Shown here in pieces: positions 1-34,173 of a stretch of DNA of 34,173 bases. The position numbers and the translations under genes are program-made. The DNA is from a virus. The DNA lies in IMG/VR virus record IMGVR_UViG_3300034418_001501, positions 1 through 34,173 of that record. One strand, given 5' to 3'. The notes beneath the pieces are model-generated. The model saw nothing but the letters and a program-made list of their open reading frames with translations. It was not told the DNA's origin and searched no databases. Every line of letters begins with the position of its first letter. Within the stretch, counting starts at the first letter, position 1.

Positions 1-105
1 GCTGTGGACTCAACCCTAGAACGGCTGCGAGAAGAAGCGGCGCGGACAGGTAACATGGATAAGGTCATGGCCTATAAGCGCGCGCAGAAACGAGCGGCGA
101 AATAA
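1..105 (+). CDS. Scaffolding protein, C-terminal fragment (duplicate of the end of the 33273 gene)
   Basis: The frame is open from base 1 and gives the last 34 residues of the scaffolding protein, ending at TAA 103-105. It is the same sequence as the end of the gene at 33273-34151 and appears twice only because the circular map was opened here. The segment is helical and lysine/arginine-rich. In P22 the scaffold C-terminus is the basic helix-turn-helix that binds coat protein, so this is probably the coat-binding end. Confidence 0.9.
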   Translation, partial: AVDSTLERLREEAARTGNMDKVMAYKRAQKRAAK

Positions 106-127
106 ATTAAAAGGAGCCAATCATGGC
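1..127. repeat. Terminal direct repeat, left copy (circular closure)
   Basis: These 127 bases are identical to 34047-34173. The repeat cuts through the end of the scaffold gene and the ribosome binding site and first bases of the coat gene, so it is not a functional boundary. An exact 127-base overlap is what an assembler using k=127 leaves on a circular contig. The genome is therefore a closed circle of 34,046 unique bases. For P22-like phages this normally reflects circularly permuted, terminally redundant packaged DNA (inference), not a genuine 127-bp terminal repeat. Confidence 0.93.
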
Positions 128-1406
128 TAATAGCTTTAGTAAAGAAGAACGCGTAGCGTTCGAAAACATCTTGGAAGGTTTCCAAGACGCGCTGGTATTG
201 TCGCGCAACGTAGGCGTTTACACTACCGATCAGGTAATGATGGAACGCACCAATGACGTTATCTGGCGTCCGATGCCTTACATTAGTACCTCTGTTAGCG
301 TTGCTCCCGGGACTGATATTTCAACTGTAGGTGGTTATGACGAGTACACTCAGTTAGCGGTTCCTTCTAGCATCAACAACTACAAAACTGTACCGTTCCA
401 AATGAACGCTTTGGAATTGCGTGACGCTCTGCAAGAAGATCGACTCGGTGCGGCTGCTAAAAACAAGCTTGCTTCTGACATCAACGTTGCGATCATGAAC
501 GTTGCTGCCAATCAGGGCACTTTGGTTGTTAAGCGCACTGCCGCTGCGACTGGTTATGATGACGTTGCCCAGTGTGATGCAATCATGAACGAGCAGGGTG
601 TGCCCGACTACGACCGTCACTTGGCACTGTCTAGTCGTGACTACAATGGCATGGCTAACGATCTCTCCAAGGCTTCACGATCTTTCGGAAACGAAAAGTC
701 TGACTCTGCCTACGAGCGATCACGCGTTGGCATGGTAGCTGGCTTCGACACGTTGAAGCTTGACTATGCTAACCGACTGACTGCTGCCGCTGGCGGTGGT
801 GCTATCACTATCGATACTCAGAACGCTGCGACGAACTACCTCGTTCCTGCTGCGACTCGGACTGTCACTGGTGGAACCACTAACGTGGATAACAGATACC
901 AGACTGTAACCGTATCTAGCACTACAAACGTAGCCGCTGGTGACTGTTTCACAATCGCTGGTGTAGAAGCTGTTCACCACATCACGAAGCAGTCCACTGG
1001 ACAGCTCAAGACTTTCCGCGTTATTTCGGTAACGAACGGTACGACTATGGTTATCTCTCCGGGGATTATTTCAAACCAAGTCGCGTCTGACGCAAGTGCT
1101 CAGTACCAAAACTGCATCGTAACTCCTGCTGCTGCCGCAGCAATTACCTTCCTGAACACGGTTACAGCATCTGTAAACCCATTCTGGCAGCGTGACGCTT
1201 TGGAACTGCTCCCCGGACGGTACGCTGTACCTTCTGATGCAGGCACTGCTGTACTGCGCGGAACCACTGATAACGGCATTGAGCTGGTTATGCAAAAGTT
1301 CTACGACATCAACACGATGACCACCAAGTATCGGTGCGACACGTTGTTTGGTGTAGTGAACAAGCAGCCAGAGATGTCTGGTATCATGTTGTTCAGCCAG
1401 ACTTAA
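123..1406 (+). CDS. Major capsid (coat) protein, P22 gp5-like
   Basis: The 427-residue product is almost the same length as P22 coat protein (430). It shows the P22 coat pattern: an N-terminal HK97-fold region, then around residues 255-315 a stretch beginning NVDNRYQTVTVSS, followed by AGDCFTIAGV and FRVISVTNGTTMVISP. That stretch corresponds to the inserted I-domain of P22-type coat proteins. The start is fixed by AAAAGGAG eight bases upstream. The gene follows scaffold by 17 bases and is followed by a hairpin that may limit read-through from the abundant coat message. It would form the T=7 icosahedral shell assembled on scaffold. Confidence 0.93.
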   Translation: MANSFSKEERVAFENILEGFQDALVLSRNVGVYTTDQVMMERTNDVIWRPMPYISTSVSVAPGTDISTVGGYDEYTQLAVPSSINNYKTVPFQMNALELRDALQEDRLGAAAKNKLASDINVAIMNVAANQGTLVVKRTAAATGYDDVAQCDAIMNEQGVPDYDRHLALSSRDYNGMANDLSKASRSFGNEKSDSAYERSRVGMVAGFDTLKLDYANRLTAAAGGGAITIDTQNAATNYLVPAATRTVTGGTTNVDNRYQTVTVSSTTNVAAGDCFTIAGVEAVHHITKQSTGQLKTFRVISVTNGTTMVISPGIISNQVASDASAQYQNCIVTPAAAAAITFLNTVTASVNPFWQRDALELLPGRYAVPSDAGTAVLRGTTDNGIELVMQKFYDINTMTTKYRCDTLFGVVNKQPEMSGIMLFSQT

Positions 1407-1422
1407 AATGTGTGAAAAATGG

Positions 1423-1447
1423 GCGGGGGTTTTCCCCCGCTCTATTT
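1423..1447 (+). terminator. GC-rich hairpin after the coat gene (attenuator or terminator)
   Basis: A perfect 7-bp stem, GCGGGGG (1423-1429) and CCCCCGC (1434-1440), encloses a TTTT loop and is followed by TCTATTT. The pyrimidine tail is interrupted, so termination is probably partial. Its place just after the coat gene and before co-oriented head-tail genes suits a leaky terminator or mRNA 3'-end stabiliser that keeps coat output above downstream genes. Confidence 0.7.
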
Positions 1448-1459
1448 CAGGAGGGCATT

Positions 1460-1600
1460 ATGCCGCTGAAAAAAGGTTACTCTAAAAGCAGTATTTCAAA
1501 AAACATCAAGACAGAGATGAAGGCCGGTAAGCCGAAAAAGCAGGCGGTAGCAATTGCGTTGAGCACTGCGCGAAGAGCAAAGAAAAAGGCCAAGAAATGA
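1460..1600 (+). CDS. Small basic phage protein (DUF6496-like)
   Basis: This 46-residue, lysine-rich protein starts with MPLKKGYSKSSISKNI and contains KPKKQAVAIALSTAR. The pattern of a short glycine-tyrosine N-terminus, a K/R-rich helix and an AVAIALS core recalls small phage proteins grouped as DUF6496. The start at 1460 follows CAGGAGGG; a longer in-frame start inside the coat gene has no such site. Its stop overlaps the next start as ATGA. The charge suggests nucleic-acid or capsid contact, but the function is unknown. Confidence 0.8.
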   Translation: MPLKKGYSKSSISKNIKTEMKAGKPKKQAVAIALSTARRAKKKAKK

Positions 1601-1920
1601 ACCCAACACTACTGTACAAGTCCCCGGGCGATCACTTTGGACCCGAAGGCAAAACATATTCATATGTTGGCGTTAAAACTCAAGAGGAGTTGGACGCCAA
1701 ACTAGCAGACGGATGGCACGAAACATTGGCTGATGCCATTGCGCCAAAGGTTGTGACCTCACCTCAGCCGGTCATCCCAGACGATAACGCACCACCACTT
1801 AGATTAGAGCTTGAAGAAAAGGCTAAGGAATTAGGCTTGAAGTTTGATGGTAGAACCTCTGATAATAAGCTGGCGCAAAAAATTCAAGAGGCGTTGGGAG
1901 CTTTAAATGGGCTGGACTAA
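1597..1920 (+). CDS. Hypothetical head-region protein with C-terminal HeH/LEM-like domain
   Basis: The product has 107 residues. Residues 1-50 are a mixed region, a proline-rich linker (about 52-67) follows, and the C-terminal 40 residues (LELEEKAKELGLKFDGRTSD and on to QKIQEALG) look like the helix-extended-loop-helix (HeH/LEM, SAP-like) fold often found in small phage head proteins. The gene overlaps both neighbours, by ATGA at its start and by 14 bases at its end, which suggests translational coupling. Its position between coat and the gp4-like adaptor suggests a head-completion or DNA-contact role. The domain call is by pattern only. Confidence 0.72.
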   Translation: MNPTLLYKSPGDHFGPEGKTYSYVGVKTQEELDAKLADGWHETLADAIAPKVVTSPQPVIPDDNAPPLRLELEEKAKELGLKFDGRTSDNKLAQKIQEALGALNGLD

Positions 1921-2389
1921 GCGCGAGTACATCGAGCAAGCATTTGAGGAGGTAGGGCTTGCGTCCTACGTCTTCGACTTGACTCCAGAGCAATTGCAAG
2001 CCGCGTTGCGTCGATTGGACGCGATGATGGCTGAGTGGAACGCCAAAGGACTTAGGCTAGGATACCCGCTCCCGCTATCGCCCGGTGACAGTCGATTAGA
2101 TGATCAAACCTACGTTCCAGATCTGGCGAACGAGGCAATCTACACAAATTTAGGCATTAGGATCGCTCCAAGCTTTGGTAAGGGCATTATGCCTGACACT
2201 AAGGGCATCGCTAAGATGGCTTACAACACGGTTCTGCAAGCATTTGCACAGCCCTACGAGCAGCAACTGCCCAGAACGATGCCAGCCGGTGCTGGTAACA
2301 AGCCTTGGCGTAACTACGATGACAATTATTTACGAAGACCTGTTGACCCGGTACTTGCTGGCGAAGACGGTCCACTAGAATACAACTGA
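1907..2389 (+). CDS. Head-tail adaptor / tail accessory factor, P22 gp4-like
   Basis: The 160-residue product (P22 gp4 is 166) begins MGWTKREYIEQAFEEVGLAS, the helical opening typical of gp4-type adaptors. It continues with QAALRRLDAMMAEWNAKGLRLGYPL and a C-terminal arm ending in acidic and aromatic residues. In P22, gp4 binds below the portal ring, is the first factor added after packaging, and bridges portal to gp10. The gene lies two genes downstream of coat, in P22 order. A second frame inside it has no ribosome binding site and is a shadow. Confidence 0.86.
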   Translation: MGWTKREYIEQAFEEVGLASYVFDLTPEQLQAALRRLDAMMAEWNAKGLRLGYPLPLSPGDSRLDDQTYVPDLANEAIYTNLGIRIAPSFGKGIMPDTKGIAKMAYNTVLQAFAQPYEQQLPRTMPAGAGNKPWRNYDDNYLRRPVDPVLAGEDGPLEYN

Positions 2390-2399
2390 GGAGGCTGAC

Positions 2400-3563
2400 A
2401 TGCCCACGATCAATCAACTGCCCACGATTACGACCCTATCGGGCGGTGATCAGTTACCAGTTTACGCGACAAGCAACGGCGATGCTCGCAAGGCATCAAT
2501 CAGCACTCTGATCGATTACTTTCAGACTACGTTTGCTGATCCCAACTACACCGTTGTAATTAACGCTCCGACTAATTCGGGATTTAACATTGCTCTGGGC
2601 GCAACATCTCAAAGCATTTGGCTAATCATGAATCCAACTGGCACGTTCGCTGCTGGATCGGTTACGTTGCCTCCGGTAGCGGACTGCTATGACGGTCAAG
2701 AAATCATCATCATATCAACCCAAACCATTAGCGCGTTGACGATCAACGGCAATGGCGGGACGTTGGTGGGTGTTCCTGCCTCGTTAGGGGCGGGTAGCTC
2801 ATTTACGATTCGGTTTAACGAACTACAGTCAACTTGGTACACCATCGTAAACAGCCTGCAAATTGCTGGTATCGACATTGTAACGACCACAGGCGTTCAA
2901 ACCCTTACCAACAAGACGATGAGCTTTTCGAACAACACGTTTAGCGCGACCTCCGCAGAGTTAGCGGCAGCAATCAGCGACGAGACTGGCACAGGACTAG
3001 CAGTATTTAACAGCAGCCCAACACTGGTCACGCCCATCCTCGGAACGCCAACGTCAGGAACACTGACGAACTGTACTGGCCTGCCGGTTTCAACCGGAGT
3101 CTCTGGACTTGGCGCGAACGTCTCTACGTTCTTGGCTACTCCCAGCAGCGCGAACTTGGCGAGCGCGCTCACAGACGAAACTGGGACCGGGCTGAACGTA
3201 TTTAACGCTGACCCAACCATTGACGGTGCTAACTTCACCGGACACGCTCAGACGGCTCCGGTCGCAGGCTCAAGCACTGGTGGGGTGTTGACCTTGGATA
3301 TGGTTGACAGCAACGTGTTCACCAGCACATTAACCGAAAACGTGACTACGCTTACTTTGAGCAACCCGGCGCAGGGTCAAACCGTGAATATTCTGTTCAC
3401 TCAGGACGCAACCGGCAGTCGAACGATGGCGTGGCCTGCGAGCTTTAAGTGGCCCGGCGGTACGGCATCGGTCCTGTCAACTAACTCAAATGCAGTTGAT
3501 TTACTAGTCATCACCTACATAGGGACGGACTGGTACGCTTCGATGATCAAGGATCTTTCATGA
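2400..3563 (+). CDS. Tail fibre / virion structural protein with repeats
   Basis: This 387-residue protein is rich in Ser, Thr, Gly, Ala and Asn with few charged residues, typical of phage fibres. Residues 165-275 contain two approximate repeats, each with (S)AELAAAISDETGTGLAVFN or SANLASALTDETGTGLNVFN followed by a P(T) element; the intervening LTNKT and GTPTSGTLTNCTGLP motifs are common in phage fibre collagen-like repeats. The C-terminal 100 residues look like a beta-sandwich. GAGGAGGCTGAC before ATG gives a strong start. It sits where P22 has no gene, so it is an added appendage protein; receptor binding is a guess. Confidence 0.78.
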   Translation: MPTINQLPTITTLSGGDQLPVYATSNGDARKASISTLIDYFQTTFADPNYTVVINAPTNSGFNIALGATSQSIWLIMNPTGTFAAGSVTLPPVADCYDGQEIIIISTQTISALTINGNGGTLVGVPASLGAGSSFTIRFNELQSTWYTIVNSLQIAGIDIVTTTGVQTLTNKTMSFSNNTFSATSAELAAAISDETGTGLAVFNSSPTLVTPILGTPTSGTLTNCTGLPVSTGVSGLGANVSTFLATPSSANLASALTDETGTGLNVFNADPTIDGANFTGHAQTAPVAGSSTGGVLTLDMVDSNVFTSTLTENVTTLTLSNPAQGQTVNILFTQDATGSRTMAWPASFKWPGGTASVLSTNSNAVDLLVITYIGTDWYASMIKDLS

Positions 3564-3991
3564 GTTTTGCTGCTCGCACAGCATCTGGCACTGTATCCTC
3601 TGGTACGTTGTCCGCGTATCTAAAGGATAACTTTTATGCCGCGTTTGCAGCCTCTCCCAGCGCCGCGACAGTAACATTCACTGCTAACGCCTCTGGAACA
3701 ATTGTCGTTGCTGCCACAATTAACGGTGAGACTTACACTTGGCTAATTGGTGGTGGGGTTAATTCAGACTACTCAATAAGATTGACTGTTACGAGCGGAA
3801 CGGCCCCAAACCAAGCTGGATCAGCTTTGGTCTCTACTTGGCTACCGTTAGGTATTTCTTACTACTGGGGTTTAACGACAACCTCTGGAAATCTAAACAA
3901 CCAGTGTACTGTTGAAATTGCAGAGACGGCAACGCTAACCAATATTTTGGCGACAGGGTCAATTAGCATGAGCGCAACCGTAGGGATATAA
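3560..3991 (+). CDS. Small beta-rich virion-associated protein
   Basis: The 143-residue, low-charge, Ser/Thr/Ala-rich sequence has alternating polar and hydrophobic residues, suggesting a single beta-sandwich domain. It overlaps the preceding fibre gene by ATGA and is probably coupled to it, so it may be part of the same appendage or its chaperone. No catalytic motif, signal peptide or membrane segment is visible. I do not recognise a named family. Confidence 0.7.
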   Translation: MSFAARTASGTVSSGTLSAYLKDNFYAAFAASPSAATVTFTANASGTIVVAATINGETYTWLIGGGVNSDYSIRLTVTSGTAPNQAGSALVSTWLPLGISYYWGLTTTSGNLNNQCTVEIAETATLTNILATGSISMSATVGI

Positions 3992-3992
3992 A

Positions 3993-4247
3993 ATGGCTAC
4001 ACCGGCAAAGGGTAAGGCAAAGGTTAAGGTCACCTCTACTGGCAAGAAGGTAAGCTACGGTCAGGCCGGTCGAGCCAGAGGTGGCGGCGCTAGAGTTAAG
4101 CCCGGGACCAAGAAGGGTGACGCGTACTGCGCTAGATCTGCCGGTCAGATGAAAAAGCATCCCAAGGCGGCTGCAAATCCAAACTCGCCGCTGAGATTGT
4201 CTAGGAAGCGTTGGAAGTGTTCAGGAACTAAGTCGAGGAGATCGTAG
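3993..4247 (+). CDS. Small basic cysteine-containing phage protein
   Basis: The product has 84 residues, with lysine/arginine and glycine throughout. Its C-terminal half has KKGDAYCARSAGQMKKHP, then PNSPLRLSRKRWKCSG. The YCARS...P.SP..LSRK.W.C pattern resembles a small protein I associate with marine phages; two cysteines could bind metal or form a disulfide. It is the first of three consecutive tiny basic proteins between the fibre genes and the gp10-like gene. The function is unknown; binding to packaged DNA is plausible from charge. Confidence 0.75.
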   Translation: MATPAKGKAKVKVTSTGKKVSYGQAGRARGGGARVKPGTKKGDAYCARSAGQMKKHPKAAANPNSPLRLSRKRWKCSGTKSRRS

Positions 4248-4396
4248 TGGCTAGTAAAGGATTGTACGCAAACATTGCGGCGAAAAAGAAACGAATTAAA
4301 GCAGGCTCAGGCGAAAAAATGCGAAAGCCCGGATCCAAAGGTGCGCCTAGTGCTAAGGCATTTAGGCAAGCAGCTAAGACAGCGAAGAAAAAATAA
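4247..4396 (+). CDS. Small basic conserved phage protein (GTG start)
   Basis: The 49-residue product reads MASKGLYANIAAKKKRIKAG, then SGEKMRKPGSKGAPSAKAFR and a lysine-rich tail. The GLYANI....K..AGSGEKMRKPGSKGAP pattern recurs in aquatic phages. The start is GTG, overlapping the previous TAG stop by one base and preceded by GAGGAG. The end overlaps the next gene as TAATG. No ATG start would preserve the conserved N-terminus. Function unknown. Confidence 0.8.
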   Translation: MASKGLYANIAAKKKRIKAGSGEKMRKPGSKGAPSAKAFRQAAKTAKKK

Positions 4397-4458
4397 TGTA
4401 CCCCAAAAAGAAAAAAAAGCCGATCAAAAGAAAGCCTAAACCTAAACCCGGATACTGA
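4396..4458 (+). CDS. Very short Lys/Pro peptide (20 residues)
   Basis: ATG overlaps the preceding stop as TAATG, giving a 20-residue peptide made almost entirely of Lys, Pro and Arg and ending PGY. Downstream coupling and composition like the two genes before it argue for a real microgene. It is too short for homology, and a chance reading of an A-rich stretch cannot be excluded. If made, it would be a highly cationic DNA-, RNA- or capsid-binding peptide. Confidence 0.45.
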   Translation: MYPKKKKKPIKRKPKPKPGY

Positions 4459-4467
4459 GCGTGAATC

Positions 4468-5877
4468 ATGCAGATACCCATCCTAAACGGTATATTCACT
4501 GATGACCGTCAGGCAGAAATACGAACCAGCTACCCGGTAAACCTAATACCTGTGCCAAAGCAGTCAGGGATCAGCAACGGCTATCTAAGGCCCGCTGATG
4601 GATTGACTAAGCATGGTGAGGGGCCCGGCGTAAACAGGGGCGGTATCGAGCGAGACGGCGTCTGCTACCGAGTTATGGGTACATCCCTATGCTCAATTGC
4701 GTCTGACGGTACGGTCACTGTGCTTGGAGACGTTGGCGGCACTGACGATAATCTAGTCACAATGGACTACTCCTTTGACCTTCTGGCGGTTGCTAGTGGT
4801 GGCAAACTATTTTACTGGGACGGCACGTCAGTTGATCAGGTGACTGACCCAGATCTAGGGCCGGTCCTTGATGTCGTTTGGATAGATGGCTACTTCATGA
4901 CCACTGACGGCGAATTTTTAGTGGTTACAGAGCTGTTAGACCCGTTTGCAGTCAACCCCTTGAAGTATGGATCATCTGAGATTGATCCTGACCCTGTAAC
5001 AGCTCTCGTCAAGCTTAGAAATGAAATATACGCGGTTAACCGGCACACAATTGAGGTATTCGACAACGTAGGTGGTAATCTGTTTCCGTTTCAACGTGTA
5101 GAGGGCGCGCAGATTCAGAAGGGCTGCGTTGGCACTCACGCCTGTTGCGTGTTTATCGAGACGGTTGCGTTTTTAGGAGGCGGTCGTAACGAGTCACCCG
5201 GTATTTTTTTGGGCGTTAACGCTCAGGCCAATAAGATCTCAACCAAGGAAGTGGATGAAATCTTGACTGACTACACTGAGGTGCAGTTGTCCAAGGTTAA
5301 ACTTGAATCTAGGAACGACAGAAACCATCAGCACCTGTACGTTCATCTGCCTGACCAAACCTTGGTGTTTGACTACACCGCGACTCAGGCAACAAACATT
5401 CCGGTTTGGTTTGTTTTGACAACCTCAGAAACTGGACTGTCTCAGTACAAGGCGCGAGACATTATTTGGTGTTACGACAAGTGGCTGATTGGTGATCCAA
5501 CTTCTAACGTAATTGGGTACTTCCAAGATGATATTGGCTCGCACTATGGGTCAAAGGTGCGCTGGGAGTTCTCAACCAATATTATTTACAACGAAGGTCG
5601 CGGAGCAATTTTTCATGAGCTTGAGCTGGTCGCTCTAACTGGGCGCGTTTCGTTTGGCACTAATCCGGTCATTAGCACAAGTTACTCGGTTGACGGCGAG
5701 ACATGGAGTCAGTCGCGGTCGATTAAGGTCGGAACGCAGGGCAACAGAAACAAGCGGCTGGTTTGGTTTCAGCAGGGGTCAATGGTCAACTGGAGGATAC
5801 AAAGGTTTAGAGGCGAATCTGACGCGCATGTATCATTTGCTCGACTAGAGGCTCAGGTAGAGCCGTTGGCCTACTAA
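4468..5877 (+). CDS. Packaged-DNA stabilisation / plug protein, P22 gp10-like
   Basis: The product has 469 residues; P22 gp10 has 472. It opens MQIPILNGIFTDDRQAEIRT and continues SYPVNLIPVPKQ, the typical beginning of gp10-like proteins (phage stabilisation protein family), followed by repeated beta-strand blades such as DYSFDLLAVASGGKLFYWDG. In P22, six gp10 copies sit below gp4, close the DNA channel and carry the tail needle and tailspikes. Its order after the gp4-like gene matches P22, apart from the inserted fibre and microgenes. Confidence 0.88.
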   Translation: MQIPILNGIFTDDRQAEIRTSYPVNLIPVPKQSGISNGYLRPADGLTKHGEGPGVNRGGIERDGVCYRVMGTSLCSIASDGTVTVLGDVGGTDDNLVTMDYSFDLLAVASGGKLFYWDGTSVDQVTDPDLGPVLDVVWIDGYFMTTDGEFLVVTELLDPFAVNPLKYGSSEIDPDPVTALVKLRNEIYAVNRHTIEVFDNVGGNLFPFQRVEGAQIQKGCVGTHACCVFIETVAFLGGGRNESPGIFLGVNAQANKISTKEVDEILTDYTEVQLSKVKLESRNDRNHQHLYVHLPDQTLVFDYTATQATNIPVWFVLTTSETGLSQYKARDIIWCYDKWLIGDPTSNVIGYFQDDIGSHYGSKVRWEFSTNIIYNEGRGAIFHELELVALTGRVSFGTNPVISTSYSVDGETWSQSRSIKVGTQGNRNKRLVWFQQGSMVNWRIQRFRGESDAHVSFARLEAQVEPLAY

Positions 5878-5878
5878 A

Positions 5879-7057
5879 ATGGCTAAATCAAGGCTAGGAC
5901 TAACCCGGGACCAGTTAGCGGTATTCCTGAAGGATCACGAACAGATAATACAGTTCGAGAAGCTGTTTGACACTGTGGACGCTGGCAGCAGCGATAACAC
6001 AATTGTTGACGTTGAGATCATCGCTCAGTTGGCCTCCAACACCGCGAATCAGGCGGTAGACACTAATCACCTCAAGACCGACTACATCGACTTTAATCCT
6101 TCCGCGCCACACGCGGACAAAGATGCTCGCGTAGTTTGGAACGCGTTTGATGACACGCTAAACCTCCATCATTCTGGCGGTGTAGTCCAGCAAGTAGGCC
6201 AAGAGGCCTATATCTACGGACGCAACAACACCGGATCCACGATTACTAACGGATCAGCTATCGGGTTTGCCGGGGTCAACGGTAACAACCGACTAGAGCT
6301 TTTGGATTACATCGCTGACGGCACCCTGCCGATGAACTATTTTTTCGGCGTAGCCACTCAGGACATTTTAAATGGCGAGGTAGGGTTTGTAACGACCTTC
6401 GGAAATGTCCGAGGCATTGACACTACCGGCAGCGCGGTTAGCGAAACATGGGTTGAGGGTGACGAGCTTTACGCAAGCCCAACGATTGCTGGAGGGCTGA
6501 CCAAGGTTAAACCTACGGCCCCTGATGTGGCGATCCCGGTCGCTATTGTGGTCGTTGTTAGCGCGACTGTCGGTGAGATATTCGTTCGGCCCATCATTGA
6601 GCAGCAGTTTTATTATGGGCAGTTTGCTAGGACCACAGACGTAACGGCTGCGGTGATTAACACAGCGTACCCGATTGAGATGAACGTAACCGAGGTTGCT
6701 AACGGGGTCACGATTGGTACGCCAACCTCTAGGCTGGTGGCAGAATTTTCTGGCCTGTACAGCTTTCAGGTAAACTTTCAACTGTTATCGAATTCGGCAA
6801 GCTCCAAGAACGCATGGCTGTGGTTCAGGAAGAACGGCGTTGACATTGCAGACTCTGCGAGCGTGGTAACCTTGTCAGGTAACAATGAAGCAAAGTCAGC
6901 GCATAAAAGTGACTTCATTTCACTCGACGCCGGTGAATACGTTGAGATGATGTTTGCGGTTGATAATACGGGTTTATTCCTAGACGCCACGGCTGCAACG
7001 GCTTTTGCTCCAGCAGCCCCTGCGGTCTTGGTCGCCGTCACTCAGGTACAACAGTAG
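5879..7057 (+). CDS. Tail fibre-like structural protein with C-terminal jelly-roll
   Basis: The 392-residue product starts one base after the gp10 stop. An N-terminal helical part (MAKSRLGLTRDQLAVFLKDH) precedes a DUF2190-like beta region with AYIYGRNNTGSTITNGSAIG. The last about 110 residues (FSGLYSFQVNFQLL, NAWLWFRKNG, LDAGEYVEMMFAVD) have the spacing of a C1q/TNF-like jelly-roll, a common trimeric fibre tip. It occupies the place of the P22 tail needle gp26 but lacks its long heptad coiled coil. It may replace the needle or be a fibre; this is inferred. Confidence 0.72.
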   Translation: MAKSRLGLTRDQLAVFLKDHEQIIQFEKLFDTVDAGSSDNTIVDVEIIAQLASNTANQAVDTNHLKTDYIDFNPSAPHADKDARVVWNAFDDTLNLHHSGGVVQQVGQEAYIYGRNNTGSTITNGSAIGFAGVNGNNRLELLDYIADGTLPMNYFFGVATQDILNGEVGFVTTFGNVRGIDTTGSAVSETWVEGDELYASPTIAGGLTKVKPTAPDVAIPVAIVVVVSATVGEIFVRPIIEQQFYYGQFARTTDVTAAVINTAYPIEMNVTEVANGVTIGTPTSRLVAEFSGLYSFQVNFQLLSNSASSKNAWLWFRKNGVDIADSASVVTLSGNNEAKSAHKSDFISLDAGEYVEMMFAVDNTGLFLDATAATAFAPAAPAVLVAVTQVQQ

Positions 7058-7064
7058 GTTTATT

Positions 7065-7406
7065 ATGGCTATTACAGTAACGAACATTATTTCAAGAAGG
7101 CTGGCAGAGACGGCGGCGACAATTCAGTACACTGCGACCGGCGTGACTACGATAATTGACAAGTTCACAGTTACGAACGTGGGCGCAAGCAATGCCTTTA
7201 TCACTGTCTACCTGCCCAACGCTAACTCTGCCGGTAATCCTTTGGCGTCTAATACGGTGATTAACGCTAGGACAATTGCGCCTCGCGAGACCTACTCATG
7301 CCCAGAGTTGATTGGTCAGGTGCTACCTGATGGCGGCACGATTGTAACGCAGGCTGGCGCTGCTAACTCTTTGGTCCTGAGCGCGACCGGCAGCGAGATA
7401 GCATAA
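7065..7406 (+). CDS. Small beta-rich virion protein
   Basis: The 113-residue protein starts MAITVTNIISRRLAETAATIQ. Alternating beta-strand pattern, few charges and no cysteine except near EtYSCPEL suggest a small beta-sandwich structural protein. The start at 7065 leaves an 8-base gap after the fibre gene; an in-frame upstream start inside that gene has no ribosome binding site. It resembles in style the 113-residue protein at 17012, also a small beta protein next to appendage genes. It may be a fibre-associated or decoration protein. Confidence 0.7.
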   Translation: MAITVTNIISRRLAETAATIQYTATGVTTIIDKFTVTNVGASNAFITVYLPNANSAGNPLASNTVINARTIAPRETYSCPELIGQVLPDGGTIVTQAGAANSLVLSATGSEIA

Positions 7407-7409
7407 GAA

Positions 7410-7437
7410 TTGAATTAACGCAAATATATGAGACAAT
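7410..7437 (+). promoter_or_regulatory. Possible sigma70-like promoter before the ejection-protein genes
   Basis: TTGAAT (7410-7415) and GACAAT (7432-7437) are separated by 16 bases, in the only non-coding gap (about 50 bases, AT-rich) between coat and the ejection genes. Each hexamer matches consensus at only four positions, so this is a weak candidate. Confidence 0.3.
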
Positions 7438-7457
7438 GATGTGAAAAGGACTGTTTG

Positions 7458-7901
7458 ATGGAAGATGTTGACTGGCTAAGGCGTAATTTCGTTGAAGTGT
7501 TCTGCCTACCAGAAGAGGCCACAGAGTGGCTAATTGATCTCTACAGATCCATACAGTTTTTCGACGATGTTGCCGATGGTGACAAAGTAGACAGAAAGGA
7601 TTTAGACCACGTTCTATGGCACATGATGGTTGGACAATACTCCAACGCATTTTTTGCACAAAAGAGCGCGGCATTAGTCCCGCTACTGGCGAACGCTATT
7701 TTGAAGTGGCAGGCGTCAGACCACGTTGAGCGTGAGGGAGATGTAGATGCCAGATCGTTTATGTGGAGGGCTGGTTACTACGACATTATTTTAACTGTTG
7801 TACAGCTCTGTCACGGGGCTGAGGTTGCTAAAGACAGCGCCCACATGGTGATGAGAATGTACGGCGAAAAATACGAAGATTATTTAGAGGAGTTTTCATA
7901 A
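7458..7901 (+). CDS. Helical protein in the P22 gp14 position
   Basis: This 147-residue, largely helical, acidic protein lies immediately upstream of the gp7-like ejection gene, exactly where P22 has gp14 (172 residues, head assembly). It contains IQFFDDVADGDKVDR at about 32-46. The DDxxD resembles class I terpene-synthase metal motifs, but no second motif is present, so enzymatic activity is doubtful. ATG at 7458 follows AAAAGGA; a TTG one codon earlier is less likely. Its stop overlaps the next gene as TAATG. Role in ejection-protein incorporation is inferred from position only. Confidence 0.78.
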   Translation: MEDVDWLRRNFVEVFCLPEEATEWLIDLYRSIQFFDDVADGDKVDRKDLDHVLWHMMVGQYSNAFFAQKSAALVPLLANAILKWQASDHVEREGDVDARSFMWRAGYYDIILTVVQLCHGAEVAKDSAHMVMRMYGEKYEDYLEEFS

Positions 7902-8545
7902 TGCCACATCCAGCGGTTGCTATTGTAGGCGGGGGGCTTGCTAGTTCAGCTATTCAGTCAAGAGCGGCGAGAAAGGCGGGCAGAGCGCAAGAGCGTTCTG
8001 CTGAGATGGGCATTGAAGAGCAGAGGGCGGCACGATTAGCCACTGAAAGGTTAATGGCTCCGTATGTTCAAGCTGGCACTGGGTCATTAGAGGCGCAGCA
8101 GGCGATTCTTGGGCTGTTAGGGCCAGAGGCACAGCAGCAAGCCTACGCCGGGATTGAGCAAGGTCCACTGTTTCAGTCACTGGTTGAGCAGGGCGAGGCT
8201 GGAATATTAGCCGGTGCATCCGCAACTGGTGGTTTACGCGGTGGAAACATCCAAGCCGCTCTGGGTCAATTTAGACCCCAGATGCTTCAGAGCATGATTC
8301 AGAATCAATATCAAAACCTTGCCGGTTTAACTTCGTTAGGTCAGGCTTCAGCGGCTGGTCAGGCTGGATTTGGTCAGCAGACGGCAGGCAACATTGCTAA
8401 CTTGTACGGTCAGCAGGGTCAAGCTCGGGCTGGTGCTGCGCTGGGTCAAGGCCAAGCTTTAGGTAGCCTATTCAATATGCCTTTGCAAATTGCTGGAATG
8501 GCGGCTGGTTCTGGTCAGACAATGGGCGGGTTTTTAGGATTTTAA
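7901..8545 (+). CDS. Ejection (DNA transfer / pilot) protein, P22 gp7-like
   Basis: The product has 214 residues; P22 gp7 has 229. It opens with a glycine-rich hydrophobic segment (AVAIVGGGLASSAIQSRAAR), then has a helical middle and a Gln/Gly/Ala-rich end with FGQQTAGNIANLYGQQGQA. That pattern, including YAGIEQGPLFQSLVEQGEAG and the TGGLRGGNIQAAL motif, is typical of gp7-type DNA transfer proteins. In P22 such proteins leave the capsid before DNA and help build the channel through the cell envelope. It is the first of three consecutive ejection genes. Confidence 0.85.
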   Translation: MPHPAVAIVGGGLASSAIQSRAARKAGRAQERSAEMGIEEQRAARLATERLMAPYVQAGTGSLEAQQAILGLLGPEAQQQAYAGIEQGPLFQSLVEQGEAGILAGASATGGLRGGNIQAALGQFRPQMLQSMIQNQYQNLAGLTSLGQASAAGQAGFGQQTAGNIANLYGQQGQARAGAALGQGQALGSLFNMPLQIAGMAAGSGQTMGGFLGF

Positions 8546-8559
8546 AAAGGTAAGTAACA

Positions 8560-9942
8560 ATGGCACAACCATACGACTATTCGCTAAACATACCGAGTCC
8601 GTTACAGGCTTTCGGTCAAGCTTTTAATGTTGGCGCTGCCGGTCAAAAAGCTAAAGAGGCTAGAGAGGCCAGAGAGTTAGCTTTGCAAAGGCAGGAAGAA
8701 GGCAACAGGCTGGTAAACGAGTATTTTGAGACGCCTGCCGACCAAAGGACTTACGATCAGGCTTTACGGATTGGTATGTATAACCCGCAATTCGCAGAGC
8801 TTGCACAAAAACAATTCGATGCACTTTCTGAACAACAACAGCAGAGTGCTTTTACAGACGCGACTCAGATTCATACTGCACTAAAAAATGTGCTTACAGG
8901 TGAAACTGACTTTGAAATACTTGATCAAATTTTAGATAGAAGGGTTCAGGCCACAAAAAACAATCCCGGATTAAACAAGATGTGGGTTGACGCTAGAGAG
9001 CTTGCTCGAACGGACCCGGACGCAGCCGAGATGATGGTAGCCGCAAGAATTGCTACGCTACCCGGCGGTAAAGACTACTTCGCCACGATGAAGACTAGAG
9101 GCGAAGAGGCTAGGGCCGAAGAAGAGCGCCCATTCAAGCTTAGGGCTGCTACTGCTGATGCTTTGTTAAAAGAAGCTAACTCATCCGTTGCTCTGTTAGA
9201 AATGGCTTATAAACCGGATCAACTGGCTTTTGATTTAGATTTAAGCGAACAACAAGTGAAACAAGCTAAGGCTGCAATCGCTGCATCTAGAGCGGCAGAA
9301 AAGAAATCAGGCGCAGAAGCTGTAAGGGCTCAAGCAAATGCTGATGCAATCGCACAGGGCATTATACCCCTCGAAAAGCGTCCTGAAATTGAATCAAAAA
9401 TGCGTAAAGAGTATACCGATAACACTAAAGACTTTGTCAAAGTTCGAGATGCCTACGGCAGGATGCTTGCCGTTGGATCGCCTGAAACTTTAGCTGATGA
9501 AGGTCCAGCAGATTTGGCCTTGATCTTTAACTACATGAAGATGCTGGATCCCGGTTCAACCGTTAGAGAGGGTGAATTTGCTAACGCAGAAAATGCTGGT
9601 GGTGCTTGGTCTAAAGTTGGCGTTCAGTACAACAAGCTTTTGGGTGGCGCTCGATTAACTCCACAAGTAAGGGCTTCATTTTTAAAGTCGGCTAAAGGGC
9701 TATATGACGCTGCTGAGGGTGGAGAGAAAAAGGTTAGAGCTGGTATAGAAAGAATCGCTAAAGGTTACGGTCTAAATACTGAAAACATATTTTTTGAAAT
9801 TGGCGCAGCCGAGCCGCCTCGGGGTCCGATGCCATCAGAAGATGTCGAGACTCAAGTTTTTAAAGTTAATGTTCCGGGCGGAACTTTGACCTTTCAAGAC
9901 GAACAAACTTTTTTAGAATTCAAAAGAAATCAAGGCCGGTAA
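8560..9942 (+). CDS. Ejection (DNA transfer) protein, P22 gp20-like
   Basis: The 460-residue product (P22 gp20 has 471) is almost wholly alpha-helical. It has long Ala/Glu/Lys/Gln stretches predicted to form coiled coils (about 28-60 and 190-270) and a conserved block LIFNYMKMLDPGSTVREGEF followed by ANAENAGG near 325-350. That block is common to internal virion/ejection proteins of podoviruses. It is likely the second pilot protein that enters the host envelope with the DNA. Position between gp7-like and gp16-like genes matches P22. Confidence 0.84.
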   Translation: MAQPYDYSLNIPSPLQAFGQAFNVGAAGQKAKEAREARELALQRQEEGNRLVNEYFETPADQRTYDQALRIGMYNPQFAELAQKQFDALSEQQQQSAFTDATQIHTALKNVLTGETDFEILDQILDRRVQATKNNPGLNKMWVDARELARTDPDAAEMMVAARIATLPGGKDYFATMKTRGEEARAEEERPFKLRAATADALLKEANSSVALLEMAYKPDQLAFDLDLSEQQVKQAKAAIAASRAAEKKSGAEAVRAQANADAIAQGIIPLEKRPEIESKMRKEYTDNTKDFVKVRDAYGRMLAVGSPETLADEGPADLALIFNYMKMLDPGSTVREGEFANAENAGGAWSKVGVQYNKLLGGARLTPQVRASFLKSAKGLYDAAEGGEKKVRAGIERIAKGYGLNTENIFFEIGAAEPPRGPMPSEDVETQVFKVNVPGGTLTFQDEQTFLEFKRNQGR

Positions 9943-9944
9943 AA

Positions 9945-11951
9945 ATGGCAACAGATTACGAAGCTTTAGCAAAACAATACGGTGCCGTATTTACGCCCGA
10001 TGAGGTTGTTGAAACTGATAAAGATGAAATTGATCAACTTACTTCAGACAAAGAAGTTGATTACTTTGCTTTGGCTGAAGAATATGGCGCTGTATTTACG
10101 CCGACTCCTGAAATACCACAAATGGATGCGTCTGGCGAGGTTACATTGCCCGGCGTTGACCTCGGCCCTAAGATGCCTGAAGACCCAATACTTGCTAAAG
10201 AACGGTTGCTAGGTGCTGCTGAAGTTTTAACAACACTTGCCACCGCTCCGACTACAGGCGCTTTAGGAATGCTAGGCGGCACAATTGGTGGACTGACTGC
10301 TGCCATATTGCGCGGAGAGTTCGGCACACCAGAAGCCGCTCGTCTGATAGAACAGGCCGCTGCCGGTGGTATGGAGCAGTTAACTTACGCGCCTAGAACT
10401 GAAGCCGGTCAACAATATATGCAGGCGATTGCAGAGCCGTTAGAGGCTGCTCCTGCGTTTGTTCCTGCTATGGGCGCTGCTGGGGCGATTCCAGCCGCTC
10501 TAACTGCTGGTGGGCAAGCAGTCAGGACTGCGGCTCCAAGGGTTGCTGAGGCTGCCAGACGAGTAATGCCTCAGCGTCCGATGGCTGGCGAGTTAATGGA
10601 AAGGCCGCAAAAGGTCGGCCCCGCTAGGGTAATGCCTGAAGAGATTATTATTGAGGAGGGCCTACCGCCCAGAAGCGTTGGGGCGGCAGAGGTTCCCGTT
10701 GAAGTGGTAAGGCGTGAAGTTGCCGCGCAGATGCCGGTGCCATTTGAGGGCAGAACAGGCTTAACGGCTGGTCAAGCTACCCGGGACTTTGCTCAGTTAC
10801 AGTTTGAGAAGGAAACTGCAAAGCTTGGTGAAATTGGTGCCCCGTTGCGTGAAAGGGTACAGGCTCAGACTGCAAACTTTATTGATAACTTTGACGCCTT
10901 GATTGACTTGCCAACACCGATTGAACGTGAGGTTCGAGCGATCGGCATGGCAGTTGACAGTGCTGTTAAAAATAAAGCTGAAGTACAACGTAAGAAAATA
11001 CAAAAATTATATAAACAGGCAGACGAGGCCGGGGATACTTTAGGCTTGGTTGAAATGCAACCTTTGGTCTTGGCGCTTGAAGACTTGGCAAGGTTTGAGG
11101 GCGTTGCAGGAAATGTTGGCCCAATCAGAAAAGAGGCTACTCGCCTCGGCGCTATTGCCGTCAATGAAGAAGGCAATTTAATTGCTCAAGAATTAAGCAT
11201 CAAGGATGCAGAATTATTAAGACAATTTGTAAACCAAGCCACTGACTGGGCTGACAAGCGACAGTCATTAATGGCTAGAAAAATAAATGCTGCTATCGAT
11301 AGCTCAACAGAGGGCTTAGGTGGCGAAATATATAAAAGAGCCAGACGAGAACGTGCAAAGTACGCAGAAGAATTTGAGAACGTAGGATTAACTGCAAAGC
11401 TTTTAGCCAAAAAGGGTAACACCTCTGAGCGAGCAATTGCCTTTGAGGATGTGTTCAACAAAATCATTATCCTGTCGCCAGTTGAAGAAATGAACAAGCT
11501 GCGACGAACGCTCCTTAAAGCGGGTCCAGATGGGCGTCAGGCTTGGGCTGATTTGAAGGCTCAGGGTATAGAATTTATTAAAGATCGAAGCCTGTCAGTA
11601 AGTCAAAAGGACGCAGCAGGAAATCCGTTACTTTCACCTGACAAGCTACAAAAAGTTATTAAGGCGCTTGACAATGATGGAAAATTAGAATCGCTGTACG
11701 GTAAAAAGATAGCGCAGCAGTTAAGGGATTTGGCTGAATTGTCAACTGTGATTTACACTGCGCCCCCGGGATCGGTTAACTTTTCCAACACCGCATCGGC
11801 TATTGGCAATGCAGTAGATACGATACTGACCTACGGTATCTCTGGAATGCCAATTGCTGGAAGGGCCGTATTAAAAGAATCGCTTGACTATGTAAAAAAT
11901 CGTAAACTCAAAGCTAGGATCAGAGAAGCTCTGAAGGAGCCAAAAGAATGA
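9945..11951 (+). CDS. Ejection (DNA transfer) protein, P22 gp16-like, with N-terminal repeat
   Basis: The product has 668 residues (P22 gp16 has 609). Residues 4-18 (DYEALAKQYGAVFTP) recur at about 39-53 as DYFALAEEYGAVFTP, a two-copy motif perhaps used for docking to the head or the other ejection proteins. A hydrophobic Ala/Gly/Thr stretch around 94-115 could insert in membrane. The rest is long helical with Glu/Lys coiled coils. It is third of the ejection set and overlaps the tailspike start by ATGA. P22 gp16 is needed for DNA entry into the cytoplasm; the assignment here rests mainly on order, size and composition. Confidence 0.82.
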   Translation: MATDYEALAKQYGAVFTPDEVVETDKDEIDQLTSDKEVDYFALAEEYGAVFTPTPEIPQMDASGEVTLPGVDLGPKMPEDPILAKERLLGAAEVLTTLATAPTTGALGMLGGTIGGLTAAILRGEFGTPEAARLIEQAAAGGMEQLTYAPRTEAGQQYMQAIAEPLEAAPAFVPAMGAAGAIPAALTAGGQAVRTAAPRVAEAARRVMPQRPMAGELMERPQKVGPARVMPEEIIIEEGLPPRSVGAAEVPVEVVRREVAAQMPVPFEGRTGLTAGQATRDFAQLQFEKETAKLGEIGAPLRERVQAQTANFIDNFDALIDLPTPIEREVRAIGMAVDSAVKNKAEVQRKKIQKLYKQADEAGDTLGLVEMQPLVLALEDLARFEGVAGNVGPIRKEATRLGAIAVNEEGNLIAQELSIKDAELLRQFVNQATDWADKRQSLMARKINAAIDSSTEGLGGEIYKRARRERAKYAEEFENVGLTAKLLAKKGNTSERAIAFEDVFNKIIILSPVEEMNKLRRTLLKAGPDGRQAWADLKAQGIEFIKDRSLSVSQKDAAGNPLLSPDKLQKVIKALDNDGKLESLYGKKIAQQLRDLAELSTVIYTAPPGSVNFSNTASAIGNAVDTILTYGISGMPIAGRAVLKESLDYVKNRKLKARIREALKEPKE

Positions 11952-14227
11952 CCGCAATCAGCATTACCCCCGGTTACCCCAACTTTTCAGACACTGATGG
12001 GTCGGCGCTTAACGATGGCTACGTTTACATTGGGCTAGAGTATCAAGATCCGATCACGGCCCCTACGGGCGCCTTTTGGGACGAAGAGTTCCAGATACCC
12101 GCTGATCAACCCCTAAGAACGTCCGGTGGCTATATCGTGCGTAACGGATCACCAGCGGCTGTTTACACTGGGGCTGCTTACTCCATTCTGGTACAGAACA
12201 AGAACCTTGTAACGGTCTACAACGCGCCTAGCGCGGTTATTACGAACGTCACCAACAATGTTGAGGAAATTACGCAGTATCAGGGCGCACACGCCACCGA
12301 CCCGATTGCTAGAAACGATGGCACACCGCTACAGGTTGGTGATTTGTATTTTAACACTGTGGTTAACGAGCTGAAGGTTTGGAGCGGATCAACGTGGGTT
12401 CCGTCATCACCGGGTTCTGTGACCGTTGAAGACTTTACCGGGACCGGAGCGCAGACGGCGTTTAACCTCGCCACAGCCCCGATTGCTGAGAATAACACGC
12501 AAATATACATCGACGGCGTTTATCAGCAGAAGGACACCTACTCGCTCGCAGGCGCCACGGTTAATTTCAGCACTGCACCGCCTAACCTCAGCGGGATTGA
12601 GGTCGTTAGTTTTTCAATTGCATCTTTGGGTACGGTTGACGCGTCCAATGTTAGCTACAACGAGGGCAGTGTTGGCGCGGTTAATACTAGCGTTCAGGCC
12701 AAGCTGCAAGAGTCAGTATCGGTCAAAGACTTTGGTGCTGTTGGTGATGGGTCTACGGATGATACAACTGCGTTTCAAAATGCTATAACAACTGGTAAAA
12801 ATATATTCGTTCCTTTCACCTCTACTGGCTATAAAGTATCTGCATCTTTAGGAACCTTGCAGGAAGGTCAGTCTATATTTGGACAGGGTTTGACAAAAAT
12901 TGCAGTCGATACTAGCACAACGGATTTTGTAACAATCACAGCTACAACCGAAAACATTATTTCAAATATTCGATGGGAAGGCAGCGGAACTACCAATGGA
13001 ACAGGCATCAAGTTAAGTGTAGGAGGAACTGCCTCAGACTTTGCATCTGGCCTTTTAATTGAAAACTGTTGGATTATGGGCTTTAACAAAGGATATGCCC
13101 CTGACAATTCATTTGACGTTAAATTTATGAATTGTGAAATTAGAAACAATCGATACGGTTTGTTTTTAGAGCCTATTGGCGGTGGCGCTGGAAGCTACAT
13201 TGCAACGTATGAATTTTTTGGTTGTCGTTTTTATGGCAATTCTACGCGAGACATGAAACTTTTAGTTTCTGGTAATGCGGCTTGCAGAGGAATTAACTTT
13301 TTTGGCTGTACGTTTGACCCGACTGGGCATCCAACTAACCCAAGTATGCAAATTGAAAATGGTGCATTAATTAACTGGGATGGTTGTTATTTCGAGGCTG
13401 GTACTACTGGCGCTCCAAGACAAATTTTTGCAACTGGCAGCATTAACTTGAAGGTAAGTAACTCTATCTGGACAGGCACAGGCGGGGTTGACTTAGACAG
13501 TTCAGAGATGACACTCGATAATTGCTGGAGTTTTAGCGCCGCCGCATCTCCGGGTGACAATAAAGATCCTATCATTGCTGATGCAAACTCTAGGGTTTTT
13601 ATTAAGGATAGCAGGATGCGCTCAAACGCATCTGATTTTGTAGGATGCCAGACGTATGTTATTGAGAATAGTGAAGTCAAAATACCTGTGGGCGGAACTA
13701 ACGCTTATTACAAGTTTAGATCAGGCGGCAGTAATGCCACGTTTACAAATCAACAATACATGGATACCTCTGATGTAGAGATATTTTCAATCGATGATTC
13801 CGGTTTAAAGTTTGTCGGCACTGACGGGATTAGATTCAAGGATAATACGGCAGGGACGGACACAATTCTTTCTGATTATGAAGAAGGTGTTCATGTTCCT
13901 ACTACAGCGCCAGAAACTAGCGGCACCCTAACATTTGGCAATCCGTCTTTGACTTACACGAAGATAGGGCGAATGGTTACAATAAACGGTATTTTAGGGA
14001 ATGCTGTTCTTGGCACTCCAGTCGGAACATATTTTACGATGACACTGCCATATCCAATTAAAAGCGGCAGCATTGGGTACAGGGTTGGTGGAGCAGTAAG
14101 GTTTGTTCAAGGCACTACGGTTCCGTACCAAGGATCAGAGGCTGACACAACTATTACTATTTATATAGATGTAAGCACAATAAACACGGGAGATGATTTT
14201 TTTCTTTCGTTTTCGTATTTTGCATAA
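11948..14227 (+). CDS. Tailspike with P22-type head-binding domain and pectate-lyase-like beta-helix
   Basis: The product has 759 residues. Residues 1-105 (ITPGYPNFSDTDGSALNDGY, IGLEYQDP, RTSGGYIVRNGSPAAVYTGA) are the P22 tailspike head-binding domain. A linker domain (about 110-235) follows. KDFGAVGDGSTDDTTAFQNA near 260 marks the start of a right-handed beta-helix of the pectate-lyase superfamily, which would bind and probably cleave host surface polysaccharide. The last about 120 residues (DYEEGVHVP on) form a C-terminal beta domain also seen in the next gene. Base composition becomes more AT-rich from about 12,760, a likely module boundary. Confidence 0.92.
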   Translation: MTAISITPGYPNFSDTDGSALNDGYVYIGLEYQDPITAPTGAFWDEEFQIPADQPLRTSGGYIVRNGSPAAVYTGAAYSILVQNKNLVTVYNAPSAVITNVTNNVEEITQYQGAHATDPIARNDGTPLQVGDLYFNTVVNELKVWSGSTWVPSSPGSVTVEDFTGTGAQTAFNLATAPIAENNTQIYIDGVYQQKDTYSLAGATVNFSTAPPNLSGIEVVSFSIASLGTVDASNVSYNEGSVGAVNTSVQAKLQESVSVKDFGAVGDGSTDDTTAFQNAITTGKNIFVPFTSTGYKVSASLGTLQEGQSIFGQGLTKIAVDTSTTDFVTITATTENIISNIRWEGSGTTNGTGIKLSVGGTASDFASGLLIENCWIMGFNKGYAPDNSFDVKFMNCEIRNNRYGLFLEPIGGGAGSYIATYEFFGCRFYGNSTRDMKLLVSGNAACRGINFFGCTFDPTGHPTNPSMQIENGALINWDGCYFEAGTTGAPRQIFATGSINLKVSNSIWTGTGGVDLDSSEMTLDNCWSFSAAASPGDNKDPIIADANSRVFIKDSRMRSNASDFVGCQTYVIENSEVKIPVGGTNAYYKFRSGGSNATFTNQQYMDTSDVEIFSIDDSGLKFVGTDGIRFKDNTAGTDTILSDYEEGVHVPTTAPETSGTLTFGNPSLTYTKIGRMVTINGILGNAVLGTPVGTYFTMTLPYPIKSGSIGYRVGGAVRFVQGTTVPYQGSEADTTITIYIDVSTINTGDDFFLSFSYFA

Positions 14228-14242
14228 TTAAGGGCAAATAAA

Positions 14243-15229
14243 ATGTTAAAGACAGTTTCTTCAGTTGCAAATGCGTTAGGTGCGTTGAATTACAAGGGCA
14301 CTTGGGACGCAGACACCAACACCCCAACCCTTGCGTCTGGAGTCGGCACACAGGGCGATTACTATGTTGTCAGCGTTGCCGGGACCACTGACCTAGATGG
14401 TATTACCAACTGGGGCGTAGGCGATTGGGCGGCGTTTAACGGGTCCGTATGGCAAAGAGTTGAGGGTGGTGCGGATGGTAACTTTGTAAATTTAACCGTC
14501 ACTGGGACTTCTGAGCTAGATGGCAATGTTGCTATCGGTGCTGGCGTAACGCCAACCTATCCTTTGACAATAGAAAAAGATAGCGATAGTTGGATTTCCA
14601 GAATTTACAATAGCGGGTCTGATGCAGATGCTAATGCGCTATTAGTTCGGTCTGATGCAACCGCAGCGCACAATGCCGTTATTATTGCTGGTTATGCAGA
14701 CGGCGGCTATAAGATGCTCTTGAAGTCTAGCGGTAACTTAGAGCTACTCGCTGGCAACCTAGTAATAGGCACATCAGGCAAAGGCATCGACTTCTCTGCT
14801 ACCGCTGGCACTGGCACCTCTGAGCTGTTCGATGATTACGAGGAGGGTCTATGGACACCAACTGTAGACAGTGGAACGTGTGCCGCACAATATGGTTCTT
14901 ATATCAAGATCGGTAAAATGGTTCATGCTACATTCAGCATAACAAACCTGAGTGACACAACTACAGCATCGGCTATTAATGTTTCTCTGCCATTTACTGC
15001 TGGATCATTCAGTGCTTCTGAATGGCTAGGGTCTTGGATAATTCGACGTTATGATGTCTCAACATCTGTTTCTGGTGCAATGCGTGTGCTAGGAAATGGA
15101 ACAACGATGGACTTTAGATATTCTGATACCACAGTCGGTTCGGAGCCAAAGTCTGTAAATTACGATGATAACACATCAGGGCTTAATGAATATCTGTCGG
15201 GAAGTATTACTTACTTTACCGAATCTTAA
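14243..15229 (+). CDS. Tail fibre protein sharing a C-terminal domain with the tailspike
   Basis: The product has 328 residues. The N-terminus (LNYKGTWDADTNTPTLASG, GDYYVVSVAGTTDLDG, WGVGDWAAFNG) is a frequent phage fibre domain with a carbohydrate-binding-module look. A beta-repeat middle follows, and the C-terminus starts LFDDYEEGLWTPTVDSG...YIKIGKMV. The same DYEEG...PT.....Y.KIG(R/K)MV layout ends the upstream tailspike, so both share a trimerisation or receptor-binding tip. Sixteen bases separate the genes. Lack of a head-binding domain suggests it docks on another tail protein. Confidence 0.8.
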   Translation: MLKTVSSVANALGALNYKGTWDADTNTPTLASGVGTQGDYYVVSVAGTTDLDGITNWGVGDWAAFNGSVWQRVEGGADGNFVNLTVTGTSELDGNVAIGAGVTPTYPLTIEKDSDSWISRIYNSGSDADANALLVRSDATAAHNAVIIAGYADGGYKMLLKSSGNLELLAGNLVIGTSGKGIDFSATAGTGTSELFDDYEEGLWTPTVDSGTCAAQYGSYIKIGKMVHATFSITNLSDTTTASAINVSLPFTAGSFSASEWLGSWIIRRYDVSTSVSGAMRVLGNGTTMDFRYSDTTVGSEPKSVNYDDNTSGLNEYLSGSITYFTES

Positions 15230-15240
15230 CGGAGGCTTAA

Positions 15241-16698
15241 ATGGCACTGACAAAAGCACATGCACGAATGATCGATGGCTCTGCCGCCAGTGTCGTTGAC
15301 TTTGGGGCAGACATTACTGGTGTATCAGATAGCACATCGGCTGTTCAGGCTGCATTAGATACAGGCAATAACATCTTCTTTCCGAAAGGGGCTTACAAAG
15401 TCACTAATGCAACAGTGAACAGTGCCTGTATTATTGATCTTCAAGGGTCAACAATCATTGGGGAAAGTGGATCAGAAAACTTCTGCTTTAATGTTGAAAC
15501 AGATCATGTCACCATTCAAAACGGTTTTTTTGGTAGTGGCTCTGAAAGCTGTGGAATTGTTCAGGTTGGTAATTCAACAACGTGGCCTCAATATAAAAAC
15601 TTTAATTTGTTTAATGTCTATTCTGACTTGGCTATTACCAACGATAAAGGTGCATGTGCATTGCTCAATGCAATTCAACCATCAGTAACTCAATGCACGT
15701 TTATCCATAGTGGTGGAACTAATACAGACAACATGGCTGTTCGTATTGGCATTCCAGTTTCAAGTGACTTAAACAACTTTTTGAACGTCAATATCTCAGA
15801 GAATATGTTTGATGGGTATGACCACGCATCTCGGAACTATAGCAGTGGCTATTATTCAGGTTTTATCTTTTCCAACAATACTGTTCAAAATGCTGGTCGT
15901 GGCCTTAGCACATATCACGGTCACAGCAGTATAGTTTCTGACAATACATTCATATCAACATCTGACGTTACTTATCTATGGCAAAGAACAAATGCTACAG
16001 GCAACGAATGGCGCAGAGCTTCTGGTGCTGCGGCCGTAAAGATTGAAACAAACGAAGGTAACTTTTCAAACAATGTAATCAAAGAAGCAACAAATGCTGG
16101 CGTCATTATTGACGGGGGTGCAAGCCCGATGTTGTTTGCTAACAATTACTTCCATAACTGCGGCACACACGCAATATATGTAAACCCAGCATATTCCTAC
16201 GGTGGTCAGTTAAACAGCCTTCGCATTGAAGGTAACTTTGTTTATGGATGTGGTGGTAGTGGTATCTTTGTAGATGCAGATGCCAACATTCGGTCTTTGT
16301 TTATAACGGGAAACCATATTGTTGGTGCTGGTTTAGACAATGCAACACAGCAACCAACCATACTCCTTGATTTCAAAACACACTTTGCAGACAGGACTGT
16401 TATTAAAGACAACGTGTTGTCTGAAAGTGATGTCGTTTTTGGAATTACAGGTAACAGTGATTATGGCATCTACATAGACAGTGACAATGTAGACATTAGC
16501 TACTGGATAACAGAAAACTATATTGCGGCTGATCTACCTAACCCAATCACAGACATTAGAACTGCTGGTGGCGGTTACAGGCTAATTCTAAGAAACCTAG
16601 TAAGTGATGTTACTGCCATAGATGCAGTTAGAGGAACTGGCGCAATTGCTGGTAACTATGATGTAGAAGGTGGCACATCGCCAGACGCACCATCTTAA
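15241..16698 (+). CDS. Second beta-helix tail protein (putative depolymerase without head-binding domain)
   Basis: The product has 485 residues. It opens MALTKAHARMIDGSAASVVD, then FGADITGVSDSTSAVQAALD, the standard lead into a pectate-lyase-type right-handed beta-helix. The Asn/Gly-rich body contains many NN and ISENMF / FSNNTV / ISDNTF rung motifs. No P22 head-binding domain is present, unlike the tailspike at 11948, so it must attach through another protein. GGAGG precedes ATG. It may recognise or hydrolyse a different glycan, giving the phage two receptor activities. The gene is visibly more AT-rich than the structural genes before it. Confidence 0.83.
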   Translation: MALTKAHARMIDGSAASVVDFGADITGVSDSTSAVQAALDTGNNIFFPKGAYKVTNATVNSACIIDLQGSTIIGESGSENFCFNVETDHVTIQNGFFGSGSESCGIVQVGNSTTWPQYKNFNLFNVYSDLAITNDKGACALLNAIQPSVTQCTFIHSGGTNTDNMAVRIGIPVSSDLNNFLNVNISENMFDGYDHASRNYSSGYYSGFIFSNNTVQNAGRGLSTYHGHSSIVSDNTFISTSDVTYLWQRTNATGNEWRRASGAAAVKIETNEGNFSNNVIKEATNAGVIIDGGASPMLFANNYFHNCGTHAIYVNPAYSYGGQLNSLRIEGNFVYGCGGSGIFVDADANIRSLFITGNHIVGAGLDNATQQPTILLDFKTHFADRTVIKDNVLSESDVVFGITGNSDYGIYIDSDNVDISYWITENYIAADLPNPITDIRTAGGGYRLILRNLVSDVTAIDAVRGTGAIAGNYDVEGGTSPDAPS

Positions 16699-16748
16699 TA
16701 CCCTTAGCGGGTGGACAGGCCCAACAGGGCGATAAACAAGGAGGCCAC

Positions 16749-17012
16749 ATGGCACTTACAGAAGAAACAAAAAACGACAAGATCGAAGTAGTACAATTGG
16801 CTGCTGGCTATCCAGTAATCCAAGTTCGCACTGCAACGATCATCAAGCGTGATGACGTAGAGATCTCACGATCATTTCACCGTCGAGTGGTAACACCGGG
16901 CGATGATTTTTTGAACGAAGAGCCAGATGTGTTGGCAATCGTACAAGCTGTATTTACGGCTGAGTCACAGGCTGCATACGCGGCGGCTCAGGCTGCTGAA
17001 GGAGAAGAATAA
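16749..17012 (+). CDS. Small conserved protein downstream of the fibre genes
   Basis: This 87-residue protein starts MALTEETKNDKIEVVQLAAG, has a central SRSFHRRVVTPGDDF and an alanine-rich end, QAAYAAAQAAEGEE. A strong ACAAGGAGGCC site precedes it, after a 50-base gap. The layout (short beta region, HRRVVTPGDD, acidic Ala helix) resembles small proteins located after tail-fibre genes in many phages, with no established function. It may be a fibre-associated or assembly factor. Its stop overlaps the next ATG as TAATG. Confidence 0.75.
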   Translation: MALTEETKNDKIEVVQLAAGYPVIQVRTATIIKRDDVEISRSFHRRVVTPGDDFLNEEPDVLAIVQAVFTAESQAAYAAAQAAEGEE

Positions 17013-17353
17013 TGGCTAGTAGTTCACAAATCCCATTCGCTCCGCTAGGTGACACAATCACCTTTGCGGCGGCTACGCCTACTCCTCCAGCTGGTCAGCA
17101 GGCTCCTGTCCGAGCAACGATTAATTCGGATGCTGGGCAGTACAGGATCATTAACGACAGCACTGTCACGGTTTTTTTAGGCGTTGGCGCGACTTCTGCT
17201 GAAGCGATTGCTAATGCAGGCGCTGTTGCGACCTCTGTGCCTTTGCTTCCCGGGACCGACGAGGTTCTGAGGTTTGGCGCTAGTGCATTCTTCACTGGCA
17301 AGTCATCGAGCGGTACGGCTACGATTTACATCACGCCCGGTCAAGGGTTGTAG
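17012..17353 (+). CDS. Small beta-rich virion protein (decoration-like)
   Basis: The 113-residue protein has low charge and is Ala/Thr/Gly/Pro-rich. Elements such as QYRIINDSTVTVFLGVGATS and VLRFGASAFFTGKSS suggest a compact beta-sandwich. It starts by TAATG overlap with the 87-residue gene and ends by TAGTG overlap with the next, so it is in a tightly coupled run. Its location between fibres and lysis genes suggests a virion decoration or fibre accessory role. I do not recognise a named family. Confidence 0.7.
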   Translation: MASSSQIPFAPLGDTITFAAATPTPPAGQQAPVRATINSDAGQYRIINDSTVTVFLGVGATSAEAIANAGAVATSVPLLPGTDEVLRFGASAFFTGKSSSGTATIYITPGQGL

Positions 17354-17577
17354 TGAGCGAGCAGGACGCTGCCGATCGGGCTGTCAAGAAGGTTTTCGCT
17401 ATTCTAGGTGTGGACATTGACAAGCCCGAGTCCATCGAGGAGTTTCGAGAGGATCTGCGGTTTGGTCGGAAGATGCGCCGGGCTGCTGATCACTCAATGA
17501 TGGCCATCGTCGGTACGGTCGCGGTTGGGCTGTGCATCGCGGTCTGGACGGGGTTCGCTGCTAAACTAGCAGAATGA
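17353..17577 (+). CDS. Small single-TM protein, DUF6127-like, in the lysis region (GTG start)
   Basis: The 74-residue protein starts at GTG overlapping the previous TAG. A charged helical N-terminal half (ILGVDIDKPESIEEFREDLR, FGRKMRRAADHS) is followed by one transmembrane helix, about residues 48-69 (MMAIVGTVAVGLCIAVWTGF). The DxDKPES.EE.REDLRF pattern fits DUF6127-type phage proteins found near holins. It could be a holin-like or antiholin-like membrane protein. Its order before two further membrane proteins, a holin and an endolysin places it in the lysis cassette. Confidence 0.75.
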   Translation: MSEQDAADRAVKKVFAILGVDIDKPESIEEFREDLRFGRKMRRAADHSMMAIVGTVAVGLCIAVWTGFAAKLAE

Positions 17578-17578
17578 A

Positions 17579-17731
17579 ATGGATGCACTTGAGGCAATTG
17601 GTACGATCTGGCCGATAGCAATTGCGTTCGTGACCCTCGTGATTGTGCTTGCAAAAATGCATGCTGACATTGAGCAGATCAAGGAAAAGGTCCGCACACT
17701 GTTTGAGCTTTGGAATAATCGAGGCAAGTAA
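17579..17731 (+). CDS. 50-residue single-TM protein (pinholin- or spanin-like candidate)
   Basis: ATG lies two bases after the previous stop and the end overlaps the next gene as TAATG. The 50-residue product has one transmembrane helix (about 8-27, IGTIWPIAIAFVTLVIVLAK) followed by a charged amphipathic helix ending LFELWNNRGK. This topology suits a small membrane lysis protein, either a pinholin-type or a coiled-coil accessory protein. No lipobox is present, so it is not an outer-membrane spanin. Confidence 0.72.
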   Translation: MDALEAIGTIWPIAIAFVTLVIVLAKMHADIEQIKEKVRTLFELWNNRGK

Positions 17732-18132
17732 TGGCTGAGATTAATGACAATACGACCGTTGAGATTCCGCTCCGAAATTTAGTTGCGCTAGGCGCAGGGT
17801 TGGTGATGGCGACCACTGCATACGTCACCTTGAACACCCGGATAACTCAGGTTGAGCAGAGGCTTGAGATTCAAGACATCAAGGTTGGTGAAAACGCAAA
17901 TTTTGTTAGGGAGTGGCCGCTGGGCTTGCGTGGCAGCTTACCCGCTGACCTTCGACAAGATTCAAACATTATAATGCTCAAAGAAAAAATCCTTGAGATA
18001 AACGACATTGAAAAACAGGTCCGAGTAATTGAAATTGATTTGGGTCGGATTAGAAGCCAAACTGAAACGCAAGAACAAAAGATTGAGACGATATTTGAAA
18101 TTTACAACAACAAGCTGGTGCAAGTTAAATGA
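17731..18132 (+). CDS. Membrane-anchored coiled-coil protein of the lysis region (possible i-spanin)
   Basis: The 133-residue protein has a hydrophobic segment at about 16-30 (LVALGAGLVMATTAY), then a heptad-rich periplasmic-type part (TRITQVEQRLEIQDIKVGEN) and a second coiled coil at about 83-127. A conserved-looking FVREWPLGLRGSLPADLRQD lies between. An N-terminal signal anchor with a long coiled coil is the architecture of inner-membrane spanins, but no o-spanin lipoprotein partner is seen. It overlaps the holin gene by ATGA. Confidence 0.65.
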   Translation: MAEINDNTTVEIPLRNLVALGAGLVMATTAYVTLNTRITQVEQRLEIQDIKVGENANFVREWPLGLRGSLPADLRQDSNIIMLKEKILEINDIEKQVRVIEIDLGRIRSQTETQEQKIETIFEIYNNKLVQVK

Positions 18133-18527
18133 TTGACAAGCTTATAGGGCCTGTTACGAACCTTCTAGACAAGTTTATTGAGGACAAGGACCAGAAGGCA
18201 CTCCTAGCGCACGAAGTCGCTACAATGGCTAAAAACCACGCTAGAGAACTGTCACGCGAACAGTTGGAGGTGAACAAGGTTGAGGCGGCTCATAAATCTT
18301 TGTTTGTATCTGGTTGGCGTCCTGCTGTTGGCTGGGTTTGTGTACTTAGTATGTTTGGAAACTTCATTACCATCCCCTTTACAAACTTTGTACTTGCACT
18401 TGCCGGGTCCGAGATTGAAGTGCCCCTGATACCTCTGGAGACCATGATGCCGGTTTTGTTGGGCATGTTGGGCCTTGGAGGGATGCGGACCTTTGAAAAG
18501 CATTCAGGGGTTAATCGGAACAAATGA
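18129..18527 (+). CDS. Holin, three-TM (GTA_holin_3TM-like) family
   Basis: The 132-residue protein has an N-terminal amphipathic region with DKLIGPVTNLLDKFIEDKDQ and the typical helical EL..EQLEVNKVEAAHKSLF. It continues SGWRPAVGWVCVLSMFGNF and two more hydrophobic helices ending LLGMLGLGGMRTFEKHSG. The WRPAVGW......G.R..EK pattern is that of the three-TM holins of gene transfer agents and many phages. It would form inner-membrane lesions that release the endolysin. It overlaps both neighbours by ATGA, the endolysin directly following. Confidence 0.88.
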   Translation: MIDKLIGPVTNLLDKFIEDKDQKALLAHEVATMAKNHARELSREQLEVNKVEAAHKSLFVSGWRPAVGWVCVLSMFGNFITIPFTNFVLALAGSEIEVPLIPLETMMPVLLGMLGLGGMRTFEKHSGVNRNK

Positions 18528-18880
18528 AGCTTCGATATTTTAAAAATGACCTGTCAGAGTTTGCCTGCAAAGAAACCGGCAACAACCTGATCCAAGAATC
18601 GTTTGTACACGCCCTAGATGACCTCAGGGACGCTTGCGGCTTTCCGTTTTTGATAACGTCAGGGTATCGAGATCCTAGCCACAGCGCCGAAATAAACAAG
18701 TCTCAGCCCGGTCAGCACTGCCTCGGGATTGCAGCGGATATTGCGGTTAGCGGTGGAGCGCAGAGGTTTATCATTGTTAAGCATGCGCTCGCAATGGGAT
18801 TTTCAGGGGTGGGCACTGCCAAGACTTTTATTCACGTTGACATGCGTGAGACTACCCCGATGCACTGGCGTTATTCTTGA
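18524..18880 (+). CDS. Endolysin, M15A-type peptidase
   Basis: The product has 118 residues. The zinc-peptidase M15A motifs are clear: SGYRDPSHSAEI (46-57), QHCLGIAADI with ligands H65 and D72, FIHVD (102-106) with H104, and a terminal HWRYS. This family cleaves D-Ala-containing peptide links of peptidoglycan. Length is normal for single-domain phage members, and no signal peptide is present, so release needs the holin immediately upstream. Its 3' end overlaps, tail to tail, the last 29 bases of a leftward gene. Confidence 0.92.
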   Translation: MKLRYFKNDLSEFACKETGNNLIQESFVHALDDLRDACGFPFLITSGYRDPSHSAEINKSQPGQHCLGIAADIAVSGGAQRFIIVKHALAMGFSGVGTAKTFIHVDMRETTPMHWRYS

Positions 18881-18989
18881 CCTCTTCTAGAATTTTTTCG
18901 AGCGTGTGCAGTATGTCGTGCTGAGTTTCTGCCAACTCGACTAAACGCTCGAAATCGTGTTCATCGATCTCAATGGTAATTTTACTCAT
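18852..18989 (-). CDS. 45-residue acidic coiled-coil protein
   Basis: The product reads MSKITIEIDEHDFERLVELA and continues with a heptad helix ending ILEEVKNN. The short beta strand followed by helices resembles small ribbon-helix-helix or regulatory peptides, not certain enough to name. ATG overlaps the upstream stop as ATGA, and GGAG lies ten bases before it. It is last in the leftward small-gene operon and overlaps the endolysin stop region antisense by 29 bases, which makes the two 3' ends interlock. Confidence 0.65.
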   Translation of the reverse strand: MSKITIEIDEHDFERLVELAETQHDILHTLEKILEEVKNNASASG

Positions 18990-19102
18990 AGCAGCATCGC
19001 TCCGATGATGAATCCTAAAGAGAATGATGTGATTATAGCCCAGCCGGTAAAAATACCCTTATCAAGATCACGCAGCCTAGATTTTATTTGATTTAACGTC
19101 AT
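18986..19102 (-). CDS. 38-residue single-TM protein
   Basis: The product reads MTLNQIKSRLRDLDKGIFTG, then a hydrophobic helix WAIITSFSLGFIIGAMLL to the C-terminus. It starts inside the end of the preceding gene with an AAAAAGGAAAAAGCG site and is followed by an ATGA overlap with the next gene. Basic N-terminus and C-terminal TM predict an inner-membrane peptide with the N-terminus in the cytoplasm. Role unknown; membrane-acting accessory or anti-lysis function is possible. Confidence 0.62.
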   Translation of the reverse strand: MTLNQIKSRLRDLDKGIFTGWAIITSFSLGFIIGAMLL

Positions 19103-19238
19103 CGCTTTTTCCTTTTTTATTAAACTCTCGGACCCGGCTTTCGTCTTCTGGGTGAATCCACAGGGTTATTTGTTTCAACCCAGCGGCTCGCATTTTTTCT
19201 TTAAACGCAGCCTGACGTTCGGCGTTTGTTGTTGTCAT
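19077..19238 (-). CDS. Small regulator-like protein (RepB-RCR_reg-type)
   Basis: The 53-residue product reads MTTTNAERQAAFKEKMRAAG, then LKQITLWIHPEDESRVREFN. The NAERQ..F+E+....GLK+.T.W(I/V).PE pattern matches short ribbon-helix-helix-like proteins annotated as replication regulatory protein RepB/RepA in phages and plasmids. It probably binds DNA as a dimer. It overlaps the preceding gene by ATGA and the following by 26 bases. Target unknown. It is one candidate for a regulator acting within this cluster. Confidence 0.66.
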   Translation of the reverse strand: MTTTNAERQAAFKEKMRAAGLKQITLWIHPEDESRVREFNKKGKSDDVKSNKI

Positions 19239-19420
19239 GACTTATTCTCGCATGGTTTTGTTTCTTTGAAGTCCGGCCAAGCTTTGGCAACACAGACGTT
19301 GTATTTGTACTCACGCTCCTGACGCAGCTGCTCTTCGTAGTCTGCGTTACCCGCCCAGCTCAGCAGCCAGATGAACAGCAGGGCCACTACAAGCCCCGCA
19401 AACCGTTTGACCTTGACCAT
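19235..19420 (-). CDS. 61-residue membrane-anchored protein with periplasmic Cys pair
   Basis: The product starts MVKVKRFAGLVVALLFIWLL, a basic N-region plus one TM helix or uncleaved signal, followed by a charged segment and two cysteines (NVCVAK and KPCENKS). A cysteine pair outside the membrane would form a disulfide. There is no lipobox. ATG at 19420 shares one base with the upstream TGA; the GTG one codon earlier is possible but less likely. It looks like an envelope-located accessory protein, function unknown. Confidence 0.66.
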   Translation of the reverse strand: MVKVKRFAGLVVALLFIWLLSWAGNADYEEQLRQEREYKYNVCVAKAWPDFKETKPCENKS

Positions 19421-19575
19421 CACTCGCGCCCCTTTAACTTGTCTTGACGGTGGTTCAGAAGGCTCAGAACATCAGGCAGAATCTGCTTGTGATATTCGTC
19501 AAGTTTCGGATCCGTTTGCAGAAGCTTTTGGATTGTGATCCAAGCCTCCAATAACTCAATTCTAGTTGGTTCCAT
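19420..19575 (-). CDS. 51-residue helical protein
   Basis: The product reads MEPTRIELLEAWITIQKLLQ, then TDPKLDEYHKQILPDVLSLL, a helical and mostly soluble protein without a recognisable family. A near-perfect TAGGAGGAATA site precedes ATG at 19575, the strongest in this cluster and different from the AACAGCAAGGAG module of the two genes upstream. Translational coupling with the downstream membrane protein is likely from the one-base overlap. Confidence 0.65.
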   Translation of the reverse strand: MEPTRIELLEAWITIQKLLQTDPKLDEYHKQILPDVLSLLNHRQDKLKGRE

Positions 19576-19591
19576 TATTCCTCCTAGCGGC

Positions 19592-19972
19592 CTAAGCCGC
19601 TTTTGTCTCGTGCACTTTAACTTTTACAGAATCACGCTCCACACCGTTCTCCCAGTCCCATGTTGCGATCAAAGTCTCCTCTGAACCCCATACTGGAATG
19701 CTAAGATCAACATTAATAACCTTGCCAACTCTTCGTTCAACATAACCAGATGCTCGCATTCCGTCGTGATCATAAGCGCCGGTTTTTACCCAACCCCCTT
19801 TGGAGACCTTTTGCCACCGGAGAAAACCTTTTAGCTGGCCCTTGCGCTTACCTCTAACGTAACGCGGTAAAGCGTCAACAACATCGTCCCCAAAATAACG
19901 GCGAGCCATGCCTTCAATAAACTCCGAAGACATGTACCCGTTTCTGTAATCAATGTTCGCTCTTACTGTCAT
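19592..19972 (-). CDS. Hypothetical accessory protein (126 residues)
   Basis: This mixed alpha/beta, basic protein starts MTVRANIDYRNGYMSSEFIE. It contains RYVRGKRKGQLKGFLRWQKV and a C-terminal half of beta strands (VINVDLSIPVWGSEETLIAT). No motif identifies its function. It is preceded by the AACAGCAAGGAG translation module at 19979-19991 and lies second in the operon driven by the promoter-like repeat near 20.2 kb. A host-takeover or moron role is plausible from context only. Confidence 0.7.
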   Translation of the reverse strand: MTVRANIDYRNGYMSSEFIEGMARRYFGDDVVDALPRYVRGKRKGQLKGFLRWQKVSKGGWVKTGAYDHDGMRASGYVERRVGKVINVDLSIPVWGSEETLIATWDWENGVERDSVKVKVHETKAA

Positions 19973-19993
19973 TGCTCTCTCCTTGCTGTTTGA

Positions 19994-20149
19994 TTAAGAG
20001 TTGATCCACTCGTCATATGTTTTGAGTGGTGCACCAGTGGTGATGTCGATACCGTTACCATCGTCGGCGCAGCCAAGGTAGATCTGATACTCGGAGTCAT
20101 TACTGCCCCGAGCTTGTGTTTGCCAAAAAATCTCTTGCTTGAGTTCCAT
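19994..20149 (-). CDS. 51-residue protein, first gene of the leftward accessory operon
   Basis: The product reads MELKQEIFWQTQARGSNDSE, with a C-terminal ITTGAPLKTYDEWINS. ATG at 20149 follows AGCAAGGAAATACAA; an upstream in-frame ATG at 20221 would lie inside the promoter/operator repeat and lacks a site. It is an acidic single-domain protein with no known family. First position after a dedicated promoter suggests early, strong expression. Confidence 0.65.
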   Translation of the reverse strand: MELKQEIFWQTQARGSNDSEYQIYLGCADDGNGIDITTGAPLKTYDEWINS

Positions 20150-20186
20150 TTGTATTTCCTTGCTGTTTAAAATTACATTAACCTCA

Positions 20187-20232
20187 ACCACAAAAGAAGT
20201 ATTGCATGTTACTGGTAACAATGGAAGGGGTT
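20187..20232 (-). promoter_or_regulatory. 46-bp promoter/operator repeat, copy A
   Basis: This segment matches 33132-33177 at 44 of 46 positions and points the same way, upstream of a leftward gene cluster. It holds the perfect 14-bp palindrome TGTTACTGGTAACA (20207-20220). Read leftward, an extended -10-like TGCAATACT follows the palindrome, so the palindrome would sit in the spacer between -35 and -10, where a repressor would block polymerase. Promoter identity is inferred; the repeat and palindrome are directly visible. Confidence 0.75.
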
Positions 20233-20248
20233 AAACGAAATTAATTGC

Positions 20249-20274
20249 AAAAAAAAGGCGCCAAAAAAGGCGCC
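20249..20274 (-). terminator. Intrinsic terminator of the recombination operon
   Basis: Read leftward, GGCGCC, TTTTTT, GGCGCC, then eight T form a strong 6-bp GC stem with a U-tract. It follows the stop of the helix-turn-helix gene at 20292 by 17 bases and separates the recombination operon from the small-gene operon starting about 40 bases further on. Confidence 0.9.
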
Positions 20275-20291
20275 TGCTTAGCACAAGCCTG

Positions 20292-20552
20292 TCACTTAAA
20301 CAGGCGTTTGAACCAAGGCATCCATTCCTTTTCGTTCATGACATTTTCGAAACTTGGCTCTGGATCTCCATTCTTCCGAGGTCGGTACGATCGATAACTC
20401 AACTGCTGGCGCATTCGATATATCTTGTTAGAAATTGCCTTTTCGTTGCGGTCCAATTTCTCAGCGATCTCAGAGGTTGATGCGCCACGCTCACACATAG
20501 TTAGCAGGCGATTAATTTCTTTGATAGTCCAGTGTTTAGATTCTTTTTTCAT
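20292..20552 (-). CDS. Small helix-turn-helix (Myb/SANT-like) DNA-binding protein
   Basis: The product has 86 residues: MKKESKHWTIKEINRLLTMC, then GASTSEIAEKLDRNEKAISN and KIYRMRQQL. The W-T..E...L..........IA..L.R...AI.....R.+ pattern is a tri-helical SANT/Myb-like HTH common in small phage regulators. ATG at 20552 follows AGCAAGGAGCAGTT; an in-frame ATG seven codons earlier lies within that module. It is last in the recombination operon, directly before its terminator, and is a candidate regulator for the nearby palindromic operators (inference). Confidence 0.78.
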   Translation of the reverse strand: MKKESKHWTIKEINRLLTMCERGASTSEIAEKLDRNEKAISNKIYRMRQQLSYRSYRPRKNGDPEPSFENVMNEKEWMPWFKRLFK

Positions 20553-20581
20553 AACTGCTCCTTGCTGTTTCATGTGGAACT

Positions 20582-20998
20582 TTAAATAATTTTAACTCTG
20601 TCAATTGGAAAGTGTGCCATTGGCTCTAGGTCAGCCGGATCGTTACGATCCACCCTGCCGGTAAAGCTTATGTGCGATGGGTTTTCTAACAACAGCCACC
20701 CGGTACAGTCATCCCATTCAACAGCGAAGATTGTTTTTTTTCCGATCATGTTTAACTGTCTTGCCGCGTTTAGCTTGTGAAGCGCAACAAAGATGTCTGG
20801 GTACTGGCTCATTTTGTTGCGGCGACGTTTGACCTCAACAAATCCAGCAATCTCCTTACCCCTGATCGCAGCAAAATCTAAAACGTAGCTTGCAGGCAGC
20901 TTCCTGAAATCTGAAAACTCGAGGGCCGTGGCGACCCTCTCCATGATCTTGACCTCTGCCTGACGGTCATCTTCCTGCTCATATCTTGGCCTTATCAA
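20582..20998 (-). CDS. PD-(D/E)XK nuclease-like protein
   Basis: The 138-residue product has YVLDFAAIRGKEIAGFVEVK at about 38-57, followed by RRRNKMSQYPD. The D...(10-13)...EVK spacing on beta strands is the PD-(D/E)XK catalytic core (D42, E55, K57), and a later QLNMIGKKTIFAVEW strand fits the fold. It overlaps the SSB-like gene by ATGA. In a cassette with an annealing protein and 5'-3' exonuclease, a structure-specific or Holliday-junction nuclease role is plausible. The substrate is not shown. Confidence 0.72.
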   Translation of the reverse strand: MIRPRYEQEDDRQAEVKIMERVATALEFSDFRKLPASYVLDFAAIRGKEIAGFVEVKRRRNKMSQYPDIFVALHKLNAARQLNMIGKKTIFAVEWDDCTGWLLLENPSHISFTGRVDRNDPADLEPMAHFPIDRVKII

Positions 20999-21270
20999 AA
21001 CGGAATATCATCGTCGAAGTTGTCATCAACGGGCAACTGTTCTGGTAACTGCTCTGCTGGATTTTCTTGACGCTGGTAGGTGTCAACTTCAGCATAATAG
21101 TTGCCAGACCGGGCCTCCTTCATCTGCACCTTTATCTTGTCACCAGACTGAGTTGCAAGCCATGCAAGCATCTCTGCCTTGTTGATCACAATGTTGGCCT
21201 TGACGAAGTCAGGCGCTCGCTCGTCGGGCTTGTACACACGCAGACCATCTACCCAAATTTTATCTTCCAT
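20995..21270 (-). CDS. Putative single-stranded-DNA-binding protein with SSB-type acidic tail
   Basis: The product has 91 residues. An N-terminal beta-rich region (MEDKIWVDGLRVYKPDERAP, DKIKVQMKEARSGNYYAEVD) precedes a Gln/Pro linker (QLPEQLPVDD) and a terminus ending DDDIPF. Bacterial and phage SSB proteins end in exactly this acidic DDDIPF tail, which recruits partner proteins. At about half the size of typical SSB, with no OB-fold signature I can verify, it may be a minimal OB fold. Location between exonuclease and nuclease supports a recombination role. Confidence 0.75.
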   Translation of the reverse strand: MEDKIWVDGLRVYKPDERAPDFVKANIVINKAEMLAWLATQSGDKIKVQMKEARSGNYYAEVDTYQRQENPAEQLPEQLPVDDNFDDDIPF

Positions 21271-21271
21271 T

Positions 21272-21865
21272 TTATATTTCCCTTTTAGTTAATTTTTCTA
21301 ACGCTTTATTTTTCTTGCTTAGAAACTTTTCCATCTCTTTTTCCATGCCAGAAATCCATTCATCATCACGATAGACGCGAGTGCAGAAGGTGCCAATCGA
21401 TTGGGTATAGCTCAAGAAATCCCAATAGTCTTGTTCGCAAACCCACATGCACCCCTGCACTTGGCAGAAATGATCTGCCGGGACTTTTCCCGTTAACGCC
21501 CATTTGACATGGTTTTTGTCACGAGGGCATTTGACTTCTAGGTTCATTCGGTCAGGACTACAGCCATAAGTTTTGTCATTGTTCGTAACAAACCCAACAA
21601 TTGTAGTCTCGACGTTAAATTCCCATTCATAGATGCCAATTGCTTCGTCTTCGAGATCAAGTCCGCGTTGCATATCGTCCGTGACTTTTACAAACGTAGA
21701 TTGCCCTGAAAGCTGCTCAGCAATGAGCTCGTACATGTAATCGTCAGCAGATGTTGAAGGTTTTCCAGACGCTGTGAATATTTTTTTAAAGTTAGATGCC
21801 GTTGGCATTCCAAGCCTTAACGATAGCCACTCGTCTGTGCCTTGTTCGACCGTATGAACAATCAT
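21272..21865 (-). CDS. YqaJ / lambda-exonuclease-like recombinase nuclease
   Basis: The product has 197 residues. The family hallmarks are present: EQGTDEWLSLRLGMPTASNF near the N-terminus, the catalytic SPD....LEVKCP (D105, E110, K112), and DHFCQVQGCMWVC (131-143) with the conserved Gln. This enzyme resects one strand of double-stranded ends, giving 3' tails for the annealing protein encoded just upstream. Length is normal for the family. It overlaps the ERF gene by ATGA and ends one base before the SSB-like gene. Confidence 0.9.
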   Translation of the reverse strand: MIVHTVEQGTDEWLSLRLGMPTASNFKKIFTASGKPSTSADDYMYELIAEQLSGQSTFVKVTDDMQRGLDLEDEAIGIYEWEFNVETTIVGFVTNNDKTYGCSPDRMNLEVKCPRDKNHVKWALTGKVPADHFCQVQGCMWVCEQDYWDFLSYTQSIGTFCTRVYRDDEWISGMEKEMEKFLSKKNKALEKLTKREI

Positions 21866-22482
21866 GTGTTTTGATTACTTAACAAAGATGCGTTTCTTAT
21901 TTTTATTTTTTCGCACATATTGTCAAAGCTGCTTTTAGAAACTTCCATAAGTGAATTTATTTTGTATGCTTTTAAAAATTTTTCCTCACTGTCAGAACCA
22001 CCTTCTTCTAACATTTTTCTTAAAGTAACAATCTGCTTGTGATTTATGACCTTTGGGGCATCAGGCTCTTTTGATTTCTCAGAAACATTTAGGCTGTTGC
22101 CGTCATCATCTTCCTGAGCGACGTTGGCGAATGCGCTTAGAGAATACCGGCGAAGGTAGGTGATCAAAGATCCGGCAGCTTGTGCGGGATTCTTGGAGTT
22201 GGGATCAATCGCCATAGATATGTGCTCAGACATCCACTGACCGGATGTATGCACTAAGGTAGTGGTAACGCTTATCTCGCCGTCTGCGTCTGTTGACGGC
22301 GCTTGTATGACGGCTATGCCTGCTTCAGTAAATGCTGGACGGACCACATCGATCACACCGGCTAGGTCCGCGTACTTCGACTTGAAAAAATCGTTTTTCA
22401 CAGACTTGGTTGGGTTTTGAATCAGACCTTGGGCAACTACGAGTGCAGTTGCCAGTTCGTTGATTTGCTCGCTCATCTTCAT
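21862..22482 (-). CDS. ERF-family single-strand annealing protein
   Basis: The 206-residue product has the ERF core: ALVVAQGLIQNPTKSVKNDF, YADLAGVIDVVRPAFTEAGI, then TTLVHTSGQWMSEHISM and AAGSLITYLRRYSLSAFANV. ERF is the annealing protein of P22, partnering with nucleases to circularise and recombine phage DNA. AAGGAG lies seven bases before ATG. The C-terminal third is variable and helical, ending with a short basic/polar tail. It overlaps the upstream and downstream genes by ATGA. Confidence 0.9.
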   Translation of the reverse strand: MKMSEQINELATALVVAQGLIQNPTKSVKNDFFKSKYADLAGVIDVVRPAFTEAGIAVIQAPSTDADGEISVTTTLVHTSGQWMSEHISMAIDPNSKNPAQAAGSLITYLRRYSLSAFANVAQEDDDGNSLNVSEKSKEPDAPKVINHKQIVTLRKMLEEGGSDSEEKFLKAYKINSLMEVSKSSFDNMCEKIKIRNASLLSNQNT

Positions 22483-22838
22483 GCGTATGCTCCTTCAATT
22501 TCATAGAAATCTTCAAAATCCTGCTGGGTGCTATCAAATTTAAATTTGAAATCTGCTGGTATACCAGAGTAGCCCCAGTGATAGTCGATGTAATCGTCAC
22601 AGATTGGGAATCCGTTGCCAGTTAGATCGTCTAGCGACCATTCAATCCACTGAAAGAACTCGGGGAACTGCTTGATCAATACGCTTGAAGCAACTTTAAT
22701 TGCTCTTGACCGAGCCTTTATTGCTTCGAACCAAACATTTTGATCGTCGTTAGGAATAACTGATTTAACTCTACAAAGATGCTCGTAATGGCACCAAAGC
22801 GAGTACCACGGCTCTTTGGTTTCGTCGAAATTTTGCAT
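22479..22838 (-). CDS. Hypothetical early leftward protein (119 residues)
   Basis: The acidic, aromatic-rich protein starts MQNFDETKEPWYSLWCHYEH and contains VWFEAIKARSRAIKVASSVL and a C-terminal DYIDYHWGYSGIPADFKF. No known motif is evident. It is first in the recombination operon, read from the divergent control region, and its stop overlaps the ERF start. By place it corresponds to early accessory or anti-host genes; function unknown. Confidence 0.72.
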   Translation of the reverse strand: MQNFDETKEPWYSLWCHYEHLCRVKSVIPNDDQNVWFEAIKARSRAIKVASSVLIKQFPEFFQWIEWSLDDLTGNGFPICDDYIDYHWGYSGIPADFKFKFDSTQQDFEDFYEIEGAYA

Positions 22839-22949
22839 GTTGTTAACCTCTTAAATTGCTGGAAATCTAACTTTAAATGAAAATTTAACCGAAGAAAAGC
22901 TTTTTTTAAAATTAATTCGGTGCTAGGATCCGCTCAGGAGGTGACAAAT
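22839..22949. promoter_or_regulatory. Divergent early control region
   Basis: This 111-base, strongly AT-rich gap lies between the leftward recombination operon and the rightward replication operon. It contains spaced inverted half-sites ACCGAA (22888-22893) and TTCGGT (22916-22921). On the rightward strand, TGCTAGGAT (22922-22929, counted from the TG at 22921-22922) could be an extended -10; no convincing -35 is seen. Function as a divergent promoter pair is inferred from gene orientation. Confidence 0.55.
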
Positions 22950-23147
22950 ATGCAATTACCAATCGAAGTTTACATGGAACGGTTTAACAGCAACATTCGG
23001 CGAATCAGCCTAGAGTTAGGTGTTGCGGAGCAGAAGATTCGGAATCGGTCAAGAAAAGATGGGTCTGAACTTTTGGTTTCAATCGACGAGGATTTTAAGC
23101 TGTTGAAGCTTGAGGTTATTCATCGAGAAGTTTTCGAACGTGCATAA
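22950..23147 (+). CDS. Small Cro-position protein (65 residues)
   Basis: The product reads MQLPIEVYMERFNSNIRRIS, then LELGVAEQKIRNRSRKDGSE. It is the first rightward gene, opposite the recombination operon, where lambdoid phages place Cro. The ISLELGVAEQKIRNR stretch could be a helix-turn-helix, but the match is weak. ATG at 22950 follows CAGGAGGTGACAAAT, a strong site; a longer in-frame frame lacks one. A hairpin just beyond its stop could be a terminator like those after cro. Regulator function is inferred. Confidence 0.62.
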   Translation: MQLPIEVYMERFNSNIRRISLELGVAEQKIRNRSRKDGSELLVSIDEDFKLLKLEVIHREVFERA

Positions 23148-23150
23148 AAA

Positions 23151-23175
23151 AGCCCCGACAAGGGGGCCTTCTTAT
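23151..23175 (+). terminator. Weak hairpin terminator after the Cro-position gene
   Basis: GCCCC (23152-23156) pairs with GGGGC (23163-23167) across a six-base loop, three bases after the stop, followed by CTTCTT and preceded by a run of A. The tail is poor in T, so it would be leaky or need an antitermination factor to modulate it. Confidence 0.4.
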
Positions 23176-23187
23176 GCCCACAAAGGG

Positions 23188-23301
23188 ATGGGCGGAGCGT
23201 TATCCAGCAAGGTTAACGATGCCTATTCTAGTTCATCTGCGGACGTAGAGCAACGTACAGTTACTCCTGCATACGCAGACATACCTAGAGTGAGGTCGTA
23301 A
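23188..23301 (+). CDS. Possible 37-residue gene coupled to the replication gene
   Basis: A frame starting ATG 23188 (MGGALSSKVNDAYSSSSADV) ends in TAATG overlap with the replication gene at 23301. The overlap is the main support. AAAGGG lies directly upstream, but a competing short frame starts at 23174 with a better AGGGGG site. No family is recognisable. It may be only a leader. Confidence 0.3.
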   Translation: MGGALSSKVNDAYSSSSADVEQRTVTPAYADIPRVRS

Positions 23302-24137
23302 TGTCGAAAAGTAGTCCGTATTTTCCGTTTTATCCGACCGACTGGTTGGACAGTCATCAGATCTTCAATTACACACTTGAGCAGGAAGGTGCTTACATCC
23401 GATTGCTGTCAGCAGCGTGGAAGATGGGCGGCGGATTGCCAAACAATGATCGCTGGATTTGTAATGTTTTGCGTTGCAAGCCATCTCAATGGAAGCGGAT
23501 AAAAGCAGTTTTATTTGCTGAAGATGGTGCCTTTTACCTTGAGAATGAACAGTGGTTTAACCCGCGCTTGAGCGAAGAATTGAAACTTTTTCGACAAAAA
23601 TCTCAAAAAAATGTTGAGAACGCGAACAAACGGTGGAACTTACCGGATCATTCTGGAACTAAAAAACCTAATAAAATCAACGAAACGACTAATGCGGTCG
23701 CATTACGGTCGGAATGCCATACAGATACAGATACAGATACAGATACAGAAACAGATAAAGAAAAAGTAAACCAAAAAGAAATTACTGCGCGCATAAATGC
23801 GCTCGGCGTTGAAATGGATCTTTGGAATGAATTTTTAGGGATTAGAAAAAAGTTAAAGGCAAACAATTCAACCCGAGGTGTTAACACTTTGTTGAACCGG
23901 ATTGAAAAGTTTGTATCAAAAGGCCAGTCAGCAACCGCTATGATTGAAGAGGCTAATGCTCAGGGCTGGAAAACCGTGTACGAAGAAAAGGAAGAAAAGC
24001 ATGTACAACCAACAGCAAGGCAACTACTCGATGACTACTCGTGGGCAGATGGACTCATCGCTCAACCGGGTGAACAAAATATTCGCAATGTTACGGATTA
24101 CCTACCCGACCTTTCTCAAGAACGAAAACGAGACTGA
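23301..24137 (+). CDS. Replication initiation-type protein with DUF1376 (YdaU) domain
   Basis: The product has 278 residues. The first 90 residues (PYFPFYPTDWLDSHQIFNYT, EQEGAYIRLLSAAWKMGGGL, then CKPSQWKRIKAVLF) are the DUF1376/YdaU winged-helix domain of many phage replication genes. A basic and Thr/Asp low-complexity linker (TDTDTDTDTETDKEK, about 142-156) is encoded by a hexamer repeat. A C-terminal part may contact DNA or the helicase loader. It overlaps the loader-like gene, as in O-P type replication pairs, so origin recognition is likely but not shown. Confidence 0.82.
   Translation: MSKSSPYFPFYPTDWLDSHQIFNYTLEQEGAYIRLLSAAWKMGGGLPNNDRWICNVLRCKPSQWKRIKAVLFAEDGAFYLENEQWFNPRLSEELKLFRQKSQKNVENANKRWNLPDHSGTKKPNKINETTNAVALRSECHTDTDTDTDTETDKEKVNQKEITARINALGVEMDLWNEFLGIRKKLKANNSTRGVNTLLNRIEKFVSKGQSATAMIEEANAQGWKTVYEEKEEKHVQPTARQLLDDYSWADGLIAQPGEQNIRNVTDYLPDLSQERKRD
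23721..23756 (+). repeat. ACAGAT hexamer microsatellite in the replication gene
   Basis: Six tandem 6-base units, five ACAGAT and one ACAGAA, encode the Thr-Asp repeat linker of the DUF1376 protein. Because units are six bases, copy number can change without breaking the frame, altering only linker length. In some phages such repeats inside the initiator gene mark the replication origin; that is a possibility only. Confidence 0.9.
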
Positions 24138-24450
24138 AACCAAGCGCCTCTGGTTTAGTCACCTTGAAAGCTTCAGCGAGGACAAGATTGACGCGGCTCT
24201 GAAGATTATGCCTGATGAGTTTCCGAAGTTTGCTCCGACGATCGGTGAGTTTAAGAAATTGTGCAGAGGACAGGCGTCTGCTGAGAAGCCGCCTCAAGGT
24301 CTGCCGATCTGCACAAAGTGCAGGTCATATACGATTACTCAGCGTCACTTTGAGATGTGCGTAGAGAAGTCCATTGAGCCAGAGCGTTACCACCGCAAAG
24401 ATCCTGACGAGATTCGAGCGCAGCTAAAGGAGTTTTTCAATGGACGATAG
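24001..24450 (+). CDS. Replication protein P-like helicase loader candidate
   Basis: The product has 149 residues. Its core reads VNKIFAMLRITYPTFLKNEN, then ETKRLWFSHLESFSEDKIDA and ALKIMPDEFPKFAPTIGEFK followed by KLCRG. The pattern IFA.L...YP.......W...L..F.....AL......FP.F.PT.GEF..LC is that of lambda P-like loaders of host DnaB. A C-terminal CTKC...C could bind zinc. ATG at 24001 follows AAGGAAGAAAAGC; the longer frame begins inside the upstream gene without a site. It overlaps the initiator by 137 bases. Confidence 0.72.
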   Translation: MYNQQQGNYSMTTRGQMDSSLNRVNKIFAMLRITYPTFLKNENETETKRLWFSHLESFSEDKIDAALKIMPDEFPKFAPTIGEFKKLCRGQASAEKPPQGLPICTKCRSYTITQRHFEMCVEKSIEPERYHRKDPDEIRAQLKEFFNGR

Positions 24451-24781
24451 GCACGAGGAAATTCGTCAACAGGTGATCAACTTCAATCGCCAGAACCCAG
24501 ACGTTTGGAAGTTATTTTGTAAATTTACGTTCGAGAGGATAGATCGGGGTTTCAAAAACTACAGTGTTAATGCGATTTTTGAGCGCATTAGGTGGGAAAA
24601 AGATGCGGGTGGTGATGGTGTTACCAGTTTCAAACTGAACAACAATTATCGAGCATTTTACGCTAGAGCGTTTATGCGGAAGTACCCGCAGCACGATGGA
24701 TTCTTTCGGACCCGAGAACAGGTCAGCAAAGAATTACCGCCGGTCAATCTTCCAGAACTGATGCCGTCACACTTTCATTGA
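24440..24781 (+). CDS. Conserved replication-region protein of unknown function
   Basis: The 113-residue product starts MDDRHEEIRQQVINFNRQNP. It contains VWKLFCKFTFERIDRGFKNY, then SVNAIFERIRWEK, and NNNYRAFYARAFMRKYPQHD followed by GFFRTREQ. The pattern F...NP.VW.LF..FTFE.I..G...YS...I.ERIRWE......D....+KLNN+..AFY+R.F...YP...G.F..R...S is shared by many phage proteins of unknown function found between replication and terminase genes. It starts inside the loader gene (11-base overlap). Confidence 0.8.
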   Translation: MDDRHEEIRQQVINFNRQNPDVWKLFCKFTFERIDRGFKNYSVNAIFERIRWEKDAGGDGVTSFKLNNNYRAFYARAFMRKYPQHDGFFRTREQVSKELPPVNLPELMPSHFH

Positions 24782-24790
24782 GGTATAATC

Positions 24791-25288
24791 ATGAACAATA
24801 TCAAACATTTACCAATGCCAGACAGGTTAATTGCCGAAGAAGTACACCTAACCATTCACAATGTTGACGAGAAGGATAAGCTTTGGACTCTGTTGAAGCA
24901 GATTGATTTCAGCCAAGCGATGGATGTGTGGATAAAACCGCACGAAAGTGACCGATCACTTGATCAGAATAATCTGGTGGGCAAATGGTACAGAGACGCA
25001 GAGGCTCAGGGTGATCAAACTGCCGAGGAGTATCGAGCGTACTGTAAATTGCACTTTGGGGTTCCAATCATGCGGAAAGGTTCGGAGCGTTATCGAGAAA
25101 AGTATGACCGCTTGTTTAAGGATCGTTACACCTACGAAGAAAAATTGGAGTGGATGCAGGAGCCCGGGGATTATCCGGTAACTCGCGTGATGTCAGTGAA
25201 GCAGTTTGCTCAGTTTATGGACAAGGTCCGAGAGCATCTTGAGGGGCTTGGATTCCAACTGACTAACACTGACGAAATGTTTCGATGA
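24791..25288 (+). CDS. ninB: NinB recombination protein
   Basis: The product has 165 residues. The DKLWTLLKQIDFSQAMDVWI, KPHESDRSLDQNNLVGKWYR and DYPVTRVMSVKQFAQFMDKV segments match NinB, the lambda Orf recombination mediator, which assists loading of annealing proteins or recombinases on SSB-coated ssDNA. Length fits the family (lambda Orf is 146). It ends in ATGA overlap with NinG, the order of the lambdoid nin region. Its presence with ERF and an SSB-like protein supports phage-encoded recombination. Confidence 0.87.
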   Translation: MNNIKHLPMPDRLIAEEVHLTIHNVDEKDKLWTLLKQIDFSQAMDVWIKPHESDRSLDQNNLVGKWYRDAEAQGDQTAEEYRAYCKLHFGVPIMRKGSERYREKYDRLFKDRYTYEEKLEWMQEPGDYPVTRVMSVKQFAQFMDKVREHLEGLGFQLTNTDEMFR

Positions 25289-25839
25289 AAAAATGCAAGA
25301 TCTGCCGAGAATCATTTGAGCCGCCTCGTTCGCTGCAAAAGGTTTGCAGCATGGGTTGCGCGCTAGAGCTGGCAAAACAAGAACGCGTCAAGAAGGATCG
25401 AGCAGCAAGCAGGGAAATGAAAAAACGGGTCCGGGACAAGGATCGAAGTTACTGGGTCAAGAAGGCCCAAGAGGTGTTTAACCAATGGATTCGGCTTCGT
25501 GATGACAAGCAGCCCTGTATTAGCTGCGGAACCCGGGGGCCATGTCAGTTTCATGCTGGCCATTACAAAACGGTGGGGGGTCACCCAGAGCTGAGGTTCG
25601 AACCGTTAAACGTACACAAGCAGTGCGCTCAGTGTAATAATTACAAGTCTGGCGCAATCGATCAGTACCGACCAAGGTTGATTTACCGAATTGGGGAAGA
25701 TAACGTAAAATGGCTGGAGGGGCCTCACCCTCCCGTGAAGTACACCATTGATGACCTGAAGGGGTTAGTCAAAACGTACAGAGCAAAAATCAAAGAGAGT
25801 AATCATGGCGAAGACAGACAAACAGCAGAAAATTTCTAA
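25285..25839 (+). CDS. ninG: NinG / Rap-type recombination nuclease
   Basis: The product has 184 residues. An N-terminal zinc-binding CKIC (4-7) and CSMGC (21-25) precede a basic helix. Then CISCG...CQFHAGHY, LRFEPLNVHKQCAQCNNYKS gives an HNH-like Cys/His core. This is the NinG/Rap family; lambda Rap cleaves recombination and branched structures. It directly follows NinB by ATGA overlap. Its C-terminus overlaps the small terminase gene by 35 bases. Confidence 0.88.
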   Translation: MKKCKICRESFEPPRSLQKVCSMGCALELAKQERVKKDRAASREMKKRVRDKDRSYWVKKAQEVFNQWIRLRDDKQPCISCGTRGPCQFHAGHYKTVGGHPELRFEPLNVHKQCAQCNNYKSGAIDQYRPRLIYRIGEDNVKWLEGPHPPVKYTIDDLKGLVKTYRAKIKESNHGEDRQTAENF

Positions 25840-26212
25840 AGTCCTAGCGCAGATGCGTGAAGGGAAAAGCTTGAGGCAGTCAGCGGAATCAGCAGGCGTT
25901 GCAAGGCAAACTTTTTTGGATTGGGTGGATAAAGACGAAGAATTAGCCGGACAATACGCACACGCGAGAGCTGCGATGATTGACAAAATCGCGGATGACA
26001 TCATGACAATTGCCGATGAGGATTTAATCCCGACCGGCGAGGGCAAAGTTGACTCGGCGATGGTTCAGAAGCAGCGCCTGCGTGTAGATACGCGCAAGTG
26101 GTTATTATCCAAGATGGCGCCAAAAAAGTACGGTGACAAGCTGGAACTGAGCGGTGATGAGCAGGCTCCAGTTTCAATCCAGAGGATCGAGCGTGTCATC
26201 ATTAAAGAATAA
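25805..26212 (+). CDS. Terminase small subunit
   Basis: The 135-residue product has an N-terminal helix-turn-helix (VLAQMREGKSLRQSAESAGV and ARQTFLDWV). A helical middle (EELAGQYAHARAAMIDKIAD) and KQRLRVDTRKWLLSKMAPKK followed by YGDKLELSG are typical of Sf6-like small terminases. The subunit would bind the pac site and assemble the ring that activates the large subunit. It sits immediately upstream of the large terminase and overlaps it by 20 bases. The pac site is often inside this gene in P22-like phages, but it is not identifiable here. Confidence 0.88.
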   Translation: MAKTDKQQKISKVLAQMREGKSLRQSAESAGVARQTFLDWVDKDEELAGQYAHARAAMIDKIADDIMTIADEDLIPTGEGKVDSAMVQKQRLRVDTRKWLLSKMAPKKYGDKLELSGDEQAPVSIQRIERVIIKE

Positions 26213-27434
26213 AATTCTTGAGATTCAGACGCCTGAGTGGGCTTTGCCCCTGTTCGAGCCATGCCGGTACAAGGCCGCGTTTGGTGGTCGAGGCAGTGGC
26301 AAGTCGCACATGTTCGCTGAGATGCTAATCGAAGAACATATCATGAACCCCAACCAGTCATCGGTTTGCGTTCGTGAAATCCAGAAGTCACTGAACCAAT
26401 CCGTCAAACGACTGCTAGAGCTCAAGATCGAAGAGCTGAACGCGGGTGAGTTTTTTGAGGTTCAAGACGCGGTCATTAAGTCACGGCGCGGAAACGGGCG
26501 GATTATCTTTCAGGGGATGCAGAATCACACCGCAGACTCAATTAAATCGCTTGAGGGCTACGATCGGGCTTGGGTCGAAGAAGCGCAAAGCCTCAGCCAG
26601 CAGTCCCTAGATCTGCTCAGACCGACGATACGGAAGCCCGGGTCGGAACTTTGGTTCACTTGGAACCCCAGAAACGAGAACGATCCGGTCAACTGGCTGC
26701 TGCGTGGTGACAATCCACCGCCTCAATCCGTCGTTATTGAGGTCAACTTTCAAGACAACCCTTGGTTCCCCGATGTCCTGAAGGACGAGATGGAATACGA
26801 CAAGCGCCGGGATCCAGACAAATTTCAGCACGTTTGGAAGGGTGCGTATCTGCAAAACAGCCAGTCCCGGGTGTTTAGGAATTGGTGCGTTGAGGAGTTT
26901 GATGCACCAGATGAGGCGATCCACAGGCTTGGTGCAGACTGGGGATTCTCAGTTGACCCAACCGTATTGGTTCGATGCCATATCTCCGGCAGGAAGCTCT
27001 ACGTTGATTATGAGGCGTATATGGTTGGGTGTGAGATCACTGACACGCCTGACCTGTTCATGCAGATCCCTGATAGCGAGAAGTGGCCCATCGTGGCTGA
27101 CAGTGCAAGACCTGAAACGATTAGCCACATGCGGAAGAATGGGTTTCCAAAAATTATGAGCGCGATCAAGGGGCCGAAGTCTGTCGAAGAGGGCATTGAG
27201 TGGCTGAAGAGTTACGATATCATTGTTCACCCGCGCTGTACGCACACGATTGACGAGCTGATGCTGTACAGCTACAAAACCGATCCAGTAACGAATCAGG
27301 TGCTTCCAATACTTGAGGACAAGAAAAATCATGTGATTGATGCGTTAAGATATGCTTGCGAGGGTGTCAGGCGCGCTAATCCAACTACTGCGGTCACAGA
27401 CTTCGTGCCATTGCCAACCGCGAATCGGTGGTAG
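26193..27434 (+). CDS. Terminase large subunit (packaging ATPase and nuclease)
   Basis: The product has 413 residues with a GTG start at 26193 preceded by AGAGGATC; an in-frame ATG at 26154 has no site. The Walker A is AFGGRGSGKSH (about 29-39), with Walker B at RAWVEEAQS and coupling motif FTWNPRN. The RNase H-like nuclease contains acidic residues in GADWGFSVDP, IVADSARPE and HVIDALRYAC. This is the Terminase_3-like class of headful packaging motors. It drives DNA through the portal encoded next. Confidence 0.92.
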   Translation: MSSLKNKILEIQTPEWALPLFEPCRYKAAFGGRGSGKSHMFAEMLIEEHIMNPNQSSVCVREIQKSLNQSVKRLLELKIEELNAGEFFEVQDAVIKSRRGNGRIIFQGMQNHTADSIKSLEGYDRAWVEEAQSLSQQSLDLLRPTIRKPGSELWFTWNPRNENDPVNWLLRGDNPPPQSVVIEVNFQDNPWFPDVLKDEMEYDKRRDPDKFQHVWKGAYLQNSQSRVFRNWCVEEFDAPDEAIHRLGADWGFSVDPTVLVRCHISGRKLYVDYEAYMVGCEITDTPDLFMQIPDSEKWPIVADSARPETISHMRKNGFPKIMSAIKGPKSVEEGIEWLKSYDIIVHPRCTHTIDELMLYSYKTDPVTNQVLPILEDKKNHVIDALRYACEGVRRANPTTAVTDFVPLPTANRW

Positions 27435-27462
27435 ATAATGGCTTGACAAACGAGGAATTGTT

Positions 27463-29565
27463 ATGGCTCGAATGACAAATGATCAGCGTCTGGCGAATGT
27501 TCATCAAGACGCACTACATGAGTTCGACAGAATACAAAGTGCTCTGCGCGACGAGCGGTTGCAATGTTTAGAGGATCGTCGGTTCTACTCGATCAACGGC
27601 GCTCAATGGGAAGGCAATCTGCTAGACCAATTTGAGAACAAGCCCCGGCTAGAAGTAAACAAGATCGCCCTGTCGGTCATGCGAATTATCAACGAGTACC
27701 GAAACAATCGCGTCACCGTTGATTTTACATCGAAAGATGGAACTGCAAATGACAAGCTAGCAGATGTCTGCGATGGCCTGTATCGAGCGGACGAAAAAGA
27801 TTCGATTGCGAATGAAGCCTATGACAACGCGTTCGAGGAGGCAGTCGGTGGCGGGTTTGGTGCGTGGCGGTTACGGGCTGACTACGAGGACCACGAAAAC
27901 GACGAGGACGAACGGCAAAGAATTTTAATTGAGCCGATCTATGACGCCGACAGCAGCGTCTGGTTCGATCTGGACTCTAAGCGTCAGGACAAGGCAGACG
28001 CCAAAGTCTGTTTTGTTATTAGCTCGCTGACCTACGACAGCTACCTGTCCGAGTACGGCGATGACCCCGCAAGCTGGCCTAAAACCGTTCATCAATATGA
28101 ATTTGACTGGCTAACGCCAGACGTAGTTTACGTTGCGGAATACTACAGGGTAGAAGAGGTTAGCGAGACTGTTAGAATTTTTGAAACTCTGGACGGTTCT
28201 GAGGAAAGATACACGACCTACGACTTCAAGGAAGACGAGCAGCTTGAAGAAATGCTTGCCGCAGTCGGCACGAGGGAGATTCGCCAGAAGCGCGTGAAGA
28301 AGAAAAAGGTTCACAAGTACATCATGAGCGGCGCCAAGATCCTTGAGGATTGCGGATACATCGCTGGCAAGTGCATTCCGATTATCCCAGTTTTTGGCAA
28401 GCGTTGGTTCGTTGACAACATTGAGCGATGCATGGGCCATGTTAGGCTCGCCAAGGACGCGCAACGGCTGAAGAATATGCAGTTGTCAAAGCTGGCTGAG
28501 ATTTCGGCGCTGAGCACTGTTGAGAAGCCAATTCTATTACCCGAACAGGTTGCCGGTCATCAAGTGATGTGGTCTGAAGATAACTTGAAAGACTACCCGT
28601 ATCTGCTGGTTAATCCGATTTCAGATGCGAACGGCAATCAAGCAATCTCGGGTCCGGTCGGATACACAAAGCCGCCACAGATTCCCCCGGCAATGGCAGC
28701 TCTGTTGCAAATTACAGAGACAGACATGATGCAGATCATGGGAAACCAGACTGGTGGCGAGGAGATTGCTTCAAACATATCTGGAAAGGCTGTAGAGCTG
28801 ATCCAGACGCGTTTAGACATGCAGACGTTTATTTATATGTCCAACTTTTCCAAGGCTATGAGGCGCTGTGGTGAGGTCTGGCTGAGCATGGCAAAGGATG
28901 TCTACGTCGAAGAAGAACGTAAGATGAAGATCATCGATGTTACGGAGACGGTTGATAGTGTGACCTTGATGACCCCAGCGATTAGCGAGATGGGCGAGAT
29001 TATCACTGAGAATGATCTGTCGAAGGCCACGTTTGATGTGGACGTTGAGGTTGGTCCCAGCTCAAGCACGAAGAAGCAGGCAACCGTTCGAGCGTTGACC
29101 GGGATGATGCAGATTACTGCTGACCCAGAAATGCAAAGTGTTCTCGGCTCTATGGCGATGATGAACATGGAGGGCGAAGGTATTAGCGAGGTTCGTGACT
29201 TCTTCCGTCAGAAGCTGATCAGGATGGGCGTTGTACAGCCCACAGAGGCCGAGGCAGAGGAAATGATGGCTGCGATGCAGAATCAGCCGCCTGATCCGAA
29301 CGCGGTGTTCTTACAGGCTGCGGCAGAGGAGGCTACGGCGAAGGCTGCTAAGGCGCGAGCAGATGTCGTTAAGACGATTGCGGACGCAGAGCTGCAACAG
29401 GCTAGGGTTCTGGAAACGGGCGCCAGCACAGATCTAGAGCAGGCTAAGACCTTAGAAACTTTGGCAGGCATTGAGCAAAGCAACGAGCGGGTAGCTAACG
29501 AGACCGAAGAGAAGTCCGTCAGAAGCGCCCGGCTGCTTCAAGACATGATCCGAGACATGCGCTAA
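27463..29565 (+). CDS. Portal protein, P22 gp1-like
   Basis: The product has 700 residues; P22 portal has 725. The opening helical region, then FYSINGAQWEGN, KIALSVMRIINEYRNNRVTV and VCFVISSLTYDSYLSEYGDD are typical P22-type portal segments. The C-terminal 120 residues (AAAEEATAKAAKARADVVKT and beyond) form the long Ala/Glu/Gln helical barrel that extends into the capsid in P22. Twelve copies would make the packaging and exit channel. The start is supported by GAGGAATTGTT. The stop overlaps the next ATG as TAATG. Confidence 0.92.
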   Translation: MARMTNDQRLANVHQDALHEFDRIQSALRDERLQCLEDRRFYSINGAQWEGNLLDQFENKPRLEVNKIALSVMRIINEYRNNRVTVDFTSKDGTANDKLADVCDGLYRADEKDSIANEAYDNAFEEAVGGGFGAWRLRADYEDHENDEDERQRILIEPIYDADSSVWFDLDSKRQDKADAKVCFVISSLTYDSYLSEYGDDPASWPKTVHQYEFDWLTPDVVYVAEYYRVEEVSETVRIFETLDGSEERYTTYDFKEDEQLEEMLAAVGTREIRQKRVKKKKVHKYIMSGAKILEDCGYIAGKCIPIIPVFGKRWFVDNIERCMGHVRLAKDAQRLKNMQLSKLAEISALSTVEKPILLPEQVAGHQVMWSEDNLKDYPYLLVNPISDANGNQAISGPVGYTKPPQIPPAMAALLQITETDMMQIMGNQTGGEEIASNISGKAVELIQTRLDMQTFIYMSNFSKAMRRCGEVWLSMAKDVYVEEERKMKIIDVTETVDSVTLMTPAISEMGEIITENDLSKATFDVDVEVGPSSSTKKQATVRALTGMMQITADPEMQSVLGSMAMMNMEGEGISEVRDFFRQKLIRMGVVQPTEAEAEEMMAAMQNQPPDPNAVFLQAAAEEATAKAAKARADVVKTIADAELQQARVLETGASTDLEQAKTLETLAGIEQSNERVANETEEKSVRSARLLQDMIRDMR

Positions 29566-30695
29566 TGGCCTCGATGCGCGAACTGGCGATGGAGTTACTG
29601 AGCCGGGCTGGTTCTGGCCCAGTTCTTCAGCCGACCAACGTGTTCGGGCAGGATCCTGATTTACCGATTGGATACGGTGAGGGTGAAATATCACCTTTAG
29701 ACGCCGCTGCAATGTCAACGATGTTCGTGCCCGGGGTTGGTGATGTCACTGGCCTAGCGGCTGACGTTGATATGTACATGCGCGACCCTGAGTCCAGAAA
29801 CATTCCTAATTACCTCCTTACCGCTGCCGGTGTGCTACCGTTCCTGCCTGCCGCGTCTCAGGTCCGTAAGGGTATCAAGGCATACCACGGCTCACCTTAT
29901 GACTTTGATCGGTTCAGCACAGAGCAGATAGGCACCGGAGAGGGCGCACAGGCTTACGGTCAGGGCTTGTACTTTGCTGGAAATGAGGATGTTGCTAGGG
30001 GTTACCGAGACGCTTTAACCGGCCCTAGAGTGCAAAGAGCGCAAAGTCTATTAAGGCAGTCGGGTAATGACGTTGATTTGGCAATAGAAAACGCAAAAAA
30101 CGAAATTGATCGACTAAAGTCGCTGGATCTAACCCCAGAAACCGGATCTGCAAAAAGGGAAAGCTTAATTTCTTTGCAAGAAGAAAAGATAGCCGAGCTG
30201 ACCGAGCTTAAGAATAGCGGACAGATGAGTGAAGGCCGTATGTACGAAGTCAACATCGACGTAGAGCCTGATGAGTTGCTTCAGTGGGACATTCCAATAA
30301 GCCAGCAAAGCGAAAAGGTTCAAGACGCTGTGTACGCAAATAGGGATGCCGTTGATCAAAGGATCGTGGACGATTACTTTGGAGGTGACCGAAACAATAT
30401 AATTAACGAAGACATGACTGGTCAGCAGTACATGGCAAACATGGATAAAGTAAACGCTGGCATGATTGATGGGACGGAGTACGAGTTGGCAGAACGTGGC
30501 GTTAAAGGCATCCGATACGCTGACGCATTCACCCGGCACAAGACCCCTGACAAGCGTTCTATGAACTACGTCATATTCGATGACCGACTGATCACCATTG
30601 CGAAGAAGTACGGCGTAGCGATTCCTGTGGCGGCTGCTATGCTTGCTAGGATGACCGGCGAAGATACCTCGCAAAGTTATCAAGAGGAAACCTAA
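29565..30695 (+). CDS. Polyvalent-protein-type ADP-ribosyltransferase, possible virion effector
   Basis: The product has 376 residues. Residues 1-100 are an Ala/Pro/Gly-rich module starting MASMREL with MFVPGVGDVTGLAAD. From 104 the ART fold begins: KAYHGSPYDFDRFS (H108) and GEGAQAYGQGLYFA (131-138, Y136). A helical insert follows, then YEVNIDVEPDELLQWDIPIS (227-246) and GVKGIRYADAFT....NYVIFDDRLITI at the end. This is the ART layout of phage polyvalent proteins, which transfers ADP-ribose from NAD+ to host proteins. The catalytic Glu is not certain. It starts on the portal stop, so virion association, as for T4 Alt, is a reasonable inference. Confidence 0.78.
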   Translation: MASMRELAMELLSRAGSGPVLQPTNVFGQDPDLPIGYGEGEISPLDAAAMSTMFVPGVGDVTGLAADVDMYMRDPESRNIPNYLLTAAGVLPFLPAASQVRKGIKAYHGSPYDFDRFSTEQIGTGEGAQAYGQGLYFAGNEDVARGYRDALTGPRVQRAQSLLRQSGNDVDLAIENAKNEIDRLKSLDLTPETGSAKRESLISLQEEKIAELTELKNSGQMSEGRMYEVNIDVEPDELLQWDIPISQQSEKVQDAVYANRDAVDQRIVDDYFGGDRNNIINEDMTGQQYMANMDKVNAGMIDGTEYELAERGVKGIRYADAFTRHKTPDKRSMNYVIFDDRLITIAKKYGVAIPVAAAMLARMTGEDTSQSYQEET

Positions 30696-30697
30696 TC

Positions 30698-32425
30698 ATG
30701 GCTTCAATGCGCGAACTGTCAGAAGCAATTCTAGGCCAGACGATTCTCAACAAAGAGACCGAGGACTACATGATGACTCCTGCCGGGCCGATCAGGCGTC
30801 AAGATCCGTTCACGCCAGCACAGTTCGTGAACTTTGCCGCGTCAATGCAGCCCGGTGCTGGCATTGCAGATATGGCTGGTGAGCTGCCAATGACGCCGGG
30901 ACCAGAGGCTGGGATCACTGAGGCGTTCTCAGCAGAAGCTTACCCAAGCTTTGGCGAAAACATATCTGAAGGTGAGTACCTAGACGCATTCTTGCAAGGC
31001 TTAGGCGGTGTTGGTGATGCGCTGTACGCAACGGGACCGTTAGGCGTAGCCGCTGGTTCGGTCTTGAAAGCACCAAGGGCGTTGTCAAAAGCTTCTAAAG
31101 TTGCAGATTCTGGCATTGCTGAGACCGCTCAACCAATTGATTCTGCGGATTTGCAGTTTTTGCACAACACTTCACCGGGGAAAATAGCTAGACAGCAAGC
31201 AATGGGCGGTATGCCAATGCCATCTTTAGCTGTGACTCGGCAAGACATACCGTTTGAAGGATTTGGTGACATCACTTTGGTAGGAGATCCAGCCAAGTTC
31301 GACCCCAAAAGAAGCAGATCTAACGTGGTTTACGATGCGGACGCTTACACAGTCAGAGCACCGTCTCCGGTTAGGCAGGCTAAAAAGGGCGCATATAAAA
31401 AACTTAATGAAGAATTTGGCGATATAGCCAGAAAGTACGATGGTTATTTAGATGAAGCTAAATATTTACTTGCCGATCTTGAAACCAAAAAAAACATAAG
31501 TTCTGACAAGTACAGCACCATTGAACGATTTTTTGAAAACGATGTAGTGACTGACATTGCATTTTTACAAGAGAAAGGAATTACAGATATACCATTGCGA
31601 AAGTATGGGACCAACACTGCGGCTGATGGTAGTAAAATATCAGAAATGGTTAGAGAATTTGGTCAAGAACGAAAAGATTGGGCAAATAAAAAAATTAATC
31701 AATACTTTGATAGTGACGAATTATTCGTATCCAATCCAGACCGAGACTATTACACCACCGCCGCTAAACTTAAACCGTACACTGCTGAAGAAGTAACCAA
31801 ATTCATGAAGCGAAAACGAGGCGCTGGTCAAGAGTCAGTTATTGGCACTGGCGTTGGCATGGTACGAGCCAACCTTGCAAAAGAATTAAAAAGCTTGCCT
31901 GAGATAAGATCAGAAAAAGGTCGATTGGTTACAGCAGAGGACGTTGCAGAATTTAAGTCTGAGATGGATTCAACATTGATTGACTTGCAAGACATCATGC
32001 AGCCATTTTATAAATACGATGCTGGAGGGTTCAGGTATCGAGACGAAGTTGGCGAAATGATATATGACTCAGATCGCATTGGCTTAGACAGAGCGTTCGA
32101 AAAGTATGGGTTTGAAAACATACCTAGTAACATTAAGCAGGAAATAAGTGATTACAAAGCTCGCTTAAGATCAGGCCCAACAGAGTATTTTGAAGCCAAG
32201 CCGGGTCGTGCGGTTGATTTTTCCGACTTCAAAGGCGCGATTGTTCCAGTTGATACGCCTAAATCCACCGTTGATGCGTTAAAAAAAGCAGGTCTAAAAA
32301 TTGAGTATTACCAAGGTGAAACCGAAAGGCTCGACGCTAGAATGAAATTTCCCGGGACGGCGTTCTCAATTGCTGGTGGAATAATCTTAGCAGGCACCGC
32401 AATGAAGGACAAAGAAGAAACATAA
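30698..32425 (+). CDS. Polyvalent-protein-like large protein, paired with the ART
   Basis: The product has 575 residues. It opens MASMRELSEAILG, like the preceding protein, and ends KDKEET (preceding ends YQEET). Residues 150-220 hold a conserved block, FLHNTSPGKIARQQAMGGMP, MPSLAVTRQDIPFEGFGDIT and LVGDPAKFDP, seen in large phage polyvalent proteins. Toward the end, EYFEAKPGRAVDFSDFKGAI with VPVDTPKSTVDALKKAG recurs in the same group. The helical centre (about 225-440) is AT-rich and less conserved in style. H156-N-T may mark a divergent ART fold; function is unknown and virion packaging is inferred. Confidence 0.68.
   Translation: MASMRELSEAILGQTILNKETEDYMMTPAGPIRRQDPFTPAQFVNFAASMQPGAGIADMAGELPMTPGPEAGITEAFSAEAYPSFGENISEGEYLDAFLQGLGGVGDALYATGPLGVAAGSVLKAPRALSKASKVADSGIAETAQPIDSADLQFLHNTSPGKIARQQAMGGMPMPSLAVTRQDIPFEGFGDITLVGDPAKFDPKRSRSNVVYDADAYTVRAPSPVRQAKKGAYKKLNEEFGDIARKYDGYLDEAKYLLADLETKKNISSDKYSTIERFFENDVVTDIAFLQEKGITDIPLRKYGTNTAADGSKISEMVREFGQERKDWANKKINQYFDSDELFVSNPDRDYYTTAAKLKPYTAEEVTKFMKRKRGAGQESVIGTGVGMVRANLAKELKSLPEIRSEKGRLVTAEDVAEFKSEMDSTLIDLQDIMQPFYKYDAGGFRYRDEVGEMIYDSDRIGLDRAFEKYGFENIPSNIKQEISDYKARLRSGPTEYFEAKPGRAVDFSDFKGAIVPVDTPKSTVDALKKAGLKIEYYQGETERLDARMKFPGTAFSIAGGIILAGTAMKDKEET
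32337..32423 (-). pseudogene. Possible remnant leftward gene with an intact RBS module
   Basis: Leftward from 32423, AACCAGCAAGGAG plus ATG opens a 28-residue frame (MFLLCPSLRC and on) lying wholly antisense to the end of the 575-residue gene. The RBS module is the same as for the two functional genes upstream. The short antisense product itself looks random, so this is more likely the retained leader of a third gene that was deleted than a real coding sequence. Confidence 0.35.
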
Positions 32426-32440
32426 CTCCTTGCTGGTTGT

Positions 32441-32455
32441 GGGGCGTTAAGCCCC
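32441..32455. terminator. Hairpin between convergent genes at 32.4 kb
   Basis: GGGGC (32441-32445), GTTAA loop and GCCCC (32451-32455) form a 5-bp GC stem between a rightward stop (32425) and a leftward stop (32447). Neither side has a T-run, so it is either a weak bidirectional terminator or an intercistronic processing/stability hairpin. A similar but longer hairpin follows the neighbouring leftward gene at 32705-32722. Confidence 0.4.
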
Positions 32456-32689
32456 GTAATATTCGTATGATCCTTCACTGACTCGGTCTATGACCTCATC
32501 CCAAAACTCTGATGCGGGTCCAGAGTACCAGTTGATAACAATCGACGGCGCATCGCTCGAAGACCAGTAATCTGTGCCGGGAGCATCAATGCAAATGCTT
32601 TTGTCGGTCTTAGTGATTTCGCTGACGCCCCAGTCAATGACCCCGCCTTCTTCTTGGATGGCTTGAAGAGCTTGTTTTTTCGTTGCCAT
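32447..32689 (-). CDS. Small acidic leftward accessory protein
   Basis: The 80-residue product reads MATKKQALQAIQEEGGVIDW, then GVSEITKTDKSICIDAPGTD and a C-terminal WDEVIDRVSEGSYEYYGA. It is acidic and has no recognised family. ATG at 32689 follows AACCAGCAAGGAGTTAACA; an upstream in-frame ATG inside the preceding gene lacks a site. It belongs to a two-gene module running against the virion genes, transcribed from the promoter-like repeat at 33.15 kb. This placement is typical of moron-like genes acting on the host. Confidence 0.72.
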   Translation of the reverse strand: MATKKQALQAIQEEGGVIDWGVSEITKTDKSICIDAPGTDYWSSSDAPSIVINWYSGPASEFWDEVIDRVSEGSYEYYGA

Positions 32690-32704
32690 TGTTAACTCCT
32701 TGCT

Positions 32705-32722
32705 GGTTGTGCAGCGGCTTAT
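32705..32722 (-). other. Intercistronic hairpin before an RBS module
   Basis: CAGCGGC, TTAT, GCCGCTG forms a perfect 7-bp stem around 32711-32728 (read either way), overlapping the stop of the upstream leftward gene. It stands directly before the AACCAGCAAGGAG module. With the hairpin at 32441 this gives two gene-hairpin-RBS junctions. It may set mRNA processing or stability between the genes. Confidence 0.5.
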
Positions 32723-33093
32723 GCCGCTGTCCAATATGAGTTCACTGGTCTATATCGGCAATCCCAAGAGTCGATGCACACCCCGTCTTTTACAACAGTC
32801 AGATGCCCTGAGTTTATTACAACGGCAACGCCCTTAAAATCCCAATCCGCAAGCTTGATGTACTTGCCTTTGGCGTTTCGAGGCGGTTTGTTTCTAACAA
32901 AGCCATGATCCTCAAGGTATTTCATCCATACCTTATCATGGTCTGGGAAAGCGCCGATCTCCAAACCTAACGCCATCAGACCCTCAAAGGTTTCTCGATA
33001 GGTCTTGCCAGTAGCTATACTGATCGACCGGATCACGCAGTCATCTTTAAAAGTTTTGCAGATCCGCCCGTTGTCTGTTTGTTGAAAATCCAT
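32719..33093 (-). CDS. Papain-like cysteine peptidase candidate, leftward accessory gene
   Basis: The product has 124 residues. A DDC(19)VIRSISIATGKTYRE motif, a later SGH(97)LTVVKDGVC, and ID108SW are laid out as the Cys-His-Asp triad of small papain-like peptidases in many phages; the GH...V.DG..D.W ending is characteristic. A peptidase or amidohydrolase activity on a host protein is plausible, though the active-site match is by eye only. Start at 33093 follows AACCAGCAAGGAGATACAG. It is the first gene after the promoter-like repeat. Confidence 0.62.
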   Translation of the reverse strand: MDFQQTDNGRICKTFKDDCVIRSISIATGKTYRETFEGLMALGLEIGAFPDHDKVWMKYLEDHGFVRNKPPRNAKGKYIKLADWDFKGVAVVINSGHLTVVKDGVCIDSWDCRYRPVNSYWTAA

Positions 33094-33100
33094 TCTGTAT

Positions 33101-33113
33101 CTCCTTGCTGGTT
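33101..33113 (-). promoter_or_regulatory. 13-base translation module, one of six copies
   Basis: Read leftward, AACCAGCAAGGAG. Five further copies are at 32696-32708, 32426-32438, 20558-20570, 20156-20168 and 19979-19991. The three near 33 kb have AACCAG; the three near 20 kb have AAACAG (20156 ends GGAA rather than GGAG). Each lies 6-8 bases before a start codon. The conserved CAGCAAGGAG exceeds what a ribosome binding site alone needs. Confidence 0.75.
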
Positions 33114-33131
33114 AAGTGCCGCCGAACCCCG

Positions 33132-33177
33132 ACCACAAAAGAAGTATCTCATGTTACTGGTAACAATGGAAGGGGTT
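33132..33177 (-). promoter_or_regulatory. 46-bp promoter/operator repeat, copy B
   Basis: This is the partner of 20187-20232, with two differences in 46 bases. The palindrome TGTTACTGGTAACA lies at 33152-33165. Leftward, TGAGATACT is a possible extended -10. The element is 39 bases upstream of the peptidase-like gene start. Conservation at 13 kb distance indicates common control by one DNA-binding protein. Confidence 0.75.
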
Positions 33178-33179
33178 TA

Positions 33180-33205
33180 GTGCAAATAGTTGAAATAATT
33201 TGCAC
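33180..33205. promoter_or_regulatory. Inverted repeat over the structural-operon promoter
   Basis: GTGCAAAT (33180-33187) and ATTTGCAC (33198-33205) are perfect 8-base inverted arms with a 10-base centre. They flank the TTGAAA hexamer of the rightward promoter, so a protein bound here would control polymerase access. Transcription-factor identity is unknown. Confidence 0.6.
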
Positions 33206-33217
33206 AAGGGTGATAAT
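33190..33217 (+). promoter_or_regulatory. Sigma70-type promoter of the scaffold/coat operon
   Basis: TTGAAA (33190-33195, 5 of 6) and GATAAT (33212-33217, 5 of 6) are separated by 16 bases, with a TG one base before the -10-like hexamer. It is the best-scoring promoter by eye in the window and lies 55 bases before the scaffold start, divergent from the leftward accessory module. Confidence 0.68.
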
Positions 33218-33272
33218 TGAGTTACGGCAACCGCCCAGCCGATAACTTGGGTGAGTTTATAGGGATCACAAA

Positions 33273-34151
33273 ATGAACGAGGCAGTAGAGGGAGTTGACT
33301 ATCAGGAAGAGGAAACGATTGAGGATGAGCAGCTTGAGCTTGAGGAAGATGTCACCGAAGACCTAGAGGTCGAAGATGATCCAAGCGAAGAGGTTGAAGA
33401 ATCCGAAGACGAGGAATCTGATGAGATAGTGATATCCATCGGGGAGGAACCGCCCCCTCCAGAACCAGAACCAGCACCGGAGTGGGTCCGGGAGCTTAGA
33501 AAATCACACAGGGAGTTGCAGAGACGTAATCGTGAGCTAGAGGCAAAAATCCAACAGGCACCTGAGACCAATCCAGTTGTCACGCTAGGAGCGAAGCCAA
33601 GTCTAGAGTCATATGATTACGACACCGAGAAGTATGAGGCGTCACTTGCTGATTGGTACGAGCGGAAACGCTTAGTCGATGAGCAGGAGGCTAAGGCAAG
33701 GCAGGCTGAGCAACAGCAGGCCGAAGCTTGGCAACAAAAGTTGCAGGGCTACGCCGAGGCCAAGACCAAGCTGAAGGTGAAGGACTATGACGATGCTGAG
33801 GAAGTTGCCCAGCAGACGTTCAATGTCGTTCAACAAGGCGTCATGATTCAAGGTGCTGAAGACCCGGCGTTGGTGATCTACGCTCTTGGAAAGAATCCCA
33901 AGAAGGCGAAGGAACTGGCACAGATAGACGATCCCGTAAAGTTTGCCTTTGCGGTTGCAAAATTGGAGAGTCAATTGAAAATTTCAAATCGTAAGGCAGC
34001 AACACGGCCCGAGAAACAAGTCTCGGCAACGGCCCCGATAAAGGGTGCTGTGGACTCAACCCTAGAACGGCTGCGAGAAGAAGCGGCGCGGACAGGTAAC
34101 ATGGATAAGGTCATGGCCTATAAGCGCGCGCAGAAACGAGCGGCGAAATAA
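33273..34151 (+). CDS. Scaffolding protein, P22 gp8-like
   Basis: The product has 292 residues; P22 scaffold has 303. The N-terminal 65 residues are extremely acidic (Glu/Asp-rich), followed by a Pro-rich linker (PPPPEPEPAPEW). A long helical middle (QRRNRELEAKIQQA, EQEAKARQAEQQQAEAWQQK) and a basic C-terminus follow. The C-terminus would bind coat, as in P22, and the acidic part may exit with the scaffold. It precedes coat by 17 bases. It is separated from portal by the ART-type proteins and the leftward module. Confidence 0.88.
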   Translation: MNEAVEGVDYQEEETIEDEQLELEEDVTEDLEVEDDPSEEVEESEDEESDEIVISIGEEPPPPEPEPAPEWVRELRKSHRELQRRNRELEAKIQQAPETNPVVTLGAKPSLESYDYDTEKYEASLADWYERKRLVDEQEAKARQAEQQQAEAWQQKLQGYAEAKTKLKVKDYDDAEEVAQQTFNVVQQGVMIQGAEDPALVIYALGKNPKKAKELAQIDDPVKFAFAVAKLESQLKISNRKAATRPEKQVSATAPIKGAVDSTLERLREEAARTGNMDKVMAYKRAQKRAAK

Positions 34152-34173
34152 ATTAAAAGGAGCCAATCATGGC
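34047..34173. repeat. Terminal direct repeat, right copy
   Basis: Identical to bases 1-127. The pair is the overlap produced on circularisation; joining the ends restores a continuous scaffold-coat junction. The physical ends of packaged DNA cannot be inferred from it. Confidence 0.93.

Follow-up and report, generated by a model that had tools for sequence, protein, structure and literature searches.

A 91-residue phage protein with an SSB-type tail behind an ERF annealing protein: a candidate stand-in for single-stranded DNA-binding protein

Introduction

Modules that join an annealing protein to a single-stranded DNA-binding protein (SSB), namely erf-ssb, rad52-ssb and duf1071-ssb, are standard in Firmicutes phages (PMC8093625). 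The SSB of phage HK620 stimulates its annealing protein Sak4, and on removal of the last six SSB residues recombineering goes down 10-fold and the loading of Sak4 on SSB-coated ssDNA is blocked (PMC5928155). The C-terminal domain of lambda Red-beta binds lambda exonuclease as well as E. coli SSB; with the K253A substitution, SSB binding and in vivo recombination are both lost (PMC8303780). Phage SSBs are also targets of defence, as a phage SSB triggers the Hna system and SSB variants escape it (PMC13381803).

The DNA analysed here, called the window throughout and meaning the whole stretch, is an IMG/VR virus contig of 34,173 bases in which a small protein with an SSB-type tail is encoded beside annealing and exonuclease genes. 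The small protein resembles the HK620 SSB in being encoded alongside an annealing protein, the HK620 tail, which ends in PPF, being needed for stimulation; the HK620 protein is however a true SSB with a monomer of 21.3 kDa and is much bigger. The SSBs T7 gp2.5 and Enc34 ORF6 (DUF2815) likewise have a disordered C-terminal segment (PMC5686142), but they are larger OB-fold variants to which a Pfam scan of the window protein detects no similarity. In the literature we found no paper on the window family and no experiment on any of its members.

Gene and operon

The gene, hereafter the window gene, is the fourth in a leftward operon with the order 119-aa gene, ERF, YqaJ, window gene, PDDEXK_14 and then an HTH protein. 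The features used in this analysis are:

22479..22838, minus strand: 119-aa protein, first gene of the operon (ORF and family scans)
21862..22482, minus strand: ERF single-strand annealing protein (PF04404, 2e-23), ATGA overlap with the YqaJ gene
21272..21865, minus strand: YqaJ-type exonuclease (PF09588, 5e-16), 1-nt gap to the window gene
20995..21270, minus strand: window gene, 91-aa tailed small protein, candidate SSB stand-in (ORF list, selection, DNA pattern)
21067..21270, minus strand: predicted folded core of the window protein, residues 1-68, b-b-a-b-b (AlphaFold2 and conservation)
20998..21066, minus strand: disordered linker and acidic C-terminal tail VDDNFDDDIPF (pLDDT 51-62; net charge about -8)
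20582..20998, minus strand: PDDEXK_14 nuclease (PF24579, 2e-32), its start overlapping the window gene stop (TTGA)
20292..20573, minus strand: HTH protein at the cluster end (phrog_323; PF13936 weak)
20256..20275, minus strand: terminator-like hairpin 3' of the HTH gene (consensus scan only)
24791..25288, plus strand: NinB/Orf recombination mediator in a separate rightward operon (phrog_7283, 2e-25)

The product of the window gene is MEDKIWVDGLRVYKPDERAPDFVKANIVINKAEMLAWLATQSGDKIKVQMKEARSGNYYAEVDTYQRQENPAEQLPEQLPVDDNFDDDIPF, which begins at an ATG, is 91 aa long and has the C-terminus DDNFDDDIPF. Because AGGGA lies shortly 5' of this ATG, the junctions with the neighbouring genes are tight and synonymous changes dominate, we take the ORF at 20995-21270 to be a real gene; against near relatives it is under purifying selection (dS 0.09-0.15 vs dN 0.02). 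A degenerate DNA pattern for DDDIPF gave 1 match in the window and 0 in 100 shuffles. An earlier note made from the sequence had described a 91-residue protein with a DDDIPF end inside an ERF/exonuclease cassette, with NinB also encoded, and all of this was confirmed: the ORF, ERF and YqaJ as listed, and NinB by its PHROGs match on the plus strand. The rightward operon of the window carries O-like and P-like replication proteins, NinB, NinG and terminase. For the 119-aa first gene (22479-22838, minus strand) no family match was obtained in Pfam or PHROGs. The PDDEXK_14 protein is a second nuclease of the operon and a possible client of the DDDIPF tail.

In lambda, the gam gene is located in the left operon next to the exonuclease and annealing gene. 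The location of the window gene is similar, and it could on this ground encode a Gam/Abc-like protein, co-expressed with the recombinase, that inhibits or modulates a host nuclease or a defence system recognising the SSB tail. That phage SSBs are defence targets, as known from Hna (PMC13381803), would suit such a role. Yet nothing similar to Gam, Abc or a known inhibitor turned up in scans of Pfam, PHROGs and NCBIfam, and the sharing of its operon position with canonical SSBs, described below, is not predicted by it, and we consider this role quite improbable.

Tail and body of the protein

The window protein ends in the acidic, IPF-terminated tail (NFDDDIPF) that is expected of bacterial SSBs. 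As to the domain models, no Pfam SSB match (PF00436) was found at E<=1, and TIGR00621 gave 16.1 bits, below its cut-off of 53.95. This match vanishes once the last 23 residues are removed, so that the label "SSB-like" in the earlier note holds for the tail and fails for the body. Compared with bacterial SSB (PF00436/TIGR00621), the protein shares the acidic linker, the DDDIPF C-terminus and an operon position that SSB takes in other phages, but it is half as long, its monomer model has no OB fold and there is no match to the SSB models when the tail is taken away.

The body has a motif of its own, in short form F/W-x-x-G...APDFV...SI(K/N)...(E)W/K-x-N...G-x-x-Y and in long form K-x-F-V-D-G...P-x-E-N-A-P-D-F-V...S-I-K...W-x-N...K-E-S..G-K-W-Y. 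A profile of the family gathered 263 loci, which were reduced to 173 distinct complete proteins and then to 115 representatives at 85% identity. Among these 115, the core residues G9, P20 and Y59 are fully or almost fully conserved (100% each), V23 in 96% and F22 in 94%; in the tail P90 is conserved in 93% and F91 in 90%, and the linker drifts and is poorly conserved. The net charge of the core is about 0, with a family median of -1, compared with +3 for the canonical SSB cores of the control loci (among the matches listed). With its tail one of the best-conserved stretches and its core not basic, the protein could also be an adaptor or decoy: the body would bind ERF or YqaJ, not ssDNA, while the tail would attract host SSB-interacting proteins or contend for them with host SSB. 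Consistent with such a role, the phage tail DDFADDDIPF closely resembles the host SSB tail DDFSDDDIPF in one Lysobacterales genome. The idea that the tail copies that of the host was nevertheless rejected, as it is true in this genome, whereas in those of Aliivibrio and Cytophagaceae the phage tail departs from the host's. On this and the further evidence given below, we regard the adaptor or decoy as unlikely.

SSB partners normally need a free C-terminal F, and residues beyond IPF are thus unusual. Such extra residues (e.g. DDDIPFNKVEYIG) were seen in three family members (L053, L057 and L067) and likewise in two canonical SSBs (L265 and L266).

Weak matches of the window protein to spectrin SH3 and flagellin D3 were rejected. 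A fusion-protein reading was discarded too: PHROG 2544 and the 334-aa protein of PAK_P1 weakly match residues 32-91, but the PAK_P1 protein has no core motif in its C-terminal part and shares just the tail. This phrog_2544 protein of Pseudomonas phage PAK_P1 (L435:4269-5273) ends in VDDDIPF, is encoded close to an exonuclease and DNA polymerase I, and is a further candidate for a tailed SSB in a cultured phage.

Comparison with LFKND-type proteins

The LFKND-type family (phrog_18154/phrog_7364) bears the PHROGs name "single strand DNA binding protein". With tails removed from both, the profile of the window family aligned to that of the LFKND type with a hhalign probability of 92% and a score of 38, where none of 40 column-shuffled controls exceeded 12.8 and the profiles of ERF and Sak, which are unrelated, scored 14-18; with full alignments the profile-profile probability was 94%. 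The same comparison with phage canonical SSB gave a probability of 0.25%. Judged by these profiles, the window body and the LFKND-type family are remotely homologous. Direct HMM matches of the single window protein to these PHROGs (E values of 0.55 and 0.021) run partly through the tail and may be no better than chance. The two families are alike in length (LFKND-type 80-125 aa), in HPD[FYW]-x-G, which aligns with APDFV, in a similar strand-G-x-x-Y/F end of the core, in the acidic D[DE]IPF tail and in the position behind an annealing protein or polymerase; they differ in the extra helix and the KxFVxGL N-terminus, which belong to the window family.

The SSB name is also borne by LFKND members of cultured phages, e.g. 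Acinetobacter phages, in the one examined of which the gene stands behind DNA polymerase. The PHROGs name may itself derive from the tail. Some LFKND members match DUF736 (PF05284) weakly; in one study of Mesorhizobium ICEs every element carries DUF736 genes (PMC8627217).

The family and its tail-less members

Scans of IMG/VR with four queries returned 23, 187, 370 and 442 relatives (overlapping sets). Bacterial genomes, ranging from Lysobacterales to Cytophagaceae, contributed six relatives, and 50,697 phage records contained a single clear match. For 97 to 98 of the 115 representatives, a neighbouring gene comes from one connected group of proteins, and on scanning 96 proteins of this group 45 matched Sak, 28 ERF and 4 Rad52. 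Thus most representatives stand beside annealing proteins, as does the window gene, which adjoins annealing and exonuclease genes on the same strand and in this respect has the arrangement of an annealing-protein/SSB module.

Six representatives (L034, L041, L051, L058, L127 and L149) truly lack the tail and are 68-74 aa long, with one of 95; no tailed ORF was present in the DNA fetched around them. DNA polymerase A is near most of these and an annealing protein near none. Tailed and tail-less members therefore constitute a natural experiment, in which tail and body are separable. The presence of the tail is correlated with an annealing-protein neighbour (Fisher p 4e-6), which is weak evidence because the loss of the tail may be a single clade with few events; the tree cannot reject that the tail-less members are one clade. 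The persistence of such members in another replication context is unexplained by an adaptor built around its tail.

The tail-less clade next to DNA polymerase A, together with the Acinetobacter phage LFKND relatives directly behind the phage DNA polymerase, could mean that the protein is a replicative SSB that serves mainly the DNA polymerase, recombination being a by-product of gene order. Against this, the operon partner in the window and in most relatives is an annealing protein, and the O/P-like replication genes of the window sit in the opposite, rightward operon; we hold a mainly replicative role to be very improbable.

Predicted fold

The AlphaFold2 model of the window protein (50 sequences) has a b-b-a-b-b core with pLDDT of about 90 or more at residues 11-60 and a disordered tail. 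A natural tail-less relative of 70 aa (L034) was modelled with the same topology as the window core (pLDDT 90.7, pTM 0.69). Foldseek against the PDB gave no significant match (best E 1.4 and 2.4), and VIA against the PDB gave nothing above Z 2.0, the best being SmpB at Z 2.0; no PDB relative with known ssDNA binding was thus found by either program. E. coli SSB (1eyg) reaches no better than E 3.8 in the Foldseek list, at an rmsd of 14 A. A search of predicted viral structures yielded, up to E 0.02, four small nameless proteins. The lack of a PDB match does not prove that the fold is new. As for the OB fold that the earlier note had proposed to look for by structure prediction, the monomer models give b-b-a-b-b instead, with 1eyg at the E value above; since these are models of monomers, the core may still adopt an OB-like arrangement as an oligomer. 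A truncated OB fold, where the strand-helix-hairpin would correspond to the second half of SSB, was considered and is unsupported by both the profile comparison and Foldseek.

The position behind the annealing protein

A control set of 80 ERF and 80 Sak loci was collected from IMG/VR using annealing-protein queries only (samples, among the matches listed), and an ORF was counted as tailed if its product had an acidic C-terminus of the form [ILVMC]P[FW]. On dividing the ORFs strandwise, 119 of 6487 were tailed on the strand of the annealing protein vs 2 of 6715 on the other (among the matches listed). For the same strand and the same listed matches, tailed ORFs made up 114 of 1347 within 2 kb downstream vs 3 of 3175 upstream. 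Considering the 136 control loci with at least 1.5 kb downstream (among the matches listed), we found the slot behind the annealing protein to be filled in 124: by LFKND-type proteins in 65, DK-type in 29, canonical SSB in 20, another tailed ORF in 7 and the window family in 3. By the slot and strand counts, the annealing protein is as a rule followed by a small protein that mostly bears a tail and comes with several bodies.

The DK type is a second uncharacterised tailed family, DKSRLYKGAKGTYLDLTTFVD...ILGNVKVFYTD...DEDIPF (phrog_24909), seen for example at L264:2668-2988, L270, L348 and L383 and in about 25 more control loci (among the matches listed). Profile comparison showed no link of it to SSB or to the window family (hhalign 0.6% with the latter).

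PF00436 was found in 0 of 50 window-family contigs (20-64 kb) vs 15 of 50 control annealing-protein contigs (among the matches listed; Fisher p 1.8e-5), both sets of contigs being possibly incomplete. There is also no PF00436 SSB elsewhere in the 34,173-base record of the window. Canonical SSB thus fills the same operon position in other phages and does not co-occur with the family, which is at odds with an adaptor or decoy.

Discussion

Our best explanation is that the window gene probably encodes a stand-in for SSB in the phage, that is, a non-canonical ssDNA-binding protein whose tail docks the phage ERF and/or exonuclease. YqaJ would resect DNA ends to single strands, which the compact b-b-a-b-b core would coat or mark; the flexible acidic DDDIPF tail would then bring ERF and/or YqaJ to the strand, and ERF would anneal it. 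The tail most likely binds the annealing protein or the exonuclease that the phage itself encodes; host SSB-interacting proteins need not be its partners but may be further clients. The analysis establishes the gene and the selection on it, the operon, the conserved tail, the linkage to annealing proteins, the sharing of the slot, the lack of canonical SSB in contigs with the family and the homology of the body to the SSB-named PHROGs family; for the window protein itself, we infer ssDNA binding, the oligomer state and the partner of the tail. Points against the explanation are the near-neutral core, less basic than that of canonical SSBs, the failure to find a PDB relative with known ssDNA binding, a PHROGs name that may derive from the tail, and the tail-less clade, in which body and tail are separated.

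The earlier note had left two branches, a minimal SSB or a decoy tail. We favour the former, because the position is shared with canonical SSB yet exclusive of it, and because the body is homologous to proteins named for ssDNA binding. The term minimal SSB has to be qualified in that the protein is not simply a shortened SSB, its body having no sequence or fold match to OB-fold SSB. Since the annealing-protein/SSB module is known and the homologous family is already SSB-named in PHROGs, we regard the window protein as a variant and not as a new module. What looks new is the family, the absence of a PDB match for its fold, and a slot that favours the tail while tolerating several bodies. We put forward, tentatively and with some doubt, that this one slot requires an SSB tail on which bodies are swapped (OB-fold SSB, the LFKND/window superfamily, DK), the window body being a non-OB ssDNA-binding fold of under 70 residues that is absent from the PDB.

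The analysis delimits a large phage family that had not been characterised and offers a prediction of what it does and with which partner. The natural tailed and tail-less variants make the role of the SSB tail in single-strand annealing directly testable. Window-type proteins could be useful partners in recombineering, where the tools depend on the pairing of annealing protein and SSB. A non-canonical phage SSB could also evade the defence systems that sense phage SSB and, if the proposal is true, many phages thought to be SSB-less encode an SSB under another fold.
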